From assembly GCA_928724745.1 (NCBI GenBank), contig CAKMXJ010000003.1:868001-932000 (forward strand): a stretch of DNA of 64,000 bases, in the 5' to 3' direction. Position numbers and translations under genes: made by a program. Origin of the DNA: Anthracocystis setariae (lineage: Eukaryota; Basidiomycota; Ustilaginomycetes; Ustilaginales; Ustilaginaceae). A model generated the notes under the pieces. The model searched no databases and was not told where the DNA came from. It worked only from the letters and a program-made list of their open reading frames with translations. Of the stretch, positions 1 through 64,000 are shown in pieces. How positions within the stretch are numbered: the stretch's first letter is position 1; each line of letters opens with the position of its first letter.

Positions 1-2
1 AT

Positions 3-1631
3 TTGAGTCTTTCACCGCTCCGCTCGAGGTGCCTGTCTTCCACCTCTTCAAGACATCGCGAGGACTCTACTAGTGGCAAGGCACAACCAGAAACCCATTT
101 CTTGACAACGCAGCTAGCAGACGAAATGCGCCTGCCACTCTTCCCGGCCTCTGGCAGCCAGCTCCACCTACTGCAAGATCCCTCTCACTTCTACCAAACG
201 CTCAAAGGCAAAATCGGACAGGCCAAAAGACGAATCTTCCTCGCTTCTCTTTACATTGGAAAGGAGGAGGTCGAGCTCATCGACCATCTGGAGTCAGCGT
301 TGAGACGTAGTCCAGCTCTACAGCTTACGATTCTGGTCGACGCACTCAGAGGTACAAGAGAGGCAGCACCCACCCCCTCGTGTGCCAGCCTGGTATCCAA
401 GCTACACGCTCAATTCCCGGATCGTGTCAGTATCCGACTCTATCATACACCGAACTTTCGAGGTATGCTCAAGAAGTTAGTAGGAAAACGCTTCAACGAG
501 GGATGGGGGCTTCAGCACATGAAAATCTATGGATTTGATGACGACGTCGTGCTAAGTGGAGCCAACCTCAGCCGCGATTATTTCACCAACCGGCGGGACA
601 GGTACTTACTGGTTGAAGATCACAAGCATGTTGCCGACTACCTCCATTCGCTCGTACAGGTCGTTGGGCAATTCAGCTTCAAGCTCGAAACATCAAGCTC
701 GCAACAGGGAATGGCCGAAGAACTATCAACTCCAGACTGGAAGCTTGTATGGGACGGGGGAAAGGAGTATCGGACACGGCTTGAAGAGGGCACCACCCTT
801 GAGCCGTATGCAGAGACGGGCTGGACTCGTGCAGCAAGCCAGTCTGTGGAGAAGTTTACTCGTCATTGGCAGGATCGATTACCCAAATCTGCTGCCGAGG
901 CTAAGATCGCGAACAAGGAAGCAGATACTTTGCTGTTGCCGCTGCTACAGATGGGTCCCCTTCAGATCAGACAAGAAACTCGCGCTGTCCCCCAACTCCT
1001 CAGCCTCGGACTACAGGCGCCGAAAGGGCAGATTCAACCACCGATACTCGGCCTCACTTCTGGCTATTTTTCCCTCTACAAGCCATACAAAACGCTTCTT
1101 CTCGGCGCAAAAGCTGCAAAGAATGCCATTATCAGGATCATTTGCGCTGCTCCGGAAGCGAACGGGTTCTTTCAATCTAAGGGCGTCTCCGGATGGATCC
1201 CCGAAGCATATACTTGGTACGAGTACCAGTTTTGGAGAGCGCTGCAACGATCCAGGAGGTTGCTTGGACAGGATGGAAGGGCAGTAGAAGAAGGTGGAGT
1301 TGAGCTTTTGGAGTGGAACAAACCTGGCTGGACGTATCACGCTAAAGGAATCTGGTACACGCCAGGATCTAAGGATGATGCTCCATCGGCACCCACCATG
1401 GTCCATATTGGTTCGAGCAACTATGGTTCTAGGTCGGCGGACCTTGACCTCGAGTGCACTTTCCTCATATCGACTCAGTCTGCTGATCTCTCGCAGCGCT
1501 TCAAACAGGAGTTTGAGACACTGCAACAAGATGCTGAGGATGTCGTGGATGCAAAGCTGTTTGAGCGACCCGATCGAAAGGTTCGAAAACGAGTTCGAGT
1601 TGCTGCTTCCATCTTGAAAGGCATGCTTTGA
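3..1631 (+). CDS. PGS1: CDP-diacylglycerol--glycerol-3-phosphate 3-phosphatidyltransferase (PGP synthase), 5' partial
   Basis: This enzyme makes phosphatidylglycerophosphate, the committed step to phosphatidylglycerol and cardiolipin in mitochondria. Two phospholipase-D-type HKD motifs are visible: H-M-K-I-Y near residue 172 of the open frame, followed by SGANLSRDYF, and Y-H-A-K-G near residue 446, followed by IGSSNYGSRS. That spacing and those contexts are typical of eukaryotic Pgs1. The frame is open from the first bases of the window. The first in-frame ATG is at 126, just before the conserved FPASGSQ segment, so the true start and a mitochondrial targeting sequence probably lie upstream or in an upstream exon. 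The 3' end is intact, with a TGA at 1629-1631. HIS3 follows on the same strand after about 350 bp. Confidence 0.93.
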   Translation: MSLSPLRSRCLSSTSSRHREDSTSGKAQPETHFLTTQLADEMRLPLFPASGSQLHLLQDPSHFYQTLKGKIGQAKRRIFLASLYIGKEEVELIDHLESALRRSPALQLTILVDALRGTREAAPTPSCASLVSKLHAQFPDRVSIRLYHTPNFRGMLKKLVGKRFNEGWGLQHMKIYGFDDDVVLSGANLSRDYFTNRRDRYLLVEDHKHVADYLHSLVQVVGQFSFKLETSSSQQGMAEELSTPDWKLVWDGGKEYRTRLEEGTTLEPYAETGWTRAASQSVEKFTRHWQDRLPKSAAEAKIANKEADTLLLPLLQMGPLQIRQETRAVPQLLSLGLQAPKGQIQPPILGLTSGYFSLYKPYKTLLLGAKAAKNAIIRIICAAPEANGFFQSKGVSGWIPEAYTWYEYQFWRALQRSRRLLGQDGRAVEEGGVELLEWNKPGWTYHAKGIWYTPGSKDDAPSAPTMVHIGSSNYGSRSADLDLECTFLISTQSADLSQRFKQEFETLQQDAEDVVDAKLFERPDRKVRKRVRVAASILKGML

Positions 1632-1981
1632 TTTTGTCTATCAGATTTGCAATAGAAGCGCAGCACAGTCATTTGGTGGTCTTGTATGCACCGCATCAAA
1701 TGTAGATAGATCCACTCTTTGCATCATTCCGACCGTATACCCGCGGCGTCGATGCCGTTACTTTACGATGCGACTGTCCGTTTGTGCGTAGCCAGCCGTT
1801 TGATGATGGCGTGTGTAATAACTCGGAATTCGGATTTTGGAGTAGCCGGCGGTGGCGGGAAGAAGGTCTTGGCTCGGTGGAGCGAGTCACGAAATGCAGC
1901 CTGATTTACATCTTGCCCAATTCTTATCTCGATCGACCATCATCAATCGATCTTGGAAGCAGCAGCATCGCAAAGCATACG
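1632..1981. other. PGS1-HIS3 intergenic region
   Basis: 350 bp that must hold the PGS1 3' UTR and the HIS3 promoter. No gene or distinct motif was recognised. Confidence 0.5.
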
Positions 1982-2809
1982 ATGTCGTCGACTAGTTCTA
2001 CAAGCAACTTTGCGCCGCGAAGCGCCTCGGTGTCTCGTGTGACCAACGAGACCAAAATCGAGGTTTCGCTCTCTTTGGACACGCACCCCACACACGCACC
2101 TCAAACCATCAATGTCAAGACCGGCATCGGCTTCTTGGATCACGTAAGTCACTGCCATCCATAATGTGTGGCTATGGAGTATCGATGACTGACGTGCTGG
2201 GCTACACTTCTAAATACAGATGTTGCATGCACTCGCCAAGCATGGCGGGATGTCGTTGACGCTGACGTGCGACGGTGACCTTTGGATCGATGATCATCAC
2301 ACGGCCGAAGATTGTGCGCTCGCTTTGGGTGCCGCTTTCAAGAAGGCTCTCGGCCCGGTGAAGGGTATCAAGCGCTACGGTACGGGACACGCCCCGCTGG
2401 ATGAGGCGTTGAGCCGCGCAGTTATCGACATCAGCTCGCGACCCTACTGCGTCGCTGAACTTGGCCTCAAGCGCGAGAAGATCGGTGATCTGAGCTGCGA
2501 GATGATCCCTCATGTGTTCCACAGCTTTGCTATGGAGGCTGGTGTCACGCTTCATGTCGACTGTCTCCGAGGTGACAATGATCACCATCGTTCCGAGTCC
2601 GCGTTCAAGGCTCTCGCGCTGGCCATCAAGGAAGCTGTTACCAGGACAGGAACCGACGATGTTCCTAGCACTAAGGGTAAGTTGATTGATAAACCCAGAG
2701 CCATTTCCATTCGCTTGCCTGTGTCACGTTTCATACAAGCCGCGCTGACCAATCTACTCCGCGTTCTACTCACCCCTCTTCCCTTTCGATCCCCACAGGT
2801 GTCCTATAG
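1982..2809 (+). CDS. HIS3: imidazoleglycerol-phosphate dehydratase, three exons
   Basis: This enzyme catalyses the sixth step of histidine biosynthesis, removing water from imidazole glycerol phosphate. Exons are 1982-2143, 2220-2676 and 2799-2809, giving 209 residues, the usual length. Both introns (76 and 122 nt) start GTAAGT and end CAG, and the first has a CTGAC branch-site match. Family hallmarks are present: [15 protein letters not shown] (read across intron 1), the metal-binding DDHHTAED segment, and the second histidine cluster G-D-N-D-H-H-R-S-E. The last exon adds only G-V-L and the stop, which restores the family C-terminus STKGVL. Reading through without splicing would give an unrelated tail. 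The ATG at 1982 is the nearest in-frame start upstream of the conserved core. Confidence 0.96.
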
Positions 2810-4384
2810 ATTCGTTTTGTGCTAGAAGATCGACCGAATGCAACATGAATCCACTCGCGAAGCCTGTCATCTCTTCTGCATGTGGGCTATGTGTCCTCTT
2901 CAGGACGACCACAAGTCCTATGAGCCCGAGAAAGGCAGGCCTGTCAGATTAGAGTCCCAGACATTTCTTCCGTGTGAGCCCAGATCGGGTTTTGATCTTA
3001 ACCGCAACTCACTTTTGCATCGGCGATCGATTTGACGGCAGAACGGCTCCCGGTCCGAACTCCGGTGTCGAATTGCGACGCTCGCGAGACAACACGAGCC
3101 GAAATTGCTACCAACATTGCTACAGCACATTGTGGCTTGCAGCCACGGCACGGGAGACGGGCATTGGTCGGTTGGGCTTGCGAAAGCCCTTTTCGATAAT
3201 CCGCAGAACCGCTTCCGGTTGCTGTGCATCGTGCGAGCTTTGTGCATCGACTCTATGGAGCCCGAGCATAGACTCGGGTGGATCCGACGGGCGACTTGGT
3301 GATGAAATGGGTCAGGTCCCCAAAGGCTAGTCCTCAGCAAACCCGCATCGGCAATATCAGCTGATGGCTGCACCGTACTGTATATCTGCACCTTGTTTCC
3401 GGGGTTCGGCTGGCCTTCCCGGAAATGCCTCACTCATCACTCATGCAAATGGAGCTATCACCGCAACAGAGCTGTGTGGAGCAACGTTTCCCGCAACCCA
3501 AATGATTAGCGAGACAATACTCGAAGTTTTGCGTCGGTCTTCACGGTTGTAATGTGTGAATTGAAGATCGGTAGTGGAGAAGCCGAAGTGGTATTGAATG
3601 TTGTGCTCGACAACAACGGTGATGGTGGCGAGCAGAGCTTGGCCGATCAAAGACACGGGTCCTTCCACAAGTACGGCGACTTTTTGCAAACGCCGAAGGG
3701 GCAGCCACGGAGATGCATTGGACAGGCAAGGGATGCATCACGTTGCATTGAGGTGGAAAGGGTATCGGCTTTTCCTTTGTTCCCGAAACTTCAGCTGGGT
3801 CGCTTGCCAACGATGGCTGCGCGGACTTTAGTGCTGTAGTCGTGATGGCTGGGAATCAATGTGGCATCTGAAGTCGGCTATAGTTCTTTGAAATAACTGA
3901 TCAGCTTGGAAGAAATTTTGCAAAGTCGTAACCGAACAAGCGGCACTTGAGGAATCGGCAAGATCGGACCGAGGCGTTCTCCGACGTTGCTCAAAGGAGC
4001 CTTTCACTTCTCACTGACAGTTAGCGCGACACTAAGTCAGAGTTAGGTCGGCGGAGTGTCAAGCACAGCATGGCTGGCTCACTAGTCGTTTTCTTGGTGA
4101 CAGCTGCTAAGCTATTGATCGAACCCCAGCTCAACATGGGTGCACCAACATCATGGTGGCTGACTGCATGTGAGGCAACCAGGCTTCTTTCTGTATAAAC
4201 AGTATAGAAAGCAAGAATCGCAGACACCATTTCTTGTCTTGGTGGCGTCCAGAGACCTTGCCGCGGCAATGGTTTAGATCAACACCTCGATGTGAGCGAG
4301 ACAAACTCAAAAAATTCTTTTTACACTGACACACACATGTCACGCGGAGCAGGTTCATCACTGTAACTTCTTGCCGCTTGTGAC

Positions 4385-4404
4385 TACTGTACTGTACTGT
4401 ACTG
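4385..4404. repeat. TACTG pentanucleotide microsatellite, 4 units
   Basis: Four exact copies of TACTG. The same pentamer, or its complement CAGTA, recurs at several intergenic sites in this window and matches the ends of the Tc1-like miniature elements. Confidence 0.85.
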
Positions 4405-5164
4405 CAGAATATACAAGTTGACAGCAAAGCTGTTCTGGCGTGCGCTTCTTACTGCAGCAGGAAGGATGTGTGGGTAGAAAAGCAAGTCTGCAGAGCTGAA
4501 ACGTGGCTGGCATGGCAACGATGCACGTTGCCCAAAATCCTGTCGCCCCCGCGGCCAGTCGAGCTGTGCGGATTCCAATTTCACATGACAATTTTCCGAT
4601 TTCATCTTCCTTGGGCCGCTGCTCCTCCAGCCGAGCCTGGTGCTCAAGCTGATTAACAATGCACCATGTTCCAAGCGGTTCGCAAACGGCACCCAGCAGC
4701 ACGTTCAACGGTCCTCGTGCGCTTTTGTCTCGCTACCACCAGATGGATAGGGCACTTGGCATGTTGCACCACTGATGTCGATGTCGCTGTCGCTAACTAA
4801 TTTCACCGACGCAATTAATTCGTCAAACAAACTATGCGCTAAAGCTTCGTACGTCTCTTATTTCTGCAGCCCGAGAAGTCGGGACAACGCCGCAACGCAG
4901 CTGCCCTCTCCAAGGCAGTCAAAGTCTACCGCCGCTGAAATTGGATGTTTTTCGTTTGATACTGTATAGATTTCGGCTGAGGCCTTTCCGGTTTGATCAA
5001 GAGCATGGTCCTCAATGGCATCGCCTCAGATGCTCGACTTTCCGTCCAGCCCTAGCACATGCTATGTGTCTATCTCCGAGTTGTTTCGCACAGTCGGAAA
5101 CCTCGCGATACATGTAGCTGTCGGACGCAGCCGAGTAAGTGTTAGCGAGACTAAGCCGTCGGTC

Positions 5165-5208
5165 AATTGTGGAGTGCTAAAATTGCAATTGTGGAGTGCT
5201 AGAGTTGC
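5165..5208. repeat. 22-bp tandem duplication
   Basis: Two adjacent 22-bp units (5165-5186 and 5187-5208) beginning AATTGTGGAGTGCT and differing by two bases. No function is evident. Confidence 0.8.
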
Positions 5209-6697
5209 ATACAATAGAATGCATGCGCACTCAGGAAATCGGGAATGTCGCTTGCCGAATGTGATGCTGATGCGATGAGAAGCCATCATTCGGCCCCGAT
5301 GATTCATCGACCAATCTCCGTCGCAAAGCTGGGTGTGTCTACTGTGCAATAGCGGCTTTGCTCGCAGGAACATTGGACAGTATAACCCATCTGCAACTAG
5401 CTCGCTAGCACTTCGAGGGTAGGCCTGCTGCCGGTCATGACCTCGACACGCTAAAACCAGTCAGGTTGCGGTGAATGAGGCCGAGCCGCTTCAAGCGGAC
5501 AGTCGATTAACCCTTACCGACAAACTCGGCCGTTGGCGAGGAGTCGCCAAGGGAGCATGGGAAGAAGCTTAGATTGAATTTGATTTTGGCTTGAACCACG
5601 GCAGACCTTGTCGACACCGGGGTGTCCAGCCATCAAGCCTTGGTTATACAGTACAGCACATAGCGATGCGAAGAGCAAAGTCGTGAGGTGGTCCTAACAG
5701 GTGCACACCGCTCTCTACCATCCCAATCGCCATCTTTGCGCCAAAGCCTCAGGGAGTTGAGCAATTTGTTTTTACACCCATCGTCAGAATTGCCTGCGCT
5801 GCTGTGCAAATAAATTTTGCAACATTTCGACGGAATGGCAGACCGTAGCTGGCGGACGAGCGAACCAGTGGATGCTAGAATTCGGACTAGGAAGAGGGTT
5901 TCTACCTTGCCCGTGTATGACACCGTATCATCAGCGCAGTCACCAATCATGTTAAACATCAAAATAATTGGAAAAGAATGTCGCGCATTTCTCCACCGTC
6001 AGCATCCGACGAGAGTGACCACAGGGTGGCATCAGCCCTGTTGATCACGAACGCTTTAGAACGCCACACCAAAGCATCCGACAGGGCGACAACAGCAGGC
6101 CGCGGCATGCACAACGCCATCTTCACCGGCTGGGGGGTCAGTCAGTTGTTCTGTTTATAGATCCGAGTCGAGCTGACTTGACTGGCAAGACCCAGAGCCT
6201 GTTGCCGCGGCTATCTTGCAGTTGGACCGGGACTTGCATGAAGTTCAACGATGAGAAGCAAACATTCCCACCAGCGGTTAGTAAAGCGCATATGTCCGAC
6301 ATGGTCCGCAATCTCTTATTGGCTGCGTTGCTCCTCGAACAGTGTGCGGAAGACTAGCGGTTGACGACCGACTCAACACTCGGTCGGTCTACTCATGTCA
6401 GCTAGGCAACCCTTCGAGAACGGGAGAGCGAAGGAAGGTTGGGCGATACAGTGTATGGCTGCGTGGTGATGTAGTGATGTAGCGCGATGGTCGCTGTAGC
6501 AGTTTCTAGCAGCCTTCCTCGAGGAGTCGCGAGGCCCTACGAAACCTTGTGACACCAGAGTCAGCCCAACTGCAGATCATCGAGCCGGTCAGATACCCGA
6601 CACAGTGAGTGACAGGTGAATTTATTCGATGCGTAACTCCCGCGACCGTCTCTTGGATTGACTGGCTCGACGTCTTTGAACTTGGCACACGACGGTT

Positions 6698-6719
6698 ACA
6701 GTACAGTACAGTACAGTAC
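6698..6719. repeat. ACAGT pentanucleotide run at a transposon boundary
   Basis: Four units of ACAGT followed by ACC. The last unit overlaps the left end of the miniature element that starts at 6714, so part of the run may be target sequence and part element terminus. Confidence 0.75.
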
Positions 6720-7364
6720 CTGTCGGAAAGTTTCCGGACGATTTTCAATTTTCAAATTTCTCTTCATGATTGTGAATAAATTTGATGGTGTCCAACATTA
6801 TACAGCAATGTAAAGACCATACCAGCTAGCTAGCTTGATGCTCAGCATGGGAATGTTCATTGCTCATGAAGCTCAGGTGGTAGTACATAGGTACAATACA
6901 GCTTGCTAGCAACAAAAAGGAAGCATGCTTGTTAAGAGATTTGACCAACACTGTCTGACTCTTCATGGCTTGCAACTCTGAGCTGCTGTTGATCTTGGCA
7001 GCTGCTTTGGTGGTCAGCTTGATTCAAGCCTGCCCTCACCAGAGAGACCATCAAGACATTGTCAATGCTGTGGACGCAGCTTTGAGGTATCGCCTACTTT
7101 TTTTCCTTGATTTCAGCTCAATTGACAATTTGCAGCAAAACTGGTATAGCACAGCTTGATCAAGCACAGAAGACCACTCAACCATTCAAACAATGTCAGC
7201 TCACAGCCACTGACACTGTTCCCAATACACTGTCAGTCCAGCACAAACAAGCAAAGGTATAAGAACTTGAATGCTGAGAACTGATGATCAAAAGAGTGTG
7301 TGTAATTTTATGTTACACAAAATTCAAAAAACGCGACCGTGCGAATACTTTCCGACAGGTACTG
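6714..7364 (+). mobile_element. Tc1/mariner-like miniature element, copy 1 (651 bp)
   Basis: The first 18 bp (CAGTACCTGTCGGAAAGT) are exactly repeated in inverted orientation at 7347-7364, and similarity continues inward through the CCG-ACG core. The element is flanked by TA on both sides (6712-6713 and 7365-7366), the target duplication expected of Tc1/mariner transposition. It is far too short for a DDE transposase and none is seen. Two related copies lie at 25226-25875 and 26326-26975. The interior holds a small ORF, listed separately. This is a non-autonomous element by structure; assignment to Tc1/mariner rests on the CAGT ends, TA duplication and inverted repeats. Confidence 0.85.
6965..7262 (+). 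CDS. putative small protein with signal-peptide-like N-terminus, carried inside the miniature element
   Basis: The ATG at 6965 opens a frame whose first 22 residues are mostly hydrophobic (LLLILAAALVVSLIQA core), then CPHQ. The unspliced frame stops soon after. A possible 49-nt intron, 7087-7135 (GTATCG...TTGCAG, with a TTGAC near the 3' end), would join 6965-7086 to 7136-7262 and give 82 residues ending at TAA. The hydrophobic start looks like a secretion signal, but it lacks the usual basic n-region. The product is not recognised. Copies 2 and 3 keep most of the same frame but have lost the donor and carry stops. It could be a captured host gene, a relic of an element gene, or chance. Confidence 0.33.
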
Positions 7365-7366
7365 TA

Positions 7367-10285
7367 CAGTACAGTGTGACTGAGTCTGCGGTAGAGCGAA
7401 ATTTCATGTTTGGACGCAACTTGGACGTTTAACGATTACCTGTGTTTCTAATTAGGAGGAAGGTCTAGACGTCGATGTTTCTATGCTGTCGCGAGTTCCT
7501 GAATCTTGGCAGCTTCTCCGACAGCGCTCAGAATCGCGGCGTCATCGTGAGCCCTGTCGCGAATCGCTCCTACGCCTGCGGTTTGGCTGCAGCGAATTTT
7601 GTACGACCAAATTCAAACCCAGTCAGGCACAGCGCATACAACAAGCGCTCTTGGTCAAGCGCTCTAGAGCATCGGATCGGGGTTCTTCTACCGTATCCTA
7701 TCCTCGTCGAAGCGGATGGACACATTATCCTTTGCTGATCGCCCGCAAATCTGAAGGCGTAGACGAACCATGACGAACAAGCCCGCAAAGCCGCCCCGAT
7801 TGACCGAACTCATTTTGCACCCCGAATCAGCGCTGCCGAAACATGCTTTTTTAACAAATTCCAATTTCTGTCATGCGCTATAACGTATGGCAATGTATCA
7901 GACAGCATTCTACTCGAGTTCGGGACCATGTGTCACAGCCGTCACATACATGCGCAACATAGTCAAGCAGGTTACAGGCCGGTGGGGTGCAGGTAGCGTA
8001 ACCAAAGCGTTCCGGCCAAGGTGCTGTACGGTGCACGGTATAGCGTCACCGGCTATGCGTTGATGGTGTTCTACCCTGCTGGGCAGATTCCCATTTTGTT
8101 GACTGCCAAGGACATTAAAGTTGCAAAGTGATACAGCACACACTAACGCAATAGAGCTTGCAAGGTGCGGCGACGAGTCTAGGCATAACCCCGTTCAATG
8201 TTCTGAGACCATGCACCAACGTTGACGAGCTGGTCTGCCGCGGCAAGCAAGCCACAAACTTGCGCCCAACCATAGTCCAAGACGGCCTTACATCACACAT
8301 GGTTTTTTCTTTTTCCTTTTTCCTTTTTTTTTTTTTTTTTTTTTTTTTTTGTCTCTTCTTCTTTTTTTTTCAATCTTCCTTTTCTTGCTCCGACGTGACA
8401 CAATGGCGAGTTGGTGACCCAATCAGTCAGCCAACTCCGGTCGATTTCATCTGTGTGTGGGTTTCTGTGCCCTGCCCTTTTAAAGCTCACCGCTCTCTCA
8501 ACTCGTTCCTCTGTTGCCTGTTGCGACTTTCCATTTGATTTGGATTTTGCCCGGGTCATCTTGTTTTGAGCCCCCTTTTGCGGTCAGTGTTCGCTTCACA
8601 GTAGTCCTGATCACTTCTCACAATGCAGGTACCTATGGCGGCGCAGAGACAATGATGGATCGTTGGCACCTATCAGGTGTATTGCACTGTACAGTACAGA
8701 ACAGGGCAGTACAAGAAAGGGCAGCTTACTTCGGCAGCCCCTTGTACTGATATTGTATACAGTAGCGGACATGGGCGACCCAAGAGCCAGCACCGCATGA
8801 ATCGCACCCATGAAGAGCCAGCTGGGTGTGCTGTGCTCGCACCCGTCTTCTCTGGTTGGCTCTTTGAGCTGCTCGGTGCAGCTCAGCTAGAACCAAAGAG
8901 ACCCTTGCAATCTGAACCCTGTCTCCGCTGAGCCACTCTGATCTACCGCCTCGACTCTGTCTCCACTACATTGAGAGTAGGATGCTGCCGTTCCAGGTTT
9001 GGTCTCTACTACTTATTACTATCTTGCTCTCGCCCTGCCCTTGTCTCTCGGCCTCGGCGACGACGTCGGCGCCAGATTCCTGACTCCTGCTCAAGTTTTT
9101 GGAGTCGTCGCAACATCCAGATGTCTGAGGCCTTTTTGTAGGATAAATGCAAACTTCCATCTCGTCTCACCCAGTCCGCCTTAATTGTACAATGCCAAAT
9201 TGATCGCTACAGTCTATGTATGAACCGACGCGATGCTCTGTCATGTACGTCGGTTACCATCAGCTCCAGGCTGTCTCACCGTGCCGGAGACCCATGCTGG
9301 CCTCGTGCGTTGTTCTCTGATGCCATCCACCCTGCCCACGCATCAAGCAGAAACATGAACATAATTTGTTTTGATCCTCGCTCGTGCTCTCCGGGGTCGC
9401 TTGCTGTGCTGTGCTGTGCTATGCCGGTCCGGTCCGTCTGGATTTTCGCCTAGCTATCAAACTACCGTCGATGGCGGTGGGATCAACTGCGGTGCTTATT
9501 GGTTTCAGAAGAGAATGCGCGGCCATGCTCATCTCCGTTACGCCTCGTCTCTAAAATTGGCCGCTCGTTCCCCTAACGCCCATCCAAAGTGCTACAGTAT
9601 TAGGCGCCTGGCGCAGCCTGCCAGTAACGCTTCAATACTTCGTTGTCGCTCACAAGACGACCACGGCTGCAATGCCCAGTTCGCTTCCTCACTTTAGGGA
9701 CCAACACCCACCGCATATCCTCGTGTGACTGCGCCTGCCCTCATTTCTGGCTTTCTAGAGGCTGACTGTCGCCTGCTCTCAGGCCCACTTCTTCATACCC
9801 ACTAGTTAGTTCGCTTCTCCAAGACACTCCTGCATTTAGACGCTCCTCACTGGCCGCGCTGTCGATGCTCCTCCGCTCAAGCAGCAGCGAGCATGTTTCT
9901 ACAATCCTGATATTAGCAGCCTTCCAGCTCGGTTCTCGTCTTTCTCCCCTTTTCCCCATCATCGGTTCTGACCTCCCTTCATCTTGCTCGCTTCTAGACG
10001 CTATCACTGTCTTGGCCCCCTGCATCACTGTCGTCCAAACCAAAAATCCAGCATGCACTACAAAGACCAGCACATCATCTAACGTACCCTTGCAGCACGA
10101 TTGTAATCCCCGACACCACCATCTCAGTCTCACTTTGCTCAGTTGCTAGACTCAAAGACATCCCTTCTCAACTCGTGACTCCGACAACCATTGGTGACCC
10201 GTACTCAAGCGAACACCAAGAGTTCTTGCGCATCAGATTGTCAAGGCTTTACGCTGACGTTTGCTCATTCCAGGTCCCGGCTCCC
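7367..10285. other. long non-coding stretch upstream of the FAM72-like gene
   Basis: 2.9 kb without a credible ORF. It contains a T27 tract, a TGTGC-type pentamer run near 9402-9421, and TACAGTAC-type motifs near 8686-8712. The part from about 9.7 kb is rich in pyrimidine runs and likely holds the promoter and 5' UTR of the next gene. Confidence 0.5.
8324..8350. repeat. T27 homopolymer
   Basis: 27 consecutive T, flanked by further T-rich and CTT-rich sequence (8301-8380). The length may be unreliable from sequencing. Confidence 0.8.
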
Positions 10286-11557
10286 ATGTCAGATCCATCG
10301 CAAACGCCAGATCAAGCAAGCCACTCTGCTTCTTCGCTCCTGCCCTCTTGGCCGCAACCACCTCGACCATCTTACGCTTTAGCACCTATCCCAAGTCTAA
10401 GCTCTCGCGTCGCCACTTCCCGGCCCACTCTCAGCTCTTCGCGCACGTCAGCTCTCGAAAGATCGGCACCGTATCCGTCAATCAGACATCGTAGCAACGA
10501 AATGCTCCAAGTTCATCCGCCACAAGTTCCATCCACGATGCATGAGACGGAGCTGAATCGAACTCGGCAGGCTTTGCAGTCGCATCTCGCTCCGCGACAC
10601 CCGACTTCTTCTCACACTACCACAGCTCCGCCACGCAGCATCTCAGATGACCCTCACGCCCATCGTTCCAACTCTTCTTCGACCCAGGAGCCGGCAAGCA
10701 GCAAAGAGACCCAGCACAAGGTGTACTTGCTCAACTGCAAGCACTGTGGCAACTTCTTGAGCGACCGCGGAATGAAAGCGGTGCTTTTGCTCAAACCCAA
10801 CATTACGCTCTACAGCACCGACATTGTGCCGTCGACGTGTGGTCCCTTGTTTGCAGGCTCCTCTTTCTATGGAGGGATGGACTCGAATGAAACGCCGGTG
10901 GAGCGCACGTGTGAGTGCCTCACTCAATCCCTTGGATGTTATGGATGCGGTGCACAGGTGGGCTACAACATCATCTCGCCCTGTGCACGCTGCACCAGCA
11001 GTGTCATCAAGCATTCGAGAAGCTCTAACGGCCACCGAACCGTGCTCCACTGCTCCGAGATCGCGGTTCGCGAACGTCGGTATATTCCTGGTGAGCCTGG
11101 AGTTCGTGTACAGGCTGCTCCACAGGCTCCGCATGTCTATGCCTGTAGCCGGAGACAGGCGTACGCCGGGGGTTTGCAGGACGTTGTTCGCGAAAACGCT
11201 TCGCAGATTGACCTTTTCCGCCACGGCAATTCTTCACGCAGGGATATGCACCGTCTGCAGGGGACCAGTGGGCATGATTATGACGATTTAGAGGCCGAGA
11301 AGGCGGAACTGAACGGTACACAACACCATCAACAGACGCAGACGCACGTGCAGCGAGAATATCGGCCCTCAAATCAGCCGCCCTGGCACGTCGCCTCCAG
11401 CGCCTCGGGCAGTCCCAGGTCATCCCATGCTGCCAAGACGGGCCGCTTGCTTCAGCGAGGAGATACTTTGTACTGGAGTGACTTGACGGCTGGTGGAGAA
11501 CGAGCTCAGCCATTCGATCCAGACCCGATCCTCGAGAGGCCCATGGTGGGAAGGTAA
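10286..11557 (+). CDS. FAM72-family protein with long disordered N-terminus
   Basis: The conserved region (about residues 146-275 of 423) matches the FAM72 family. It reads VYLLNCKHCGNFLSDRGMKA, then a cysteine-rich segment with paired cysteines (C-E-C, C-Y-G-C, C-A-R-C), a G-Y-N-I-I-S-P-C motif, and an N-G-H-R-T-V-L-H stretch. Animal FAM72 proteins are about 150 residues and consist almost only of this domain; here it is embedded between a 145-residue Ser/Pro-rich leader and a polar tail. The cysteine pairs suggest zinc binding. Animal FAM72A is reported to bind uracil-DNA glycosylase UNG2; whether the fungal protein does is unknown. The ATG at 10286 is the first in the open frame. The frame runs upstream without ATG to 10175, so an upstream exon is possible. 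Confidence 0.8.
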   Translation: MSDPSQTPDQASHSASSLLPSWPQPPRPSYALAPIPSLSSRVATSRPTLSSSRTSALERSAPYPSIRHRSNEMLQVHPPQVPSTMHETELNRTRQALQSHLAPRHPTSSHTTTAPPRSISDDPHAHRSNSSSTQEPASSKETQHKVYLLNCKHCGNFLSDRGMKAVLLLKPNITLYSTDIVPSTCGPLFAGSSFYGGMDSNETPVERTCECLTQSLGCYGCGAQVGYNIISPCARCTSSVIKHSRSSNGHRTVLHCSEIAVRERRYIPGEPGVRVQAAPQAPHVYACSRRQAYAGGLQDVVRENASQIDLFRHGNSSRRDMHRLQGTSGHDYDDLEAEKAELNGTQHHQQTQTHVQREYRPSNQPPWHVASSASGSPRSSHAAKTGRLLQRGDTLYWSDLTAGGERAQPFDPDPILERPMVGR

Positions 11558-12358
11558 TGGGCTCCAACCACTCTATGTTTGGGCGCATGACGCTGAGCTA
11601 GCCTGGCTTCGCTTTGCACACACAGCTGCTGATGCGTCCATCTGACCCACCAAGCCAACAAGAACAACGAATTTACAGCGACCTCTGCATTTCCGCAGAC
11701 CCTTGCTACGATCCTTCTTGACGATAAAGCCTTCTCGATACTGCATAGTTACGTCTAATCATCTTCTTTTTCATTGTCCAGAGCAAGCCGCACGTCTCGG
11801 CCTTGTTCCGACAGCCAGATGGCTAATAATGGCGCTAAGAAGTTGGTCCAGCAGAAACCGTTGCGCTGGCCCACCTTTTGTTTGCACTCCCTATTTGCTT
11901 CACATATGTTTACTCCGCAACCGTTACTCGCATAATATGCTCTTGCTAATCTACATGTCACTTTGTTGTTATGCCTGTACAACAGCGTGCTACACCATGA
12001 TAGGACGAGTCTTTTGTCCGAGATCCCGAGATCTCCTTGCGATACTGCAGCCTCGTTGCAGAGAAGACCCTGCATCAGCCTGCATGCCTATATAGCGTGT
12101 TGCAGTCGGGCCCAACCCAAATCGGAATCACACGTTTTTTTTTGGGTGGCGTGACAAGTGTTGGACTTCACGCAGCCAAAATCGGTTGATCCGCTCGACG
12201 CGCTATCCCTCCCACCATGCTACCTCTTCATACTCTCTTCACATCCATACACCATTAGCATATAGTCACTCTCTTACTTTTTGCCGTCATCGGTCAGTCA
12301 TCGCACGTCTCTTACCTTTGCCGTACAGGCCCGAGACGCTGGCAGCAAGTCGTCCAAC
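11558..12358. other. FAM72-like / BTB intergenic region
   Basis: About 800 bp holding one 3' UTR and the promoter of the BTB gene. It ends in a CT-rich leader common in fungal promoters. No separate gene seen. Confidence 0.5.
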
Positions 12359-15300
12359 ATGCAGCACCACATTTATGAGCTAGGTCTGCTCGGTGGGCGA
12401 TGCTCTGACATTCGCATACGTGCTTTCGGTCGCATTTATCACCTCCATCGACTCATACTCATCCAATCCGGTTTCTTCCGTGCTATGCTATGCGGTGGAT
12501 TTGCCGAGGACATTGCTGCTGCTTCTGCTGCCGCCGCACTCAGCAGGAACGACAGCTCCCGCGATGCAACTGCATCTGCTTCCTCTGCGAACGCATCCTC
12601 CTCCAACCAGAGGCTATCTGACGCTGACGTCGTCGACCTGTATTTCGACGATCCCAACATCAGCAGAGCAGCTTTTGAGTACTGCATCGCCCGTCTCTAC
12701 GGCAACGGTCCCAAACTTGTCCTGCCCTTTTGGTCCACTCCATCTTCTGCACATCCTTTCTCGCCTGCCTTCAACATGCGCTCGCCGCAAGCCTCCCAAG
12801 ACGAGTCTGCCGATCATCGGATTGACAAGCGCTCCCACCCTGCTACCCCGAGGTTTCTGCTTTCCCTTCTAGCGACATCTATTTATCTCAACATCCCAAG
12901 CGTCACCTCTCAGGCACTCACACTCGTGCTGTGCTCCATCACTCCCTACAATGTCGTACAGTACCTTCGTTTTGCCGTTGGTTATGGTATCGAAGGAACT
13001 GACCTGCACAGGTCTGCATCGGACGTCATGTTGCACGACCTCGACGAATGGGATTGGGAACTCGAGGGCCCCGCGCGGACCCTAGAAGAGATCGCTCGAC
13101 CGGACACCATCCAGGCCTCCGCACGACACTCTCAGCCCTCGCCACGCTTCCACAAACATGATACATCAAGCACTGACGACTTTGCTACCGACTTCTCGCG
13201 CAAGCTGCAAGTCACGTCTGCTTCAACCATGGCACGCCATGACTCGGCTACTTCATCGGAAGGATCTCCCTTAAGAAGCAAGCGAAGTCGTCCCGACAAA
13301 TCTCCGACTCCCTCATCGGGTGTCGGCGCAATATTTGACCATGACAAGCCTACCCTCAGAAAAACTGCAGGCTTCCATGACACAGACGATTCCAGTTCCG
13401 TGATGCATACCACGCGTAACGTCTCTCCAGAGTATCACTACGGCACGATTGCGGACAAGATCGGAGAAGCCTGCGCCTGCTGGTTCGCTCGCTGGGGTTA
13501 CGACATCTACGAGCTCGAGCTCGCCATGGAGCGCGAACGCATCATCGAGATCGAAACTTGGATCAAGATGTGTAGGGAAGATCACGATATTGCGCGCCTT
13601 GCATTGCTGCGCAAGCGTCTCCATACGGGCGACGTTGACCTCTTGCATACATCTATGCTCCCGCGAGGTCGCATGCCTGACCCCTCCGAGCGCATGCCTT
13701 CGCCACGATTGCGCGTCTGGTCGTATCCCTCCATGCCCAGCTCCTGGGTTCGAGCCATCATTTCATCAGACAGCTTCTTCATTCCTTCAGAATTCCACCG
13801 ATACGAATTCGCAAAGAAGGTGGTTGAACTCCGACGTAAGCAAAAAGCGCTCATCAACGTCTTGGATCGACTTATTGAAGACTGGATGCGCGAAGATCAT
13901 GCCAAGAACGAGGCGAAAGAATGTGAAGCACAGGACTCTGTCCGAAACATGGGAGGCGATTTTCAACCTTGCGGCTCCAGCTCAAAATCTTCTGATGCTG
14001 GAGATGGATTCGGCTTCAAGGCTTTTCGCAGGCCTTCTTCCATCGGCACCGAGGACGACTTTGACCCGGCCAGTACACCTGTACAAGAAGCTTGGGATGA
14101 TGGAGTGGATTCCGCGACGTTCTCGGCATCGATTGACCAGGACGAGATCGAATATCACGAGCTCTTCTCTTCAGGCATCTACTATTCACACATGCCATTC
14201 AACCTGCTCAGAGATATCGAAGCAGATATATCACCCGTCACCGGCCGACCCTATGCGCCCACAGATATTCTGCAGACGGCTTTGTGGAACGACAATGAGC
14301 TAAGATCACGCATTCTCGAAAATGCTTACTACGTCCGATCAAACGCAACACAAGACGCTACCGTAGGGGCCGAGGTAACGGATGCACCTGATACATCCAA
14401 CCAAGAGGTTGAGGAAGATCTTGGAGAACTCGGAATCTCCGTCACGACCACCTCATTCAGGAACACTTTTGAAAAGTACGCAGAACAACCCCAGTCCCCA
14501 CTTCGCTGGCGTCACAGTCGATCCGATGTCCATGCCGACCGGAGTCTTGAGTCAGGCTTGGGTCTTGGCGGTCTTCCACCTAGCTCATCGTTGTTCGGTC
14601 CACGTGGTGGAGGCGGTCCATCAGCGCTGCCTGGCAGAAGGTTCTTCCTTGTTCCATCGGAAGACACAGTTCGCTTTGGCGATGGCCTCATGTCCGTTCT
14701 CGGAGTGTCTTCCAACGTGTCCCAAAATTCGGCACGACTATCCGACGACGAGCGCAACAGCGCCACTGCTTTATCTGGCGATGACCACCTTGGACCCTCA
14801 GGTACAGCCGCAGATCAGATCCCGCATACATTGCCCATCTCTACGATTGTACAGCACGAACCTTCGAGCTCTTCGCACCCACGTCGCGATCGATCGCACT
14901 TTTACGGCCTTGCCAACCACGTTGTGCATGGTCACGAACTTGGAGAATTCGCCTCCCGATTCTGTTCCCCGAAAACGGAACGAACGAGGGCCTCAGCAGC
15001 GCGCTACTTTGGCGACAGTGATGTTCGGAGGTCCAGTGTCGGAGACTCGAACTCCCAATCGCATGTCGCGAATGAAGATGCGGATGATACTGACTCGGTG
15101 GAGTCTGCTGGCGTGTCGCCGGAGAGATGGACTGGCTACGAGCCAATGAGAGTCGGTGTTGAGTTTTTTGGCATCGAGAAGCTACTGGAAAAGCAACGAC
15201 TCTACTCTCCGTCGTTCTTCTATGCTGGCAGCATGTGGAATCTCTACATCCAGGTGGTCAAGAAGGCTAAGGGCATTCAGCTTGGCGTGTATCTTCACAG

Positions 15301-16096
15301 GCAAAGCTTGATGGAGAAGCTTCCACCGCCTTCGGCGCCGACGCCGGGAGAAGCCGAACTGGTTCCAGGACTAACGTCCGAGACGCCTTGGCCTACATTC
15401 GGGCCACCACCCTCCAGGGACAGAGGGACCACCGGGTCTTCGACACCTCGAGGCAGTCAGGAGCATCAGCAGCAACGAACGCATGCGTCCCGAAATACTG
15501 GAGGCGCTCATCGAAGCGTTGCACGCAACTCGGTCAATATCGGCGCCGGTACCGATGACAATGTGCTTGAAGAGGGCAGTAGCAGCTTCTTTGACACGAG
15601 CTTTACGTCACCGATTCGAGCTGGAGGGCACGGTGGCTCTATGAATGTCGATGTGGGGAGCACAATCACGCTGCCTACTGGTAGGAGCATGACGCGACGG
15701 CATACGGGCAGCGTTCCCGATGCCGATGTGGATCCAGACCAGCCCGAGCTCGCCACGGCAGGTTCCGAGTCTTCGGCACCTAAACCAGTGCAGTCGATCG
15801 TACCGCTGTATCCAAACGGCCCATCGGTCCATCAGACTTATCCGACTCCGACAGTGCCCTATCAAGACCCGAGGAAGGAGCTGCGCGCCTATTTTAGCAT
15901 CCACTGCCCCAGCCCGCTCGGCACCGCCCTTACCAAATTCAGCAGCGGTCCCGACAAATTCACCATCAGCCAGAGTTGGGGCTGGAAATCAAGCAGCCTG
16001 CTAGGGACGGTGCATCTCGATCACGGTCATCTCGAAAGTGGAAAGCAAGCGTTGTGGTACAGGTTCCGCTGCGTTTGTACCATCGGGTTGGTTTAA
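12359..16096 (+). CDS. large BTB/POZ-domain protein
   Basis: 1,245 residues from the first ATG of the frame. The N-terminus (about 1-120) is BTB-like: G-G-R-C-S-D-I-R-I-R, then YHLHRLILIQSGFFRAML, a low-complexity Ala/Ser insertion, then a second half containing D-V-V-D-L-Y-F-D-D and A-F-E-Y-C-I-A-R-L-Y-G. A helical region and a long Ser-rich middle follow. A conserved-looking C-terminal block includes FFGIEKLLEKQRLYSPSFFY and a G-S-M-W-N-L-Y-I-Q motif, and a final segment reads F-T-I-S-Q-S-W-G-W-K-S-S-S. BTB proteins often dimerise or recruit substrates to Cul3 ligases; that role is inference here. It ends 113 bp from the stop of the convergent OSBP gene. Confidence 0.8.
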   Translation: MQHHIYELGLLGGRCSDIRIRAFGRIYHLHRLILIQSGFFRAMLCGGFAEDIAAASAAAALSRNDSSRDATASASSANASSSNQRLSDADVVDLYFDDPNISRAAFEYCIARLYGNGPKLVLPFWSTPSSAHPFSPAFNMRSPQASQDESADHRIDKRSHPATPRFLLSLLATSIYLNIPSVTSQALTLVLCSITPYNVVQYLRFAVGYGIEGTDLHRSASDVMLHDLDEWDWELEGPARTLEEIARPDTIQASARHSQPSPRFHKHDTSSTDDFATDFSRKLQVTSASTMARHDSATSSEGSPLRSKRSRPDKSPTPSSGVGAIFDHDKPTLRKTAGFHDTDDSSSVMHTTRNVSPEYHYGTIADKIGEACACWFARWGYDIYELELAMERERIIEIETWIKMCREDHDIARLALLRKRLHTGDVDLLHTSMLPRGRMPDPSERMPSPRLRVWSYPSMPSSWVRAIISSDSFFIPSEFHRYEFAKKVVELRRKQKALINVLDRLIEDWMREDHAKNEAKECEAQDSVRNMGGDFQPCGSSSKSSDAGDGFGFKAFRRPSSIGTEDDFDPASTPVQEAWDDGVDSATFSASIDQDEIEYHELFSSGIYYSHMPFNLLRDIEADISPVTGRPYAPTDILQTALWNDNELRSRILENAYYVRSNATQDATVGAEVTDAPDTSNQEVEEDLGELGISVTTTSFRNTFEKYAEQPQSPLRWRHSRSDVHADRSLESGLGLGGLPPSSSLFGPRGGGGPSALPGRRFFLVPSEDTVRFGDGLMSVLGVSSNVSQNSARLSDDERNSATALSGDDHLGPSGTAADQIPHTLPISTIVQHEPSSSSHPRRDRSHFYGLANHVVHGHELGEFASRFCSPKTERTRASAARYFGDSDVRRSSVGDSNSQSHVANEDADDTDSVESAGVSPERWTGYEPMRVGVEFFGIEKLLEKQRLYSPSFFYAGSMWNLYIQVVKKAKGIQLGVYLHRQSLMEKLPPPSAPTPGEAELVPGLTSETPWPTFGPPPSRDRGTTGSSTPRGSQEHQQQRTHASRNTGGAHRSVARNSVNIGAGTDDNVLEEGSSSFFDTSFTSPIRAGGHGGSMNVDVGSTITLPTGRSMTRRHTGSVPDADVDPDQPELATAGSESSAPKPVQSIVPLYPNGPSVHQTYPTPTVPYQDPRKELRAYFSIHCPSPLGTALTKFSSGPDKFTISQSWGWKSSSLLGTVHLDHGHLESGKQALWYRFRCVCTIGLV

Positions 16097-16209
16097 AGGC
16101 ATATTGGAAGAGGTGGCGGCGGGGGGGGGAGAGACAAGTGGATTTCACGAAAAGAGAAGATACGGAGCATGACACAGCTTGTTATTTAGGGTCAGTGGGG
16201 GAAGAAAAA

Positions 16210-18372
16210 TTAGACGTCGAAAGGGTTGAGGACGTTGGCGTCGTTCCAAGTCTTGTCGGTTCCTTGATCGGAAGCTTTCTTGCGCAATTTAAAGTAGTCG
16301 TCCGAGCCGCTGCCTTGGGGTGGGCCGTAGAGCCAGTCTGGAGCTTCGTCGGATTTGTGGAACCATTTGGGCGTGTGCGATTTGCCGTCGGCTTCGTTTT
16401 TCTTGCGACGTTCGCGTTGCGCCTGTTCGAGTTTCTGTTTGAGCTGTTCGGCTTTGTCTACGTCGCCTTCTTCAAAGGCGCGTTGGTCTGGACGCAGCCG
16501 TGAGTCGGTGGGCGGCAAAACGTCTTTGCAGTCTTCCGAGAGTTCGTTGAGCGACATGGCGAAGTAGGTGAAGCCGTAGTAATCTTGGGCGTGAGGGGGC
16601 AATTCGTTGGCCTCCCAGAGCAGTTGGAAGTTCTCCTTATCCTTCTGACGTGCGACGTTGTCCGACCATTTCCCCTTGATGTTGGTCACCACCGAATCGT
16701 TGGCATCATACACTTTACCCTCGATGCTGTTCCTTGAGCTTGCGCCACCCCACATCGTGCCCTCCTTGAACTCGATCACCACCCTCTGGCCTGTGCCTTC
16801 GTTGATGACGGTCAGCTCGCCAACGTGCTCGAGATACTTGTTGCCCGCGAGGAGGTTGCGCATAAACGAACTGGGTTTGTGGATCGAGAAGACATCTCCG
16901 TCCCCGAATTCGAGTCGAATGCTACCCTCAGGAATGAGTTCGAGCGACTTGCCCCAGAACTTGTTCTTCACCGCCGACCAACCTTGCGCTTTCCAGCCTT
17001 TGCCTTCGGCGTAAAACGCCACGACGGGTGGTTGATGGACCACCTTCTCGGCAAGGAACTTCCAGTGCTTGTCTTCGCGCACGCATTCAAACGTTTCGCC
17101 GAGCAGCGGGTTGAACGGTTTACGACTCGCACGCAGCTTTGTGCTGGCATAACCTGACACGGCAAACGCGCCGACTAGACAGATACGGTCAACCCAATCT
17201 TCGGACTTTCCAGCGCGTTCCAAGAGGTCGGCGGCGTACTCGTACTCCTCCGCCGCGGCCTGCAACAGCGAGAGTGGGCAATTGAACGAGACAGGGAAAG
17301 AAATGGTGGACAGATCCTTGCCAACATTCTTCTTCAGCATGCTGAAGAGCGAAACCTCATCTCCAGACACCTTGGCGGGCAGCTTCTTGCGGTACTGAAC
17401 CACCTTGCCTCCACCACCATTGCCTGAACCCCCATCTGAAAGTGTGCGCGTGTCGTCGGTGTCGTCTTGCGAATCTTCGGCTTCAGAGTCGGTTCCCTCT
17501 GCATCGCTGCTCTCGGAGCGCGAAGCGTTGCCCTCTTCGTACCCTTTTTGATCATCGTCCATGAGGAACTCCTCTCCATGACTGTGGGCATCGTAGAAGA
17601 TGGCCGACTCGTTACCGAGCGACGAGATGGACAGTCGGCTGCTACCGATGCGGCTCGACCCATCAAGTCCCGAAGTCACGGACATGGATCGCATACTACC
17701 GACGTTCTGGTCTACACGTGGAATCTTGGACTCAATAGCCACCTTGAGCTGTTCGAATTCAGCTACCAATTGCTCTGCAGAGACATGGAATGCAGCGACA
17801 TCCTCTGAGTCGTTCGATTTGGCACCGATGGCTCCCATGACACTGTCAGCGACAGACTTGGTGGTGGCCTGATTCTTGATCGAAGCGGAGCGTGAAGCGA
17901 GATCCTTGACCAGAGCTGCGGTCTGGTCGAGGTGAGTAAAGACGTGGCTGAGGTCAACGGGCTGGAGATCGGTGCCGTTCGAGACGTAGAGCCTCTGCAA
18001 ACTGCCGGCCGGGCGCTCAGGGATGAATGAGCGTAGATGACTGCGCCAGGCTTCAAAATCTTGAGGCGAAAGTGCTTTGAGGTGGAAAACGCTGGCTCCC
18101 GAGTCGACATGGATGGTTCCATGACGCATGCTGCTAGTAACCGAAGCGTGCGGGATTTCGATAGCATCACGAGTAGGCTTTTCGGGGCTGATGGAGTAGG
18201 TGAGAATGCCTTGACTGGTGAGAACAAGAAAACGCTTGGCGTAACCTTGCATTTTCTTTCGCTTCTTCTTGAGGATCCATCCTGAAAAGACGACGTCGAG
18301 CTCCTCAATGAGCTTGTTGTCTACTGGGAAGCCGCGCTGCGGGCGAGAGTTTTTGCGCTCGTTGCCGCCCAT
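16210..18372 (-). CDS. oxysterol-binding protein homologue (PH + ORD), Osh3-like
   Basis: 720 residues. A PH domain (about 27-118, starting F-S-G-W-I-L-K-K-K and ending with W-R-S-H-L) is followed by a helical linker, a possible FFAT-type ER-targeting motif (I-F-Y-D-A-H-S, 258-264), an acidic stretch, and an OSBP-related lipid-transfer domain from about 335. NPLLGETFE (421-429) is the family fingerprint. The signature EQVSHHPP appears here as EKVVHQPP (442-449), so the second histidine of the phosphoinositide-contacting pair is Gln. Family role: exchange of sterol or phospholipid against PI4P at membrane contact sites. ATG at 18372; no introns. It lies convergent with the BTB gene. Osh3-like is suggested by the PH-plus-ORD layout without ankyrin repeats. 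Confidence 0.93.
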   Translation of the reverse strand: MGGNERKNSRPQRGFPVDNKLIEELDVVFSGWILKKKRKKMQGYAKRFLVLTSQGILTYSISPEKPTRDAIEIPHASVTSSMRHGTIHVDSGASVFHLKALSPQDFEAWRSHLRSFIPERPAGSLQRLYVSNGTDLQPVDLSHVFTHLDQTAALVKDLASRSASIKNQATTKSVADSVMGAIGAKSNDSEDVAAFHVSAEQLVAEFEQLKVAIESKIPRVDQNVGSMRSMSVTSGLDGSSRIGSSRLSISSLGNESAIFYDAHSHGEEFLMDDDQKGYEEGNASRSESSDAEGTDSEAEDSQDDTDDTRTLSDGGSGNGGGGKVVQYRKKLPAKVSGDEVSLFSMLKKNVGKDLSTISFPVSFNCPLSLLQAAAEEYEYAADLLERAGKSEDWVDRICLVGAFAVSGYASTKLRASRKPFNPLLGETFECVREDKHWKFLAEKVVHQPPVVAFYAEGKGWKAQGWSAVKNKFWGKSLELIPEGSIRLEFGDGDVFSIHKPSSFMRNLLAGNKYLEHVGELTVINEGTGQRVVIEFKEGTMWGGASSRNSIEGKVYDANDSVVTNIKGKWSDNVARQKDKENFQLLWEANELPPHAQDYYGFTYFAMSLNELSEDCKDVLPPTDSRLRPDQRAFEEGDVDKAEQLKQKLEQAQRERRKKNEADGKSHTPKWFHKSDEAPDWLYGPPQGSGSDDYFKLRKKASDQGTDKTWNDANVLNPFDV

Positions 18373-18880
18373 TGTTTGGAGCTATGCGTGTTGAGCGTTT
18401 TGAATCTAAGTGAAGCTGATCGAGACGATCGCAGCAGAACCAGCAGGGTATCGATCAGGTATGTATAGGCGGCGGTGAGGGCCAACAGTCAAGTAGGCAA
18501 CTGCAACGTAGAGATTGTAATGCCGGAAGTTTGTTGGAACTAGGGAGGTGGGTTGAGCAAAGAGGAGTATGGATGAAGTGTAGTAGCAAGTTGGATCGTA
18601 AGTCGAGAGTGGGTGAGTAATTGGGTGGGAGGAAGGCCGTGTGAAGCAAGCAAGTTGAAACAGGGCTTGTCCGTGGGTCAGCTGCAGGTCTCCGCATGCA
18701 ATCCCTGAATTTTCTCTCCGAGACTCATGTAGAGTCTCCCTATTTCACGGTTGTGCCATACTGTGCCGGTACCGTTTTTCGCTGGCCTGACCGCACAGAT
18801 TTTGGGCAGCTTGCGCGAAATTTCACGGGGTACCCAAGTGTGCGGAAATGAGGATCCGCAAGAATTGTGGAGACGCAGGC

Positions 18881-18904
18881 TGTTGCTGTTGCTGTTGCTG
18901 TTGA
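18881..18904. repeat. hexanucleotide (TGTTGC) microsatellite
   Basis: About four tandem units of TGTTGC, the last imperfect. Confidence 0.75.
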
Positions 18905-19686
18905 TGTGAAGGAGGGAGCGAACGAGTGAGCGAGTGAGCAATGCTGCAAGCGAGAGCATGTCACACTCATCTCGTCGTCTGCGGCTCCAGCACTTGAGCC
19001 AGGCAAGCCTCACGATGCGGTCAAGCCCGTCAGAGATGGTCGTTGTCACTTTCTTCTATGACGCTCAACGTGCTATCTGAGAGTAGTAGCAATCTTCTGC
19101 GATGCGAATCAGACTTGTAATTGTCGGTTGTGCCGAGAGAGGCGTGAGTATCATCGAACAAGCCACAGCCCCCTCTGTGAAGACCTTCGGTGAGACCCCG
19201 AAAGCGTGACTTTATGGTCGAGAAGTGATTGTTGCATTTCCCCACATTCGCTGGCTTGGCCTGGAGAGCCGGAGCTTACTCTTCCTTCGCTTCCTCCGCT
19301 CCACTTTGTATCGTTCCGTTCATTGACATCACCTTTACATTGCTGAAAAGCAGACTCATATCTAGCAGCTCGTTCCGCAGGGTACTGTGCAGCTTGTCAC
19401 GTCTGAAGCACCACACATGGTCTTGCGCTCGGGCCTGCTGCCCCCACCTCTCGAAAGCTGGACTTGAATGCATGCCGTGCGTCAGTCAACGTAGTGTACT
19501 GCACGTTTTTCCCCTTTCACGTTCAGAAAACCTCCATCAAGTGCGTCAGAACCACCTTCATGCACCCTTGGAGCGGAGATTCAGTTCAGAGCTAAGCAAA
19601 CTTACGCGACGCACTCACAAATTCGTACCTGTGACGAACAACTCGGTGGATCGTATGAAACAAGGCTTCCCGCCGCTTTCCAACCG

Positions 19687-19713
19687 AAAAAAAAAAAAAA
19701 AAAAAAAAAAAAA
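19687..19713. repeat. A27 homopolymer
   Basis: 27 consecutive A in non-coding DNA. It could be a poly(A) relic of a retroposed sequence, but no adjacent gene-like sequence was recognised. Confidence 0.75.
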
Positions 19714-19987
19714 CGAAAGCTTTCGCAGGTTACCACCAGCAGCTTGAGTCAAAGTGTCAGATCTTCGCCGCCTGTCGTCTTGATACGCGGGTTTGGTGAC
19801 TGACGGCTCCTCCCATCATCATATCCAATATGTCCACTTAGGCATTCCAATCTTTGCAGTCAATCCAAGCTGGCTGCGCTCTTTTCCAAATCATGGGTCA
19901 AGTAACCATACATATGATTGACGAGAGGAGAGAGGTGGTTGACTAGTGTTTCAGGTGATGAACACTACGAGGTCCTGTGCTCGACAA

Positions 19988-21799
19988 TCATCGCCATTCG
20001 AGCTGGTCAACTCCGAGATGAGCTGGGACGGTCCATCTGAGATCATGGTCTGGCTCGGCCCTGTTATCTTGGCGAGCGGGTATCGAAGCATGTCGGATGG
20101 CAAGCACGCTCACCTTGTTCTGCTCGTAGGGTTCTTTTAGACCTCTGACCACGAAGCTCTCCGTTATGGCCGCTAGTTGATCGTGATCAGAAGGCACCAA
20201 ATCTTCCGGCGGCTCCGTCCAGGCAGCATCGCCCTCGAGCTGTCCGAAGCTCTGGATCCACTCAGCCGCTGAAGCGAGACTGACCTGAGCCCGCCATCCT
20301 TCCTCCCCTTTCTCAGGGTCTATTTTGCCCTCGATGCGCTCTAGCACTGCCCGACACTTGCAGGCCAGCGTAGCGAAGCACATGAGCGACCCAGCTGCAT
20401 AATCCAGAGCCTGCACCGGCAGTGGTCGAGGCTCTACCAGCTCCTTCTCACCTTGAACTACTTCTCTGCCGTGGTATTGGCGGTAGCTGAGGCCTTCCAG
20501 ATAGTTGATGCCACAAGCAGTCTGTGTGAGAGAGTCGTACGCCCTGGTCTTAGACCATGGCCCGACGAACCCAAACGCACAGAGCTCAGCATATACGATG
20601 CCCGGACGAAGTGCTTGTACATCCTCTGCACCCAACCCTCGCTCTGCCAGTCCACCAGGTCGATATGCTTGCGATACGATGTCGGCTTGCTCCACCAGCG
20701 CTTTCATCTCCGCCGGAAGCCCGTGGTGGCTGCTTTTCGGAAGCTCCAAGTATGCAGTACGCTTGCCCCTGGCTGTGTCGAGTTCAGTGAGCGGCAGATG
20801 AGGGAGGTGTGGATTGCTGACAAGGAGGACGTCGGCACCATGCGCTGCAAGTGCTCGCGTCGATATGGGACCGGCGAGAACTCTCGACATGTCAATGACT
20901 CGGAGCTTTTCCCCATCCTTGCGTGGTACGGCTCGCTCGGCGTTGTGGGATGCGATTCGCGAGATGCGGAAAGGCGATCCTCCATTCTCCTCCATCCACT
21001 TTGCTATAGCCTGACCCATCTCGGACTGCTTCCACTCGTCGGGACTTCTATACGCCGTCACACACAGACCCCTCGCCTGTGCTGCCTGTTCGAACTCAAA
21101 CGCATCCCAGCCATCGAGCTCCTTCTGAACATCCTTGCGTTCGAAGCGCGAGAATATATCTTCGTGGATCCTCGCATCGTTCCATCGTGCCGAGGCCGGG
21201 GCGAGACCGAGTAGCTGTAGAATGCCAAGCTTGTGGTGCGGGAAGTTGGTATGGATCCTCACTACGCTGGGGACGCTTCGTTTGTGCGAGTCTGTGGTTG
21301 TGGGTTTGGTACGGTACAGGCCGGCTAGAGGGTCCCAGCCCTCCACGGCAGTCTTTGGGATGGAAAGCATTTCTTTCGCTCTATCGCTACTGGAAGCGAT
21401 ACATGATTTCAACATCTCCCTCTTTGACTCCTGGTTTGAGGCTTGCGATTCGTAGATGCGTGTCCAGGTTTTATACTCTGCGATCGCATGGCGTGCATCG
21501 ATCGAGATCAATGGCAACACCATCCTGTCGACCTTATCGTTCTCGCCACTCGCATCAGTTTCCAACTCGAGCAATGCCCGGTAGAATCCAATCGCAAGTG
21601 CAATCGCAGCCGTACATCCCTGAGCTACCGCCGTGAGCTGAAAAGACGACCTAATCGCTTGCCCATGTTGAGCCGGATCATGCCCAAGAACCACATGGCC
21701 TTGTCCAATCGTGTTCTCCAACACCTTAGCCGGCAAGCCCGCCTGCTGCCAAAGCTCCCGAACAACGTCCAGCGACGACACTACGTGATCTTTTCCCAT
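19988..21799 (-). CDS. class III (CaiB/BaiF) CoA-transferase family protein
   Basis: 603 residues from the first ATG (21799). The C-terminal half shows the family core: LRVIDMSRVLAGPISTRALA, then D-I-V-S-Q-A-Y-R-P-G-G-L-A-E-R-G-L-G, the L-R-P-G-I-V-Y-A-E-L-C-A-F-G motif, and A-Y-D-S-L-T-Q-T-A-C-G, whose Asp fits the residue that forms the acyl-anhydride intermediate. The N-terminal half (about 1-290) looks like a diverged second copy of the fold, a layout I recall from other fungal members. The likely activity is CoA transfer between carboxylic acids, or 2-methylacyl-CoA racemisation, which share this fold; the substrate cannot be read from sequence. No introns; no obvious peroxisomal or mitochondrial signal (C-terminus L-E-W-R). 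Confidence 0.85.
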   Translation of the reverse strand: MGKDHVVSSLDVVRELWQQAGLPAKVLENTIGQGHVVLGHDPAQHGQAIRSSFQLTAVAQGCTAAIALAIGFYRALLELETDASGENDKVDRMVLPLISIDARHAIAEYKTWTRIYESQASNQESKREMLKSCIASSSDRAKEMLSIPKTAVEGWDPLAGLYRTKPTTTDSHKRSVPSVVRIHTNFPHHKLGILQLLGLAPASARWNDARIHEDIFSRFERKDVQKELDGWDAFEFEQAAQARGLCVTAYRSPDEWKQSEMGQAIAKWMEENGGSPFRISRIASHNAERAVPRKDGEKLRVIDMSRVLAGPISTRALAAHGADVLLVSNPHLPHLPLTELDTARGKRTAYLELPKSSHHGLPAEMKALVEQADIVSQAYRPGGLAERGLGAEDVQALRPGIVYAELCAFGFVGPWSKTRAYDSLTQTACGINYLEGLSYRQYHGREVVQGEKELVEPRPLPVQALDYAAGSLMCFATLACKCRAVLERIEGKIDPEKGEEGWRAQVSLASAAEWIQSFGQLEGDAAWTEPPEDLVPSDHDQLAAITESFVVRGLKEPYEQNKVSVLAIRHASIPARQDNRAEPDHDLRWTVPAHLGVDQLEWR

Positions 21800-22253
21800 C
21801 TTGCCAAAGCCGTGAGAATGCAAGAGGTTTGTGATCTGTTGCGCAATGAACGTACACCAGAGACAAAGCCCTACTTCGTTTGCGCAATTGTATGTTCAAT
21901 GCAAAGCCGCCGGCTACCGAGTCACACCCGAACCCGAAATCTCGGCGAATTTGGCCGCAGAATTCCGCTCCACACACACAAACACCTGGACAAATGCATG
22001 GTCTCAACCGCACGATCATCAGACGATACCAACATGCGTACATCACGAGACGAGAAGAGCGGGGACACTAGTATACAGCAGCAACAAGGGACGGAGCGAA
22101 GCAGAGCAGATACGATCTGCGAGTAGCGAGTAGCGAGGTGGCGCAAGAAGCAAAGGCACGAGAACTAGGAACTGAACGAAACGACACTCGACATGTCGAG
22201 GCGAGAATAGGACCATGAGACCATATCGGGGTAGAGCAGAGGTGGTTACAGCT
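21800..22253. other. intergenic region
   Basis: 454 bp between two minus-strand genes. It holds the CoA-transferase promoter and the 3' UTR of the upstream gene. Nothing else was recognised. Confidence 0.45.
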
Positions 22254-23951
22254 TCAGACTCGAGTACGCGATCGAGTGCGCGAAGCCACAGCATCCAGGG
22301 CCGCTGGATCGACAACATGAGTGCTTGAGCCTTTACGACTTGTGAGACATGAACCTGCAGAAACTTTGCGTTGATGCGACGAAGCTTTGCGCGTCCCGAT
22401 GGGTGAGGTGCGAACAGAAGCGTTCGGACGAGACTTGACCTTCTTGCCAGATCCGTGCACCGCGGCAATCGTCTCGTCACCGTCTACAGGGAGGTTTGCA
22501 TCCTTCGAGGCATCGCCATCCTCGGCATCTGCCAACAAGCTCAGCCTTCCACCGGTGCCGCGTTTCCTTGAAGCGGTAGCAGCAGGACTACCTGAGGTCA
22601 AGCGCAGAGGGGAGCAACTCTTGATAGGCACTGCATCCGCACTGTAGGTGCGATCCGGAAGCGCGATGGGAACGGGTTTAGACGCGAATACGGCAGCACC
22701 AGGAACATTGTTCTCCTTGTTCGGACTAGAAGCGAGCGTCGGCTTAGACGGGCTGGGGAAAGGGCTCGCGACCGAGCTAGCTTCCGCTTCGGAAGTCAGC
22801 GCCACGGGATGATCCTGGGACGGAGCGGTGTCATCGCTCTGAGCTGCTACCGGATCTTCAAAGACCGTCCAGCCTGGCACGGGCCGGGCCACAACTCCAA
22901 GGAAGAGACCAGACTTGATTAAGTTCAGGCTATTTGCCGAAGCTAGGCTCGGAAGTGTCATAAGCGTATTCTGTCTTTCGGAGATCGAGTCAGCTCGCGG
23001 ACCAGTCTGCACGGAGCCATCAGCAGAGATGCTGGGCTCAGCAGATGAAAAATAGTCGGCCATCTTACGCGGACTGGGACTGGCTATAGGTCCAGCGCCA
23101 GCCTCCTCATGCGCAATGGCGATTTCGACACTAGAAACGCGGTGCTTCTTCTTAGGCAAGCTTTGAAGGACAGCATTTGAGCTCGCGTGTGATGGGTCCT
23201 CTAGAGGGGTGATGCCTCCCCCACCGAAAGCAGGAGCAGCCAATTCGGCCGATGTCAGCTTGGGGGAAACCTGACGCACGATACGAGCACGAGAGGGCGT
23301 GTTGGGGGCGTCTGCTTGCTGAAGCTTTCGAGATGCCCCGAGTCGAGGCTCTGATCGCCTCTGCGAGGTTGGGCTTGGCTCGACAAGAGATGCGGGCTTG
23401 GGGCCGGAAGTGTGAGGAGGGCGATGCTGTCTGACGTTCAATGGCGTAGTGGTGGCCCCTTTAGGAGTGCTTGGTCTGTCAGGCGAGTGATGCGCCAAAT
23501 TCTTGAGGTTGCGGGGCGAGAAGCGCGAATTCGAAGCTACAGGCGCCAGTTGGATCGGGCTTGCATCGAGGGAAAGATCGGATGTGCTTGTCGAGGAACG
23601 TGGAGTGAAGAGACGTCGAGGCAAGATTGAAGCTTCAGCTTCAGCCATATTGTCGTTCGGGTCCAAGATGATCTGAGCCTGGCTAGATGAGGGCGAGGCG
23701 AGGGAGCCTTCGCGAACAAGACGATGATTCTGCATCACAGCCTGTTTATGAGGTGAGACAGAGACAGAACTTCGACGACTGCGTGGCAGAGATGGTGAAG
23801 GTGAAGGAGAGCGAGACCTAGAAGGTGCCTTGAGCAGTTTTGCGTTGGCAGGAATGGGCGAAGCAGCGAGAGATAGGGAGACAAAGTGGTGAAGAGGAAG
23901 CTCGGCCAGGGGAGCCCTTGGCCTAGATGAGGTCTGCACAGGTGAAGCCAT
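22254..23951 (-). CDS. Ser/Pro-rich protein with KEN, D-box-like and cyclin-docking motifs
   Basis: 565 residues, largely disordered, with no recognised fold. Many S-P and T-P sites are spread along the chain, the minimal CDK consensus. P-R-R-L-F-T-P at 111-117 fits the RxLF cyclin-docking motif, directly beside a T-P site. A KEN box sits at 412-414 (S-P-N-K-E-N-N), and R-A-P-L at 12-15 is a minimal D-box. Basic clusters P-K-K-K-H-R (266-271) and G-K-K-V-K-S-R (502-508) could act as nuclear signals. The pattern suggests a CDK-phosphorylated, APC/C-degraded regulator, but each motif is short and chance is possible in a biased sequence. No homologue is recognised. Start: ATG at 23951; no intron seen. 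Confidence 0.7.
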   Translation of the reverse strand: MASPVQTSSRPRAPLAELPLHHFVSLSLAASPIPANAKLLKAPSRSRSPSPSPSLPRSRRSSVSVSPHKQAVMQNHRLVREGSLASPSSSQAQIILDPNDNMAEAEASILPRRLFTPRSSTSTSDLSLDASPIQLAPVASNSRFSPRNLKNLAHHSPDRPSTPKGATTTPLNVRQHRPPHTSGPKPASLVEPSPTSQRRSEPRLGASRKLQQADAPNTPSRARIVRQVSPKLTSAELAAPAFGGGGITPLEDPSHASSNAVLQSLPKKKHRVSSVEIAIAHEEAGAGPIASPSPRKMADYFSSAEPSISADGSVQTGPRADSISERQNTLMTLPSLASANSLNLIKSGLFLGVVARPVPGWTVFEDPVAAQSDDTAPSQDHPVALTSEAEASSVASPFPSPSKPTLASSPNKENNVPGAAVFASKPVPIALPDRTYSADAVPIKSCSPLRLTSGSPAATASRKRGTGGRLSLLADAEDGDASKDANLPVDGDETIAAVHGSGKKVKSRPNASVRTSPIGTRKASSHQRKVSAGSCLTSRKGSSTHVVDPAALDAVASRTRSRTRV

Positions 23952-25225
23952 TGTCGATTTGCTGAACTAGGATGAGAGACTGGAAGTCTCAGAACAATGG
24001 TGGGTCACTGAGGTAGGTTCGTTCCCAGCAACAGTGAACGAGATGTGGATAAGGGTGAGCTTATCTCCGGCGCTGTTGTTGATGGGGTCACCCAGGAAAT
24101 TGCGTGAGTTGCTACAAGGCGCGTGAGGGGTTGATTGGACTTGACGATTGGTAACAACAATGTGGTTGTCCCTCAGATCAACACGCGTGAGGCAATCTTA
24201 GAAACGAATGAAGATCAGGTTGGTTTACGACGAGTTTGTGTATGAGCTGAGTCGATGCGATAGGAAGAGGTGCCGGTAGTGTCGATGCGTGGGAGACTAG
24301 TTCGTAGGTGAGGCTGTACGCAGTAAGAGATAGGGTTCCTACAAGGAACAATGAGCGCGATCAAGCGAGAATTGTGATGGTATAGAGAGAGAGAGAGATA
24401 CAAAGGGGGAGCAAAGATGGAGACAACAAAGGGATGGACGATGATGGTGGAGTAATGGAAAAGTCGATATGCGGCTCGCTGCAAGATTACAGGTGGTGCT
24501 CCACATGGCTGCGCGCTGCAACCTTCCAAAAAAGCAATTTTCTTTTTTGAGCTTTCCGCCGCGGGGCCAGCCAAAGTGTGAGGTGAGGGTTTTGGCGGAT
24601 GGTTAATTTTTGCCTTTTGTGCTTTCCACTTTGAGCATAGGATCGCACTACACTAGATCGAAACAAAGATCTCAGATCTAACTCAGTCTAGAAGCGCTCT
24701 GCGGTCAGAACGGGCTTGTGGGCAAGGAGCTAAAAAGGTTCTGCGCCGTAAGGATGTCAGGCTGAGTTTTGGTGCTGATGCACGAGATAAGCTCAAGGTT
24801 TAGCAACACTTGACATCGTGTAGACGCGTTTCCCACAATGTGCTGCAACAGACAAAGGGACGCTTGTTGACTCTGTTCGGATGCTTCCTAAGCAAAGGCC
24901 GCGTAGCTATCAGAGTGAGGCAAGGAAAACAGTGGAATCAAGCCAGCTGTTACGACGCTTACTGTCACGCATCGCCAGCCCGAGTTCTCATACAGAAGCG
25001 TCACTTTGCGATTCAGTGGTGACTACAGTGTCAACATCGAAGCAAATCCATGACGAGGCGATGCTAGAGATGTTGTGCTGGGCGTAAGATGAGCACAGCC
25101 CCGCTTGTCAAACATGGTCGCCGTTGTGAATAGTGTATCTACACAGAGGCAATGACGAGGGATGACTTCATCTCAGACAGGTTGGTCAGCTTGAGTCTTG
25201 GCTCTTTTGTACTGTATGTACTGTA
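23952..25225. other. intergenic region
   Basis: 1.27 kb. The first 600 bp are likely promoter and 5' UTR of the preceding minus-strand gene, including a GA-rich run near 24385-24397. No ORF of note. Confidence 0.45.
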
Positions 25226-25875
25226 CAGCATGTGTCAAAAAGTATCCGCACGATTTTCAATTTTCAAATTCCTCTTCATGATTGTGAATAAATTTGATGG
25301 TGTACAACATTATACAGCAATCTAAAGACCATACCAGCTAGCTAGCTTGATGCTCAGCATAGGAATGTTCATTGCTCATGAAGCTCAGGTGGTAGTACAT
25401 AGGTACAATACAGCTTGCTAGCAACAAAAAGGAAGCATGCTTGTTAAGAGATTTGACCAACACTGTCTGACACTTCATGGCTTGCAACTCTGAATTGCTG
25501 TTGATCTTGACAACTGCTTTGGTGGTCAGCTTGATTCAAGCCTACCCTCACCAGAGCAAACATCAAGACATCATCAATGCTGTGGACACAGCTTTGAGAG
25601 ACAGCTAACTTTTTTCCTTGATTTTAGCTCAGTTGACAGCTTGCAGCAAAACTGGTTAGGCACTACTTGATGAAGCACAGAAGGCCACTCAGCCATTCAA
25701 ACAATGTCAGCTCACAGCCACTGATACTGGTCCCAACACACTATCAATCCATGCAATCAAGCAAGAGTAACAAGCAGCTGAGAATTGAGAATTGATGAGC
25801 AAAAGAGTGTGCATAATTTCATGTTACACAAAATTCCAAAAACGCGACCGTGCGGAAACTTATGAACAGGTACTG
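25226..25875 (+). mobile_element. Tc1/mariner-like miniature element, copy 2 (650 bp)
   Basis: Same family as 6714-7364 and in the same orientation. It is flanked by TA (25224-25225 and 25876-25877). The ends are imperfect inverted repeats: the left begins CAGCATGTGTC and the right, inverted, begins CAGTACCTGTTC; both continue to a shared CCGCACG core. The left terminus has diverged from copy 1. It appears identical to copy 3, which lies in inverted orientation 450 bp away. Confidence 0.85.
25477..25608 (+). pseudogene. decayed copy of the miniature-element ORF (copy 2)
   Basis: Starts with the same M-A-C-N-S-E-L-L-L-I-L as copy 1 and ends at a stop after 43 residues. The GT donor seen in copy 1 is changed here, and the downstream segment has an in-frame TAG just after the S-K-T-G equivalent. 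It therefore cannot give the longer product proposed for copy 1. Confidence 0.5.
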
Positions 25876-26325
25876 TATGGTTCAGCTAGTCATGGCGCTG
25901 CAAATGCAAATCGAAAGTTGTCAAAAGAGGAAACAACTTCTTGCGCTAAGCTATGTTGGCGGTGCAACCAACCGCAAGCAACACATCCGCCTCGTTTTTA
26001 GCCTCGCCAATTTTTTTTTTGGGCGTTAGGTGTTGTTGCGGTGCTGCTGCCTCCCGCGTTTTTTGTCGTGAATCGTCACGTGCATTTATCGACCAAAATG
26101 TTGATTTTTCATGATTGAATGTCATCATATATGGCCTAACACTGTTTTCATTCAAACTTCGAGTCCCAGCTTCTCTTTCTCTCTCAGTAGTGGCCGTGAG
26201 CTTCTGTAGGGTCTCCACCATATCCTACCCTCCGATTTGCTCAGCATTAGAGTGGCGCACTCGCACATCCGAGTCTACCAGCATGCAAAATCTGGAAGTG
26301 CTTCTTACATTACTCACTGACTGTA
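25876..26325. other. 450-bp spacer between inverted element copies
   Basis: Single-copy-looking, fairly AT-rich sequence bounded by TA dinucleotides. No gene seen. With the two flanking copies it forms a 1,750-bp palindromic unit. Confidence 0.6.
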
Positions 26326-26975
26326 CAGTACCTGTTCATAAGTTTCCGCACGGTCGCGTTTTTGGAATTTTGTGTAACATGAAATTATGCACACTCTTTT
26401 GCTCATCAATTCTCAATTCTCAGCTGCTTGTTACTCTTGCTTGATTGCATGGATTGATAGTGTGTTGGGACCAGTATCAGTGGCTGTGAGCTGACATTGT
26501 TTGAATGGCTGAGTGGCCTTCTGTGCTTCATCAAGTAGTGCCTAACCAGTTTTGCTGCAAGCTGTCAACTGAGCTAAAATCAAGGAAAAAAGTTAGCTGT
26601 CTCTCAAAGCTGTGTCCACAGCATTGATGATGTCTTGATGTTTGCTCTGGTGAGGGTAGGCTTGAATCAAGCTGACCACCAAAGCAGTTGTCAAGATCAA
26701 CAGCAATTCAGAGTTGCAAGCCATGAAGTGTCAGACAGTGTTGGTCAAATCTCTTAACAAGCATGCTTCCTTTTTGTTGCTAGCAAGCTGTATTGTACCT
26801 ATGTACTACCACCTGAGCTTCATGAGCAATGAACATTCCTATGCTGAGCATCAAGCTAGCTAGCTGGTATGGTCTTTAGATTGCTGTATAATGTTGTACA
26901 CCATCAAATTTATTCACAATCATGAAGAGGAATTTGAAAATTGAAAATCGTGCGGATACTTTTTGACACATGCTG
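26326..26975 (-). mobile_element. Tc1/mariner-like miniature element, copy 3 (650 bp, inverted)
   Basis: By eye this is the exact reverse complement of copy 2. It is flanked by TA at 26324-26325 and 26976-26977. The shared atypical terminus (CAGCATG, inverted here at 26969-26975) shows that the pair descends from one recent copy. Confidence 0.85.
26593..26724 (-). pseudogene. decayed copy of the miniature-element ORF (copy 3)
   Basis: Mirror image of the copy 2 ORF with the same lost donor and the same stops. Confidence 0.5.
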
Positions 26976-27886
26976 TACTGTCGCTTCTTGCCGAGAACCA
27001 CAAGTTGGATGTGTTCAGCTGGCCTCGGGTGGTTCAAGCATTGCAAGAGCTAGAGAGTGCGGAGCCGTCGTAGCTTGTTTGAGCATACAGTATTCACTTT
27101 CCGCTAGCATCTGTGACGTTACACGAATTTCATGCAGTTTCTCTCTTTCTCTGTGTTTGTGGGGGATTCCGCCTTTATGAAGTTGGGAAACTGGCTCGCG
27201 TGAATGTGGACTTTGTTGTGCTGGGCTGCATGCACGCCCTCAGAGGTGTCTGAGTCGGATGCTGAAAGTGCTTGGTTGAAAGCGGCAGGATGAGCGTGAG
27301 ATCGGCTCAAGGTGGAGGAGTGGCTGCATCATTTTGTCTGAGCCGAGACTGTAGCAACAGTTCCTGGAACCCACGCCTCTACACTACTCCACAGAGTAGT
27401 GAAACTCTGTGTCTGCCAAGCTCGTTAGCGGTCCGTGGGCTTGCTTGTTCGACGCTGAGTCCTGTCGGCTCTGCAGATGGTAGCCTGTGGGTTGAGAGCA
27501 AGCGTGAATGCAATGCGAGGGGACCGACCTCTTCTTCGAGCCTAGTTTAGTTCCTGATTCATAGTCCAGGTAGCGACTTGCTCATCCACTTACTCTTCCT
27601 TCATACCTGATACCTTTCAGCACACAACCAAGCTGCCCACCTACCTCCCACCATCCCGCTACGTCTCATCTCTTTCCGCCAGACCTTAAATATCTGCAAG
27701 TCCTCCTCTACAGCAACATACCCAACGCATCCAGGATACGCTGGCCGATTCCGAAGCGACTGTTGAAGCATCCGATCCTGTATCTGTAGCTTCTATTCAA
27801 GTCAACTCCAATCCGAGGCTCGTCAGAGACACGCTCCATATCGCAAACGATCGATTCTCCCCATCTCGGTCAAACCCAAAATCACG
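26976..27886. other. intergenic / promoter region
   Basis: 910 bp. The last 300 bp are CT-rich and probably the promoter and 5' UTR of the 3-TM protein gene. No other gene seen. Confidence 0.45.
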
Positions 27887-28642
27887 ATGTCGAACCAATT
27901 CCGTCTGCATCCAGAACCTGGCACTGAGCAACATGCTCCTTTCCGTCTCGGCCCTGCCATCTACAATACCATCAAGACCGGTGGTCTCGGTTCGGGTCTT
28001 CTCGTACCTCATGTTCTGCTCCCCATCTACGGCATTTACGTGGTGTTGCATCGCACGGGATACTGGACTCCCCAACTTGAACGCAATTTGGCGCTAGCCA
28101 TCTCACTCCTCCAAGGACTGTCCTTCGGCTCGATGATCGCTCTGTCCATCATCCGCTACAGCGCCAGCGGCAAAGCGATCAAGGGTCGGAGGATCGAAAA
28201 AACCGCCACCGAGGAGGAGGACGGAAAGCAACACCGCATCGAAGTCGCCCTTCGCGTCTCCATCTACCTCTTTGCAGGCACCATCCTCTGGGAATACCTT
28301 GTGCACTCGAAATACTCGCCCATCGCCGATCAACACGCTCGAAACACCTCCTCCGGCTTCCTCACCGCGACAGGCTCGCTAAGAAAGTTTTTCAACAACG
28401 AAAGCATCCTGCCCCAGGCGGAAGAGGGTAGGCCTGGGTTGTCTGGTGTCGGCTTGAACGTCGATTTCAATGACAAGGCGGAGGAGCTTAGAAAGGTGAT
28501 TAAGAACTCGCCTCGGATTCACTTGCCAGGTACCGCGCCGCCCAAGAGCGTGTTCCTCAGGGCGTACGAGAAGGTTTGGAACATCGTCATGAGCGGTCCA
28601 AGGCTAGGTCTATTCGAAATCGGTCCCAAGACTTGGAACTAG
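27887..28642 (+). CDS. predicted three-TM membrane protein, unrecognised
   Basis: 251 residues. Three hydrophobic segments are visible: about 34-55 (G-L-L-V-P-H-V-L-L-P-I-Y-G-I-Y-V-V-L), 67-90 (A-L-A-I-S-L-L-Q-G-L-S-F-G-S) and 118-138 (ending I-L-W-E-Y-L-V). They are separated by a basic, then Glu-rich loop (about 97-117). The polar C-terminal half has no hydrophobic segment and ends G-P-K-T-W-N. No family was recognised. ATG at 27887 follows a CT-rich leader and is the first in the frame; no intron is seen. Confidence 0.75.
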   Translation: MSNQFRLHPEPGTEQHAPFRLGPAIYNTIKTGGLGSGLLVPHVLLPIYGIYVVLHRTGYWTPQLERNLALAISLLQGLSFGSMIALSIIRYSASGKAIKGRRIEKTATEEEDGKQHRIEVALRVSIYLFAGTILWEYLVHSKYSPIADQHARNTSSGFLTATGSLRKFFNNESILPQAEEGRPGLSGVGLNVDFNDKAEELRKVIKNSPRIHLPGTAPPKSVFLRAYEKVWNIVMSGPRLGLFEIGPKTWN

Positions 28643-28923
28643 ACCGCAGCCCTCAAACCGAAGGGTAGCATGGAACCGGAAACAACTTGGCTACATTTAT
28701 ATGTACGAACAGAATTGCCGCTGCCAGAGGCTGCTGTTCCAACCCCGTCCACTAATCGGTAGCAGATCATAACCCTCCTGGCTTCCTTCCGACTACCACT
28801 GGACGAGGGTTGCAATGTATAGTTAGCGGATCTCATCACAAAGAACTCGAATCGATCGGTGCTACTTGCGACTACATTTTCATTTCGCCGTGTTGCACCA
28901 GTACCCCATTTTTATATGAGCTT

Positions 28924-30438
28924 TCAACTGTTGAACAGCCTAGAATGCAACTGATCGTGTCTAGCCTGAACGATCTCTCCCAATGGAAATGTCGTGGCTG
29001 GCGCATTCTTGGCTGACCAAAACCCTCGTTCACTCTCGCTTCCTTGCAACTTGTCTCCGCCACCCCGAACTGCCTCGGCATGGAAATCGTCTTGCTCCTC
29101 GGGCCAATCCCAAGCCCAACCTTGATTTTCATCGTCATCGTCCACGCGTATGAGTTGGCCTTTACCTATTCGGAGATTTTGCACCCTCGGTCGTGTCTTG
29201 AGCGGGTCGTGGTATGTACCGGTCGTCGACGACATGCTTGGGGTGGAGCGGAAGGGTTTTGCTGTTCCTTCCCCGTTGACCGTTTCTAGCGTCGATTCGG
29301 AGATCACATATGCATTCGCCTCTTCCGACGCATCATGTTCCACATCCTCCTCCATTGCCACCACCGCTCCCTCCCGATTCTTCGACTCTGGAAGGTCTAG
29401 TAGTCCCGCTGCTACAACCTCGTCGAGCAAATCCTCGACGACGCCTCGCAACTGAAACCGCATGATCTGATGCGCCAAGTACGGCCCCAGCGTATTCAAT
29501 CTGATCGAACTCGAAAACAGCGATCTCGCCTGCAAGAACAAGTGCAGGAAAACCGCCTTACGCAAACGGATCCCAAGGCACGCACAGAATACAGCCCAAC
29601 AGATCGGAAGGTGTCCGTGCTGACCCCCTAGTTGCGTCCACGAGCAATCTGCGGACGGGCGGAGCGAGGAAGATCGTCGGATGTCGAGTTTCATCTTGTC
29701 CACAAGAGCGGCCGCAAGTTCGATCCGCGATGCCTCGGTATTGCCTTGGTTGGAAGATGCAGGTGTGGAGGAGGTGGAGGGTTGTGAGCGTTGGCCGAGT
29801 CGAGCGCCATCGAATGGTTCGCGATCGAGGTTGATCGGCTTAGCAAAAGCTTTTGAATACAACGTCAGGAGGGCGATGCCTTGTGCTTTGGATGCTCGTC
29901 TTGCGACATGGTTGAGCAACAGCGTGTGGTAGGAATGATCGAGACGACCGATGCTATGTAGACAAGCTTGCAGATGAGCCCGCTCTTGGTCGTGAAATAC
30001 CTCGTCCGCCGCTTTCTGTTCCTTCTCGGTCTCAGTCTGTCTTGCTCGAGCTCGATCTGCTCTCGCTCTCACGCCTTGATCGAGGTACGTGGTTGCAGCA
30101 GCATGGACGCGAGCGAGGAAGGGAAAGCTAGACCTCGCATAGCTGTGCAGTGTGCTCCGGGCGAACGAAAGCGTTGCGCTAGACAGTTCTGCTTGGCTTG
30201 GTGCAGTTCTCTGTGTTGATGTGACAGGCACCTTGCTTGTGGAAGCATGGCTCGCAAGTTGTCGATGCGGTTTGGAGTTGTGGAGAAGACCGTGCGCGTA
30301 GAAGGACTCGAGACCGGATGAAGCGACAAATCCACCGGTGGGAAGGTTCGAATCGGAGAGAAGAAGTAGAAGGTATGTTTCCAAGTCTTGGTCTTGCGAC
30401 AAGGCGGCGTCGGAGGCTTCTGGCCCCATCGGCAGCAT
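28924..30438 (-). CDS. ureF: urease accessory protein UreF
   Basis: UreF joins UreD/UreH and UreG on apo-urease and acts as GTPase regulator in nickel insertion. The family start L-L-L-L-S-D-S-N-L-P-T-G-G-F, then S-S-G-L-E-S-F, is clear near the N-terminus. Further on are Q-H-G-H-L-P-I-C-W and an R-L-N-T-L-G-P-Y-L-A-H-Q segment, and the C-terminus ends H-S-R-L-F-N-S as in other UreF proteins. At 504 residues from the ATG at 30438 it is longer than bacterial UreF (about 230), due to low-complexity insertions (Q/S-rich and acidic). The frame is open to 30609 without ATG, so a small upstream exon cannot be excluded. No other urease gene is in the window. Divergent from the PEP-mutase-like gene. 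Confidence 0.9.
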   Translation of the reverse strand: MLPMGPEASDAALSQDQDLETYLLLLLSDSNLPTGGFVASSGLESFYAHGLLHNSKPHRQLASHASTSKVPVTSTQRTAPSQAELSSATLSFARSTLHSYARSSFPFLARVHAAATTYLDQGVRARADRARARQTETEKEQKAADEVFHDQERAHLQACLHSIGRLDHSYHTLLLNHVARRASKAQGIALLTLYSKAFAKPINLDREPFDGARLGQRSQPSTSSTPASSNQGNTEASRIELAAALVDKMKLDIRRSSSLRPSADCSWTQLGGQHGHLPICWAVFCACLGIRLRKAVFLHLFLQARSLFSSSIRLNTLGPYLAHQIMRFQLRGVVEDLLDEVVAAGLLDLPESKNREGAVVAMEEDVEHDASEEANAYVISESTLETVNGEGTAKPFRSTPSMSSTTGTYHDPLKTRPRVQNLRIGKGQLIRVDDDDENQGWAWDWPEEQDDFHAEAVRGGGDKLQGSESERGFWSAKNAPATTFPLGEIVQARHDQLHSRLFNS

Positions 30439-30820
30439 TTTCGACTTGACCTTCGTTGAGGCGACAACGGTCGAGAGCAGTGAGAGCAAGATGACAAGAT
30501 GTTGACAAGATATGTATCGTTGGACTGACCGACGGCTCTCTCCGCACGCGACATGGCAAAGATAGCGGCGGTAAGCCTTGAATTTGACCGACTGACTTGT
30601 TCTAGACAAGGTTTTTTGGCCATCTTTTTGACGCCTCCATTTTGGCTTTCTTTCTTCTCGTTGAGGCGTTTCGGCCTATTTCGATACTCTGTGTGAGTCG
30701 AGGTAAATAAAGCAACTTTTAGCCGAAGAGCCACTCTACATAACCGATACCCCAAGATCACCCGGGAGATGTCATCCACCTTGCTCCTCTCACAAACGGC
30801 GACATTCACACCGTACCAAG
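30439..30820. promoter_or_regulatory. divergent promoter region, ureF (-) / PEP-mutase-like (+)
   Basis: 382 bp between the two start codons. It should carry both promoters. No specific binding site was recognised. Confidence 0.5.
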
Positions 30821-31881
30821 ATGACTGTCGCACACACGCCTGCGGCTCGCCTCCGTGAGCTCATGCGGACAGAGTCCATCGTCGTTGCACCAGGTGTGTT
30901 TGATGGCATCTCGGCACGAATGGCACTCAAAGCTGGCCACAAAGCTTTGTACCAGACCGGCGCGGGCACCTCTGCGTCACGTCTCGCTCGAGCTGACCTT
31001 GGCTTCTTAGCAATGAATGATATGGTTGCTGCAGCTGGAGTTTCCATCATGGCAGACCCCGGCATGAACACGCCCGTGATTGCCGATGCGGACACTGGCT
31101 TCGGTGCCGCCCCACAAGTCGTAAGTAACCTCCCCTTCCACTACCCCTTCCCCGAGCCTTACATAGTTGAAGCGGATCTGACGAAGCGGATCTTCTTTCT
31201 CATCACCTATGAATCCAGGCTAGAACGGTGCAAGAGTACCATCGAGCTGGGATTGCTGCGCTTCACATTGAAGACCAGGTGCAATCGAAACGGTGTGGAC
31301 ATCTTGATTCAAAACAGATTGTCTCGCGCGAAGAATTCATCTCTCGCATCCATGCCGCCGTCCTTGCACGCAATGCCCTCCCCTGTCCTCCCACCGATCG
31401 CATCCTCCTCATCGCCCGTACCGACGCCCTCGCAGTGGAAGGACTCCAAGAAGCCATCGATCGTCTCGCTCTCGCCCGCTCAACCGGAGCCGACATCGGA
31501 TTCCTAGAAGGAATGCGCACCAACGAACAAGTAGCCCAAGCCATGGCCCAACTCGACGGCTTCCCCATGATGGCCAACTGTGTCACAGGCGGCAAAAGTC
31601 CCCTATGGACAGTAGAGGATGTCAAGAGGCTGGGTTTCAAAATCGCCATCTTCCCCTGTGCAGGTATCTTCCCCGCAGCAGCAGCCCTGTTGGCGAGCTA
31701 CAAGCATCTGGGCCAAAACGGCATCGGCATCGAAGCGAGCAAGGACGAGGCGGTATCAAAGGTCGACTTAGGCGGTGCAGATCCCATGGGTTTGCGAAAC
31801 TTCTTTGCAGATATGGGCCTCGAGCATGAGATGGCGATCGACAAAGCTGCTGCAGGCGGCTCCGGCCTAGGTAACGTCTAA
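30821..31881 (+). CDS. isocitrate lyase / PEP mutase superfamily enzyme, two exons
   Basis: Exons 30821-31120 and 31219-31881, with a 98-nt intron (GTAAGT...CAG), give 320 residues. The fold signature is clear: V-A-P-G-V-F-D-G-I-S-A near the start, the Mg-binding D-A-D-T-G-F-G, E-D-Q immediately followed by Q-S-K-R-C-G-H (the catalytic-cysteine loop of isocitrate and methylisocitrate lyases), and I-A-R-T-D-A. The reaction is cleavage of a C-C or C-P bond in a 2-oxo or hydroxy acid. Candidates are oxaloacetate acetylhydrolase, methylisocitrate-lyase-like or dimethylmalate-lyase-like activity, and sequence alone does not decide. Without splicing the first exon runs into a nonsense frame. No targeting peptide is evident. 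Confidence 0.9.
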
Positions 31882-32043
31882 GCTTCAGTCCGGCTCACAA
31901 GGGAGAGCAAATAATGAAAAGGTTGTTCCAGATGCCGCACAAGATGGTATGAAAGAATGCAAATGCGTGCGATATAAACGAGAAGGGCGTCGACTAGACG
32001 CATCATTAGTGTCGTAAAGAGGTTTCGTGAATCGTGGTGTGGA

Positions 32044-33888
32044 TCAAGCGCGAGATTTGGGTGGCGATTTCGACGCTTTCAAACCGGTAATATCGCAAAA
32101 GATGGCGACGCAACCCAGCAACGTCGCAATGACCGCACACGCAATAGCTCCGTTATATAGGTTGCACCAGCCTTGCGCCGATCCAGAGGGGCACTTTTTA
32201 CCCACCGCAATCGCCATGACCGCTGCCGCTCCCCACAACAGGCAAAGTACAACATCCCAACCCAAGTCCCACTTGAGACTTGTGCGAGCCGCCTGCCACT
32301 TTGCTTGGCGCTTCATGTTTTCGAGCATACCCATTCTCTTTTGCTTCCTGGCTCTGCGCTTGTTGCGCTTGCGATCCTCCTCGGAGCTTGCGTCGTCGTC
32401 ATCCGAATCAGAGTCGCTGTCGTCTGTGCGCTTGCCAAGCAGACTCGGATCGACGATGAGGTTGACCGTGGTTCCGGTTTGGATGTTGTTGCCTTTCTTG
32501 CCAAAGAGGCCTTTAGCGCCAGCACCTCCGCCTGCCGTAACGGGGATCACCATACCGTTGGCTCCTCCGCCAGCACCCATCATACCAGCCCCGCCAAGTT
32601 CCCTGTTGGATCTGCAGCACGGCTTCAACACGAACAGCCAGAGACAGACAATCGTGGAGATGGCCGAGACACCATACAGCACAAAGGATGGCATAGTGCC
32701 GGAAGGTGGTGCCTTATCCTTGGGACGGATGAAAATGAAGCCTCCGATCCCGCAGCCGGCTCCTGTCAGGGAGACGAGACACTGCAACAACCGCGTTGTC
32801 GTACGCGTCTTTGACCAGGGCAAGACCAGTCGCCCTTTCTCGCTGACTCCGCCAATAGGGACGACTTCAGGCTCCTGATTTTCGTTCTCGTCGTCCACAG
32901 CGCCTCGTTTCCCTTTATGTTTGACTTTGGGCCCGAATTCCTTTTCCAACATGCGTATGCGTTCCTCTTTTGCTTGATCTGCCGTCGGAAAGCGGTTGTA
33001 AGCGTTGAGGCCATACATACCCTTAGGACCTGGAGGACCAAAGCGTCCTTGACTGAGCGTTTCACTCTCCCATCCGCTCTGACCTGACTGTGGAGGCACC
33101 ATAGTGTAAGCGTGGCCATCCGCTGAAAGATGGCCTCCATACCAAGTGTGAGCCCAGTTTGGGAATCCGGGAAGAGCGTCGCCGACTCCTGGCTGCACAC
33201 CAGGACCTTCGCTCAATGGATCCTGTGCACCTGGCCAACTACCTGGCATGTGATGCGCTGCAGTCACGTTGAACATGTTGGGAGGTTCCGAGGCGGGCGA
33301 GACGGGGGAATAATGATTTGAAGGAGGCGTGCAGACTGGCAGACTCTGGCGGGATCTACCACCGAGCGTTTGGCCGGATGCCATTGAGGGTGCTCCATGA
33401 CCGGGATTGAAACCGTATTGCGGCGTAGACTCATACATGCCTGACGGATGCATGTAGAAGCCACCATCGTAGTGGGCGGGCTCATAGCTTGGCATAACCG
33501 GCATGGAATAGTGATGATCCGTGTAATTCTGATCCTGATATAATTCATGCTGAGCGGGTGCTTCCGAGAGCGCTGTGTGCGGGCCCCATTGTTGTTCCTG
33601 TGCAACTTGATTGGCGGCTGCGATCTCGCCGAGACGCCTCTCCTCGTACTCGTCAGACTCGTTGTGGGTATGCTGATGCGGTGCAGCAGATAACGGGCTG
33701 CGCGGTGGCTGTCCGTACGTCGACCTCGAGCTTTCCGCATGGGACGGCGGGTAATTGCTCTCGGCACTGTATCTGCGCTGGATTTGCTGATACTGATGCT
33801 GGTAATATGGGGAGGAAGGAGCCACTGGCGGATAGGATGGTTGGGGGTTGCTACTGCCAGCCCGGCTGTTACCGGCGTAGGTCTGCAT
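32044..33888 (-). CDS. predicted four-TM protein with long Tyr/Pro/Gln-rich N-terminus
   Basis: 614 residues. Residues 1-300 are low-complexity (Q, Y, P, S, H). Four hydrophobic segments follow at about 366-388, 400-422, 545-563 and 578-601. Between TM2 and TM3 lies a Gly-rich loop, an acidic run (D-S-D-S-D-S-D-D-D-D at about 490-499) and a basic run rich in K/R. The four-TM layout recalls MARVEL-like fungal membrane proteins, but no family signature is recognised. The cytosolic prediction for the N-terminus is inference. ATG at 33888; no intron. Confidence 0.75.
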   Translation of the reverse strand: MQTYAGNSRAGSSNPQPSYPPVAPSSPYYQHQYQQIQRRYSAESNYPPSHAESSRSTYGQPPRSPLSAAPHQHTHNESDEYEERRLGEIAAANQVAQEQQWGPHTALSEAPAQHELYQDQNYTDHHYSMPVMPSYEPAHYDGGFYMHPSGMYESTPQYGFNPGHGAPSMASGQTLGGRSRQSLPVCTPPSNHYSPVSPASEPPNMFNVTAAHHMPGSWPGAQDPLSEGPGVQPGVGDALPGFPNWAHTWYGGHLSADGHAYTMVPPQSGQSGWESETLSQGRFGPPGPKGMYGLNAYNRFPTADQAKEERIRMLEKEFGPKVKHKGKRGAVDDENENQEPEVVPIGGVSEKGRLVLPWSKTRTTTRLLQCLVSLTGAGCGIGGFIFIRPKDKAPPSGTMPSFVLYGVSAISTIVCLWLFVLKPCCRSNRELGGAGMMGAGGGANGMVIPVTAGGGAGAKGLFGKKGNNIQTGTTVNLIVDPSLLGKRTDDSDSDSDDDDASSEEDRKRNKRRARKQKRMGMLENMKRQAKWQAARTSLKWDLGWDVVLCLLWGAAAVMAIAVGKKCPSGSAQGWCNLYNGAIACAVIATLLGCVAIFCDITGLKASKSPPKSRA

Positions 33889-36222
33889 AGCAGTACACCG
33901 TGATACCAGGTCTGAACCGCGTTGAGTTGGTCAGAATGCTGAGAGATCGTCAGCCGTGTGCCAGACAAGGCCTATCTGATGAGACGCATGCTCGAAAGGG
34001 TGGGCAGAAGTGCTGTTTTTTTCCGAATGATGGCGGACGGATCGTCTTGAATAGGCAAGCCGATGATCATACAAGTTGTTTTGGGTATTGTTATGGGTGA
34101 AGGTCACAGAAGAGGATTGGCAACAGGATGGCAAGCGAGACTTTAAACTGCCGGAGCAGAGGGCTTGGGTTAACCCACCAGGCTGTGTGATTATTGCACG
34201 TTGACGTGGTGGAGAGCAGCTTAGGATGCAACAGGGTTACGCTGCAGCCGGGGATTAGGGTCCAAGGACCCCTGCTTGGCGGATCTCTTCGAATCGTCAT
34301 ACAGCTCGCCCCGATGCCGGCTCGGATGGACCGAACAGTGACACTCAGCGACGCTTACCCACCCACCTCGACGTCGTAGGGACCTGCCCAACAACTCCAA
34401 GAAGCGCATGGATCCGCCGTACTGTGCTGTACAATACTCTGTGCTTTACAGTATTTTGACCCCTGGAAAAGCGGAGGTTGTGTTGTTCTCACGTAGCGCT
34501 GCTCCACACTGCAGGTCTGAGCTGCAAAGTAGTGACCCTGTACTTACTCTACTGATGGCCTTTTGTTTTGCTTTTCGAAATCGGGGGCTTTTTTTTTTCG
34601 TTTCTTTTCCTTCTTTCCTTTTTCTCTGTTGCCTAGGAGCTCAGCTTCAACTTCCACGCGGCTCACATCAGCTCAGGGGCACTCGGCTTTCATGTTCGAT
34701 GCATCGCTCAGGCCGCGCTCCTTGGCACAGTATTCGTACTGTACTGATTTGCAACTTTGGGGTTGCATCAGACCTCACTGCTGAGCCCATCGGGAGCTCT
34801 TGCCCATCGGGAATCTTCAGACGCTGATTTCGATTGCTCTTGACGGAGATCAGCAGCAGCTGCTGCTGCTCATCAGATGGGATCTTGGAATATCATTCGA
34901 CTACATGATCCGTCGAACTGTTCATTACAGACATGATTGCGGACGATGCACCTGACCGGCTCTGGCGAGTCCTGGGAATGTCGGTATGGCTTGCAAGACC
35001 ATCATTACGTTGCAGGCGCCATCGATTCTGGTGACGCTCGCAGCCACTTCGGGACGAGGCCGAAGGGCCAAAATTGTATCTGTTCGGCTGAATGGCTGGA
35101 CAGTCCTGCTCCGATGAAATGAGTAGAGCGATCGGCCATCAGCACACCTTTAGGTACCACCAAGCACCACCATGCCCAGCGATACTGCACAGCATGGCGT
35201 CTACTCATGCCGCTATGTTGGCCTTGTTTCGAATGGAGGATGGAGGCTGTGCCTACGCGAAACGAAAGTCATCGTTGCAGCAGCGTCTTTTATCTGTCGG
35301 CGGTGCCGAACCTCCCTACCGCTTTGCCGCCTCTTTACGCAAGTTCTCCACGATCGTCTGTTGAGAGCGAGCCGATGCATTCATTCAGAGAGAGGGAGTC
35401 GTTCAGGTTTGTTAGTTGCACTGCGTCATGAAGCGGTCATGGTATCACTTTTCAACTTACAGCCACGGCTTCCGCATTTACACCACTCTCGATCAATTCC
35501 ACGCAGGCACGCAACTGCTCCCGCGTGAGTCCTGTGTTGAGCAACTGCGACAGATCATGGAGGACTGTGAAAAGGGAAGTGGATCGAATTGGCATGTGGT
35601 CAGTTGAAGAACAAATAGAGTTCCGGCACGACTTTCAGCGCCACTCACTCTCCATGGTCTCTTGGCTTGCAACGCTGCGTTGATCCTCCATTGTGGGTTG
35701 GATAATGTCGTGTCGTATTGTGACGATGGCTTGATGGTGAGAGGAAGAGGAAGAAAATTTCGGTGGCTCGCGACTACAACTCGATCCGTTGGTCAGCCCG
35801 TGTGTCCATGCCAAGGGTCCTTCCGCCTTCTCCGCGAGATCAACACTTTACGCGTCTGCGCACACGCGCCTTCTTGTCGCCACTCGATACCGCTTCCTCT
35901 GCTGAAAGTCTGACATGTGATTCACATATTTGCGGAGCGCAAACCAAAAATATTCTTGAGCTCAGCACTCTCGAGCCAACGTTGACAGCGCAAGACCATC
36001 TCAACCTCGCTGCAACTCAACACCATCGCTATCATATCCGCATTCCTCGCTACTCCTCACCAATATCAGCATCATACGGCCCAGTCATCAGTCGAGCAAA
36101 CATCTCAGATCCTGATCATGCTGTATTGACCGCCATCACAATCTTTTGGGTCGATTCGTCAACCTGGACCAGGTTCCTTACCCGTCTCAATCCGTCGCAA
36201 CCCGGGCGTCGTCGAGGCCAAC
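33889..36222. other. intergenic region upstream of the ATR gene
   Basis: 2.3 kb. No ORF looks real. It contains TACAGTA-like motifs near 34425-34455, a small CAG/CTG hairpin (34851-34870), and from about 35.7 kb a CT-rich presumptive promoter and 5' leader of the ATR gene. Confidence 0.45.
34851..34870. repeat. (CAG)3(CTG)3-type inverted triplet repeat
   Basis: CAGCAGCAGCTGCTGCTGCT is a nearly perfect 18-20 bp palindrome able to form a hairpin. Confidence 0.7.
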
Positions 36223-39200
36223 ATGCCTGCTCTATCAGAAAAGGACATCAACGGGTACCGGTCGGTATCCAAAGCGGCAGCTTCCCAGTCTCTCGTAGAC
36301 GATCTTGACAGAGCCGATGCTGCTGGTATCGCTCAAAGCATTGGCCAAGGCAGCACCTACAGCGATGAGGCCATGGCACATACCATCAACCGTCTTCTCA
36401 TCAGCGGTATAATTGCGCCTCTAGTTGAAGATCCTTCAACTTGGAACAATCAAGTCCAGACCGCTTCCGCAAGTATCGGCTTTCATCAGACGCTTGAGAC
36501 CCTATCCCGATATCTTTCTACCACCCCAAAATTTTTGGAGCACCTGTTCGGATCTACCGATCAACTGACTGCCTCGCCTTCCTCAAGCGCTGTGACGCTC
36601 GACATGGCAAACACCACCTTCGATGTCTGGGCCGCGCCTCGTCTTCTTTCCGCGGCTGCCTCGTTGCTTGCACACAGTTGCGTCTCTCGAGATAGCTCCG
36701 ACCACTACCGCGACCTCTCTTGCCAAATCATGGAGCAACTGCGAGCCATCCTCTCGGCATCTGTCGAAGTCGTAGGCCAAATCGACAATGTCCGCTTCAT
36801 TCTTGCGGAGTGCTTGCGGACATCGGTGCACGCTCTCGCTCACACAGGTCGCACTTCCTTCAGCCCCAACGCCCGTCTTCCAGACTTTGTGATCCCTTCA
36901 GAGGAACACCAAGCACCCCAACATGACCCACCGGCACCATCGCCTCCCGCCGTTACTTACTTCCGGATGCCCATGAGAGGGTCCTCCTTCCGCCTGACTT
37001 CTCGCAAGGATCGTCCAAAATCAAGCGGAATGGTGCCTGCAGGTCTATCCTCGGCGCAAATGCATTCTGGATTCTTGTTTCCGCTGCAAGGCGAGTCCGG
37101 TGCAAACAGCGACTCTGACTTGGTACGCGGCAAACCAGCTTCAGGCGATAGTGTAACCGATCGAGCCACTGTCCTGTTCCTTCTCTCGGTCGACTTATGT
37201 CTACGAGTGGCGACCGATTTTCCCACTTGCGTCTTGGACCTCGCAGACCACGCTGTGTTTTTGTTCGTCGAGCACCTGCAACATAGATGGACCTGTGCAA
37301 AGCAAACTGATCCATACCCGGCGCTACATTTGCCGTTGGCCGCCGACGCTTTCGCGATCGTGGCACGAAATATCGGCTTCCTATCCGAAAGTAATCCGCG
37401 CGCCCTCGAACGATTGCTGCAGGTTGCTGCCGAGCACATGTCCTGTCTTGCAGATGTGCTGGACCACGGGAATGTCGACGAAAATGCACGCTCCGATGCA
37501 ACTCATACTTTCGTGTCGCTCAGCGCCTGCTTCAGTGCATGTGTCCTGGAAGCGCCATCACATCGGAGGGGCGAGATGGCAGTGATCCTGCAGCCATATC
37601 TGTCTCTCATCACAAGTCAGGTTCAATCTGAGGCAAGCTCGAACGACGGTCTGGATGACGCACACCATTCTGCGTTGGCATGTTTCGTTTCAGCAGCGGT
37701 CCTCTCTGCCACCTCCCATGCTCGAGAATGCGAGCCTAGTTTCCTAATAGCAATCGAGCAGCGAATCAGTGAGCTCCTTGAGAGCGCCTCTTGCAGGCCA
37801 CAAGATTCAACAGCTCAAGATCTTCGACGTTTACAAAATGTTTTGGCCAACAACAACAAACTCCAGCACGCAGTGCCAGGCGCCAAGAATACCACTTTAC
37901 GAGCCGGCACGAGCGGAGCAAAAAAACGCAAATTCCGTGAGCCGTCCGCGTCACGAAAGGCGCATGCTGCTATCGATGCTTTGCTACCTACAGAGACCAT
38001 GCCTCAAACGCCCGGCCGAGGAGGTCTGCACCTCGACGAGATGGCCAGAAGACGGCTCGTGCTGCGTTCGTGCCAAAATCCGAGCGACGGAGCGGAGTCT
38101 CGCCTCAACGAGAGTCCCAGCTTATGCGAATGCGAACTCGTTCCAGTAAATGTCCTCGACAAGCAAGACCCCGCAGCTCTCGCTCAAAGCAGCCGTCCAA
38201 GTGCTGCAGCCACCGCAGCGTTGTGGAACGACATCCAGGCAGCCAACAATACGTCCCATACTACGTCTGTCCGGACGATCGACATGCTGCGTCGATGTAT
38301 AGCGCACTTGCCAGCCGAAAAGGCTTTGCCAAATCACGGCGACAGAAATGTCGTCGTCATTCTTTCTCGCTCTCTTCGCTCCAAGTCTCGCAGCGCCAGG
38401 ATTGCAGCGAATGAGCTCGCCCTGGCAATTCAAACTCGGCTGCTTCGACAGCGTGACATGAGTATCGAGGAAGAGTGGGCCGCTCGCTTTGCGCAGATTC
38501 CTCAGATCTACGAGGCAGTCCTCAGTGATGCCACCGTATCCTCTTGCCATGAAACTGCGCTCATCGGGCTTGCGTCCCTCTTTGATCTCCCTGTCGAAAG
38601 TTGTCAGGAGACATGCTTGCTTACGCTTGTCTTGCACCTGGGCCATTCAAACCCTTTCATCAAGGCTTGTGCATACACACAGATCGTCCAAATCGCCACT
38701 GCACACAGGTGCACGACCTTTCAGCTGGTCCAGAAGCATTTCGAGAAAGTCTCCACTTCCATCGTCGAGCGCTTCATCTCAATGCCCGATCTCTGGACCA
38801 GCTTTTTGAGCTTGATCAAGATGAACCAGGCCACCTTTTTCAATCTCACCAAGGAGTACACGCTTCCGCACCTCATTACGATGATATGCTCCGGTCCTGG
38901 CTCGGCTGAAGTCGGCACCAAGATGATCGAGCTGATTGCAAGAGCCTTAAGCACAGACGTTCCCCGACTATGTCACGACAACATCACTCCCATCTTCCGC
39001 TCCTTCTTCATGCGCTCGGCTGCTTTGCGGGATCTAGGCTTGGACACCCTTGTCAAGCTGATTGGCGTCGACGCAGCAAGTCTCAAAGTGCTTTTGCGCA
39101 GTCGCCAGTCCGATGTCGTTGGATACCTGGTCGTGAAGCTCGGCAACCGTGCTACAAGGAAAGAGGCCTATGCCGGTCTTGAATTTATCATTGAGACGAT

Positions 39201-42200
39201 TGGTGGCACTCCAGCTGCAGCTAAGTCAACCGACCCTCATATGCGCAAATCAAAGGTTGCGGCCTTCCTCAAGGGCGAGATCCTCGCCATTCTCACCTGG
39301 ATCAACCAAGAGCTTTCGGGTGAGCATGGACGCAGAACAGCCACCGATCTGGCTTTTGCGCTACGCAGCATTGGCGCGCTCGTCGAGATCATCGGGCCTC
39401 CCATCAGCGCTGTCACGCCTCAGATCATGGCTACACTCAACAGTCATCTTCAGCCCGACTCGCTTAGCTTGGCGACGCTGGAAAGCTGGAAAATTTTCAT
39501 CACTACATTGCGTTTCGATGACATCGGGCCTTTCGTTGGACAAACTGCAGCAGCTCTGTTGTCCGCGTGGGATCGCTTCAACCAGGAGAGGAAGAACATC
39601 GCCATTTCGATTCTTCACTACCTCGTCAGCGAGAACGCCGCCTACCTGAAGGAGTACGTCGATGACATTCCAAGCCTGGACAGGCTTGATGCTGAGATCC
39701 CCGAAATTTGCAGAGGACTGCGCGGGGCTAGAGAATCATGGAACCATGATCGCCGTTTCCGCAACATTCTGGAGCGTTCCTCGCACGAAAACACGTCGAT
39801 CTGCAACGAGTCCCTCAAAGATTTGCAAGTCTTCCTCAGCGAGGAACGCGCTTACATTGAAGCGTTGACGTCCGGTGACGCCTTCAGCCCCCTTGTTGGT
39901 CAATGCATACGAACCCTGATGCAAGTTGCCGGGCGCAGCGATGCTCAACAGAGTGACATTCGTGACCTCAGCTTCCGGTGCTTTGGTCTTATCGGAGCAG
40001 TCGATCCAGACCGAATCGAACATGCAATCGAAGAGCCACACAAGATCGTGCTAAGCAACTTTGAGGACCAAGAGGAAGCGATCGACTTTTCGCTACATCT
40101 GATCCGCGACCTCCTCGTTCCAGCCTTTCGTGCGGCGACAGACACTACACAACAGAATGGACTCGCCTACGCTATTCAGGAACTCCTCAAGGTCAGCGGC
40201 TTCAATAGCTCCATCCTCACCACTGGTTCCAACGCCCGTCAAGTTGGAATCAGGCAGCGTCAACGCTTCTCTAATCTTCCACAGGACGTCGTCGACACCA
40301 TCACTCCGTTGCTTGACTCAAGGTACGGGGCCCAGGTAGGCAAGCCTACAATACGCCAGACGCCTATTTACATGAATTCACGGTCCTACAGCGACTGGCT
40401 TCAAAGCTGGACAAGCCGACTGATCACCAAGACTGTGGAGAGGTACGATGCGGCGTCTGCTGCCGCGGCTGCGATTGCGGGTGCTGCACCAGTCAAAAGT
40501 GCCGCCGGCGTGGCTGCAACCATCTTTGGCGTTTTCCGCGTCGCCATTCGTTCTCACGATGTCGGCATCGCCCGCCATCTTCTCCCACACCTGGTGCTGC
40601 ATTCCCTTATTTCTGGCGAAGCGGCTGATCGTGAAGCCATCGTCGACGAGATACAGACCATCCTCCGGGACCAAGTGGAAAGCCAGACCGACTATGAGGC
40701 AGAGCGGAAGCTGTTGACGGCGCAAACATTGTTCACAATCATGGATCACATCGGAGTGTGGATGCGACGCAAACGTCAAGATCTTGCACGAACTTCTCGC
40801 CGACCCAGGATTGCGCAAGGAGGCGAGGATGTTCTTGCTGACGTCGAGTCGATCATGCGACGGATCTCGCAAGAGCTGCTGGCACAGGCATCCATGCAGT
40901 GCAAAGCATATTCGAGAGCTCTGCTCAACTTTGAGTTGCGCGTCCGCACGATGCGGAACGAAGGCAAAGACGACCACGATCTGCAAAGCTACTATGAGAA
41001 CATGCACCGGATCTATGCACACCTCGACGAGCCCGATGGCATGGAGGGCATCTCGACCAGGGTCATTTCGCCTTCTCTTGAGCATCAGATTCGTGAGCAC
41101 GAGAGTACCGGTCGATGGACATCTGCACAGAGCTGCTGGGAAGTGGAACTGCAGCAACGACCCGACGACCCTGATCTTCACCTCGGCCTGCTCCGTTGTT
41201 TGCGCAACCTTGGTCATTATGACACCATGCGTACACACATTCGCGGTGCCCTCAGCGCTCATCCGGAGTGGGAAGACTTGCTCGATGCTTTCCGTGTCGA
41301 AGGTGCTTGCATTCTTGGCGACTGGGAAGAAGTAGAAGAACGCACGAATCGCAGCCAAGCCAGAAGTCCAGAGCATTCCATCGGCCGAGCGCTGCTGGCA
41401 ATGCGTCAGGACGACACGGAGGCCTTTGGCAAGGTCCTGGTTCAGGCACGTCAGGATTTGGGCAAGCCGCTGGTCGCAGCTGGCAAGGCATCGTACCCTT
41501 CGATCTATCCCTCGGTGTTGAATCTGCACATGCTTCAAGAATTGGAGATGATTCGATCTCACGTGAGAACGCACGCAGGTGATCGCGTGGGCGCACTCAC
41601 GCGAGCCAACGCCTCCGACACAGTTTCGGATCTCAACCGCTCTCTAACCGCCAGACTCAATGCCACACTTCCCTCCTTCCGAAACCAAGAACCGCTGCTC
41701 AGCCTTCGACGAACCGCATTTGCTGCATTGCCAGATTCACTGGGCGCTGGAACTGAGGTCGGAGAAGCATGGATCGCGACGGCAAAGATCGCACGCCGCG
41801 CCGGACACATGCAGACCGCGTATTCTGCCACCTTGCAAGCGACTCAAAACCGAGCCACGTTTGCGTTTGTGCAAAGAGTCAAGCTGCTCGCCAAGGAAGA
41901 ACAGACACATGCAGCGATTCGAGATCTTGTCAACTCGCTCAACACACTGACGAGCACTTTCAAGCCAGGACAAGTGGGTGAAATGGGCAAGGAAGGTTTG
42001 ATCGAATTGCAGCAGACAGATGCGCACGCACGACCGATCAAGGTGGATCGCGTCGCCTATGCTAAAGCGTGCCTGTTGCGGGCGCGTCTGCAGGAGTCTA
42101 CGTTCCGATACACAGCTTCCGAGGTTCTAGACCGGTACAAGGAAGCAGCGAAGGAGCAGCAGAATTCGGAGAAAATGTGGTATCACCTCGGCCATTTTCA

Positions 42201-43998
42201 AGACACGCACGAGGGTCTGCTGCCCAATCCGACCATGCAGCGCTACAATGTCTGTCGTGCACTGCTGCGTTCGGCACAGGTGGGCACCAAGTTCTTCTAC
42301 CGTACGCTGCCAAGAGTCCTCACAATATGGATGGATCTGGCCGCCGATGAACAGATCCTTGCCCACAGCAAGAAGCCAAACGCGAGCGATGCCGAGCTCC
42401 AGCAGAAAGCCAAGGCGTTTGGTGAGCTGAATCTGCTCATGCAAAGGTACAGTCGACGTCTCAAGCCGTTCCAGTGGCTGGCAGTGTTCCCGCAACTGGT
42501 AGCGCGAATTGTGCAAAAGAACGAGGATGCTTGGTCTGTGCTTCAAGACATGATACTGCAGGTGCTGTTGGCCTATCCTCAGCAGGCGATGTGGTCGATG
42601 GTGGCTGGCGCCAGCTCCAAAGATGCGGAACGAAAGCGAAGATACACCGAGATCATCCACCGACTTACTACGAAAGGCGCCTCGAAGTACAAAGACGTGG
42701 TGAAGGTGGTTCAGTCGTCGCAGCGTCTCGCCAAAGAGTTGCTCAGGCTTTGCGACTACAGTGTCGTGAAGAACGAAACGGTCTTGAGCATGGAGAAGCT
42801 GTTTCCGGGCCTTTTGGAGGTCGCGGGCTCCTCGGAGCTGCTACTGCCGCTTCAAAGCTCGATGACGGTATTGCTCCCCTCGAACCACCTCATCTCGGAG
42901 GCTCATCAACCTTTCCCTTCCAACCTTCCGACAATCATGACCTTCGAGGACACGATCGAAGTGATGAACAGTTTGCAGAAGCCACGCAAAGTGATGGTGG
43001 TGGGCAATGACGGCAACCGGTACCCTTTCCTTGTCAAGCCCAAGGACGATTTACGCAAGGATGCACGATTGATGGAGTTTGACTCGATGATCAACAAGAT
43101 TCTGCAGAGCCAGCCCGAGTCGCGTAAGAGGAAGCTTTATGTGAGGACATATGCAGTTCTGATTCTCAACGAGGAGCACGGTCTCATCGAGTGGGTGCCG
43201 CACACGGTCGGCTTCCGCCATATCCTCACCAAGCTGTACAATGCCAAAGGGATGCAGATCTACAACTCGGATGTTAAGGCACAGATGGACGAAGCTCGAA
43301 TGTCACCCGATCCCAAGACGACCGAGAAGATCTTTCACGACAAGGTGCTCGCCAAGTTCCCTCCGGTCTTTCACGAGTGGTTCCTGGCGACGTTCCCGGA
43401 CCCGACTGCATGGCTCCAAGCTCGTTCCGCATACGCCAGAACAGCAGCGGTCATGTCGATGGTTGGTTTCGTACTGGGTCTCGGTGACCGTCATGGCGAG
43501 AACATCCTGTTCGACTCCAATAGCGGCGATACTGTCCACGTGGATCTCAACTGTCTTTTCGACAAGGGTCAACGATTCGAGATTCCGGAGCGAGTGCCTT
43601 TCCGATTGACTCAGAACATGGTAGATGCGATGGGCGTCACTGGCTGCGATGGTGTGTTCCGCAAAAGCGCCGAAATCACCATGAGCATCCTGCGAGACAA
43701 TCGGGACTCGTTGATGAGTGTGCTCGAGGCCATGGTGCACGATCCGCTGGGCGAATGGAGCGGGCCGGAAGACCGGCGGTCCAAAGGCTTGGCTAAGAAG
43801 CAGGATCCGCGGGTCGTGGAAGCGCGGCGTGCACTTGATCCGGTGGCAAACAAGCTGGATGGACGGATCTACCGGATCGGATCACGTGATCCAACGCCGC
43901 CGTACACTACCAACAACCTGGTCGACGCTTTGATCAAGGAGGCCACGAGTGCGGTGAATCTGGGCAAAATGTACATTGGATGGAGCAGTTGGCTTTGA
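36223..43998 (+). CDS. atr1: ATR/Mec1/Rad3 family checkpoint kinase
   Basis: 2,591 residues in one exon, close to the size of Mec1/ATR. This PI3K-like protein kinase senses RPA-coated single-stranded DNA with its ATRIP partner and starts the replication and damage checkpoint. The N-terminal two-thirds are HEAT-like helices. A FAT region precedes the kinase, which begins near K-P-R-K-V-M-V-V-G-N-D-G and shows L-G-D-R-H-G-E-N (catalytic Asp 2422) and V-D-L-N-C-L-F-D-K-G (metal-binding Asp 2441; Leu where Phe is usual). A FATC tail ends the protein (L-G-K-M-Y-I-G-W-S-S-W-L). The segment H-V-D-x-N-C-L-F-x-K-G is typical of ATR rather than ATM or TOR. ATG at 36223 is the first in the frame. The symbol follows smut-fungus usage. 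Confidence 0.95.
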   Translation: MPALSEKDINGYRSVSKAAASQSLVDDLDRADAAGIAQSIGQGSTYSDEAMAHTINRLLISGIIAPLVEDPSTWNNQVQTASASIGFHQTLETLSRYLSTTPKFLEHLFGSTDQLTASPSSSAVTLDMANTTFDVWAAPRLLSAAASLLAHSCVSRDSSDHYRDLSCQIMEQLRAILSASVEVVGQIDNVRFILAECLRTSVHALAHTGRTSFSPNARLPDFVIPSEEHQAPQHDPPAPSPPAVTYFRMPMRGSSFRLTSRKDRPKSSGMVPAGLSSAQMHSGFLFPLQGESGANSDSDLVRGKPASGDSVTDRATVLFLLSVDLCLRVATDFPTCVLDLADHAVFLFVEHLQHRWTCAKQTDPYPALHLPLAADAFAIVARNIGFLSESNPRALERLLQVAAEHMSCLADVLDHGNVDENARSDATHTFVSLSACFSACVLEAPSHRRGEMAVILQPYLSLITSQVQSEASSNDGLDDAHHSALACFVSAAVLSATSHARECEPSFLIAIEQRISELLESASCRPQDSTAQDLRRLQNVLANNNKLQHAVPGAKNTTLRAGTSGAKKRKFREPSASRKAHAAIDALLPTETMPQTPGRGGLHLDEMARRRLVLRSCQNPSDGAESRLNESPSLCECELVPVNVLDKQDPAALAQSSRPSAAATAALWNDIQAANNTSHTTSVRTIDMLRRCIAHLPAEKALPNHGDRNVVVILSRSLRSKSRSARIAANELALAIQTRLLRQRDMSIEEEWAARFAQIPQIYEAVLSDATVSSCHETALIGLASLFDLPVESCQETCLLTLVLHLGHSNPFIKACAYTQIVQIATAHRCTTFQLVQKHFEKVSTSIVERFISMPDLWTSFLSLIKMNQATFFNLTKEYTLPHLITMICSGPGSAEVGTKMIELIARALSTDVPRLCHDNITPIFRSFFMRSAALRDLGLDTLVKLIGVDAASLKVLLRSRQSDVVGYLVVKLGNRATRKEAYAGLEFIIETIGGTPAAAKSTDPHMRKSKVAAFLKGEILAILTWINQELSGEHGRRTATDLAFALRSIGALVEIIGPPISAVTPQIMATLNSHLQPDSLSLATLESWKIFITTLRFDDIGPFVGQTAAALLSAWDRFNQERKNIAISILHYLVSENAAYLKEYVDDIPSLDRLDAEIPEICRGLRGARESWNHDRRFRNILERSSHENTSICNESLKDLQVFLSEERAYIEALTSGDAFSPLVGQCIRTLMQVAGRSDAQQSDIRDLSFRCFGLIGAVDPDRIEHAIEEPHKIVLSNFEDQEEAIDFSLHLIRDLLVPAFRAATDTTQQNGLAYAIQELLKVSGFNSSILTTGSNARQVGIRQRQRFSNLPQDVVDTITPLLDSRYGAQVGKPTIRQTPIYMNSRSYSDWLQSWTSRLITKTVERYDAASAAAAAIAGAAPVKSAAGVAATIFGVFRVAIRSHDVGIARHLLPHLVLHSLISGEAADREAIVDEIQTILRDQVESQTDYEAERKLLTAQTLFTIMDHIGVWMRRKRQDLARTSRRPRIAQGGEDVLADVESIMRRISQELLAQASMQCKAYSRALLNFELRVRTMRNEGKDDHDLQSYYENMHRIYAHLDEPDGMEGISTRVISPSLEHQIREHESTGRWTSAQSCWEVELQQRPDDPDLHLGLLRCLRNLGHYDTMRTHIRGALSAHPEWEDLLDAFRVEGACILGDWEEVEERTNRSQARSPEHSIGRALLAMRQDDTEAFGKVLVQARQDLGKPLVAAGKASYPSIYPSVLNLHMLQELEMIRSHVRTHAGDRVGALTRANASDTVSDLNRSLTARLNATLPSFRNQEPLLSLRRTAFAALPDSLGAGTEVGEAWIATAKIARRAGHMQTAYSATLQATQNRATFAFVQRVKLLAKEEQTHAAIRDLVNSLNTLTSTFKPGQVGEMGKEGLIELQQTDAHARPIKVDRVAYAKACLLRARLQESTFRYTASEVLDRYKEAAKEQQNSEKMWYHLGHFQDTHEGLLPNPTMQRYNVCRALLRSAQVGTKFFYRTLPRVLTIWMDLAADEQILAHSKKPNASDAELQQKAKAFGELNLLMQRYSRRLKPFQWLAVFPQLVARIVQKNEDAWSVLQDMILQVLLAYPQQAMWSMVAGASSKDAERKRRYTEIIHRLTTKGASKYKDVVKVVQSSQRLAKELLRLCDYSVVKNETVLSMEKLFPGLLEVAGSSELLLPLQSSMTVLLPSNHLISEAHQPFPSNLPTIMTFEDTIEVMNSLQKPRKVMVVGNDGNRYPFLVKPKDDLRKDARLMEFDSMINKILQSQPESRKRKLYVRTYAVLILNEEHGLIEWVPHTVGFRHILTKLYNAKGMQIYNSDVKAQMDEARMSPDPKTTEKIFHDKVLAKFPPVFHEWFLATFPDPTAWLQARSAYARTAAVMSMVGFVLGLGDRHGENILFDSNSGDTVHVDLNCLFDKGQRFEIPERVPFRLTQNMVDAMGVTGCDGVFRKSAEITMSILRDNRDSLMSVLEAMVHDPLGEWSGPEDRRSKGLAKKQDPRVVEARRALDPVANKLDGRIYRIGSRDPTPPYTTNNLVDALIKEATSAVNLGKMYIGWSSWL

Positions 43999-45156
43999 TG
44001 CACATGCGAACAAACTAAATAATCGATTCCGTATGACCGGACCGTGCACGATGTGGGTTGGAAATGCTAGCCTTGAACACAGGAAACAACGCCACAATCA
44101 TGCAGCGCCTTGTTTTGAGCTCGAAAGTGGAGCGCTGGTGCTTGAAATTGGCGATCAGCGGTGCCCCGCTGTGGATCAGGAGGAAAGAACGAGAGGATGG
44201 GAGAACACAGGATCGGCTTTGCATGGTGCTCAGATGGTCTTATCGCGTGGGACACCAACCGTGCCGAAAGGTTATGCGTGGTGACATGTGGGATTGAACA
44301 ATCGATAGCGGCGGAGCCCGAGTGCGTGCAGCAAAACGCAAAATTCCGCTGATCTGTCCAAAAAAAAAAAAAAGGATCTGCCGGTTTCGTAGCTGCTTCT
44401 GAATTCTACCAGTAAACAATGGAGTGCTGGCCTAGCGCCAAGACTGACAACTTGAGTTGAGTTGAAGACATCCCACGACCTCGACGAATGTGATGACAGC
44501 TCTGTCGCTTGAGGGATTTGGCAACATCGCAGTAGCTCGAATTGCCGCAAGGCAAGGACGTGTCGCCAATCTGGATTCAAGATCAGCAGATTGGCAGGCG
44601 TAACGCCGATCAGCTGGTTCGTTGGATACGGGTGACAGAATCTCGAAATTGGGCAGCTGCAAGGCGTGACTGATTACGCAGGCTTTTGCCGATTTCTACT
44701 GTACAGGTTTTTTTTTTTTAGAAAATGGCGGGCAGTTGCTTTTGCTTGCCCTCTCGCGCTGGCCGATCCTGTCAGCTCACTTCTGTCTGCACTGAATCGC
44801 AATGCTGCAGCAGTCAGCCATCCTCCTACTGTAGCTCTGCCTGCCCATGCTACTCGAATCGAACAACATCAACTGCTGCGAACAAAGCCTGTAGCCAGAC
44901 GAGAGCTCGGCAGCGACGATCCCAAGGCCGGAAGGCGTAAGAGCATGTTGCCATTTGAGCCATCTCGACTTGATAGAGAATATCCATCGCTGTTGCACGC
45001 CATTGAAAGATCGATTAGCTGCAGCAGGCACACATCGGTCTTTGCCGCACTTTGCCTGTCCACCATTCTGTAGCGTGGATCGCAGCCAAGTGAGCAACAG
45101 CCGACGGGCTATTTAGAGAGCCGTCTTGGGTTCGGAAGCACAGCAGCACAGCAGTT
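43999..45156. other. intergenic region left of the nested retroelements
   Basis: 1.16 kb with an A14 run (44360-44373) and a TACTGTACAG motif near 44698. The ORFs here are short and overlap on both strands. It ends at the left boundary of the tyrosine-recombinase retroelement. Confidence 0.45.
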
Positions 45157-45321
45157 GATGCATCACGTGCTGTAGAGGGCGTGCGCGTCTGGGCTGAGCC
45201 TATCGGCCGTATCCTCCATCATGTCTCATTTGGCTCATCCGCCATCATCCTGCCTCTGTTCCTCCATCTCGTCTCGAGCCAACAGCGCTTATCGCTCGTT
45301 GGCTGTTTATTCTTATCGTCG
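45157..45321 (+). repeat. split direct repeat A1 (left end of Ngaro-like element)
   Basis: 165 bp apparently identical to 58221-58385. It begins GATGCATCACGTG. Confidence 0.9.
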
Positions 45322-46490
45322 GTCAGCTCCTCTGACCGCTACGATGTCGGACGGCCTCAAGCTCTGCCGCACATGCAAGCAGCTGAAGCCGCTCCACGAG
45401 TTCTTCCACCGCACTCGCACCACCCAGGTCGTGCGCTCGTGCCTAGCCTGCCGACCGGTACGCCCGTCAGCATCGTCATCCGTATCCCCGGCGTCGCCAT
45501 CAGCACCAGCACTCACGCCATCCGCGCCACTGCCGCCGACGCCAGCTCAACCGTCAGTTTCGACACCGCACCCCACTGCCCCGCACCCGCCCACAGCTGT
45601 GGCTTCGCCGCCCGCCGCCGCCGAACCGTCGTCGCCCCTTCCGGCCTCAGCACAGTTTGCTACGACCGCCTTCGTCACCCAGGCGGTTGAAAACAGCATC
45701 AGCGAGCTGCGCCAGCTTCTGCAGGACGACATCCACCACGCCGTTCAAGGTCTGCAGGCCGCCATCCAGGCAGCGTCGTCGCAGCAATCGGTCGCCGCAC
45801 CACCACCGCCCTCTGCACCCTCGGCTAGCGCGCCAGCCACCACCGCTCAGCCCCATCCGGCCCTTCCCGCCCCGCTCGGTGAGTACCAGACCGGTTGCCG
45901 CTACACGTGGATTCCCCCCGAGCTCGTCGACAAGGTTCACAGCGACTCCATCTCCGTCTACGAGCTCCCAAAGCTCGCCAACCCAGCCTGGCCCACCACC
46001 ACTGTCGACGAGGAGCCTGCCGAGGTTTATATCGACGGCTTCAAGCTCAGCAAACGGGCGAGCTCGTCGACCTCCAATAAAGGTTTCCTCCGCGCCGTGC
46101 CGTCCTTCGAGGTCTTCACGAAGATCTGGTTTGTCTACGCTTCGCTGCGCGCCGCCAGCTCTCCCGACCGCGACCTCCCTATCGGACTGGGCCGTTTTTT
46201 CCTGCACATCGCAGAGCAGCAAGCCGTCTACCCCTGGGAGCGGGTCGTCGACTACATCGTCACCCTCTGCACGGCTCGCCTGGGTCGAGCGTCAGCAGCA
46301 GAGTGGGCCCATTACGACAGCGAGCTCAACAACTCGCACTTCTTGGGTGTCGCGCCACGACAGCAGCCTCAGTCAGCCACAACCACGACCAAGAAGCGAC
46401 CGCGCGACGATGACCCGCGCCGCCTCGAGATCTGCACCTCGTGGAACAACGGCAGGTGCGTCGGCACCGACGAGCGACCTTGCGTACGCC

Positions 46491-46850
46491 TGTTACGATT
46501 GGGATATCGGGAGAGTTAGTGTCCGGTCTTAGTATTAACATGGGCGGGGGTAGTTCCCCCCGATATAGCCCCGGATCGGTGATCGGGGCAGACTGCGGCA
46601 TCTCCCGGGGGGTATCCGGGAGACCACATAATCCCCACGTCCTGATTCCACCACGCTCACGTTAAGACGTCGATTGTATTTTAGCTTACTCACTCTAGTA
46701 GGTGGAAATATCAGACCTTCTCCCGATCTCCCGCTCACCCGCTCCGCTAGCTTGGCAACGATCCCGGGAGCAACACCCGGTACCACGCCCCTGGCCTCGA
46801 CACAGACGCACCGCCACGTTCCGAGGTTCTAAGACCCCAGGAGCATAACA
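46491..46850 (+). repeat. 5' LTR of the chromovirus
   Basis: 360 bp, TGTTA...TAACA. The segment 46669-46678 (GTCGATTGTA) is complementary to the primer site just after the LTR, so transcription probably starts at or near 46669. Confidence 0.93.
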
Positions 46851-46851
46851 T

Positions 46852-46861
46852 TACAATCGAC
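46852..46861 (+). promoter_or_regulatory. putative self-priming primer-binding site (Tf1-type)
   Basis: TACAATCGAC, one base after the LTR, is the exact reverse complement of GTCGATTGTA inside the LTR (46669-46678). No TGG as expected for a tRNA 3'-end primer is present. In the Tf1/sushi group the 5' end of the transcript folds back and is cleaved to prime minus-strand synthesis; the same mechanism is inferred here. Confidence 0.7.
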
Positions 46862-46897
46862 CTCCCCGTTGCCATCAACGCGGAGACCCCAGCTACT

Positions 46898-49800
46898 ATG
46901 CAAACCCGTAGCCAGCCTCGTCCCGGCTCCCCGGACTCTGTTACGAGTTCGGGCAGCCCTACCCCCGAAAGTCCCGATTCAGGAGGCGACCCCGTCCAGG
47001 GGCTAGTCGCCGCCGTGCAGAGCCTAACCGCCCTGGTCGGAGGATTGGCCGACCAGATCCGGCTGCTCAACGGTGGTCGAGCCCCCGACGCCGCCGTCCC
47101 GATCCCGGCAGAACCTAGCCTCCCGCCCATGGGGCATCCGGGAGACCTTTCTCCGGAACGCGAGACCTCGGAAGAACGGTACGCCCGCGCTACTCGCCTT
47201 ATGGGCGAGCGCGAGGCCAATCCCCAGCCGGTACCCCCGGGAGCTCCCGTCGTAGCTACCAACTGGGACCTTACGGAGGACTACTCCTCCCGGGTCAAGA
47301 CCCCGGAAGTTAGCGTTGCCGCCCCTTCCTGGGACGGTAAGCGCGACGAGCTGGAGGCTTTCATCGAACAATGCACCCTCCATTTCGATCTTAACCCGGC
47401 ACGCTTCCCCTCCGACCCCCGCCGTGTCTTATGGGCCCTAGCCCATATTTCGGGTGTACCCCGGGAGCGACTCCGCAACCTGCGCCAGGCCCGCCCGGAA
47501 ATCAACCTGTTCCACAAATGGGATACGTTCTGTGCCGATCTTCGCCGCACCTATGGGGATCCTAACCCGGGACACACCGCCCGGGTCAAGCTCCAGCGGT
47601 TGCGTCAATCGGGAAGCGTTAGCGCTCACGCTGCCGAGTTCCTGGCCCTAGCCACTAAGGCTAACGCTACCGACAATCAGCAATTGTTGACTACCTTCCA
47701 GCTTAGCCTCCGGGAGAGCCTCCGGCAGAAGCTCCTCCACGTGGAGACCCACGACCTGCACGAGTACATTGACACCGCTATCCGAACCGAGCAGCGAATG
47801 TACGAAATCGGCTTGGTGACCCCGGGTCACTCGGACCCCCCGGGTCGCCCGGAACGCCGTCCCGAACTTCGGGGCGGTCGCCCACCCAATCCGATGGTAC
47901 CCCGTCGCGAGACCCCCAACAGGCGGGGTGACCCGCCCCGCCCCGGGCTGGCCAGCCGGGAGCTTCCCGACGAGGTCCGCAAGTACCGTCGGGAAAACAA
48001 CCTCTGCTACGGGTGCGGGGGCCCTCACGCAGTCCGGGACTGCCCAAAGGCCGCCCAGACTCGGCCCCTCCGGGCCAACGTGGCCATCCTGGACCCCGCC
48101 AACGGCGAGCTTTTGGTCCAACCCCTGGTCCCGGACGTCCCGGAGACCCGGTGGTCCGGTGAGGACGAAGCCACACCCACCAACGGCGAGGATGACCTAC
48201 CCGATGACCGCTCCGTCCTTTCCTATGACCCGGAGTGGGACCCCGAGTTCACCGACCACCCTCAGACTCTCCCGGTGAGGTCCAACATCGCCCAACTTCG
48301 CCAGGACCCGGGGCTCGTGGATCTCAGGAGCCATGTAGCGGCCCTCATCCCCCCCGCCGAGCCGGTGATCAGCGGGGACACCATCCGGGTACACCGACAC
48401 CCCAGCATCCCGGTGTATGAGTGCTGGGTCACGCTGGCCGGGTGCCGTGCCCGGGCCCTAATCGACGGGGGCGCCACCGCTTCTTTTGTGGACAGGGCCA
48501 TGCTGGATCGGGAGGTGGGCGTCCCGGAGGCCCTCCGGGCCCCGGTGCGTACAGCAACCTTCGATTCCCGCTCAGAGGCTATTACCCACGCTCTCCGGGC
48601 ATCGGTCAGCCTTGCGGGCGTCCCGGTTACCCCAAATCATCAATTCTATGTCGCACCCCGCATCTCCGACTATGATATCATCCTCGGAATGGATTGGATT
48701 GAGAAGACCGAACCGGTACTCAATTATCAAACCCAAACCATGCACTTCCCGCTCCCGGGAGGAGGGGGTTATGCCACCACCCCGGTTCAACCTACCGGCC
48801 CCCCGCTGCTTACCAATGGACAGGATCCCGTCCCGGGGGAGAACTGTTTCGCTATCCACCCCAGCTCCTTGGAGCCATCCCGGGCCCCAGGCCTCCCGGA
48901 AGAGTACCGGGACTTCTCGGACGTGTTCAATGAGGTCAACGCCGATGTGCTCCCGCCTCGCCGGCCTCACGACCACCAGATTAACCTCCTCCCCGGAGCC
49001 CAGATCCCACATGGCGCACTATACTCCCTCTCCGGGAGAGAAATGGAGGAGCTTAAGGCCTATCTTGATAAGATGCTTGAGATAGGGTTCATCCGGCCGT
49101 CCAAGAGCCCGGCAGCCGCCCCTATCATCTTCGTCCCGAAGAAAGATGGCAAACTCCGCCTTTGCGTCGACTACCGGGCCCTCAACAGCATCACCGTCAA
49201 AGACAAGTATCCGATTCCCCTGATCTCCGAGCACCTGGACTGCCTCTCCCGGGCTAAGATTTACACGAAATTGGATCTTAAGGGGGCCTACAATCTTGTC
49301 CGCATCGCGGAGGGCGACGAATGGAAAACAGCCTTCCGGACCAGGTACGGGAGCTACGAATACTTAGTTATGCCCTTTGGACTATGTAACGCCCCGTCCA
49401 CTTTCCAGCGTCTTATGAACCACGTTCTCCACGACCTCTTGGATGTCACCGTAATAGTGTATTTGGATGATATCCTCATATTTTCCGCCGACCCCGCAGA
49501 ACACACCTCTCACGTCCGGGAGGTGTTGGGACGTCTCCGGGACCACAAGCTGTACTGTGCCCCGGGAAAATGTGACTTCGGGACCTCGTCTGTCGAGTTC
49601 CTCGGGTACCGGGTCAGTCCCGGGGGGATCAGCATGGACCCCGGTAAGGTGGACGCGGTGTCGTCCTGGCCAGAACCGGTCACCATCCGGGACATCCAGG
49701 TCTTTCTAGGGTTTGCCAACTTCTATCGCCGCTTCATCCGGCACTACTCCCGGGTGGCGTCCCCGCTCACCGATCGGCTTAAGAACAAGGCCTCCGGTAA

Positions 49801-51784
49801 GATCAACCTGGAGCCCCGGGAACGGGAGGCTTTCACCCGACTCAAAGAAGCCTTCACTACCGCCCCAATCCTACAACACTTCGACCCTTCCCGGCTCACA
49901 GTGATCGAAACAGATGCTAGCGATTACGTCGTGGCTGCCGTACTCTCACAGTGGTACGCCGCCCCGGGGACCGACCCTGAGGCCGTACCCCGGCCCTCGA
50001 CCCACCGGCTCCATCCGGTAGCCTATTGGTCGCGAAAGATGCAACCCGCAGAGCGTAATTACGAAATCCACGATAAAGAACTCCTAGCAATCGTAGATGC
50101 GTTGCAGGAATGGAGACATTACCTCCACGGGCTCCAGGAGCCGTTTGAGGTGCTCACCGACCACCAGGCCCTCCAATATTTCCAAACGAAACGGCAACTT
50201 AACAGGCGGCAGGCCCGGTGGAGCATGGCTCTCGGGGAGTTCACGTTTACCATTACGTACCGACCCGGGACCCAGGCAACCCGCCCAGACGCTCTGTCCC
50301 GGCGCTCCGATGGTCATCCCAACACCACCACCACCAATTATCAGCATGACCCCTCTAATGTCGCGGTCCTCCTACCCCCTGACCTGTTCCAGGATTCCGG
50401 GCTGGCGGAACAACGAACACCGGCTGCGCACCGGGTATCGGACGTAGCCCCGGGCCCCGACCCGCTCCCGACCAGTCCCGCGTCCCCCGCCGAAGTGAAA
50501 CGAATCCTAGAGCGCTATCACGACCACCCGACGGCGGGACACCCGGGAGTGGCCGCTACCCTGGAACTGGTCCGTCGTCATCATTCCTGGCCCAATCTCA
50601 AGCACGATGTCACAGAATACGTTCGGACCTGTGGAGCCTGTAAGCGCGCTAAAGCGCCCCGGCATAAGCCTTACGGACTGCTGCTCCCGCTCGACGCCCC
50701 GACCCGGCCGTTCGGGACCATCACGATGGACCATATTGAGGGTCTCCCGGTTTCCCGGGTCGGTGGTCTCACGTTCGACTCCATCCTCGTCGTCGTCGAT
50801 CGTCTCACCAAGTACTCCCTTTTCCTCCCGGCCCGGAAGTCCGATACGGCCAAAGATCTCGCCCACATGCTGTTCTCCCGCGTTTTTGCCTATTTTGGAC
50901 TCCCGGACGCCATCGTGTCGGACCGGGGGCGCACTTTTGTAGCGTCCCTGTGGAAGGATATCTTAACAGCCCTCGGGACCACCCCGGCCCTCTCCACAGC
51001 CTATCACCCCCAGACAGATGGCCAAACCGAGCGTGTTAACCAAAATCTAGAGGTTTTCCTCCGATTCTATGTCAACTACCAGCAGGACGACTGGGCGTCC
51101 TGGTTACCGTACGCCCAACTTACGCTAAACAATAGAATGTCAGCTACTACCGGGCTACCGGCCACCCTACCCCTGTTTGGCTTCACCCCGAAAACCCTCC
51201 CCGGGTCACCAGCCCTTTCCCCGGATGGCATCCCGCCCTCCGATTCGGCTTTCCGGGGACTCCTCCAACACTGCCGGACCAACATTAACCACGCTGCCAC
51301 CCTGATGTCTAGATACGCAAACCGCTCCAGGATGGACCGGTCTTTTTCCGGGGGTGACATGGTGCTACTCCGCACCCGACATCTGCATCAAGATCGACCA
51401 TCCCGGAAGCTAGGGAACCCGTTAGCGGGACCGTTTCGTGTCCTCCAGGCGGTAGGCTCCCGGGCTTACAAGTTGGACCTCCCGCCCGCCTGGAAAATCC
51501 ACCCGGTGTTTCACGTCAGCCTCCTGGAACCGCACTCCCCGGACACCCGGCCCTCCGAGCACGCCCCGACGTCCCGGCGCCTGGAGGACGACCGACAGGA
51601 CTTCGAAGTGGAAGATATTGTGGCTTCCCGGGAGACACGTCGGGGGCGGCAGTACCGGGTGAAGTGGGCAGGCTACACCCAACCTACGTGGGAGCCAGCG
51701 GCTCACCTAGAGAATAGCCAGGAGTTGCTCCAGGAATTCCATTGGCGGCAGTCCGGGAGCCAAGTTAGCTCCCGGGACTGCTGA
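46898..51784 (+). CDS. Gag-Pol polyprotein of the chromovirus, with C-terminal chromodomain
   Basis: A single 1,628-residue ORF without frameshift between gag and pol. In order: gag region (about 1-350); zinc knuckle C-Y-G-C-G-G-P-H...C at about 370-382 (C-x2-C-x3-H-x4-C); protease-like segment with I-D-G-G-A-T near 522-527, where D-S/T-G-A is normal; reverse transcriptase with Y-L-D-D at about 855; RNase H with E-T-D-A-S near 1003; integrase with an HHCC zinc site (about 1207-1255; C-G-A-C) and the D, D, E residues near 1277, 1341 and 1378; and a chromodomain (about 1569-1622; Y-R-V-K-W-A-G-Y, W-E-P). Chromodomains of this group direct integration to marked chromatin. Apart from the protease the frame looks intact. 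Confidence 0.95.
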   Translation: MQTRSQPRPGSPDSVTSSGSPTPESPDSGGDPVQGLVAAVQSLTALVGGLADQIRLLNGGRAPDAAVPIPAEPSLPPMGHPGDLSPERETSEERYARATRLMGEREANPQPVPPGAPVVATNWDLTEDYSSRVKTPEVSVAAPSWDGKRDELEAFIEQCTLHFDLNPARFPSDPRRVLWALAHISGVPRERLRNLRQARPEINLFHKWDTFCADLRRTYGDPNPGHTARVKLQRLRQSGSVSAHAAEFLALATKANATDNQQLLTTFQLSLRESLRQKLLHVETHDLHEYIDTAIRTEQRMYEIGLVTPGHSDPPGRPERRPELRGGRPPNPMVPRRETPNRRGDPPRPGLASRELPDEVRKYRRENNLCYGCGGPHAVRDCPKAAQTRPLRANVAILDPANGELLVQPLVPDVPETRWSGEDEATPTNGEDDLPDDRSVLSYDPEWDPEFTDHPQTLPVRSNIAQLRQDPGLVDLRSHVAALIPPAEPVISGDTIRVHRHPSIPVYECWVTLAGCRARALIDGGATASFVDRAMLDREVGVPEALRAPVRTATFDSRSEAITHALRASVSLAGVPVTPNHQFYVAPRISDYDIILGMDWIEKTEPVLNYQTQTMHFPLPGGGGYATTPVQPTGPPLLTNGQDPVPGENCFAIHPSSLEPSRAPGLPEEYRDFSDVFNEVNADVLPPRRPHDHQINLLPGAQIPHGALYSLSGREMEELKAYLDKMLEIGFIRPSKSPAAAPIIFVPKKDGKLRLCVDYRALNSITVKDKYPIPLISEHLDCLSRAKIYTKLDLKGAYNLVRIAEGDEWKTAFRTRYGSYEYLVMPFGLCNAPSTFQRLMNHVLHDLLDVTVIVYLDDILIFSADPAEHTSHVREVLGRLRDHKLYCAPGKCDFGTSSVEFLGYRVSPGGISMDPGKVDAVSSWPEPVTIRDIQVFLGFANFYRRFIRHYSRVASPLTDRLKNKASGKINLEPREREAFTRLKEAFTTAPILQHFDPSRLTVIETDASDYVVAAVLSQWYAAPGTDPEAVPRPSTHRLHPVAYWSRKMQPAERNYEIHDKELLAIVDALQEWRHYLHGLQEPFEVLTDHQALQYFQTKRQLNRRQARWSMALGEFTFTITYRPGTQATRPDALSRRSDGHPNTTTTNYQHDPSNVAVLLPPDLFQDSGLAEQRTPAAHRVSDVAPGPDPLPTSPASPAEVKRILERYHDHPTAGHPGVAATLELVRRHHSWPNLKHDVTEYVRTCGACKRAKAPRHKPYGLLLPLDAPTRPFGTITMDHIEGLPVSRVGGLTFDSILVVVDRLTKYSLFLPARKSDTAKDLAHMLFSRVFAYFGLPDAIVSDRGRTFVASLWKDILTALGTTPALSTAYHPQTDGQTERVNQNLEVFLRFYVNYQQDDWASWLPYAQLTLNNRMSATTGLPATLPLFGFTPKTLPGSPALSPDGIPPSDSAFRGLLQHCRTNINHAATLMSRYANRSRMDRSFSGGDMVLLRTRHLHQDRPSRKLGNPLAGPFRVLQAVGSRAYKLDLPPAWKIHPVFHVSLLEPHSPDTRPSEHAPTSRRLEDDRQDFEVEDIVASRETRRGRQYRVKWAGYTQPTWEPAAHLENSQELLQEFHWRQSGSQVSSRDC

Positions 51785-52036
51785 CTCCCGGTCGCCCCCG
51801 CCCCTCGGAACCCAGCGCGAGGGCGGCCAGCGAGGTCACCCTGGGAAGCATCAGCAAGGGAACGGGGAACGAAGTGGTCCGATCCGGGAAGCGGGACTGC
51901 GGTCGGGAGTTATGCATCCCGCCAAACGCAGTTTGCCCCGGGTGTTCCCTTGACCCGGCCACCACGCCCAGGGGACAGAAGGCTCACCGACACACTCACA
52001 CACACGCCCACACTCTCACCCTCACTCTCACTCTCT

Positions 52037-52055
52037 CACACACACACACACACAC
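52037..52055. repeat. (CA)n microsatellite inside the chromovirus
   Basis: A run of CA dinucleotides after a TCTCAC-rich stretch, between the Gag-Pol stop and the end of the antisense gene. Confidence 0.7.
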
Positions 52056-52141
52056 GACACGCGGGAACTCGAGGTAAACACAATTTCATTCCCGGGGTCC
52101 TAATGACCCCGGACACACGACCAGACCGAACTCCCGGGCTC

Positions 52142-54065
52142 CTACCTCCGTTTCTTACGAGGAGGGGTGCGGGGACGGGACTCGTATACGTCCGAGTCCA
52201 CCATCACCACATCCTCGTCGGAGTCCTCCCCGGACTCCCGGCTGCGTTCCTCCGCCCCCGAGGACTCCTCGTCGCGGGAGTCGCCCGGGGAGTTGTCCCG
52301 GGAGCTCCCCCGACGGCGGGAACGGAGTGGGGCCCGCATGTCCCGCACCACCGCCTGGGCACGGCGGCGCTGGGCACGCCTCTCCGGTTCGGGAGAGGGA
52401 GGGCGGAGCCCACCCACCGGGAGACGCTTCCCGCCCGTTTGGAAGCTCCCCGGGAGGCGCTTACCCCCCGTCTGAGGGGGGCGCTTCCCCCCCGTCTGAG
52501 GCCGGGAGCCACTCGCCCGGGGAGCGCGTTCCCGCGATGGCGTCCCGGGACCCTGCCTTTTGGCACGGGCCATCTCCGGGGTTGCCGGGGTATAACCCGG
52601 AAGAGGAGAACCCCGGGGGCGAGACGGCCCAGCTTCGGCGTTGGGTTGCCGGGGAGCCGCCTCAAGGTGAGGGGCAGGGGCGGGAGCCGGGACAGGGACA
52701 GGGGCAGGCACAGGCACCACGGGGGGCGGGGGAGGGAGCGGGACGCCAAGCTCCCGGGTGATGCTCTCGAAAGCACCACTCACACCCTCCAGGTAACGGA
52801 GGATGCTCTCGTCCCGGGAGGACCACTCCAGGCGACGCTCAGCCCCAACAGCAGCGGTCCGGCGAAGGACCTGCACCAGCGCGGCGATAACTCCCGCCGC
52901 GTGGGATGCTGCCTCCCGGGCCCCGGCCATATGTTGGTCCCCCGGAGCATCGAAGGGACAAACCTGGCGCAGGGCCAAGGGAGCGTCGGGGATGAGGGTG
53001 GTTTGTTTCCACCCCCGTTGACCCCGAGGGGGCCGGGAGCCCGGGGCAGTGCCGCCCCCACCGGTAGACGGCCCAGCGGGAGACTCGGGAGCCCGGGGAC
53101 GACTTCCCGCTTTGGCTTGACGCCGAGCCTCGTACCGAGCACGCGCGGGGGCGTACTCGGCCGCCAGGTAGTCCGGGAGGTCGGCCGCGGAGAACGAGGT
53201 GAAGGGCATCCCGGGGTTCGGACGTTGACCCCGGGCCCGGAGGGTGAGATAAGCCTCCATGAGGAAGCCACCCTCCTGGCGTCCCGTAATGTCCGGGACG
53301 CGCCCCTGCCAGTCACAGGGATACCCCGCGACATGGCACCTCTCACACGCGGCAGGCTGACCGTCCCGGGGGTCCTCCGGACCCCCGACGTCCCGGTGAG
53401 CGAACCCCAGGGAGCATTGCGGGTGCGGCTTCTTCTTGCTATTTGCGCAAGACCAGCACTGCCCATACCCCTCCGAAGCAGGAGGGGCACCCCGCGCTCT
53501 CACCTCCCGGACCAGCTCCGCCAGCCTACCGGGATCCCCGATCGGTACGCCACGCCCGGGAGTCGGGGCGGCCACGTTCGAGGACCCGGGGGTAGCCCCA
53601 CTAGGGGGGACCACCACGCTGCCGGAGCCATTTGTCCGGGGGACCGGGAGCCCTTTGCCTATCTTCCCGGTGCGAGGCCGAAGCCTGCGCCGGGGACTCG
53701 TCCACACCCCTGACACCCGGGACCAAATCGGGGTCAGCTTCCCCGCGCGGGAGCACGGGGGACTCGTCCACGTACAGGGAGACTACGTCTCCCTCTTGGG
53801 CCACATAGTGACCCGACTCATCCACAACCTCCGGGGCACTCACACCCCGGGACTCGTCCACTACCTCCGGGGCACCAACGCCCCGGGACTCGTCCACGTC
53901 ATTGTTGTCGCCGGGGGCGGGGGCAGAGCCTCCCGACACCCCAGCGCCGGAGCCACCTCGCCGGGTGGAGGATCTTGTTGCTGTTGCGGTAAAAGCAAAA
54001 AGAAGAGAACGTCAGCACATGTTCTTAACCCGCCTCCCGGGTCCCGGACGGTACTTACCAGGCAT
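52142..54065 (-). CDS. antisense three-exon gene inside the chromovirus, Cys-rich product
   Basis: The proposed gene has exons 54065-54059, 53980-53776 and 53684-52142, totalling 1,755 nt (584 residues). Intron 1 (78 nt) runs GTAAGT to CAG with CTGAC; intron 2 (91 nt) runs GTACGT to CAG with CTGAC. The second intron is what joins two otherwise different frames; the long 3' frame has no usable ATG of its own. A TATATAAG lies 82 bp before the ATG on this strand. The product has short V-D-E-S-x-G-V repeats, a cysteine-rich segment (C-x2-C-x10-C, then C-x2-C-x6-C and D-W), and Pro-rich and Arg/Ser-rich tails ending K-K-R-R. Function unknown; zinc or nucleic-acid binding is possible. Confidence 0.65.
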
Positions 54066-54146
54066 CTTGAGGGAAATAATGTTCCGGGCGTCGAGGAACG
54101 AGGTTGTGGGGGAAGGGAAGGAACCAGGAACGGGAGCGAGGCGAGT

Positions 54147-54154
54147 CTTATATA
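54147..54154 (-). promoter_or_regulatory. TATA box of the antisense gene
   Basis: TATATAAG on the minus strand, 82 bp upstream of the proposed ATG at 54065, in GC-rich surroundings where such a motif is rare. Confidence 0.6.
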
Positions 54155-54340
54155 CAAAAGAGAAGTTAGCGCTCAGCCCGCTGCGCACGCTCCGCCGCGC
54201 ACGCCCCGCCAGGCACACAAAGCGTTCGTTCCTGGCCCCTTTGTTTTCAGCGCGGACCACGCGTGGTGGGTCCGGGAGCCTCCCGGGCGAAGCTTAAGAC
54301 CCGGGAGTACCTAGCAGGCCACGAGGACGTTGGCCTTCCC

Positions 54341-54353
54341 GGGGGGGGGGGGG
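54341..54353 (+). promoter_or_regulatory. polypurine tract (G13) of the chromovirus
   Basis: Thirteen G followed by TAA, directly before the 3' LTR at 54357. This is the expected place and composition for plus-strand priming. Confidence 0.75.
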
Positions 54354-54356
54354 TAA

Positions 54357-54715
54357 TGTTACGATTGGGATATCGGGAGAGTTAGTGTCCGGTCTTAGTA
54401 TTAACATGGGCGGGGGTAGTTCCCCCCGATATAGCCCCGGATCGGTGATCGGGGCAGACTGCGGCATCTCCCGGGGGGTATCCGGGAGACCACATAATCC
54501 CACGTCCTGATTCCACCACGCTCACGTTAAGACGTCGATTGTATTTTAGCTTACTCACTCTAGTAGGTGGAAATATCAGACCTTCTCCCGATCTCCCGCT
54601 CACCCGCTCCGCTAGCTTGGCAACGATCCCGGGAGCAACACCCGGTACCACGCCCCTGGCCTCGACACAGACGCACCGCCACGTTCCGAGGTTCTAAGAC
54701 CCCAGGAGCATAACA
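54357..54715 (+). repeat. 3' LTR of the chromovirus
   Basis: 359 bp. Matches the 5' LTR apart from one missing C (ATCCC here, ATCCCC in the left copy). Confidence 0.93.
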
Positions 54716-54906
54716 ACGCCGTCACGTCTGTCGCCACTGCGGCGGCAAGCACACCGGCAAGGACTGTTCCCGACAGCCGAACTCCGCCTCCACCGCCGCG
54801 ACCAGCACTTCCAGCTCCGGCAGCAAGGCTTCCAAGCCAAGCCTCAACTAGTGAGTCCACCTCACTCAGTCGACGGCCAGCCCAGTCGACTCTGTCCCGT
54901 GACGTC

Positions 54907-57900
54907 ATGGCCTGCTCGGCAGCGCATGACCAGTCACACAGCGACTCCCTCCGACTCCGGGTCGGCACGCTGTCCTCCAGCTCAGTGCCGCCTTCCCCAG
55001 CAGTCGACACTTCCCCTCCTCGGTCCCGCGATCGTGCAGCCTGGCTTTCAGCGTGCGCGTCATCGCCAAGTGGCCCCTCTCGACCCCGGCCAGACACAGC
55101 GACAGCCAGCCTGCCCCGCCTGACCACAGCGGCCCTCCCTCCCCCCGTCCAGCCCCGTGACCGCGCAGCCTGCTCGCCAGCGTGCGTGCCTTCACTCAGC
55201 GGCACCCTCGAGCCCCAGTCACCACCGCCCAGCGCGTTCTTGTCGACTACAGCGGCTTCTTCCCAGTCGACTGCGGCGGGTACGTCATCAGACCCCCTGC
55301 TTGTACCGTCAGCTGACCTTTCTCTCATCGCTCTGTCCGCCCTCCAATTCTCCCGTCCAACAGCTCGACCCAACACCACCATTGTCGAGCCCATCTTCTC
55401 GCCGTCCACCAAGCCCGCCCGACATGGTTCAATCCAGGCCTCTGTCGACGCCTGGGAGACCGCGCTTTCTACCTACCCCGACCAGTCCTTCGTCGACCAG
55501 CTGCTGGGTGCCATTCGACACGGCATCCTGATCGGCTATTCCGGCCCTCTTCGACAAAACAGCCGCTTCGGTTCCGTCAAGAACTTGCCCATGGACGCCG
55601 TTGGCACGGCGCACGTCAGGTCGGAGCTTGCAGCTCGGCTGGCAGAAGGCCGTATTGTCACCGTCGACCCCCACGCTCATCGCCTGGTCTGCTCACCCGT
55701 CGGCACCGTCCCCAAACCATGTTCGACAAAGCTGCGCACCATCCACCATCTGTCCCACCCCCGTCGACCAGCTGCTGGACAGCTGCCTGCGGTCAACGAC
55801 GGCATCGCCGCTCACTTCACCACGATCCGGTACGCCACGTTGGCACCCATCCTGTCCTTTGTTCGCGACAATCCTGGCTGCCGCCTGTGGAAGAGCGACC
55901 TCACCGACGCCTTCCGCCACGTCGTGACAGCGCTGGATGACGCTCGACTTCTCGGCCTTACCTTTGATGGCCTTTTCTACATGGAGACCGGCTTGACCTT
56001 TGGTGGCCGCAGCGCCCCATGGCTCTTCAACTTGTTCGCCGAAGCGCTGCATTGGGTCGTGCAGTCCACCACCACCTACCCTGTCGAGCACTATCTCGAC
56101 GACTTCTTTGGCGCCACGCCAGCTACCGCCGCAGCTCAGTCTCCGCTGCATGCGCTTGCGCTAGCCTGCCGCGCGTTCGGGCTCCAGCTCGCCCCATCCA
56201 AGACGTCTTGGGATCAGACGCGCTTGGAGATCTTGGGCATCGAGGTCGACACCGTCAGGCAGACGGTCGGCATCACCCTTGAACGGCGCCAACGGATTCT
56301 TGACAGCATTGACCACCTCCTGTCACGACGCTCGGCACGCTTGCTGGACTGGCAGCGCATCGCTGGCCTGCTACAGTTCGTGAGCCAAGTCGTGCCCCAC
56401 GGCAAGGCCTACCTCCGCCGTCTCTACGACGCCGCCAAAGCAGCCCACCGCCACCCTCTCGCTCTGCGCCGAGTATCTCGTCCAGCCGCGGCAGAGCTTC
56501 GCTGGTGGCGCGCCACGCTCTGCGCCTGGCCCGGCCACACGCTGCTTCAACCATCGCCGCTCGTCGTCGAACATGTCTGGACAGACGCCTCGAAGCGCGG
56601 CTACGGCGCTCATTGGGGACTCATGTCCTCTCCCTCAGCGGTATGGTGCAAGGAGGTGTCGAAGCGCCACCGTCGAAAAGACATTCGCTTCCACGAGGCC
56701 TTGGCGGTTCTCGACGCGCTGCGCGCCTTCTCGCCGCGCTGGAACGCCCCTCGTCTCATCGTCCTCCACGTCGACAACACCAACGTCGAGTTCGGCCTTC
56801 GCTCTGGCCGATCTCGAGATCCGCTGACGCAAACACTCCTGTGCGAGATCTTTGGCCTCTGCTTCCGCCGCCAACTGACTCTCCACCCCGTGCGCGTGGC
56901 TTCGGAGGACAATCACTTGGCTGACCTTCTCTCTCGCCGCCGTTTTGCCTCCATCTCCCAGCGCTTCCCAAAGGCGCACAGCCTCCTTTTTCCAGCCAGT
57001 CGCGGCACGGCCCTCCCCCCTCCTTCGTCGCCGCCACAGGTTGTTCAACGGTCGCCGCCTCTTTCATCTGGCGAGGCCTCGCCGAGTCCAGTCGCCGTCG
57101 CAGCTCTGGCGTCCCGGGTCGATACGCCGCCTTCGTCGCTCGCCGCTTCGGCCACAACGCCACCGCCTACCCAGCCTCCGACCTCTTCCTCACCGAGTGG
57201 GCTTGCGATATGGCGCGCACCAAGCCGTACCACAGCGTCAAGCACGAGCTTGACGCTCTCCGGTCCTGGCACGTCGACCTCGGCCTCAGCCTCGACGGCT
57301 TCACCCAAGGCCGCCTCGAACGCGCTGTGCGCGGCATCAAACGGACGCTTGGGCTTTGGCCAGCGGCGTCGAAGCTGCCGATCACCCTCCCTCTCCTGCG
57401 CGCCATCCTCGAAGTCCTCCCGCAGTCGTCCGCCCTCACCCCTTGGGATCGCCAAGTCGTCGCTGCCGCCTTCGCCGTCTCCTTCGCCTGCTTCCTTTGC
57501 TGTGGCGAAGTCACATGGGATGCCGGCAATCCCACCAGCTTGCTCGTTAGGTCGGTCACTTGGCACAACGACTACGCCATCCTCGTCCTTCCAGCCTCCA
57601 AGACCGACCCCTTCCGTCTCGGCGCTCCACTGGTCGTCCCTCGCGTCGGCGGCACCGAGTGCCCCTATGCCGCGCTGCGCCTCCTCTGTCCACCAAGTCG
57701 GCACACGACGGCCCCGCTCTTTGGCCTCCAGGATGGTTACAAGCCGCTCACACGGGCGACGTTCCTCTACCACCTGCGCCTCGCCATCTCGCGTCTCGGC
57801 CTCGACACTCGGCAGTACGCTGGCCATTCCTTCCGCCGCGGAGCGGCGACGTGGGCGGCAGCTCAAGGCGTCGACGCCGACACCATCAAGCTTCTCGGTC

Positions 57901-58239
57901 GCTGGAATTCCGACTGTTACCGACGGTATGTCGACCGCACTGCCACAGAGCGACGCACCATGGTCGCCTCTGCGCTCTATGGCGTCCGCCACGGCCCTCT
58001 CGTTCCGGCTGACGCCTCCTGGAGAGACCCCGTCCTCTAGCTTCGTTGGCGGTGCCTCCACGGCCCATCTGCCGCGACCGCTTCCTGCTGCGCAGGCGAC
58101 GCGACAGTCTTTGGCGGGCCGGGAGCCTCCGACGAGCCCAAGGACCTCACGGGTCTCTTGCCTGCAATCAAACGTACCTCATCTCTCGCGCGAGTGTGTC
58201 TCAGTCGATAGGTCAGACGGGATGCATCACGTGCTGTAG
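54907..58239 (+). CDS. reverse transcriptase / RNase H ORF of the Ngaro-like element
   Basis: The open frame spans 1,110 codons, but credible coding ends near 57060, where the tyrosine-recombinase frame takes over; the remaining part is a Ser/Pro shadow. The N-terminal 200 residues are low-complexity. RT begins near 230: S-D-L-T-D-A-F-R-H carries the first catalytic Asp (about 331), and Y-L-D-D-F-F-G the pair at about 396-402. RNase H follows with [10 protein letters not shown] (about 557) and [15 protein letters not shown]. This order and the L-D-D-F motif are those of DIRS-order elements. There is no integrase or protease. Confidence 0.88.
57210..58040 (+). CDS. tyrosine recombinase of the Ngaro-like element
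   Basis: 276 residues from the first ATG, but the frame is open upstream to at least 57045 and reads like the recombinase N-terminal domain ([11 protein letters not shown]). Translation probably enters from the RT frame by frameshift or splicing. Catalytic features: S-K-T-D (Lys 131), H-S-F-R-R-G (His 206, Arg 209), G-R-W-N-S-D, and the candidate nucleophile Tyr 240 in Y-R-R-Y-V. The first Arg motif, normally R three residues before the Glu of x-G-E, is Cys 97 here (F-L-C-C-G-E), so this copy may be inactive. The enzyme would integrate a circular DNA form without target duplication. Confidence 0.88.
58113..58223 (+). repeat. split direct repeat B1
   Basis: 111 bp matching 58446-58556; ends CGGGAT and shares GAT with A2. 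Confidence 0.9.
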
Positions 58240-58385
58240 AGGGCGTGCGCGTCTGGGCTGAGCCTATCGGCCGTATCCTCCATCATGTCTCATTTGGCTC
58301 ATCCGCCATCATCCTGCCTCTGTTCCTCCATCTCGTCTCGAGCCAACAGCGCTTATCGCTCGTTGGCTGTTTATTCTTATCGTCG
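58221..58385 (+). repeat. split direct repeat A2
   Basis: 165 bp matching A1 at 45157-45321. It carries the same short ORF start as A1 (58285), which is why an ORF appears there. Confidence 0.9.
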
Positions 58386-58445
58386 CCCACCCTGTATCTC
58401 CTCACCCTTGCCGCTCACCCTTGCGCTCGACCGGCCTCCTCTCAC

Positions 58446-58556
58446 GGCGGGCCGGGAGCCTCCGACGAGCCCAAGGACCTCACGGGTCTCTTGCCTGCAA
58501 TCAAACGTACCTCATCTCTCGCGCGAGTGTGTCTCAGTCGATAGGTCAGACGGGAT
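58446..58556 (+). repeat. split direct repeat B2 (right end of Ngaro-like element)
   Basis: 111 bp matching B1; ends in GAT at 58556. 60 bp of unique sequence (58386-58445) separates A2 from B2. Confidence 0.9.
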
Positions 58557-60141
58557 TTGGAATTTTCGGAATTTCACCGACGATGTTTATGCGTGTGGGG
58601 GAAGATGGGCGGTGCTGTGGCTGCTGGTGCTGCTGCTGCTGCTTGGCACAAATACTGCTCGGCAGTCATGGTTGATCTTCCCCAAAAAACTTGCCGTCGA
58701 GGACAAAAAAGGCAAACGGAGACAATACAGTAGCGCCGGCAGCTGAAGAATGTGGCGATACTGTGGATCCCAGAGTCATTTTTGTTCTTGTGAGGGTGAG
58801 GGTGGGATTCCAGCGGCTCAGGCACCTGTCCGATGCTAGGCAGCCATCATCGGTCATCGGCCAATCCGAATCGGAGGTGGGAGGAAGAATCACAACAGAA
58901 GGACGTGGCCGTGTCGTTTCGTTCGGTATGCGACAAATGGACAGATGACTTGGAGAATGGGATCGCGGATTAGCATGGCGAGGACTGCAATGACCTAGCT
59001 TGACCGGCTGTACTGTACTGTATCCGGTCCAGTTGGTCGTCTGTTTTGTCTGCAGCATTTGAATCGCAAGATGCAGCTTTGAGACAAGAAGAGCTGCACA
59101 GAGGCGTAAAATGTCACATCGTCAGCCATCACGAGACAAGCTTACTGCTGTTGCTGCCGCATTTTCTGTCTGTGGTCGTGGCTGGCTTGCTTTTCTCACT
59201 TGATCAAGGAACGTTCGGATGAGAACATGGCTCAGCTCTTTCCAGCACAGCCCTGAGCTCACTTGAAGACTACCGCATCTCTCCGCTATTGCTCAAGCTG
59301 ACTGGACCGAAGCATCACCTCAATCTTCTTTGTCACTTTGACTGAGCCGACTGTTGCCAGAGGTTGAGGCTAAGCGAAGTTGAATGGAGTCTTGAAAGTG
59401 TGGCAAAGTACCGTAGATGCCTCGTTGCTTTGGTTCGAAGGGTTCGTGACAGCGGTCCGGGTTTCCACACACAAAGGGCTCCTGAGTGGACGGAAATTTC
59501 GAGATGTGCCTTTTCTCTGTATCGCGGGTTGATTTTGATTTGTTCTTTTTTGTGCTCAACAACTGGACCTGCACAACAGCGTGGGGTGCGCGCTGCAAAG
59601 CTTCTCGCACGCTGCAGCTGACTGCACTCGCACAGTTGGATTATCGCATCTACCGAATTTTCGTCGCCTACACATCCGAAGCCCATTCCTCAACCAACCC
59701 TTCTAGCCGAAGCTCAGCCGTCCACTGAACCCTCGACGTCCGCTTCGATCAAGTTGACACCCGTCTGCTAATCTCTCGCCCACTTCTTACCTCTCTACTT
59801 TCTCTTCCCATCTCTTTCCTACACACCCGCCATATCTTGTTCTATTCTGGAGTACGACGCTAGATCTACCACGCACTCTACTTTGTCTCGGCACCCAGCT
59901 TTGTCCTCAGCCCTCTTCATCGATCCAACATCCGTCGACACTAAAGGTTGCTTTGGCGCCCTCGGTCCAACCCACCCAGCGCCGGCATACACCTCTTGCA
60001 TCGTTGTAGATCGACACAGTCACAGCTTCATTACAGCTACCCACACCGGCATCTGCTACATCCACTCAGCATACCCTGCGCACATCGGGCACGCCTTTCT
60101 TGCCGGGCGTAGCCGCTTACAGCCGTCGGGATTCATCGCCG
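58557..60141. other. intergenic region and glycogenin promoter
   Basis: 1.6 kb without a convincing gene. It contains CTG-rich sequence near 58620-58650, a TGTACTGTACTGTA motif near 59009, and from about 59.7 kb CT-rich sequence likely to be the glycogenin promoter and 5' UTR. Confidence 0.45.
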
Positions 60142-63100
60142 ATGTCTTTAGCATCGCAGCAGAGCAGCATCAACAATGCATTCGTCACTCTCCTGACATC
60201 GGATCACTACCTGCCAGGCGCTCTCGTCCTGGCAGAGTCCATTCGACTCAGTCATGGTATCTCTAGGAAAGGCAAGGGCAAGGCTGGTTCAAATCGTGCT
60301 TCGGCTTCCAACTTTCAGGTTGTCGCTCTCATCACGCCAGAGACTCTCTCCGTACAGTCCATCAAGGCCTTGAGACGCAGTGGTCTGTTCGACTGGATCG
60401 TCGGTGTTGAGCCTATCGGCTTCCGCCAGATCCTAGCTTCGTCTAGTGCCGTCGCAACCTCTCCCAAAGGTGCTGACACGTCGATCTCGCCAGCTAAGCT
60501 TGACTCTCACCTCAACGCAAAGATTCTCGAGATGGAGCAAAATCTCGGCCTGCTTGGTCGTCCGGATCTCACCAACACGCTAACTAAACTGCATGCTTGG
60601 AGGCTCGGTCGCGATTCCGCCCATCTCGTTGCCCACGGCGCCAGCTCTACTGGCAACAAGGCTTGGACAGGTTTCGATAAGGTGGTCTTCCTCGACGCGG
60701 ATGCGCTGGTACTTCGCCCAATCGATCATCTGTTCCGTCTGGGAAGCAACGTTCACTTTGCCGCTGCACCCGACACAGGCTGGCCCGATGCTTTCAACAG
60801 TGGTGTCATGGCGCTGACGCCTTCCACCTCCACCTTCGAAGCGATTCGCTCGTTCGCACGGAGTACGGGCTCATGGGATGGAGCAGATCAAGGTCTACTC
60901 AACGACTTCTTCGGTCCAGAACAAGAGACTGATGCTTTCGTCGGGGGATCACTCGCCGAGGATGCGGCATCAGCTCCAGGCGGTGGTTGGAAGCGGCTCA
61001 GCTTCCGCTACAACGTAACTAGTCACGGTGGATATACCTTTGCACCTGCGTACCAAAGATATGGTCAGAACATCCGCATCGTCCACTTTATCGGGCAACA
61101 CAAGCCTTGGAATCGTCAAAGGCCATTCGGGACCGCACAGCCGAATCCTTTGGTCGCCCCTCGGGATCTGGATAGCCATGCCATCTCTCCCGATCAGCCA
61201 GAATACCTCCTCGCTTTGTGGCACAGTGCATTCGCTTCTCTTTACCCCAGCTCAGGCTCAGCTTCTCCCGACAGTGAGATCGAGATCGTCCACACCGAAC
61301 GTGGTGTCGAGGTGGTCGAACGCCGCAAGTTCACTGTCCCAACTTATCACGCAGTCTGGGATGCCGAGGCACAAGAAGAGAATGCCGCATCATATGTACA
61401 TGACCACCGTCACTCTGAGCGACATCAGCAGCACGAATACGGCTACCACAGCCATCTTCAACAACATCTTGCTCAACAACCTGGGCATCAACAGTGGGAG
61501 GCTGCATATGCCAGTCTTCCTCTGGATGGTAGAAGCTCGCTGATGGCGCCTGCACCCGAGGTAGCACGCACGCCTTCGCCGCCAACACCCACTCAGGCTA
61601 TGATCGATGCTGAGACCCAGGCAAGGGAAGCCACATCCGCAGTTGCTCCGGCAAAGCCTATCCCGGTGCCTCGGGCTTCAGGACGTGTCGCTGCAGATCA
61701 AGGAGAGGACAGCGATGATTCTCCCCAGCCTGCGTCACCGCCTAAACTCTCCTGGAATCCTGCTTACGAGCCCCCTCCCACTGGCTCTGATGCCTCTTTA
61801 TACCAGATGCGAACTCCTATCGATGCGTTCTACTCCAACGCTTGGGATAGCGGCGAGAAGAACCCACGTACACTTGCCGAGCAAAAAGCAGCCTTCTTCG
61901 TTCCAAAACAGATCGTATCACAGCAACGTGGCGGCCGCCCGCATGGTGGCCCGGGCTACATTCCCGCTCAGCTTCGCCGCGATCACGTTTTTGACAACCT
62001 AGGCTCGACGAGGCCAGATCCAAGCAAGGTCAAACCCATCTTCCCTTGGGAGGCCAAACAGAACAGCATGACTGCTCCGTCTCGTGTATTCCCGGACGAG
62101 CCTCGCCCTTCGCCGCCTCCTTCTTCAGCTTCCACTCCTAAGCCCAGACAGGTGGAGAAGTTTGTCGAGGAGCCTGCCGCGGCCCCTGCACCAGCGCCAG
62201 AACCAGTGCAACGCAACCGGGGCTTGCCCGCCAACCTGTCATTCGTCAATGCCTGGGATCAGGCAGGCGCCATCGGCAATTTTGCCAACTCTTGGAGCCG
62301 CCGAACGCAGCCTACATCACCAGTTGGGCGTCGTTCTCGTCCCGCAGACCTCGAGATCAGCCGGCCCAATTCGAGAACCTCTAGCCAACCGAGGCAGGCT
62401 GACAGTCGATGGGGAAGCTCGCAACGGAATGGCGCCTCGTCGACGAGCTTCCGATCAGGCCAAGCAGCTGAGCGCGGGCCAAGTCTCGAAGACGTGGACG
62501 ATGCCGGAGAAGGCGAAGCAAGCGATAGTCGCGATGGTGACGACGAGTCCTCTTCGGACGAAGAATCTTCTGGCAACGATGAACCTTCCGAGGTCGTCAC
62601 TGCCGAAGGTCGTGAGAAGACGCCATCTCCAACCAATTCGCGTACGGCAGGGTGGCCCCGTGAGGGTCCGGGCAAGGGATACATGCGAAAGGCGGAAAGC
62701 TCAATGTATGCTCAGATGCATGCTACGCCACGTAGCCCTCGCATGACTTCGCGGGTGCTTTCCTATGCCTCAACGGCTACCGAGGGTGAAGGTCGCAGTG
62801 GAGGAAGGCTCTCGTCGTCCAGCAGCGCATCTGCATCGACTGTCACCAGCGAAGGCGCAGCAGCTAGACAGAGGGCTAAGGATCGCATCCGCCCCGACGG
62901 TTGGATCTCTGCTGGGTCTGCATCGGGCCTGAGTGCGCCGCACAAAGCGGGGTCATACCACATGAATGCAGCGTCTCTCCGCGGCATCCCTGGAACGAGT
63001 GCTGTCGGTGGAAGGGGCGGACCCATCGGCGGCTCGGCCTACCCCGCCAATATGGGCCGAAGGCGCGAAGCAAACTCATCAAACGAATCTTCTGGCGCCA

Positions 63101-63372
63101 ATTCACCCACTGCACTTCTCAGCCCCGCAATAGGCTCGGCTCCCAACGGCATGGGCTCTTCAATGGCTTTCCCAGGGACGAATCGCAGGGGAGCAGTTGC
63201 AAGCAGACCCGTGCCGGTCCGAATTAACGTCGCCGAGCCTTCTGGCTTGGATGAGCCATTCAGCTCGAGCCCGGTCAACCTTCGGTCGGAACTCTCGCAG
63301 CAGGCGAGGACCCATCAACAAGCTAGGACCGCGCAGAAACCGCGTGGTACTCGCACATCGCGTCCCTCGTAG
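60142..63372 (+). CDS. glycogenin glucosyltransferase (GT8), long form
   Basis: Glycogenin self-glucosylates a tyrosine from UDP-glucose and primes glycogen synthesis. The GT8 domain (about 10-330) starts F-V-T-L-L-T-S-D-H-Y-L-P-G-A and includes L-T-K-L-H-A-W, the metal-binding D-A-D at 185-187 in F-L-D-A-D-A-L-V-L, A-P-D-T-G-W-P-D-A-F-N-S-G-V, and a late H-F-I-G-Q-H-K-P-W. The remaining 740 residues are disordered, with two N-A-W-D motifs (566-569 and 703-706) resembling the Trp-containing motifs in glycogenin tails that bind glycogen synthase. At 1,076 residues it is much longer than yeast Glg1/Glg2. ATG at 60142 is the first in the frame and lies directly before the GT8 start. Confidence 0.92.
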   Translation: MSLASQQSSINNAFVTLLTSDHYLPGALVLAESIRLSHGISRKGKGKAGSNRASASNFQVVALITPETLSVQSIKALRRSGLFDWIVGVEPIGFRQILASSSAVATSPKGADTSISPAKLDSHLNAKILEMEQNLGLLGRPDLTNTLTKLHAWRLGRDSAHLVAHGASSTGNKAWTGFDKVVFLDADALVLRPIDHLFRLGSNVHFAAAPDTGWPDAFNSGVMALTPSTSTFEAIRSFARSTGSWDGADQGLLNDFFGPEQETDAFVGGSLAEDAASAPGGGWKRLSFRYNVTSHGGYTFAPAYQRYGQNIRIVHFIGQHKPWNRQRPFGTAQPNPLVAPRDLDSHAISPDQPEYLLALWHSAFASLYPSSGSASPDSEIEIVHTERGVEVVERRKFTVPTYHAVWDAEAQEENAASYVHDHRHSERHQQHEYGYHSHLQQHLAQQPGHQQWEAAYASLPLDGRSSLMAPAPEVARTPSPPTPTQAMIDAETQAREATSAVAPAKPIPVPRASGRVAADQGEDSDDSPQPASPPKLSWNPAYEPPPTGSDASLYQMRTPIDAFYSNAWDSGEKNPRTLAEQKAAFFVPKQIVSQQRGGRPHGGPGYIPAQLRRDHVFDNLGSTRPDPSKVKPIFPWEAKQNSMTAPSRVFPDEPRPSPPPSSASTPKPRQVEKFVEEPAAAPAPAPEPVQRNRGLPANLSFVNAWDQAGAIGNFANSWSRRTQPTSPVGRRSRPADLEISRPNSRTSSQPRQADSRWGSSQRNGASSTSFRSGQAAERGPSLEDVDDAGEGEASDSRDGDDESSSDEESSGNDEPSEVVTAEGREKTPSPTNSRTAGWPREGPGKGYMRKAESSMYAQMHATPRSPRMTSRVLSYASTATEGEGRSGGRLSSSSSASASTVTSEGAAARQRAKDRIRPDGWISAGSASGLSAPHKAGSYHMNAASLRGIPGTSAVGGRGGPIGGSAYPANMGRRREANSSNESSGANSPTALLSPAIGSAPNGMGSSMAFPGTNRRGAVASRPVPVRINVAEPSGLDEPFSSSPVNLRSELSQQARTHQQARTAQKPRGTRTSRPS

Positions 63373-63655
63373 GCCAGCATAGCGCTTCACTCATCAACTT
63401 ATTATTTCGCCTAATTTAGACCATCCTATTCATCATAATAGACTTCATGAATGCAGCCAAAAAAACCCAGTTCGTCGCATCTCTCTCGCTCGCTCGCTCT
63501 GTGCTGTGTGATTGTGGGAAAAAAAAAGGGGGGGGGGGTTTCGGTTTCAGTCGAGTAAGGTACAGGTTTGCAACGAACGGCGACGTGGATAAGTCAAGGG
63601 GGGCCGGGATTGGGTTGGAAACTCCACGGGTATTGAGGGGGGGGGGGGGGGGCGA
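63373..63655. other. intergenic region with G tracts
   Basis: 283 bp between two converging genes. Contains an A8-G11 run near 63519-63538 and a G16 run (63637-63652). Confidence 0.6.
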
Positions 63656-64000
63656 TTAGGAGTGTTTCTCGTTGCTATTGTTAGACAGGAAACGGGGGAA
63701 AAACGGATGAGTACGTTGGATGAAGCGAAGCATTAGAGGGGTAACGATGAAAACACTTACGCATCGAAGATGGGTTTCTCGGACGATGTGGTTGCAGCAG
63801 TTGTTGGGGCTGGTGTCGAAGCCGAGGTTGCTGATTCGCCTGATAGGTCGTAGCCACTAACCGGTGCTGCACCTTGAGCATGGGCAGGTGCGGTGGCAGT
63901 GGGCACGTAGCTCTGTTCGGGAATGCCGGTCTCATCGATCATTTCCGCCGCCTCGACCACCTCGTACATGGCACTGGCTGCTTCTGGAGCTGGCACCTTG
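63656..64000 (-). CDS. C-terminal part of an unrecognised gene, cut by the window edge
   Basis: The minus-strand frame enters at 64000 and reads A-P-E-A-A-S-A-M-Y-E-V-V-E-A-A-E-M-I-D-E-T-G, then an Ala/Thr/Ser/Pro-rich tail ending P-I-F-D-A. Unspliced, it stops at 63757-63759. However, the last codon overlaps a perfect GTAAGT donor (from 63760). An 86-nt intron ending TAG at 63675 would add a 19-nt last exon (63674-63656) coding N-E-K-H-S and a stop. Both ends are possible. The amino-acid bias (A, E, then A/T/S) suggests coding sequence, but no family is recognised. Confidence 0.45.

Follow-up and report, generated by a model that had tools for sequence, protein, structure and literature searches.

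A probable spliced antisense gene, conserved among copies of a chromovirus of Anthracocystis setariae

Results

The chromovirus and its surroundings

We analyzed a window of 64,000 nucleotides of the Anthracocystis setariae genome (contig CAKMXJ010000003.1, positions 868,001 to 932,000, forward strand); all coordinates without a contig name refer to it. The window holds an element bounded on the plus strand by a 5′ LTR of 360 bp (46491..46850) and a 3′ LTR of 359 bp (54357..54715), both of the form TGTTA...TAACA. The two LTRs are free of differences except for the one nucleotide in length, which argues for a recent insertion. Direct reading of the sequence gives a target-site duplication, ACGCC, on the left (46486..46490) and on the right (54716..54720), and a G-rich tract adjoining the 3′ LTR (54338..54356, plus strand), the probable polypurine tract. 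The gag-pol ORF (46898..51784, plus strand) encodes 1628 aa with gag, aspartic protease, RT, RNase H, integrase and chromodomain, and is matched by the RVT_1, RNase H, rve and Chromo (3.4e-11) profiles. By its RT-RNase H-integrase order, its C-terminal chromodomain and its flanking LTRs, the element is a chromovirus, that is, a chromodomain Ty3/Gypsy element.

The chromovirus is nested inside another retroelement (45157-58556) with split direct repeats, in which 45157-45321 equals 58221-58385 and 58113-58223 equals 58446-58556. This outer element, presumably DIRS/PAT/Ngaro-like, has an RT ORF at 54907-58239 and a tyrosine-recombinase-like ORF at 57210-58040, the PF00589 match of which lies below the cut-off. 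Preceding the chromovirus insertion, a plus-strand ORF (45221-46519) starts with a cysteine-rich motif (CRTCKQLKPLHEFFHRTRTTQVVRSCLACR) and has a sub-threshold match to Stc1 (PF12898, E 0.03).

The antisense gene and its copies

Between the end of the gag-pol ORF (51784) and the start of the 3′ LTR (54357), the minus strand carries a candidate gene. A TATA-like box, TATATAAG, lies at 54147..54154, 82 bp upstream of an ATG at 54065. Predicted exon 1 (54059..54065) consists of this ATG and four further nucleotides; intron 1 (53981..54058; 78 nt, GTAAGT..CTGAC..CAG) and exon 2 (52142..53980) follow on the same strand. The frame that the first-pass annotation had noted between integrase and the 3′ LTR is thus present, but the two introns it assigned to that frame are reduced below to one. 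In the window copy exon 2 is split by a frameshift, and splicing at intron 1 alone gives 128 aa.

A search of the genome (21.5 Mb, 36 contigs) with the minus-strand region returned at least 42 matches. The 42 matches were fetched as 40 places, including the window copy and two places with two matches each, and were oriented and aligned. The gene start is held by 38 of the 40 fetched copies; the match begins at query position 394 in L043 and 441 in L045, the two copies without it. Exon 2 forms a single unbroken frame in 21 of the 40, and these copies encode full-length products of 565-629 aa with a common C-terminus, 16 of them of 613-617 aa. The other 19, among them the window copy, are shortened, frameshifted or ending differently. 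One copy, L029 (G000:C36:452742-456284), is broken by an insert of about 715 bp, and the flanking matches overlap there by 5 bp, resembling a target-site duplication. A short repeat in exon 2 (53700-53900, minus strand) encodes VDES-like motifs, and product length differs by 12 residues in this part.

The signals at the gene start are well preserved. Across the 38 copies, the TATA-like box is TATATAA(G/A) in 32 and CATATAAG in six; the 5′ splice site is GTAAGT in 32, GTGAGT in five and GTAGGT in one; the branch site is CTGAC in 32 and CTAAC in six; and the intron, 75-82 nt long, ends in CAG in every copy. A nine-copy profile finds the splice signals, the TATA-like box and one upstream block largely fixed, and the 5′ UTR and much of the remaining intron variable. 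Intron-less copies were absent among the 38 in the alignment of fetched copies, as expected if transposition uses the sense RNA alone. The TATA box, the ATG 82 bp on and the 78-nt intron of the first-pass annotation are confirmed in this way, with the signals recurring in 38 of the 40 copies. Its question of whether other copies would be without the frame or the splice sites received a divided answer: intron 1 is widespread, but the full frame stands in just over half of the copies.

Similar genes in two further families

A search with the RT gave 157 candidates, of which 100 were scored and 80 used; 20 fragments (334 or fewer of 417 residues) were dropped by hand, and a few retained rows are equally short. 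In these 80, an antisense gene match is found 1.9-2.3 kb 3′ of the RT, on the other strand, in 24 of 30 loci of family 1, to which the window element belongs, in 17 of 18 of family 2 and in 21 of 27 of family 3. The family 2 exception (C5:705175) has a short, uncounted match equally far away (C5:702931-703146). Searched at the protein level, the genome yielded 17 further loci, which are 32-38% identical over the cysteine region.

Family 2 is a second chromovirus family, its RT 78-82% identical, and two of its loci, L049 and L050, were read at length. Its antisense gene occupies the same place and is homologous to that of family 1 (31% over 153 aa, E 1e-16). In these two loci the gene has two introns, of 90/89 and 82/82 nt, with GTAAGT or GTGAGT, CTGAC and CAG, and the product is 567/563 aa when spliced vs 25/19 aa when unspliced; dN/dS between the two is 0.15. 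As in family 1, intron 1 interrupts the first codons; the sequence that follows it is similar, and it may be ancestral to families 1 and 2.

Family 3 (RT 58-60%) has a predicted spliced antisense gene, and in all 10 loci fetched, the best 10 of 30 places with the query copy included, its intron interrupts the Cys6 domain. The intron measures 68-72 nt, begins with GTAAGT and ends in CAG in five loci and TAG in five; the product has 516-522 aa when spliced vs 351-357 aa when unspliced. Here 43 of the 45 pairs give dN/dS of 0.16-0.28; the other two, with dS ≤0.02, were omitted. A profile comparison of family 3 with families 1 and 2 detected no homology (hhalign probability 1.7%) and does not establish a single origin for the three genes.

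The family 2 and family 3 elements that were read lie between paired LTRs spaced by about 8.3 and 8.6 kb (C25:63791 and 72050 for L049, 99%; C2:1334481 and 1343059 for L051, 100%). In running antisense to gag-pol, lying between pol and the 3′ LTR and being conserved among copies, the genes agree with antisense additional ORFs (aORF-3R); a promoter of its own, a further mark of that class, may be present in family 1, where a TATA-like box precedes the ATG in 38 of 38 copies. Comparison of the loci shows the same antisense arrangement in three families of this genome. The first-pass annotation had argued that an antisense intron would outlast retrotransposition, and both the 38 intron-bearing copies of family 1 and the predicted spliced antisense genes of families 2 and 3 support this.

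Family 4 (RT 36-42%) was searched by homology, and none of its five loci matched the antisense genes of families 1-3. The longest opposite-strand frames beside pol in its locus L062 (G000:C12:168500-174800) have 122-126 aa, a weak contrast that comes from the 3′ half of one locus and could miss intron-split frames; a 399-aa frame lies farther out and faces an ORF on the other strand. In the L062 pol (RT 38% identical), the chromodomain is followed by another RNase H match, and an ORF of a different kind lies past the end of pol.

Selection acts on the antisense frame

Nine representatives were hand-picked from the 21 full-length copies and compared in 36 pairs. The antisense frame gives dN/dS of 0.14-0.29 in these pairs, with dS up to 0.53, and the check for purifying selection among copies suggested by the first-pass annotation comes out in favor of the gene. 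Pooled pN/pS is 0.26 in the antisense frame and 1.4-2.3 in four other frames.

The remaining frame, the wobble-facing one of the sense strand, offers an alternative, in which the sense strand codes for an env-like third ORF and the antisense frame is its mirror. A plus-strand ORF at 51950..53713 is open in the window copy, the wobble-facing frame is stop-free in all 21 full-length copies, and its pN/pS is low (0.37). Third-position changes separate the two strands by a large contrast. Changes silent in the antisense frame alone were common (407/6759 transversions, 141/874 transitions), while those silent in the sense frame alone were rare (37/8907 and 0/408); changes silent in both frames amounted to 744/24265 transversions and 1969/20700 transitions, and those silent in neither to 94/4033 transversions. 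Because the copy pairs have a common history, the counts do not represent independent events. Among transversions, whichever antisense class is taken, changes that leave the sense frame silent are less frequent than those that alter it, which argues that base composition or context also contributes. In addition, exon 1 of family 3 has stops in all three sense frames in 10 of 10 loci. On the third-position counts and these stops we rejected the sense ORF as coding, and we give this alternative virtually no chance; the open mirror frame, the substitutions in which lack any sign of constraint in the family, is perhaps a by-product of GC-rich codon usage. As read from substitutions among copies, the comparison shows selection on the antisense frame and none on its sense mirror, and the antisense coding gene almost certainly exists.

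Two other gene models concern the introns. Intron 1 could stay unspliced, as a coding or untranslated stretch, with a start elsewhere or a non-ATG entry. In 17 of the 38 copies it is indeed 75 or 78 nt long, free of stops and in frame with exon 2, so that the frame does not force splicing in those copies, and it can be read in frame in 10 of the 21 full-length copies. The other 21 of the 38 copies, however, run into a stop after 5-62 codons, and in 11 of the 38 the intron length is not divisible by three; splicing is required to connect the ATG with the frame in 11 of the 21 full-length copies. The 5′ site, branch site and CAG are retained in all 38 copies, and in the family 2 and 3 loci examined the introns block any read-through from the ATG to the full product. 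An unspliced intron 1 is therefore quite improbable, and intron 1 is very probably spliced, as judged from these signals and frames. The first-pass annotation had added a second intron of 91 nt (53685..53775, minus strand; GTACGT, CTGAC, CAG), the length of which reproduces its product of 584 residues. In the window copy this two-intron model gives an open frame and has consensus-like signals, which recur identically in five close copies (L009-L012 and L029), the closest relatives of the window copy. These five and the window copy are nevertheless the only ones, six of the 37 that have the region, with all three signals together; the CAG is missing in 10 of the 37. Full-length copies read across 53775-53685 in one frame, with repeated VDES motifs, and give products of 565-629 aa. 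A little farther along, between about 53600 and 53690, the window copy shifts frame relative to these copies, and the proposed intron would bridge that shift. We rejected this intron and the 584-residue product, and regard the two-intron model as extremely improbable; the single intron 1 is retained for family 1.

The predicted protein

The family 1 protein has an acidic, repeat-bearing N-terminal part, a conserved center with six invariant cysteines, stretches of net positive charge among the basic residues 421-580, and an acidic C-terminus. The cysteines form the segment C-x2-C-x10-C-x22-C-x2-C-x6-C (53315..53458, minus strand). Both cysteine groups described in the first-pass annotation, C-x2-C-x10-C and C-x2-C-x6-C, are there, and the full pattern with its 22-residue spacer occurs in 21 of 21 full-length copies. 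In family 2 the spacing of the first group is x4 instead of x10, and the family 3 domain is C-x2-C-x6-C-x19-C-x2-C-x6-C. This layout of acidic and basic parts around six cysteines suits a nuclear regulator that binds nucleic acid.

Searches for relatives of known type were negative. Pfam returned no family up to E 10 for the family 1 protein, and weak matches to other families, below the cut-off, for families 2 and 3. Sequence searches of NCBIfam and the PDB gave no match. In the protein database, the whole family 1 protein found nothing at E 0.001 among the 7988 candidates that shared most words with it, and residues 148-425 found nothing at E 1 among 7997 such candidates. The alignment of families 1 and 2 had 56 pattern matches in viral contigs, with none confirmed. 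A single-sequence fold of 267 residues, made without an alignment, was poor (mean pLDDT 50.9). With neither a profile nor a structure matched, the case for nucleic-acid binding is made by the cysteine spacing and the charge. Membership in the TRP28 family was tried and dropped, as Pfam reports no PF04195 domain.

Discussion

Retrotransposons normally lose introns because they are copied through RNA. In these families, introns have been kept across deep divergence, the antisense proteins of families 1 and 2 being about 31-38% identical in their shared region, and such retention is expected of a gene on the opposite strand. Transcription and splicing of the gene we infer from its sequence, and a course of events can be proposed. 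An internal promoter adjoining the 3′ LTR would drive a minus-strand mRNA, from which a single short intron, following the second codon, would be spliced; the mature antisense mRNA would be translated into a protein of about 614 aa. The sense genomic RNA would carry the intron as its reverse complement, would leave it unspliced, and would pass it to each new DNA copy.

The comparison of copies supports the central proposal of the first-pass annotation, a spliced antisense accessory gene in a chromovirus with a conserved promoter-like region, and we consider it likely that the gene is spliced and encodes an accessory protein of the element. What the protein would do is less clear. We see about an even chance that it is a nuclear accessory regulator acting on the element: it may enter the nucleus, use its six cysteines and basic segments to bind zinc and nucleic acid, and act in trans on transcription or silencing, whether by activating, by opposing silencing or by limiting copy number. 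A basic, cysteine-bearing protein could also serve nuclear import or targeting, and import of the pre-integration complex is among the options listed in the review PMC7264820. We give a real but minority chance to the reading in which the antisense proteins assist integration or import, by way of the pre-integration complex or chromatin targeting, instead of regulating expression, since Gag, integrase and a chromodomain are already present and an antisense promoter of its own would uncouple expression of the protein from the genomic RNA, which would suit a regulator better. The antisense transcript, and not the protein, might also be what matters. A minus-strand transcript would match the 3′-terminal part of the genomic RNA in reverse complement, and by pairing with it could feed RNA silencing or limit expression, an effect proposed for LTR elements in the same review and one that could operate alongside a protein. 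A function in RNA alone, however, predicts neither selection on amino acids, which is evident in family 1 and likewise in families 2 and 3, nor splice signals that are kept while much other intron sequence varies; this makes it unlikely as the sole explanation. Among these, a protein that regulates the element is the reading we carry forward.

Antisense accessory genes of LTR elements are already known, in a fungus included; the conserved introns are the aspect that may be new. In plants they have been described in Grande and Retand, and a promoter of its own and a nuclear product have been reported for gene23 of Grande (PMC7264820 and PMC11963269). Maize Grande gene23, rice RIRE2 and Silene Retand ORF4/TRP28 likewise run antisense in the interval between pol and the 3′ LTR and are conserved among copies. 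Retand, however, belongs to a non-chromovirus plant lineage, whereas the window element is a fungal chromovirus, and the TRP28 domain of Retand is absent from the family 1 protein, as is any Pfam domain; the word "intron" does not occur in the main text of the Retand paper. A fungal case is that of brtn, an antisense gene in the Boty-like elements of Botrytis cinerea (PMC4227169, PMC8365987 and PMC7264820). Compared by description, brtn too is antisense in a fungal chromodomain Ty3/Gypsy element, but its host is an ascomycete, unlike that of the window element. Of 904 LTR-RTs in the smut Ustilago hordei, only 27 were expressed under two conditions (PMC9603552), a figure that would count against the model but may not carry over to the host studied here; the word "antisense" is absent from the main text of that article. 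The open-access literature, which leaves most subscription papers outside, yielded no report of conserved introns in antisense genes of LTR elements and none of such genes in smuts. The review PMC7264820 calls for the examination of antisense and spliced transcripts. Three families in one 21.5-Mb genome would allow a direct test of antisense accessory gene function in LTR elements.

A retroviral parallel deserves mention. HBZ is a bZIP protein that represses expression from the 5′ LTR; its transcript is spliced and starts within the 3′ LTR. It is the antisense product of HTLV-1, encoded at the 3′ end of the retroelement, nuclear, and driven by an antisense promoter in the 3′ LTR (PMC7264820; PMC11963269). 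The present gene differs from it in encoding a Cys6 protein, in having its TATA-like box and ATG in the internal region, outside the LTR, and in the lack of any Pfam domain, bZIP included, and an assignment to the HBZ-like gene class was rejected on these grounds. We propose, by analogy, a way of working like that of HBZ without kinship. A bolder reading, which we regard as rather doubtful, is that chromoviruses of smut relatives hold an old class of spliced antisense genes for element-specific Cys6 DNA-binding regulators, in which the intron acts as a check of strand and origin within a control loop that resembles that of HBZ and arose independently. If so, the protein would be made only from a nuclear antisense Pol II transcript of integrated DNA; the regulator would report integrated, transcribable copies, and could arise neither from genomic RNA nor in particles.

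The cysteines also invite comparison with the fungal-type Zn2Cys6 domain (PF00172), the spacing of which is C-x2-C-x6-C-x(5-16)-C-x2-C-x(6-8)-C. Both have basic residues and six cysteines arranged as a pair of C-x2-C-x(n)-C groups; they differ in the spacer, which is longer here, and in the first group, where family 1 has x10 and family 2 has x4. Membership in PF00172 was rejected, with no match up to E 10 and spacings of x10/x22/x6 in family 1 and x6/x19/x6 in family 3. Family 3, with its two C-x2-C-x6-C groups, shares its cysteine spacing exactly with a 638-aa "hypothetical protein" of Kalmanozyma brasiliensis (Ustilaginales), a smut yeast. This relative is 46% identical to the family 3 protein over 263 residues and was the sole match at E 1 among 1892 candidates; comparable genes may hide in databases under the same label.
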